Positions 1 to 13,754 of a DNA stretch of 13,754 nt are shown piece by piece. Both the position numbers and the translations under genes were made by a program. The notes under the pieces were generated by a model that was given only the letters and a program-made list of their open reading frames with translations, was not told where the DNA came from and searched no databases. Location of the stretch: assembly GCA_003852805.1 (NCBI GenBank), contig RDDY01000036.1, positions 1 through 13,754 of the forward strand, given 5' to 3'. This stretch comes from Chryseobacterium sp. Its GTDB lineage: Bacteria; Bacteroidota; Bacteroidia; Flavobacteriales; Weeksellaceae. Position 1 is the stretch's first letter. Each line of letters starts with the position of its first letter.

Positions 1-1
1 C

Positions 2-724
2 GATCGGCTGTACAAAAAAATCATAACCGCCGGCACGCACAAAGCGCCGAGCATCAAAGTGGCCGAAGCCGCCAAGGCGATAGAAAACGCACAGCGTGAC
101 GTTAACATTTCTTTCGTTAACGAGCTTGCCCTCATTTTCGATCGCATCGGTATCGACACCCACGATGTATTGGACGCGGCGGGAACCAAATACAACTTTC
201 TGAAATACAAACCGGGCTTGGTAGGCGGACACTGCATCTCGGTAGATCCGTATTACCTGGCACACAAGGCGGTGCAATGCGGCTACCATCCCGACGTTAT
301 TCTGTCGGGCCGCAGGGTGAATGATTCTGTGGCGCGCTTTGTAGCGAGCAAAGTGGTAAAATTATTGATAGCCAAAGGCGCCGTCATCCGTGATGCCGAA
401 GTGTTGATTCTGGGCATTACGTTCAAAGAAAACTGTCCCGATGTTCGCAATACAAAAGTTGTCGAAATTTATCAGGAATTGTGCGATTACGGCGCGAAAG
501 TAGATGTGCTGGATCCTTGGGCCGACGCCGCCGAGGTCAGGCGAGAGTACGCTATTGAGGTGGCCACAGTGCCGGCACCGGGCAAAAAGTACGACGCCGT
601 GGTATTGGCCGTGGCGCATGATGAGTTCTTGGCCATGGATTTGGATAAAATCCTCAAAAAGGATGCGGTGGTGTTTGACACGAAGGCGGTCTTAGACCGG
701 AAGAGGGTAGACGCCCGATTGTAA
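2..724 (+). CDS. UDP-N-acetyl-hexosamine 6-dehydrogenase, WbpO/TviB type (C-terminal part)
   Basis: The gene is cut by the left edge; the reading frame is open from base 2 and 240 codons are visible, a little over half of a normal protein of about 420-430 residues. The family oxidises C6 of UDP-GlcNAc or UDP-GalNAc to the uronic acid with two NAD+. The visible part holds the central helical domain and the C-terminal UDP-binding Rossmann domain. The catalytic-cysteine motif GLVGGHCISVDPYY is intact (Cys codon 233-235), followed by the substrate-loop motif GITFKENCPDVRNTK. The GLVGGHC form resembles WbpO/TviB proteins more than WbpA, so UDP-GalNAc is as possible a substrate as UDP-GlcNAc. A GTG at 59 is an internal valine, not the start. 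The next gene begins 2 nt after the stop, so the two are very likely cotranscribed. The product could feed the WbpB/WbpD-type enzymes downstream. Confidence 0.93.
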   Translation, partial: DRLYKKIITAGTHKAPSIKVAEAAKAIENAQRDVNISFVNELALIFDRIGIDTHDVLDAAGTKYNFLKYKPGLVGGHCISVDPYYLAHKAVQCGYHPDVILSGRRVNDSVARFVASKVVKLLIAKGAVIRDAEVLILGITFKENCPDVRNTKVVEIYQELCDYGAKVDVLDPWADAAEVRREYAIEVATVPAPGKKYDAVVLAVAHDEFLAMDLDKILKKDAVVFDTKAVLDRKRVDARL

Positions 725-726
725 AA

Positions 727-1962
727 ATGAAGTACGATGTAATCATCATAGGAGCGGGCTTGGTAGGATTGGCCACCGCCGTGCGGTTGCAACAGCTGCA
801 ACCGTCTTCCCGCATATTGATTCTGGAAAAAGAATCTCGCGTGGCCGCCCATCAATCGGGGCACAACAGTGGAGTCATCCACAGCGGAATCTATTACAAA
901 CCCGGAAGCCTGAAAGCCAAAAACTGTCTGGCGGGTTATCGGTCCATCATCCGTTTCGCCGAAGAGTACGGCATAGATTACGATTTGTGCGGAAAGATTA
1001 TCGTGGCCACCAATGAGGCCGAACTTCCGCTCTTGGAAAATATTTACCGCCGCGGCTTGCAAAACGGATTGTCGGGGCTGGAAAAACTCGCGCGCGAGGA
1101 ATTCCGCGAATGGGAGCCGCACTGCGAAGGCTTGGCTGCCGTCAGGGTTCCGCAGACGGGCATCATCGATTTTCCCGCGCTTGCCCGAAAACTGGCAGAG
1201 TTGTTCCAAGCAGCGGGGGGCAGATTGGAGTTCGGCCAAGAGGTGATGGGCATCAGCGAAAACATCGACGGTGTTTTTGTGCAGACGCGCAGCGACGAAT
1301 GGACAGGCGAACAACTAATAAGTTGCGGTGGCTTGTACAGCGATGCACTGACCTCGATGACAAGCGACAAGAACGATCTGATGATTATTCCGTTCCGTGG
1401 CGAATACTACAAGCTGCGCGACGAGAAAAAACACCTCGTGAAGAATTTGATTTATCCCGTGCCGAGTCCGGATTTCCCGTTTCTCGGCGTACATTTCACC
1501 CGAATGATCGGCGGTGAAATAGAAGCGGGACCAAATGCTGTTTTAGCACTGAGGAAAGAGGGATACGACTTTTTTGATATAGACCGAAAAGAATTGCTGC
1601 AAACAATCGCTTGGCCGGGTTTCCGCAAAATTGTTCGCAAATACGGCCGTACGGGCCTCGGGGAGATACACCGGTCGTTGTCCAAGAAGGCGTTTACCAA
1701 AGCGCTGCGCAGATTGGTGCCCGAACTTACGGAGGAAGACTTGATACGCGGCGGTGCAGGGGTGCGCGCGCAGGCCTGCGACCGCCAAGGCAAACTGCTG
1801 GACGATTTTGATATCCTGAGACAAGGCAGACTGATCCATGTAAGAAACGCACCGTCTCCGGCAGCAACTTCCTGCTTGGCGATAGGCGAGTACATCAGCC
1901 GACTGGCGCTGCCAACCCCTTCGGTAAGAGCACAGGTGCCCGCCTTGGCGCCGGCAGAGTGA
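727..1962 (+). CDS. lhgO: L-2-hydroxyglutarate oxidase (FAD-dependent, DAO family)
   Basis: This 411-residue flavoprotein has the usual LhgO/YgaF length. It oxidises L-2-hydroxyglutarate to 2-oxoglutarate, passing electrons through FAD to the membrane quinone pool. The FAD-binding GAGLVG motif is at residues 9-14, with the ribose-binding acidic residue at the end of strand 2 (E34). The family signature HNSGVIHSGIYYKPGSLK spans residues 46-63, and the C-terminal GVRAQACDRQGKLLDDF and HVRNAPSPAATS motifs are typical of LhgO. The ATG lies 2 nt after the upstream stop. Such an enzyme normally serves central metabolism, so its place in a polysaccharide operon is telling: WbpB-type dehydrogenases use 2-oxoglutarate as oxidant and release 2-hydroxyglutarate, which this enzyme could recycle. 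That link is inferred from context. Another 2-hydroxy acid cannot be excluded as substrate. Confidence 0.9.
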   Translation: MKYDVIIIGAGLVGLATAVRLQQLQPSSRILILEKESRVAAHQSGHNSGVIHSGIYYKPGSLKAKNCLAGYRSIIRFAEEYGIDYDLCGKIIVATNEAELPLLENIYRRGLQNGLSGLEKLAREEFREWEPHCEGLAAVRVPQTGIIDFPALARKLAELFQAAGGRLEFGQEVMGISENIDGVFVQTRSDEWTGEQLISCGGLYSDALTSMTSDKNDLMIIPFRGEYYKLRDEKKHLVKNLIYPVPSPDFPFLGVHFTRMIGGEIEAGPNAVLALRKEGYDFFDIDRKELLQTIAWPGFRKIVRKYGRTGLGEIHRSLSKKAFTKALRRLVPELTEEDLIRGGAGVRAQACDRQGKLLDDFDILRQGRLIHVRNAPSPAATSCLAIGEYISRLALPTPSVRAQVPALAPAE

Positions 1963-2035
1963 CAGCAATTTCCCGATTGAAAAACAGATTATTGTAAATT
2001 GACACCAACTTCCAACCCATAAAACGCTTAGCCGT

Positions 2036-2608
2036 ATGTCAGATTATTTTGCACACGAAACCGCCGTTATAGACCAGGGTGCTACCATAGGAGAAGGCAC
2101 CAAAATATGGCACTTCTCACACATCATGCCCAACTGTATCCTCGGTGAAAAATGCAACATCGGGCAGAATGTGGTGGTGTCGCCGGGCGTTGTGCTCGGA
2201 AAGAATGTGAAGGTGCAAAACAACGTGTCGATCTACGAAGGCGTTACCTGCGATGACGATGTTTTTCTGGGTCCGTCGATGGTGTTCACCAACGTCATCA
2301 ATCCGCGCAGCGCCGTCAACCGCCGCGGAGAATATCTGAAAACCCATGTGGGCAAAGGGGCTTCCATCGGCGCCAACGCCACCATTGTTTGCGGCCACAA
2401 TATCGGGGCGTTTGCCTTCATCGGTGCCGGCGCGGTGGTAACCAAGGAAGTGCCTCCGTATGCTTTGGTCGTGGGAAACCCCGCAAGACAAATGGGCTGG
2501 ATGAGCGAATACGGCCATCGGTTGGAGTTTGATGACGAAGGGCTGGCAAGCTGCGCGGAAAGCGGCGACCGATACCGTTTGGAAAACAACCGTGTAACGA
2601 AACTGTAG
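2036..2608 (+). CDS. wbpD: UDP-2-acetamido-3-amino-hexuronate N-acetyltransferase (WbpD/WlbB type)
   Basis: A 190-residue left-handed beta-helix acyltransferase. Hexapeptide repeats ([LIV]-G-x4) run from about residue 8 to 147. The conserved stretches NVINPRSAVNR (residues 86-96), KGASIGANATIVCGHNIG (about 107-124) and PPYALVVGNPAR (about 140-151) match WbpD/WlbB. These enzymes transfer acetyl from acetyl-CoA to the 3-amino group of UDP-GlcNAc3NA, giving UDP-GlcNAc(3NAc)A. The ATG follows an A-rich stretch without a Shine-Dalgarno sequence. The 73-nt gap after lhgO holds no gene. Immediate linkage to a WbpB-type dehydrogenase supports the assignment over a generic sugar O-acetyltransferase. 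The aminotransferase that would supply its substrate is not in the window. Confidence 0.88.
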   Translation: MSDYFAHETAVIDQGATIGEGTKIWHFSHIMPNCILGEKCNIGQNVVVSPGVVLGKNVKVQNNVSIYEGVTCDDDVFLGPSMVFTNVINPRSAVNRRGEYLKTHVGKGASIGANATIVCGHNIGAFAFIGAGAVVTKEVPPYALVVGNPARQMGWMSEYGHRLEFDDEGLASCAESGDRYRLENNRVTKL

Positions 2609-2614
2609 GAAGTG

Positions 2615-3631
2615 ATGAACGATAAGATAAAATTCGCCGTGGTGGGCTGCGGCCACATCGGAAAACGGCACGCTGAGATGATCAGCCGCAATCCGGAGTG
2701 CGAATTGGTGGCCTTGGTCGATGTGAAGAACAAACAGAAACTCGGCATCGACGGTTACGACGTTCCGTTTTATACCTCTCTGGAAAATCTGTTGGCGTCC
2801 GATTTGGAAATCGACGTAATCAACATCGCCACGCCCAACGGTTTCCATGCAGCGCAAGGATTACAGGTGTTGGAGTCGGGCCGTCATTTGGTCATAGAAA
2901 AACCCATGGCCCTCAGTCGTTGCGATGCCGAAGCGTTGATCTTCAAAGGTCTGCAACGCCACAAGCAAGTGTTCTGTGTGATGCAGAACCGCTACTCGCC
3001 GCCATCCGCATGGTTGAAAGAACTTTTGCTTTCGGGCAAACTGGGCGAAATCTACATGGTGCAGATCAATTGTTTTTGGAACCGCGATGACCGTTACTAT
3101 AAACCTGATAACTGGCACGGTGACAGGGATTTGGACGGCGGAACGCTGTTCACTCAGTTTTCGCATTTCATAGATTTGATGTATTGGTACTTCGGCGACA
3201 TCACCAACATCAGTGCGCGCTTTGCCGATTTTAACCACAAAGACTTAACCGATTTCGAAGATACGGGCATCGTCAATTTCGAATTCATCAACGGCGGCAT
3301 CGGTACGCTGAATTATTCTACCTCTGTGTGGAACAAGAATTTGGAGAGCAGCATTACCGTCATTGCGGAAAATGGCTCGCTGAAGGTGGCCGGTCAGTAC
3401 ATGAACGAGGTGGAATACTGCCACATAAAAGAGTATGAAATGCCCGAACTGGCACCCACCAATCCGGGCAACGATTACGGCGCCTACATGGGTTCTGCAG
3501 CCAACCATCATTTCATCATAGAAAATGTGGTGGATGTGCTCAAGGGGAGAAGTGTTATCACCACCAACGCCCTTGAAGGCCTGAAAGTGGTGGACATAAT
3601 AGAGAGGATATATAATTTGAAGCCGCGCTGA
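2615..3631 (+). CDS. wbpB: UDP-N-acetyl-glucosaminuronate 3-dehydrogenase (WbpB/WlbA type, Gfo/Idh/MocA family)
   Basis: From the ATG at 2615 the protein has 338 residues; a GTG at 2612 would add one residue and is less likely. It starts 6 nt after the wbpD stop. The N-terminal Rossmann fold shows GCGHIG (residues 11-16), and the family EKP motif, whose lysine lies in the active site, is at 95-97. The C-terminal sheet domain carries NRDDRYY (156-162), WHGDRDLDGG (167-176) and QFSHFIDL (181-188), typical of WbpB/WlbA. The enzyme oxidises C3 of UDP-GlcNAcA to the 3-keto sugar for transamination by a WbpE-type enzyme. WbpB-type enzymes are known to regenerate tightly bound NAD+ by reducing 2-oxoglutarate, which makes the nearby lhgO meaningful. 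The assignment rests on motifs plus the wbpD neighbour. Confidence 0.88.
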   Translation: MNDKIKFAVVGCGHIGKRHAEMISRNPECELVALVDVKNKQKLGIDGYDVPFYTSLENLLASDLEIDVINIATPNGFHAAQGLQVLESGRHLVIEKPMALSRCDAEALIFKGLQRHKQVFCVMQNRYSPPSAWLKELLLSGKLGEIYMVQINCFWNRDDRYYKPDNWHGDRDLDGGTLFTQFSHFIDLMYWYFGDITNISARFADFNHKDLTDFEDTGIVNFEFINGGIGTLNYSTSVWNKNLESSITVIAENGSLKVAGQYMNEVEYCHIKEYEMPELAPTNPGNDYGAYMGSAANHHFIIENVVDVLKGRSVITTNALEGLKVVDIIERIYNLKPR

Positions 3632-4089
3632 TCTCTACAATGTTGTTTTGGACATTCTGATCAGCTGATTATAGAAATCGCGTACTTGGCAACCGCGGTC
3701 GACTGTAATCTTTAGAACGCAGGAAATCTGCGACGGCGTGTAGTCTTGCTGTTTTGCGAAGACTGAATGATTAATGACGCTAACCGGTCGACAAAGAATA
3801 TCTAAAAAAACTATATTTGCGAGTTGAAAATATAATAACATCGCGCTTGGCAATCTAAAAGTAAAGAACTGGTGTCACAGAGAGCCGAGCAGGACTTTCT
3901 ACAATTTGACAGGCCTTAAACAATGCCGCGGTCTGGCTGTGCACCGGTTTGAACCTCGCCCGCTAGGAATCCAAGCTTCCTTTATAAATGCTCAATCGTA
4001 TACGTCAGGAAAGAATATATGCCGCTGTTATCACTTTCATCTCGTAAAATCTACTTTATAAAAACCAGGCTCGGAATCCAGGTTGGCAT
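3632..4089 (+). other. 458-nt noncoding gap upstream of wzx
   Basis: No convincing gene is seen on either strand. The stretch marks the change from the GC-richer wbpB side to the AT-richer wzx-wzy segment. It contains a 10-bp perfect palindrome ATCAGCTGAT (3660-3669), a small CGCAG/CTGCG inverted repeat (3718-3732) without a T-run, and a candidate promoter box at 3812-3819. The length suits a regulatory leader or a recombination scar; the sequence does not decide between them. Confidence 0.5.
3812..3819 (+). promoter_or_regulatory. Candidate Bacteroidota -7 promoter box (TATATTTG)
   Basis: The octamer TATATTTG fits the TAnnTTTG consensus used by the Bacteroidota primary sigma factor and lies in an A/T-rich stretch of the long gap before wzx. 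I see no clear TTG-type -33 box at the expected spacing, so the support is one element only. If used, transcription would start near 3826 and give a leader of about 260 nt before wzx. Confidence 0.3.
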
Positions 4090-5382
4090 ATGTTAACAAA
4101 GAACAGTTTTACCAAAGTTATCAATAGAGTGGTAATTGACCGTCTCTTTCGGGATTCCGTGTGGTCGTTATTTGGGAATGTCCTCGGGAAAGGATTGGCG
4201 CTTGTGGCGGGTATATTTATCGCACGCTTTCTGGGAAGCGAACCGTTCGGAGAATATGGGATAGTCAAGAACACGATTGTAACCATTGGTATGCTCTCGA
4301 CTTTCGGTCTCGGCTACACCTCAACTAAATTTATAGCAGAGAACCGAAATGCACGGCCGGCAATATTGCGTTCCATAGTAAATTTCACCTACGGCGTGAC
4401 GGTCGCCTTCAGTGGCTTAATGGCGGTGCTGATGTTTATTTTTTCTAATCATGTTGCCGGCAGTTTGTTACACAACATTTCCCTGGCCCCACTGCTGCGC
4501 GGGTTATCAATTTTAATTGTGTTCAACTCGATTACATTTTCCCAGATTGGAATTTTATCCGGTTTCGGACGATTCAAGCAGATTGCGAGAATCAACTCTT
4601 TGAGCGGGATTTTTATGCTGGTGACAAGCGTTTGTCTCACTTACTTCTTTGGTTTATCCGGTGCGCTCTATGCTCTTTTATTGGTTCAGGTTTTAAATGC
4701 AGCACTCAACGACCGTGAAATCAGATTGAGTCTTCCCAAAAAGAGATTTAAAGTATCGGAGCCGGCATTGCGGCGGGATATTTTACGAACCTCTTTGCCT
4801 GTTGCCATTCAGGAAGTTATTTATAGTTTGTCAACATGGTTAGCCGCCTTATTATTAGTCCGTATGACCACCTATGGCGAGTTGGGATTGTATTCGGCTG
4901 CAATGCAATGGAACGCTATTATCTTGTTCATCCCGGGGATTATGCGTAATGTAATATTGGCGCACTTATCGGAGATATCGCACGACAACGCAGACCATAA
5001 TACCATACTAAAGAGAGTGTTGATCATCAATTTCATCTCCGCGCTTGTCCCCTGCGTCATCATATTCCTATTCTCTGACATTATCGCATCAAGTTACGGG
5101 GCAACCTACGTTGGCCTAAGCGCTTTAATTTCATGGGCTGTCTTCGAAACACTTTTTTCCAGTGTCGGCAATGTCTATTCTCAGGCATATCTTTCTATTA
5201 ATAAACAAAAAGTGGTAACCATGATGCGAATTGGCCGCGACGCCGGTTTCTTGCTCTTGTTTGTTATGCTGTCCAGGGCAGAAATTCTCACGGGAGCCAA
5301 AGCGCTTATCGCAGCAGGAGTAATATCGCATGCGGTCTTTTTACTATTCGCATCACTGCTATATCATAAAATACGATCATGA
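4090..5382 (+). CDS. wzx: Wzx-type oligosaccharide flippase (polysaccharide transport family)
   Basis: A 430-residue integral membrane protein made largely of hydrophobic segments, close to the usual 400-480 residues with 12-14 helices. The N-terminal part (about residues 20-60), a short amphipathic start followed by GNVLGKGLALVAGIFIARFLGSEPFGEYG written here only as a position cue (key features: GKG, the ARFLG turn and FGEYG), is the typical opening of Wzx/MATE-like exporters of lipid-linked oligosaccharides. The role is to flip undecaprenyl-PP-linked repeat units across the inner membrane. The stop overlaps the next start as ATGA, indicating translational coupling to the putative polymerase. 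The sequence alone does not reveal which repeat unit it handles. The start at 4090 is the first ATG in frame after the noncoding gap. Confidence 0.9.
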   Translation: MLTKNSFTKVINRVVIDRLFRDSVWSLFGNVLGKGLALVAGIFIARFLGSEPFGEYGIVKNTIVTIGMLSTFGLGYTSTKFIAENRNARPAILRSIVNFTYGVTVAFSGLMAVLMFIFSNHVAGSLLHNISLAPLLRGLSILIVFNSITFSQIGILSGFGRFKQIARINSLSGIFMLVTSVCLTYFFGLSGALYALLLVQVLNAALNDREIRLSLPKKRFKVSEPALRRDILRTSLPVAIQEVIYSLSTWLAALLLVRMTTYGELGLYSAAMQWNAIILFIPGIMRNVILAHLSEISHDNADHNTILKRVLIINFISALVPCVIIFLFSDIIASSYGATYVGLSALISWAVFETLFSSVGNVYSQAYLSINKQKVVTMMRIGRDAGFLLLFVMLSRAEILTGAKALIAAGVISHAVFLLFASLLYHKIRS

Positions 5383-6557
5383 AAATAAAGCAGAACTTAA
5401 TGATTTTTTTAATCGTGATCTTTGTTTTACTTCTGGGGATGTCTTTTCACTCGGAATTTCTATCGGTGGACAGCGCCGGTGACGACGCGACCTCCACATT
5501 AACGCCTTATCTGTCAGCAGTTTTCTTAATCTTATCTGCGGTCACATTTCTAAATTTAAAAATTAAGAATGTTCCAAAGTTTCTGAAAATCACGCTTTTG
5601 ATAGTAGGCGCTTTCTTTGTCAGCATACTTCTGCCTGCAGGTTTGGGAGCTAATGTTGAAATATACCCTGAACTCCGTTCATTGATCATCCCGATGTTGG
5701 GCGTGCTTATAGGATCTCAATTGGAGCTATCCTCAAAAACGTTAAGGATGATATTGCTGATATTTATAGTTTGCATAGCTTTTTCGCTTTTGTCGCAAAT
5801 CTTGGCCAATGTAGGAGGTTTTATAATAACAGAGCAATACGCAACAGATTTGAAAAATATACTGGGAGTGATAGGCGCTACCGCTGTTGTTCTGACTGTT
5901 GGCTTTATTATTAACGGTAATAAAAACTTTGTTCTTAAGATATTCTACTTGTTCCTGCTGGTCCTTTTGCTTGTAGAACTGTTGACGCTGCGGGCAAGGG
6001 CTGCCACACTGATAGCTTTTGTAGCCTCAGCTGGCATGGTTATAAGCCACTATGGTGTCAGCCTAAAAAAGGTAGTTATCACTGTCGTAGTGCTTTTTGC
6101 AGGAATTATCCTTACCTCCTTGCTTATCCCCGATTCCGTAAGTTCATTTATATATGACAGTTTCTTCTTAAATCAGGACCGTGATTTCACAAGTGACCGT
6201 GCATACCGAAATCAAAAAGCCCTGGAATTTATAGCTGATAATTTATGGTTTGGAAACCTTGACGGCCGAGCTGCCGATTTTGGCTGGATCCATAACTATC
6301 TTCTCTTGCAACTATTTAATTTCGGCATTTTATTATCGTTGCCGTTAATATTGCTTTATTTTTACATTGCGTTCGTGGTGTTGAAAAATGTCTGGAGTCA
6401 CAACATTAACCAAATCGCCATGATCGGTTTTCCTGCAATGCTGGTGCCACTGGGGATATCGCTGGCTGAACCCACCCTGCCGTACGGGCCGGGTACAACA
6501 ACTCTCATAAACTTTATACTCCTCGGCATTGCACTGCGGGCAAAACAGCAAATTTAA
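5379..6557 (+). CDS. wzy: Wzy-type O-antigen/capsule repeat-unit polymerase
   Basis: A 392-residue protein with many hydrophobic segments and a larger hydrophilic loop at about residues 255-305. That loop contains charged residues and ends in WIHNYLL (from W303), close to the HN motif seen near the last periplasmic loop of Wzy/WaaL-like proteins, and is followed by further membrane segments. Wzy joins repeat units at the periplasmic face of the inner membrane. Wzy proteins are highly divergent, so the call depends on topology and on position: it overlaps wzx by 4 nt and is the only polymerase-like gene visible. An O-antigen ligase is the main alternative, but the pairing with wzx favours Wzy. 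Confidence 0.78.
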   Translation: MKIKQNLMIFLIVIFVLLLGMSFHSEFLSVDSAGDDATSTLTPYLSAVFLILSAVTFLNLKIKNVPKFLKITLLIVGAFFVSILLPAGLGANVEIYPELRSLIIPMLGVLIGSQLELSSKTLRMILLIFIVCIAFSLLSQILANVGGFIITEQYATDLKNILGVIGATAVVLTVGFIINGNKNFVLKIFYLFLLVLLLVELLTLRARAATLIAFVASAGMVISHYGVSLKKVVITVVVLFAGIILTSLLIPDSVSSFIYDSFFLNQDRDFTSDRAYRNQKALEFIADNLWFGNLDGRAADFGWIHNYLLLQLFNFGILLSLPLILLYFYIAFVVLKNVWSHNINQIAMIGFPAMLVPLGISLAEPTLPYGPGTTTLINFILLGIALRAKQQI

Positions 6558-6576
6558 AATATATTGATACATTCCC

Positions 6577-6714
6577 ATGATAGACATTACAGCGAATCAG
6601 TTTCATCACAAATTTGATAGATGCTTTGGACTGGGCGATGATCGTTGTAGTTCTAAAGAAGAGGTTTCACATGATATTATGAATCTTCTTTCGTCTGCTT
6701 TAATGTATCTTTAG
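6577..6714 (+). CDS. Possible 45-residue small ORF in the wzy-acetyltransferase gap
   Basis: ATG at 6577 opens 45 codons ending with TAG at 6712-6714. The predicted peptide begins MIDITANQFHHKFDRC and ends in a hydrophobic SSALMYL. I recognise no family. It sits in a 203-nt gap between genes that are otherwise tightly packed, has no Shine-Dalgarno sequence, and could equally be a chance ORF or the remnant of a lost gene. Confidence 0.18.
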   Translation: MIDITANQFHHKFDRCFGLGDDRCSSKEEVSHDIMNLLSSALMYL

Positions 6715-6760
6715 CGACAGGAGTGCAAAGTTCAACATGACTTCTTCTTAAACGATTGAA

Positions 6761-7372
6761 ATGCCCAGACTAAGTTATTTCTATGCAAAGCTGATAAAAA
6801 AAATACGCGGAAGCGCAATCAAAAAGTCGGTTATTGACCCCAGTTCTAAGATTGAAGCTGGTGGTAATATTGTTAACGTCAAAATGGATCGATTCTCTTT
6901 TTGTGGCTACGATTGTGAAATTGTAAATGCCTCGATAGGTCCATTCACTTCAATTGCGAACGATGTGGTGATAGGAGGAAGCATGCATCCTATCTCATGG
7001 ATTTCGACATCGCCGGTATTTTATAGCGGTAGAGATAGCGTAAAAGTAAAAATTGCTACGCATGAGCGGGAAAGTGATAAAGTAACTTATATCGGAGCTG
7101 ATGTGTGGATTGGTCAACGGGCGCTTGTGAAACAGGGAGTTGTCGTCGGGCATGGGGCGATCATTGGAATGGGGAGTGTAGTTATCCACGACGTCCCACC
7201 TTATGCAATTGTTGCCGGAAACCCGGCACGCTTGATTAGAATGCGTTTTGATGAGAACGTTGTTGCCCAGTTGCTCGCATCAGAGTGGTGGCTGGCGGAC
7301 GAAGAAACATTAAAGGCAGCCGGAGAATATGCTAAAGACCCTATCGAATTTATCAAAAGGATTAGAGGATGA
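6761..7372 (+). CDS. CatB-related O-acetyltransferase (hexapeptide repeat)
   Basis: A 203-residue left-handed beta-helix acyltransferase of the xenobiotic/CatB-like group. Hexapeptide repeats occur at about residues 30-75 and 110-150, interrupted by a loop. The GGSMHP segment supplies the likely catalytic histidine (H76), followed by SWISTSPVF. DVWIGQRALV and PPYAIVAGNPARLIRMRF then lead into the C-terminal SEWW segment typical of these proteins. In polysaccharide clusters they usually O-acetylate a sugar of the repeat unit with acetyl-CoA in the cytoplasm. N-acylation of an amino sugar is an alternative. The stop overlaps the downstream glycosyltransferase start as ATGA, so the two are coupled. 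Confidence 0.82.
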   Translation: MPRLSYFYAKLIKKIRGSAIKKSVIDPSSKIEAGGNIVNVKMDRFSFCGYDCEIVNASIGPFTSIANDVVIGGSMHPISWISTSPVFYSGRDSVKVKIATHERESDKVTYIGADVWIGQRALVKQGVVVGHGAIIGMGSVVIHDVPPYAIVAGNPARLIRMRFDENVVAQLLASEWWLADEETLKAAGEYAKDPIEFIKRIRG

Positions 7373-8568
7373 AGATTTTACATTGTGCTTTAGCTGCATT
7401 CTATATCGATAATTATGGTTATCAAGAGAATATACTGCCTAAAATACATAAACTGCAAGGCCATACTGTTAAAATTGTAGCGTCAACAGAAACTTTTATC
7501 AACAATGGCAAATTAGGCTACATCGAAGCTGGCAGCTATATAAATGAACACGGAATCGAAGTAACGCGCATACCCTACACATCCTTTTTGCCACACTTCG
7601 CTGCAATTAAATTACGATCTTATGATAACCTCTATAAAGAACTGGTCGATTTTAAGCCGGATTTGATTTTTTTGCACGACGTGCAATTTCTCGACGCGTT
7701 TGTGATTGCAAAGTACTTGCGAAAAAACCCATCAGTACGTCTTGTCGCAGATGGACATGCAGACTATATAAACAGTGCACGCAACTGGTTTAGTCTGGAA
7801 ATTCTGCACAAAATTATATATAGGCGTTGTGTCAAAGCCTTGCTGCCTTTTACAGAAGTTTTCTATGGTACCTTACCGGCGCGCATGGTGTTTTTTAACG
7901 AGGTTTATCAGATCCCTGAGGAAAAAATAAGATTTCTACCGATGGGTGCAGATGACAGCGTTTTCGATCGCGCGAATTCTGTTGACATTCGCCGAAGAAT
8001 GCGTGGCGAGCTAAGGCTTCAAGACGACGATTTTGTTGTCATCACCGGTGGGAAAATAGACAAGAACAAAAAAATAGACGAACTGATTTCTTCGGTTAAG
8101 CGGATGAGGGATCCAAAATTAAAATTGATAATTTTCGGTTCCATTGCTGATGACAGCTGCTTAAATGAGAATGATCTCCACGATAAAAGAATACAATTCA
8201 TAGGCTGGCAAAACGCGGACCGTATTTATGATTTGTTACTAATGAGTGATCTCGGTGTATTTCCCGGTACTCATTCCGTACTGTGGGAGCAGACAGTGGG
8301 CGTTGGCCTCCCAGCACTATTCCGGTCTTGGGAAGGAATGTATCATGTTGATGTCGGAGGTAACTGTCTCTTTCTCCAAGGTGGTACTGAGATGGAAATT
8401 ACCGACGCACTGACTAAAATTCTTACCGATAGAGAATTTTACGAAAAGATGAAAGACGCTGCACAAACAGCAGGTGTTACGCAGTTTAGTTACTCCCAGA
8501 TTGCAAGAAGATCTCTAAACTTAATGGGAACCGATAGGGTTTCAGAAGCGGTTTTTTGCGATGATTAA
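7369..8568 (+). CDS. Glycosyltransferase, GT4-like (GT-B fold)
   Basis: A 399-residue cytoplasmic enzyme of the usual GT4 length. The N-terminal Rossmann-like half (residues 1-180) begins MKILHCALAAFY. The C-terminal donor-binding half has GGKIDKNKKIDELI (227-240), the position where GT4 enzymes place their G-K/R-x4-K segment. It also has FPGTHSVLWEQTVGVGLP (298-315), which takes the place of the E-x7-E region; the first glutamate is E307 and the usual second one is not obvious, so the motif is degenerate. It presumably adds one sugar to the undecaprenyl-linked repeat unit; donor and linkage cannot be read from sequence. It is the only glycosyltransferase in the window, so others must lie outside. 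It overlaps the acetyltransferase gene by 4 nt. Confidence 0.82.
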   Translation: MKILHCALAAFYIDNYGYQENILPKIHKLQGHTVKIVASTETFINNGKLGYIEAGSYINEHGIEVTRIPYTSFLPHFAAIKLRSYDNLYKELVDFKPDLIFLHDVQFLDAFVIAKYLRKNPSVRLVADGHADYINSARNWFSLEILHKIIYRRCVKALLPFTEVFYGTLPARMVFFNEVYQIPEEKIRFLPMGADDSVFDRANSVDIRRRMRGELRLQDDDFVVITGGKIDKNKKIDELISSVKRMRDPKLKLIIFGSIADDSCLNENDLHDKRIQFIGWQNADRIYDLLLMSDLGVFPGTHSVLWEQTVGVGLPALFRSWEGMYHVDVGGNCLFLQGGTEMEITDALTKILTDREFYEKMKDAAQTAGVTQFSYSQIARRSLNLMGTDRVSEAVFCDD

Positions 8569-8618
8569 AGTTCCAAAAAACATGTTAAATTGTAACGGCG
8601 TTTGTTATAGTCTTCGGT

Positions 8619-9599
8619 ATGCTTATTTATAATTACAAAACCGTCCTTTTTCTGATATTCGCTCTCTTCCTGCAAAGTGCTTGTAGTGGTACCGGCTCAC
8701 AAAGTTTCGTTTCCGGCACTGCACCGATGCCCGCATCATCTGCAAGCCGCATAAATAAGCAATTGAATCATTTGGAAATCTTGCTTCTAACAGATGCGGA
8801 AAGTGAGAACATCAGGCGCTTTACACAGGATAATTCCGTTCAGTTGATTGGCTTCGTCAACGATGCTCAGTTCATGCGGCAGGACCGATTATTTTCCATC
8901 GACCGGGCCGGGCTGGACGCCGAACTGCAAAGAGCTTATCCGGACAAAAACGCAGTCGGCACAGCCTACATAGACTTGGAGGCTCCCTACTTGGATTGGC
9001 TCATGCATGCCGATGTCAACTCGGCAGAATTCAAAAAAAGCAAGCAACTCTTCCTCGATGTTCTTTCTTACGTTAAGCGGGAGCGCCCCAACGTAAAGTG
9101 GGGCTATTACGCAATCCCGTTCACTGACTATTGGAACAGAAAGCCGAGCTTCTACGCCGGCAATAACCGCATAGCGGAAATTATTCGTGCAAGCGACGTG
9201 CTGTTCCCGTCCATTTATATATTCTACAATTATCTGAGTTTCAAGAGGGAAAATGAGAGTTACATCCGCGACAATACACGCGAATCCATAAAAACAGCCC
9301 TGAAGTACGGTAAACCTGTCTACCCGATGGTCATGACGCGTTATCATCCGTCCAATGCAAAGGTGGGCGATAAATCCATCGCCTTTGATGATTTTGATTT
9401 TTATGTGAAAACCATTGCCGCGGAAACCGTGGCAGGCAAAAGGGTGGACGGAATTGCTTTATGGAACGCCGACGGCTATTTTTACACAACTAAACTGGAG
9501 GCCGTACGGTCCGATGTAGAAAGATCGGGTCTTCCTTTTCAAAGGTTCTATGATGCTTACTTGGAGACGTATCTGAAAATTCTTTTGAAATATAAATAG
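8619..9599 (+). CDS. Predicted lipoprotein with hyaluronidase (GH56)-like domain
   Basis: 326 residues. The N-terminus is a hydrophobic signal (residues 8-18) ending in LQSAC, so lipidation at C22 is likely, although Gln at -3 is not ideal. The residues after C22 (SGTGSQ) lack the acidic surface-export signal of Bacteroidota lipoproteins, which favours the periplasm. The rest resembles GH56 hyaluronidases: IDLE (118-121) matches the catalytic D-x-E (D119, E121), WGYY (161-164), LFPSIYI (195-201) and GIALW (278-282) fall in the family order. C22 is the only cysteine, so the disulphides of animal enzymes are absent. GH56 enzymes cleave next to HexNAc in HexNAc-uronate polymers. A role in trimming or turnover of the cluster's polymer is an inference. 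The call rests on remembered motif order; another TIM-barrel hydrolase family remains possible. GC content is near that of the flanks, unlike the preceding genes. Confidence 0.62.
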   Translation: MLIYNYKTVLFLIFALFLQSACSGTGSQSFVSGTAPMPASSASRINKQLNHLEILLLTDAESENIRRFTQDNSVQLIGFVNDAQFMRQDRLFSIDRAGLDAELQRAYPDKNAVGTAYIDLEAPYLDWLMHADVNSAEFKKSKQLFLDVLSYVKRERPNVKWGYYAIPFTDYWNRKPSFYAGNNRIAEIIRASDVLFPSIYIFYNYLSFKRENESYIRDNTRESIKTALKYGKPVYPMVMTRYHPSNAKVGDKSIAFDDFDFYVKTIAAETVAGKRVDGIALWNADGYFYTTKLEAVRSDVERSGLPFQRFYDAYLETYLKILLKYK

Positions 9600-9659
9600 A
9601 AAATTCGCAAATAAACTTTCGACAAGAGCGTTCTAAAAAAATAGCGAAACCAAAGAACA

Positions 9660-10799
9660 ATGAACGGAACAACACGTACCATCTGCACCAATTGTGTCAT
9701 GGACACCACAGACCCCAACATCAAGTTCGACGAAAACGGCGTCTGCGAAAGGTGCAACCAATACTACACAGACATCCTGCCGATGTGGAACAAAGGCTTG
9801 GGCCATGAGCAAGAACTGCGAACAACGGTAGAGAAAATAAAAGCCGCGGGAAAAGGCAAGCCTTACGATTGTCTGCTGGGTTTCAGCGGTGGCTTTGACA
9901 GTTCCTATATGCTGCACTTTGCGGTAAAAGAGCTGGGCCTGCGGCCGCTGGTTTTCCACGTAGATGCCGGTTGGAATACGAAACTGGCAAGCGAGAACAT
10001 CCGTAAAATGGTGGATAAGTTGGGCGTTGAACTTCGCATAGAGACCATCTCTTGGGAGGAGGTGCGCGACATGCAACTGGCGTTTTTCAAATCCGGAGTG
10101 CCTCACTTGGATATTCCCCAAGACCACGCTTTCGTAGCCGTTTTGGATAATTTCGCAAGGAAATACGGAATCAAATACATCTTGAACGGGGGGAACATCT
10201 CTACCGAAGTAATCGTAAACCCGAACTCCTGGTCGTATTGGGGCACCGACTTGAAGCATATCAAGGATGTACTGCGGCGTTTCGGTACGGTGGAATACAA
10301 AACCTATCCGTTTACCAACATCCTGCGCCGCAAGATCTATATGCCCTACGTGAAAGGCGTCAAAATAGTCAAATTGCTCAACCTGATTCCGTACGTAAAG
10401 AAAGAGGCAGAGCAGCTGTTGAAAGACGAATACGGCTGGACTTCCTACCCGCAAAAACATTTTGAATCCATCGCCACCAAGTTTATCGAGGGCTACTGGC
10501 TGCCCGAAAGATTTGGCTACGATGTGCGCAAACCCCAGTTCTCCAGCTTGATCCTTACCGAACAGATGACAAGGGAAGAAGCTTTGGAACGGCTTGAACA
10601 AAAACCTTTGACCGACGAAGAGGCCCGTGAGCTTTTCAGCTTGGTGGCAGAGAAACTTAGCATCTCGGAAGAGGAACTACACTCGTACCTGATGATGCCC
10701 ATGAAGAGATATACGGATTACAAGAACCGCGAATATATGTACGATCTGGGCGCCAAGGCAATGTATCGATTGAAGTTGGACAAACTGATTAGAAAGTAA
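9660..10799 (+). CDS. wbpG: N-acetyl sugar amidotransferase (WbpG/PseA type)
   Basis: A 379-residue ATP-pyrophosphatase (PP-loop) enzyme. Two CxxC pairs (C9/C12 and C29/C32) form a likely zinc site, and the PP-loop SGGFDSS is at residues 76-82. NGGNISTEVIVNP and the WGTDLKHIKD stretch further along are typical of the N-acetyl sugar amidotransferase family. In Pseudomonas aeruginosa, WbpG with HisH2/HisF2 converts a 3-acetamido group of a diacetamido-mannuronic acid into 3-acetamidino. The WbpB/WbpD genes upstream would supply such a 3-N-acetyl sugar. The ammonia-supplying HisH/HisF homologues are not in the window. A PseA/LegG-like role on a nonulosonic acid is less likely because no such genes are nearby. 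The stop is followed after 3 nt by the fnlA start. Confidence 0.88.
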   Translation: MNGTTRTICTNCVMDTTDPNIKFDENGVCERCNQYYTDILPMWNKGLGHEQELRTTVEKIKAAGKGKPYDCLLGFSGGFDSSYMLHFAVKELGLRPLVFHVDAGWNTKLASENIRKMVDKLGVELRIETISWEEVRDMQLAFFKSGVPHLDIPQDHAFVAVLDNFARKYGIKYILNGGNISTEVIVNPNSWSYWGTDLKHIKDVLRRFGTVEYKTYPFTNILRRKIYMPYVKGVKIVKLLNLIPYVKKEAEQLLKDEYGWTSYPQKHFESIATKFIEGYWLPERFGYDVRKPQFSSLILTEQMTREEALERLEQKPLTDEEARELFSLVAEKLSISEEELHSYLMMPMKRYTDYKNREYMYDLGAKAMYRLKLDKLIRK

Positions 10800-10802
10800 A
10801 CA

Positions 10803-11840
10803 ATGCCTTCGATAAAAAATAAAACCCTTTTGATCACCGGCGGTACGGGATCTTTCGGAACCGCCGTGCTCAACCGTTTTCTGCATACAGACCATTTTTC
10901 GGAAATCCGCATCTTTTCACGAGACGAAAAGAAGCAGGACGACATGCGGAACCGGTACAAAAACGATAAGATAAAATACTACATCGGCGACGTGCGCGAT
11001 TACAGCAGCGTAGAACCGGCCACCCGCGGTGTAGATTACATTTTCCACGCCGCTGCGCTGAAACAGGTGCCGTCTTGCGAGTTTTTCCCGATGCAGGCGG
11101 TGAAAACCAACGTGGAAGGCACTCAGAACGTTATCCGAGCGGCTTCATCAAACAAGGTGCGGAAAGTGATCTGTCTTTCGACCGACAAAGCAGCCTATCC
11201 CATCAACGCCATGGGGATCTCCAAGGCCATGATGGAAAAGGTAGCCGTGGCCGAGGCGCGCAATCAGACCGAAACCGTGGTGTGCCTGACGCGCTACGGC
11301 AATGTAATGGCTTCTCGCGGTTCGGTGATCCCGTTGTTTCTGAGCCAAATCCAAAAAGGCGAGGCGATCACGGTGACCGACCCCAAGATGTCGCGCTTCT
11401 TCATGTCGCTGGAAGACGCTGTCGATTTGGTGCTCTTCGCTTTTGAAAACGCCAATCCCGGCGACCTGTTCGTGAACAAAGCGCCTGCGGGCAGCATCGG
11501 CGATCTGGCACAAGCACTGATCGAGCTGACAGGAAAAGAGGTGCCGATCAAAATCATAGGCACGCGCCACGGAGAAAAACTCTACGAAACCCTGTGTACG
11601 CGCGAGGAAATGCTGAAAGCGGAAGACATGGGGGATTTCTACCGCATCCCCGCAGACAACCGTGACCTGAATTACGCCAAGTATTTTTCCGAAGGCGATC
11701 GGGACATCTCAAAGGTGCAGGATTACCATTCGCACAACGCTCACCAAGAAGACGTCAACGGCTTGAAGAAACTGATCTCGGGTCTGCCATTGATCCGCCG
11801 AGAAATTTTTGGAGAGCAAATAGACTACTGCGCAGAATAA
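10803..11840 (+). CDS. fnlA: UDP-N-acetylglucosamine 4,6-dehydratase/5-epimerase (FnlA/CapE)
   Basis: 345 residues, the normal length for the extended-SDR FnlA/CapE/WbjB enzymes. The NAD(P)-binding GGTGSFG is at 13-19, and HAAALKQVPSCE (82-93) is conserved in the family. The usual YxxxK is replaced by MGISK (M137 to K141), as known for inverting dehydratases of this group. RYGNVMASRGSVIP follows, and the C-terminal GEKLYETL is typical. It converts UDP-GlcNAc to the UDP-2-acetamido-2,6-dideoxy-L-arabino-4-hexulose intermediate, the first step to UDP-L-FucNAc. PseB/FlaA1 is the alternative, but the later CapF homologue settles the pathway. It lies 3 nt after wbpG, so it is cotranscribed with it, and a repeat-rich gap follows. 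Confidence 0.93.
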   Translation: MPSIKNKTLLITGGTGSFGTAVLNRFLHTDHFSEIRIFSRDEKKQDDMRNRYKNDKIKYYIGDVRDYSSVEPATRGVDYIFHAAALKQVPSCEFFPMQAVKTNVEGTQNVIRAASSNKVRKVICLSTDKAAYPINAMGISKAMMEKVAVAEARNQTETVVCLTRYGNVMASRGSVIPLFLSQIQKGEAITVTDPKMSRFFMSLEDAVDLVLFAFENANPGDLFVNKAPAGSIGDLAQALIELTGKEVPIKIIGTRHGEKLYETLCTREEMLKAEDMGDFYRIPADNRDLNYAKYFSEGDRDISKVQDYHSHNAHQEDVNGLKKLISGLPLIRREIFGEQIDYCAE

Positions 11841-11862
11841 AACATCCTTTCTCAAAACAACC

Positions 11863-12247
11863 CCTTCTCTCTTGGAGAGGGCAGGGGTAAGGACAATAAA
11901 ACAACCGCATAATTAAGCAACAAGATCCTTTATCATTTATAGTTTATCGTCCCTCACCGTTCACACTTCCACAAACAGCTCCCTCTCCTTTGGAGAGGAT
12001 CTGGGTAAGGATATAAAAACAGCCCATTGTTAAGCAAACAAAATCCTTTGTCATTTATAGTTTATCGTCCCTCACCGTTCACACTTCCACAAACAGCTCC
12101 CTCTCCTTTGGAGAGGATCTGGGTAAGGATATAAAAACAGCCCATTGTTAAGCAAACAAAATCCTTTGTCATTTATAGTTTATCGTCCCTCACCGTTCAC
12201 ACTTCCACAAACAGCTCCCTCTCCTTTGGAGAGGGCAGGGGTGAGGA
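11863..12247. repeat. 118-bp tandem repeat array (3.3 copies)
   Basis: Units start at 11863, 11981, 12099 and 12217, exactly 118 bp apart. The units at 11981 and 12099 are identical as read. The first differs in its first half but matches through the second half (TTTATAGTTTATCGTCCCTC onward), and the last copy stops after about 31 bp. Each unit opens with a CCTCTCC/GGAGAGG hairpin. The first and last copies continue GAGAGGGCAGGGGT while the middle two read GAGAGGATCTGGGT. The unit is not a multiple of three and contains no long ORF. The array fills most of the 483-nt gap between fnlA and the cupin gene; bases 12248-12323 beyond it hold no gene, only a TGTTTAAACA palindrome at 12291-12300. Confidence 0.95.
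12217..12235. repeat. Perfect CCCTCTCC-TTT-GGAGAGGG hairpin ending the array
   Basis: Arms 12217-12224 and 12228-12235 are perfect 8-bp complements around TTT. The two internal copies (11981 and 12099) form a 7-bp version. There is no downstream T-run on either strand, so this is not a standard intrinsic terminator. I regard it as a dispersed REP-like intergenic hairpin of the type found in Bacteroidota genomes. Confidence 0.7.
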
Positions 12248-12323
12248 AAATCACAGTTCCGTGGCCTCTGCGCCGTTCTCCGTTTCGCTGTGTTTAAACA
12301 GAAAATAATTTATCTGCACAAAA

Positions 12324-12761
12324 ATGACCGAAAAAGCTCAGCTGATCTCCGGCAACCGTCATTCCGATGGGCGAGGCAATATCCTGTTCAACAATGATTT
12401 CGACGCCACGGCTATCAAACGCGTTTACACCATTGAAAATGCCGAAGTCGGTACGCCGCGCGGATGGCAGGGTCACAAAATCGAACAGCGCTGGTTCGCA
12501 GCCGTATCCGGCAGCTTTAATATCGAAATCATCGAAATTGACGATTTCGATAAACCCGCAATCGACCTCCCGCGGCAGCTTTACGAGTTGAGCGGCAGTG
12601 CACTGGATATTCTGCATGTGCCCGGGGGTCACATAACCCTGATTACGGCCTTGGAAGAAAACAGTAAATTGCTGGTCATGGCGGATTATGCCGTCGGTGA
12701 AATTGCTGATGAATATCGGTTTCCGGTGGATTACTTTGTGCGAAGAGTAGCAATCCGTTAG
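12324..12761 (+). CDS. WxcM-like cupin (sugar epimerase/ketoisomerase family)
   Basis: A 145-residue single-domain cupin, the length of FdtA/QdtA-type 3,4-ketoisomerases and WxcM-like domains. The RmlC-like opening HSDGRGNILFNNDF lies at residues 13-26. The diagnostic segment is RGWQGHKIEQRWF (46-58), followed by AVSGSFNIEI, and HVPGGH is at 98-103. FdtA-type enzymes carry RGxHxH with two active-site histidines; here the first position is Gln49 and only His51 is kept, so the usual isomerase chemistry may be changed or lost. Position between fnlA and fnlB suggests a role linked to UDP-L-FucNAc synthesis or its intermediates. The substrate is unknown. The ATG follows CACAAAA, with no Shine-Dalgarno sequence. 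Confidence 0.8.
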   Translation: MTEKAQLISGNRHSDGRGNILFNNDFDATAIKRVYTIENAEVGTPRGWQGHKIEQRWFAAVSGSFNIEIIEIDDFDKPAIDLPRQLYELSGSALDILHVPGGHITLITALEENSKLLVMADYAVGEIADEYRFPVDYFVRRVAIR

Positions 12762-12913
12762 CAGTAATTATTATTGTGTAACTGCTTTACAACGAGTGAT
12801 TCTCACGGTATTGCACAACAGATTGAAACAACAGGAAAACTACTGAGTGGACTCATCCGATACCTAAAACAAAAAACCTAAAACTTCCCCTCTCCGATCA
12901 CCGATTCACGAGT

Positions 12914-12950
12914 CACCAACCACCATACACCAACCACCAACCACCATGCA
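12914..12950 (+). repeat. Direct repeat CACCAACCACCAT(A/G)CA over the fnlB start
   Basis: The 16-mers at 12914-12929 and 12935-12950 differ at one base and are offset by 21 nt. The second copy contains the fnlB ATG. Just upstream, CCCTCTCC at 12888-12895 and TCACCGATTCACG at 12898-12910 recall pieces of the 118-bp array (CCCTCTCC and TCACCGTTCAC), so this 184-nt gap seems to hold degenerate relatives of the same intergenic sequence. Confidence 0.7.
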
Positions 12951-13754
12951 AAAAATAGGAATCACCGGCCAAGACGGTTTCGTAGGTAAACACCTTTATA
13001 ATACTTTGGGGCTTTTTCCCGAAGAATTCGAGCGAATTGAATTTAAGCGAGAGTACTTCGATAATGACGAGCAGCTCGATGATTTTGTAAATCGCTGCGA
13101 CGCCATCGTACATCTGGCCGCCATGAACCGACACGAGTCTGAGGAGGTCATCTATAAAACCAACGTGATGTTGGCGCAGAAGCTGGCCGATTCGCTCAGC
13201 CGCACGGGGTCCAAAGTCCACGTATTGTTTTCGTCGTCGTCCCAAGAAGAGCGCGACAACCTGTACGGCCGTTCAAAGAAAGAAGGCCGCGAAATCTTGG
13301 CAGCGCAGACCCTCCGGAACGGCGGCAATTTTACGGGCCTGATCATCCCCAATGTATTCGGGCCTTTCGGACGACCGAACTACAATTCGTTCATCGCAAC
13401 TTTCTGCTACAAGCTGACCCACGGCGAACAGCCTGAAATCCAAACCGACGGCGAAGTGAAGTTGATCTACGTGGGAGAACTGGTGGAAGAAATCATCGGC
13501 CGCATACGCCGTAATGTCACCGAGAAAGAGTTTCGTGTAGCGCACACTTCCGTTCACAAAGTCGCCGAAGTATTCGCAAAGCTCAACCGTTTCAGAGAAG
13601 AGTATTTTGAGAAAGGCGAAATCCCCGCATTGCAGACGGTGTTCGATCGGCAGTTGTTCAACACTTTCCGTTCGTACATAGACCACGCCTCACATTTCCC
13701 GGTGAAGCTTACCAAGCATACCGATCCGCGCGGTGCCTTTGTGGAGGTGATCCG
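12946..13754 (+). CDS. fnlB: UDP-2-acetamido-2,6-dideoxy-hexulose reductase/epimerase FnlB/CapF (truncated by window)
   Basis: 269 codons are visible of a protein that is normally about 370 residues; the gene runs off the right edge. The N-terminal SDR domain has the nucleotide-binding GQDGFVG (8-14), HLAAMNRH (56-63) and the catalytic YGRSK (Y107, K111). PNVFGPFGRPNYNSF follows, and at the very end KHTDPRG marks the start of the C-terminal cupin domain. In CapF the cupin domain epimerises C3 and the SDR domain reduces the 4-keto group, giving UDP-6-deoxy-L-TalNAc, which a CapG/FnlC 2-epimerase turns into UDP-L-FucNAc. That third enzyme is expected just beyond the window. The start codon lies inside a short direct repeat with no Shine-Dalgarno sequence. 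Confidence 0.93.
   Translation, partial: MQKIGITGQDGFVGKHLYNTLGLFPEEFERIEFKREYFDNDEQLDDFVNRCDAIVHLAAMNRHESEEVIYKTNVMLAQKLADSLSRTGSKVHVLFSSSSQEERDNLYGRSKKEGREILAAQTLRNGGNFTGLIIPNVFGPFGRPNYNSFIATFCYKLTHGEQPEIQTDGEVKLIYVGELVEEIIGRIRRNVTEKEFRVAHTSVHKVAEVFAKLNRFREEYFEKGEIPALQTVFDRQLFNTFRSYIDHASHFPVKLTKHTDPRGAFVEVI

Follow-up and report, generated by a model that had tools for sequence, protein, structure and literature searches.

The repeated clustering of LhgO-family genes with WlbA-type dehydrogenase genes suggests, as read from sequence, an unrecognised redox by-product loop in the synthesis of diamino-sugar acids. One such cluster lies in the window, the whole stretch of Chryseobacterium sp. 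DNA analysed here (13,754 nt). We propose tentatively, at just short of an even chance, that a dedicated LhgO in a cassette for UDP-2,3-diacetamido-2,3-dideoxyuronic acid removes L-2-hydroxyglutarate (L-2-HG) released by the pathway, returning it to 2-oxoglutarate with electrons passing to quinone. In this model, a UDP-sugar 6-dehydrogenase (UGDH), WlbA, a DegT aminotransferase and an acyltransferase would together provide the sugar acid for a surface polysaccharide, and L-2-HG would be given off during C3 oxidation and amination, most simply if WlbA passes the hydride of C3 oxidation to 2-oxoglutarate, a compound that the aminotransferase would also supply from glutamate. The LhgO step, by feeding electrons into the quinone pool, could pull C3 oxidation forward and hold 2-HG low. 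Such a loop would mirror, in the L series, the one that WbpB and D2HGDH form in Pseudomonas.

The genes of the window locus (Table 1) lie on one strand in the order UGDH, LhgO, acyltransferase and WlbA, separated by 2, 73 and 3 nt, respectively; the acyltransferase gene occupies most of the 649 nt between the end of LhgO and the start of WlbA. The UGDH gene has lost its 5' end at the contig end, and the top-scoring model for the partial protein, NF011729 TviB, falls below its cut-off (293 against 592 bits). The identity of LhgO and its tight order with a 3-dehydrogenase, both originally noted, were confirmed. The predicted partner, a WbpE-type aminotransferase, is absent from the window, and no remnant of one was seen when the 73-nt gap was inspected by eye. 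In the genome of the window, the aminotransferase nearest to the cassette type lies on another contig and is 57% identical; aminotransferases matched at E<=1e-100 in 144 of 148 genomes of the family, the non-cassette ones being 55-60% identical among the matches listed (the 15 cassette ones excluded). The lack of a cassette aminotransferase in the window argues against the proposed loop.

Table 1. Features of the window locus.
Feature	Position	Strand	Basis
UDP-sugar 6-dehydrogenase (UGDH, WbpA/TviB type), C-terminal 240 aa	2-724	+	TIGR03026 211 bits (cut-off 190); PF00984/PF03720
LhgO, L-2-hydroxyglutarate:quinone oxidoreductase family, 411 aa	727-1962	+	NF008726 533.4 bits (cut-off 299)
73-nt gap; relatives have a DegT/DnrJ aminotransferase gene (about 375 aa) here	1963-2035	+	Family locus comparison
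Hexapeptide acyltransferase (AcT), WbpD/WlbB-like, probable 3-N-acetyltransferase	2036-2608	+	PF00132; function from position and kinship
WlbA-type Gfo/Idh/MocA dehydrogenase, probable UDP-GlcNAcA 3-dehydrogenase	2612-3631	+	PF01408/PF22725/PF02894

Within the family of the window, sampled as 148 genomes, LhgO scored over cut-off in 16, with a further 127.7-bit fragment at a contig end in G031, and a close WlbA (>=73% identity) was found in 17. These are the identical 17 genomes, the fragment being counted as LhgO in one of them, and in 16 of the 17 LhgO lies <=4.3 kb from the close WlbA. None of the 51 family genomes with more distant WlbAs (36-69%) had LhgO over cut-off. A general housekeeping role for LhgO in the family was rejected, as only 16 of 148 genomes have it over cut-off and all of these carry the close WlbA. 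Adjacent cassette genes are separated by -4 to 35 nt in most family loci, the acyltransferase counterparts adjoining WlbA are 76-86% identical, and the aminotransferase gene lies directly 3' of LhgO in 14 loci. All four of UGDH, WlbA, aminotransferase and acyltransferase (WbpA-WbpB-WbpE-WbpD types) occur together in 12 family loci, that of the window not being one of them. The close WlbA is accompanied by LhgO in 17 of 17 genomes and by the cassette aminotransferase in 15, the window and G030 being the loci that retain LhgO without it. In G102, UGDH directly adjoins WlbA, and LhgO, aminotransferase and acyltransferase are all absent from that locus. These family patterns, G102 included, favour the proposed loop.

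The family LhgOs form a single clade (100/100), and the 17 genomes are therefore not independent. This would suit an alternative in which mobile polysaccharide islands carry LhgO as a hitch-hiker unconnected with WlbA, and in which a single ancestral cassette accounts for what is seen in the family. We regard such hitch-hiking as improbable: separate LhgO lineages and gene orders occur beside WlbA, the frames are open and the gaps short, and no second LhgO copy over cut-off was found in the LhgO-bearing family genomes.

The separate lineages emerged from a survey that covered the window's own phylum, with linkage defined as LhgO and WlbA <=10 kb apart. In a draw of 395 genomes from the order, 133 had LhgO, 86 had WlbA and 76 had both. 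Among the 58 of these with both genes that lie outside the family, five were linked against 0.69 expected (P about 7e-4), although the chance model behind this expectation ignores surface-polysaccharide islands as gene hot spots, a point in favour of hitch-hiking. A draw across the phylum added one further linked case. Gene order differs among the other families (LhgO-AcT-WlbA in L232, WlbA-AcT-AT-LhgO in L234 and WlbA-AcT-AT-GT-LhgO in L164), and on the drawn tree the LhgOs near WlbA fall into seven separate groups, requiring seven changes of which at least five are forced. The original prediction that the two genes would be linked in other genomes thus held in several lineages, and this linkage favours the proposed loop. 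Most pairs outside the family were not seen linked, which tells against it: in 47 of the 58 the two genes were on different contigs, and in 6 they shared a contig but were separated by >25 kb. Of the genomes with WlbA, 10 of 86 in the order draw and 10 of 46 in the phylum draw had no LhgO, and G163, G433, G271 and G218 carry AcT-WlbA or AT-WlbA pairs but gave no LhgO match at 1e-60. LhgO is therefore not obligatory, a further point against the loop.

It is possible that LhgO serves metabolite repair without any special chemistry of WlbA, the aminotransferase and the NADH of UGDH and WlbA raising 2-oxoglutarate and NADH locally, such that side activity of other dehydrogenases would form L-2-HG for LhgO to clear. 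The aminotransferase gene directly after LhgO in the 14 family loci, and adjoining it in L234, would fit such a role, as would the LhgO-like genes that head NeuB/DegT operons without adjoining WlbA (L165, L167 and L169). However, LhgO is retained where the cassette aminotransferase is missing, and the LhgO of L232 has no close aminotransferase next to it. The 51 family genomes whose WlbA is of another kind, none with LhgO over cut-off, likewise weigh against repair, which we consider unlikely.

The best solved relative of the window LhgO is 8w75 (346.7 bits). The substrate and catalytic residues reported for dmL2HGDH, S88, H92, Y289, H302 and R393 (PMC10726252), were matched through shared alignment motifs to S48, H52, Y243, H256 and R347 of the window LhgO, where all are intact, and the set SHYHR was kept in 70 of 70 LhgO rows, weaker matches having been dropped beforehand. 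Between the 16 family LhgOs and 23 others, no more than four positions differ in a fixed manner, and most of these changes are conservative. Both results favour the proposed loop, and they speak against the operon LhgO having turned to a new substrate, for example a sugar acid of the pathway or a 2-hydroxy acid other than L-2-HG. The recurrence of LhgO-family genes in several unlike polysaccharide clusters is what recruited oxidoreductases might show, but a change of substrate nevertheless seems improbable.

In bacteria, the clear route to L-2-HG known to us is the hydroxylation of glutarate by CsiD. PMC6265302 describes this reaction and an E. coli LhgO that oxidises L-2-HG with transfer of electrons to quinone, in agreement with the originally predicted electron route, which the window LhgO would share by kinship. 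The csiD-lhgO-gabDTP operon of the E. coli lysine/glutarate pathway, as presented there, has the LhgO family in common with the window, but it is catabolic and includes CsiD, whereas the window operon is one for polysaccharide. CsiD (PF08943) was over cut-off in none of the 23 genomes examined that have LhgO near WlbA (0/17 in the family, 0/6 elsewhere); a CsiD-LhgO glutarate route was therefore rejected, and the proposed loop is favoured.

The dehydrogenase at 2612-3631 had been labelled WbpB. Its nearest solved chains are 3q2i (186 bits) and 3q2k (174 bits), which we take to be the WlbAs of C. violaceum and B. pertussis, respectively, enzymes for which we know of no LhgO link; chains named WbpB scored far lower (3o9z, 38 bits; 3oa2, 36 bits). 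The label of a P. aeruginosa-type WbpB was accordingly rejected. In PMC10622841, those two WlbAs are described as sequential and not as ping-pong enzymes using 2-oxoglutarate, which argues against the proposed loop. The window enzyme is only 31% identical to either chain, so its mechanism may differ from theirs. Between WlbAs with and without LhgO, the alignment comparison gave no telling fixed difference, only four scattered columns, and co-adapted active-site changes in WlbA were thus rejected; this too counts against the loop.

The chemistry had been borrowed from WbpB, and PMC8651671 reports that the P. aeruginosa enzyme makes D-2-HG, which D2HGDH (PA0317) recycles, and that loss of D2HGDH lowers O-antigen. 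For that WbpB, the original prediction is refuted by the D product, and Drosophila L2HGDH has no activity on D-2-HG (PMC10726252); both facts weigh against the proposed loop. What stood of the prediction is the tie of LhgO to a 3-dehydrogenase module, supported by the linkage survey. The WbpB and LhgO families are each known to handle 2-HG, yet a loop exactly as in P. aeruginosa, or an E. coli-type glutarate route, is largely refuted and very improbable, given the D product, the other class of the window dehydrogenase and the lack of CsiD. The D-form loop supporting O-antigen precursor synthesis, already in print (PMC8651671), is nonetheless a precedent that favours the proposed L-form loop. 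As in P. aeruginosa, the proposed loop would have a UDP-GlcNAcA 3-dehydrogenase step, with 2-oxoglutarate as its oxidant, and an FAD enzyme that turns 2-HG back into 2-oxoglutarate. The P. aeruginosa loop differs in its enantiomer and in D2HGDH, which is unrelated to LhgO; in the window, the dehydrogenase is of another sequence class and shares its operon with a gene of the LhgO family, which is specific for the L form.

A bolder extension, possible but on balance doubtful, is that the phylum's WlbA-type 3-dehydrogenases release L-2-HG as an obligatory redox co-product, so that the making of surface sugars is a real physiological source of it in bacteria. On this view, LhgO entered the operons of these enzymes on several independent occasions and completed a loop driven by respiration, the L-form mirror of WbpB/D2HGDH. 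If WlbA does make L-2-HG, a surface-polysaccharide pathway would join 2-oxoglutarate/glutamate metabolism to respiration, and the class of dehydrogenase would set the stereochemistry of 2-HG, with D2HGDH or LhgO as the matching recycler. A loose and shallow literature search found no account of LhgO in polysaccharide clusters, and the main text of a Riemerella capsule paper has no mention of hydroxyglutarate, lhgO, Gfo or wbp.

The LhgO genes in polysaccharide clusters without adjoining WlbA also count against a loop tied to that enzyme. A collection-wide scan for LhgO relatives gave 53 loci, five of them close across the whole protein (53-58%). Clusters of this kind were seen at L170-172 and at L165, L167 and L169, the LhgO-like gene of the latter three heading an operon with NeuB or DegT genes.

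A redox loop between 2-oxoglutarate and 2-hydroxyglutarate (2-HG), which the original prediction read from LhgO beside a WbpB-type dehydrogenase, is already in print for P. aeruginosa, although with the opposite enantiomer and another recycling enzyme. WbpB there converts 2-oxoglutarate to D-2-HG, removal of wbpB in the absence of D2HGDH and SerA stops D-2-HG accumulation, and loss of D2HGDH lowers O-antigen (PMC8651671), so the general idea has a precedent; whereas D-2-HG is recycled there by D2HGDH, the window carries a member of the LhgO family instead. As judged from sequence, the identity of this gene is sound, scoring 533 bits against the LhgO equivalog (NF008726, cut-off 299) in a profile search; its match to Drosophila L2HGDH (8w75) reaches 347 bits. 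The Drosophila enzyme is reported to be inactive on D-2-HG, and mutation of S88, H92, Y289, H302 and R393 cut or abolished its activity (PMC10726252). These residues correspond to S48, H52, Y243, H256 and R347 of the window LhgO, and the set is retained in 58/58 rows of a first LhgO alignment (67 distinct search matches less nine below 165 bits) and in 70/70 rows of a second, from which L177 (170 bits) was also removed. Only four fixed-column differences (I/L, T/S, L/I-V, C/A) separate 16 family LhgOs from 23 others, a comparison that did not use 19 further rows belonging either to polysaccharide clusters or to a deeper branch. The E. coli LhgO is described as a membrane-bound L-2-HG:quinone oxidoreductase (PMC6265302), and quinone coupling of the window enzyme would follow by kinship. 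Among named records, the closest LhgOs are carried by four Bacteroidetes/Chitinophaga/Chitinophagales and one Ignavibacteriae, which suggests Bacteroidota as the phylum of the window.

The description of the dehydrogenase as WbpB-type is not supported by its sequence. Its nearest solved chains by phmmer are 3q2i (186 bits) and 3q2k (174 bits), with 31% identity to each, and the chains named WbpB lie far off (3o9z, 38 bits; 3oa2, 36 bits). We take 3q2i and 3q2k to be the WlbAs of C. violaceum and B. pertussis, respectively; their search annotation reads only “dehydrogenase” and “oxidoreductase.” A published account assigns sequential mechanisms to the C. violaceum and B. pertussis enzymes and a ping-pong mechanism with α-ketoglutarate to that of P. 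aeruginosa (PMC10622841). At 31% identity to 3q2i and 3q2k, neither mechanism is assignable to the window enzyme.

Within the family draw (148 genomes), LhgO exceeds its cut-off in 16, and one more genome (G031, 56% complete) holds an LhgO fragment (127.7 bits) at a contig end. WlbA at E<=1e-60 is present in 68/148, at >=73% identity in 17 and at 36-69% in 51; the 17 with close WlbA are the same 17 that carry LhgO, the G031 fragment included. The two genes lie 649-4233 nt apart in 15 of the 17; LhgO is immediately downstream of WlbA in G031, and the pair sits on separate contigs in G030. The order UGDH-LhgO-AT-AcT-WlbA recurs in twelve family loci, and in L090 and L094 two other genes occupy the AcT position. 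The cassette AT (>=66% identity) occurs in 15/148 genomes, all within the 17, being missing from the window's genome and G030. In G102, WlbA (69%) directly follows UGDH, no LhgO over cut-off is present anywhere in the genome, and the WlbA nests among LhgO-positive rows of the WlbA tree, where LhgO-positive WlbAs form more than one clade (3 changes). LhgO-positive and LhgO-negative WlbAs show no telling difference, only four scattered columns. The family LhgOs form one clade (support 100/100); thus the 17 genomes are not independent, and share the cassette by ancestry or exchange.

In a survey of the kind proposed as a check in the original prediction, linkage extends to other genomes. The order draw (395 genomes; LhgO at E<=1e-80, WlbA at E<=1e-90) contains LhgO in 133, WlbA in 86 and both in 76, with 10 WlbA genomes lacking LhgO; because both genes are often present throughout a family, kinship confounds the raw 2x2 odds ratio of 34. 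Eighteen of the 76 belong to the window's family, with LhgO and WlbA <=4.3 kb apart in 18/18. The draws overlap (G000 and at least eight other genomes), and nine of the 18 had been counted in the family draw as well. Among the 58 non-family genomes with both genes, five have them <=10 kb apart (G548, G649, G733, G486, G682), six on one contig >25 kb apart, and 47 on different contigs, many assemblies being drafts. Under uniform placement, with rounded genome sizes and gene hot spots ignored, 0.69 pairs would be expected <=10 kb apart vs five observed (Poisson P 7.5e-4), and 0.19 <=2 kb apart vs three (P 0.001). The phylum draw (345 genomes; WlbA at E<=1e-60) has WlbA in 46; LhgO exceeds its cut-off in 35 of these, scores below it in one and gives no match in the other 10. 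Six pairs are linked at <=10 kb, of which five belong to the family and the sixth is that of G172; in G184 and G245 the genes are 20-22 kb apart. In a 70-row LhgO tree the near-WlbA rows, whose label included G030 (L010; genes on different contigs, inside the family clade), require 7 changes, of which well-supported branches force at least 5, the exact count being uncertain because L236 and L164 are long branches.

Against a tie between LhgO and WlbA stand four genomes (G163, G433, G271, G218) with AcT-WlbA or AT-WlbA and no LhgO match at 1e-60, and most genomes outside the family, where the two are not seen linked; the lack of a telling difference between WlbAs with and without LhgO counts against it as well. 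So does the presence of LhgO-family genes in other clusters, some holding NeuB, DegT or UDP-GlcNAc 2-epimerase genes and others of the NTP-transferase/RmlC-like/DRL kind. The LhgO-like genes of L165, L167 and L169, in another family, encode proteins 37-39% identical to the window LhgO (L165, 403 bits to NF008726) and head legionaminate-like operons with epimerase, UDP-GlcNAc 2-epimerase and DegT genes, and NeuB in L165, the neighbor gene families being those scanned in L165 and L169. An unexplained sugar cluster is seen in L170, L171, L172 and L177, where the neighbors of an LhgO-like gene are drawn in varying sets from NTP_transferase, RmlC-like (PF00908), epimerase and DRL oxidoreductase (PF21135) genes.

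CsiD, the L-2-HG source in E. coli, is over cut-off in 0/17 and 0/6 LhgO+WlbA genomes (some incomplete), G030 giving one match below it (24.6 vs 27 bits), and LhgO without CsiD needs another source of L-2-HG. The main rival holds that L-2-HG arises from side reactions. The operon itself offers one plausible maker in the 3-dehydrogenase, a distant relative of which is known to reduce 2-oxoglutarate, and a mirror-image loop of WlbA and LhgO is therefore favored. WlbA would pass hydride to 2-oxoglutarate, forming L-2-HG, and LhgO would return this to 2-oxoglutarate with electrons going to quinone. No description of LhgO in such operons was met in the open-licence literature searched, mostly short of full text.

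Features of the window and arrangements at other loci
Locus	Feature	Position	Strand	Remark
Window	UDP-sugar 6-dehydrogenase (UGDH)	2-724	+	window starts inside gene
Window	LhgO	727-1962	+	directly after UGDH on common strand
Window	aminotransferase (AT) slot	1963-2035		AT cleanly absent; carried here by 14 family loci
Window	hexapeptide acyltransferase (AcT)	2036-2608	+	
Window	Gfo/Idh/MocA dehydrogenase (WlbA)	2612-3631	+	
Window	wlbA to wzx	3632-4089		458 bp without ORF >=80 aa
Window	past WlbA, in order: wzx-like, polymerase-like, acyltransferase, glycosyltransferase, WbuX, FnlA			polymerase-like gene: no family match
Window	protein inside polysaccharide locus	8619-9599		weak GH56 hyaluronidase match, 37.6 bits (cut-off 23.2); no NCBIfam match at 1e-30
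Window	WbuX amidotransferase, FnlA, epimerase-family gene	9660-13752		
L090	AcT slot	11743-14821		643-aa E1-dehydrogenase/transketolase-like + 384-aa hexapeptide protein
L094	AcT slot	11387-14465		as L090, matched by equal ORF lengths
L165	LhgO-like	3502-4746		heads operon
L167	LhgO-like	3456-4700		heads operon
L169	LhgO-like	9475-10674		heads operon
L232	LhgO-AcT-WlbA			
L233	LhgO convergent with AcT-WlbA			
L234	WlbA-AcT-AT-LhgO			
L164	WlbA-AcT-AT-glycosyltransferase-LhgO			
L235	LhgO adjoins UGDH			WlbA 5.8 kb off
L236	LhgO and WlbA			5.7 kb apart

The window is a surface-polysaccharide locus, from a genome of 2.16 Mb in 388 contigs (93% complete, 4.4% contamination). The closest AT of this genome, 57% identical, lies on contig C358 next to an epimerase/dehydratase gene. 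Replacement of the AcT slot in L090 and L094, with protein families taken from L090 only, suggests an unusual N-acyl group. The window FnlA scores 538 bits, below its cut-off of 730; together with WbuX and the epimerase-family gene, it suggests that one polymer contains both an amidated uronate and L-FucNAc.
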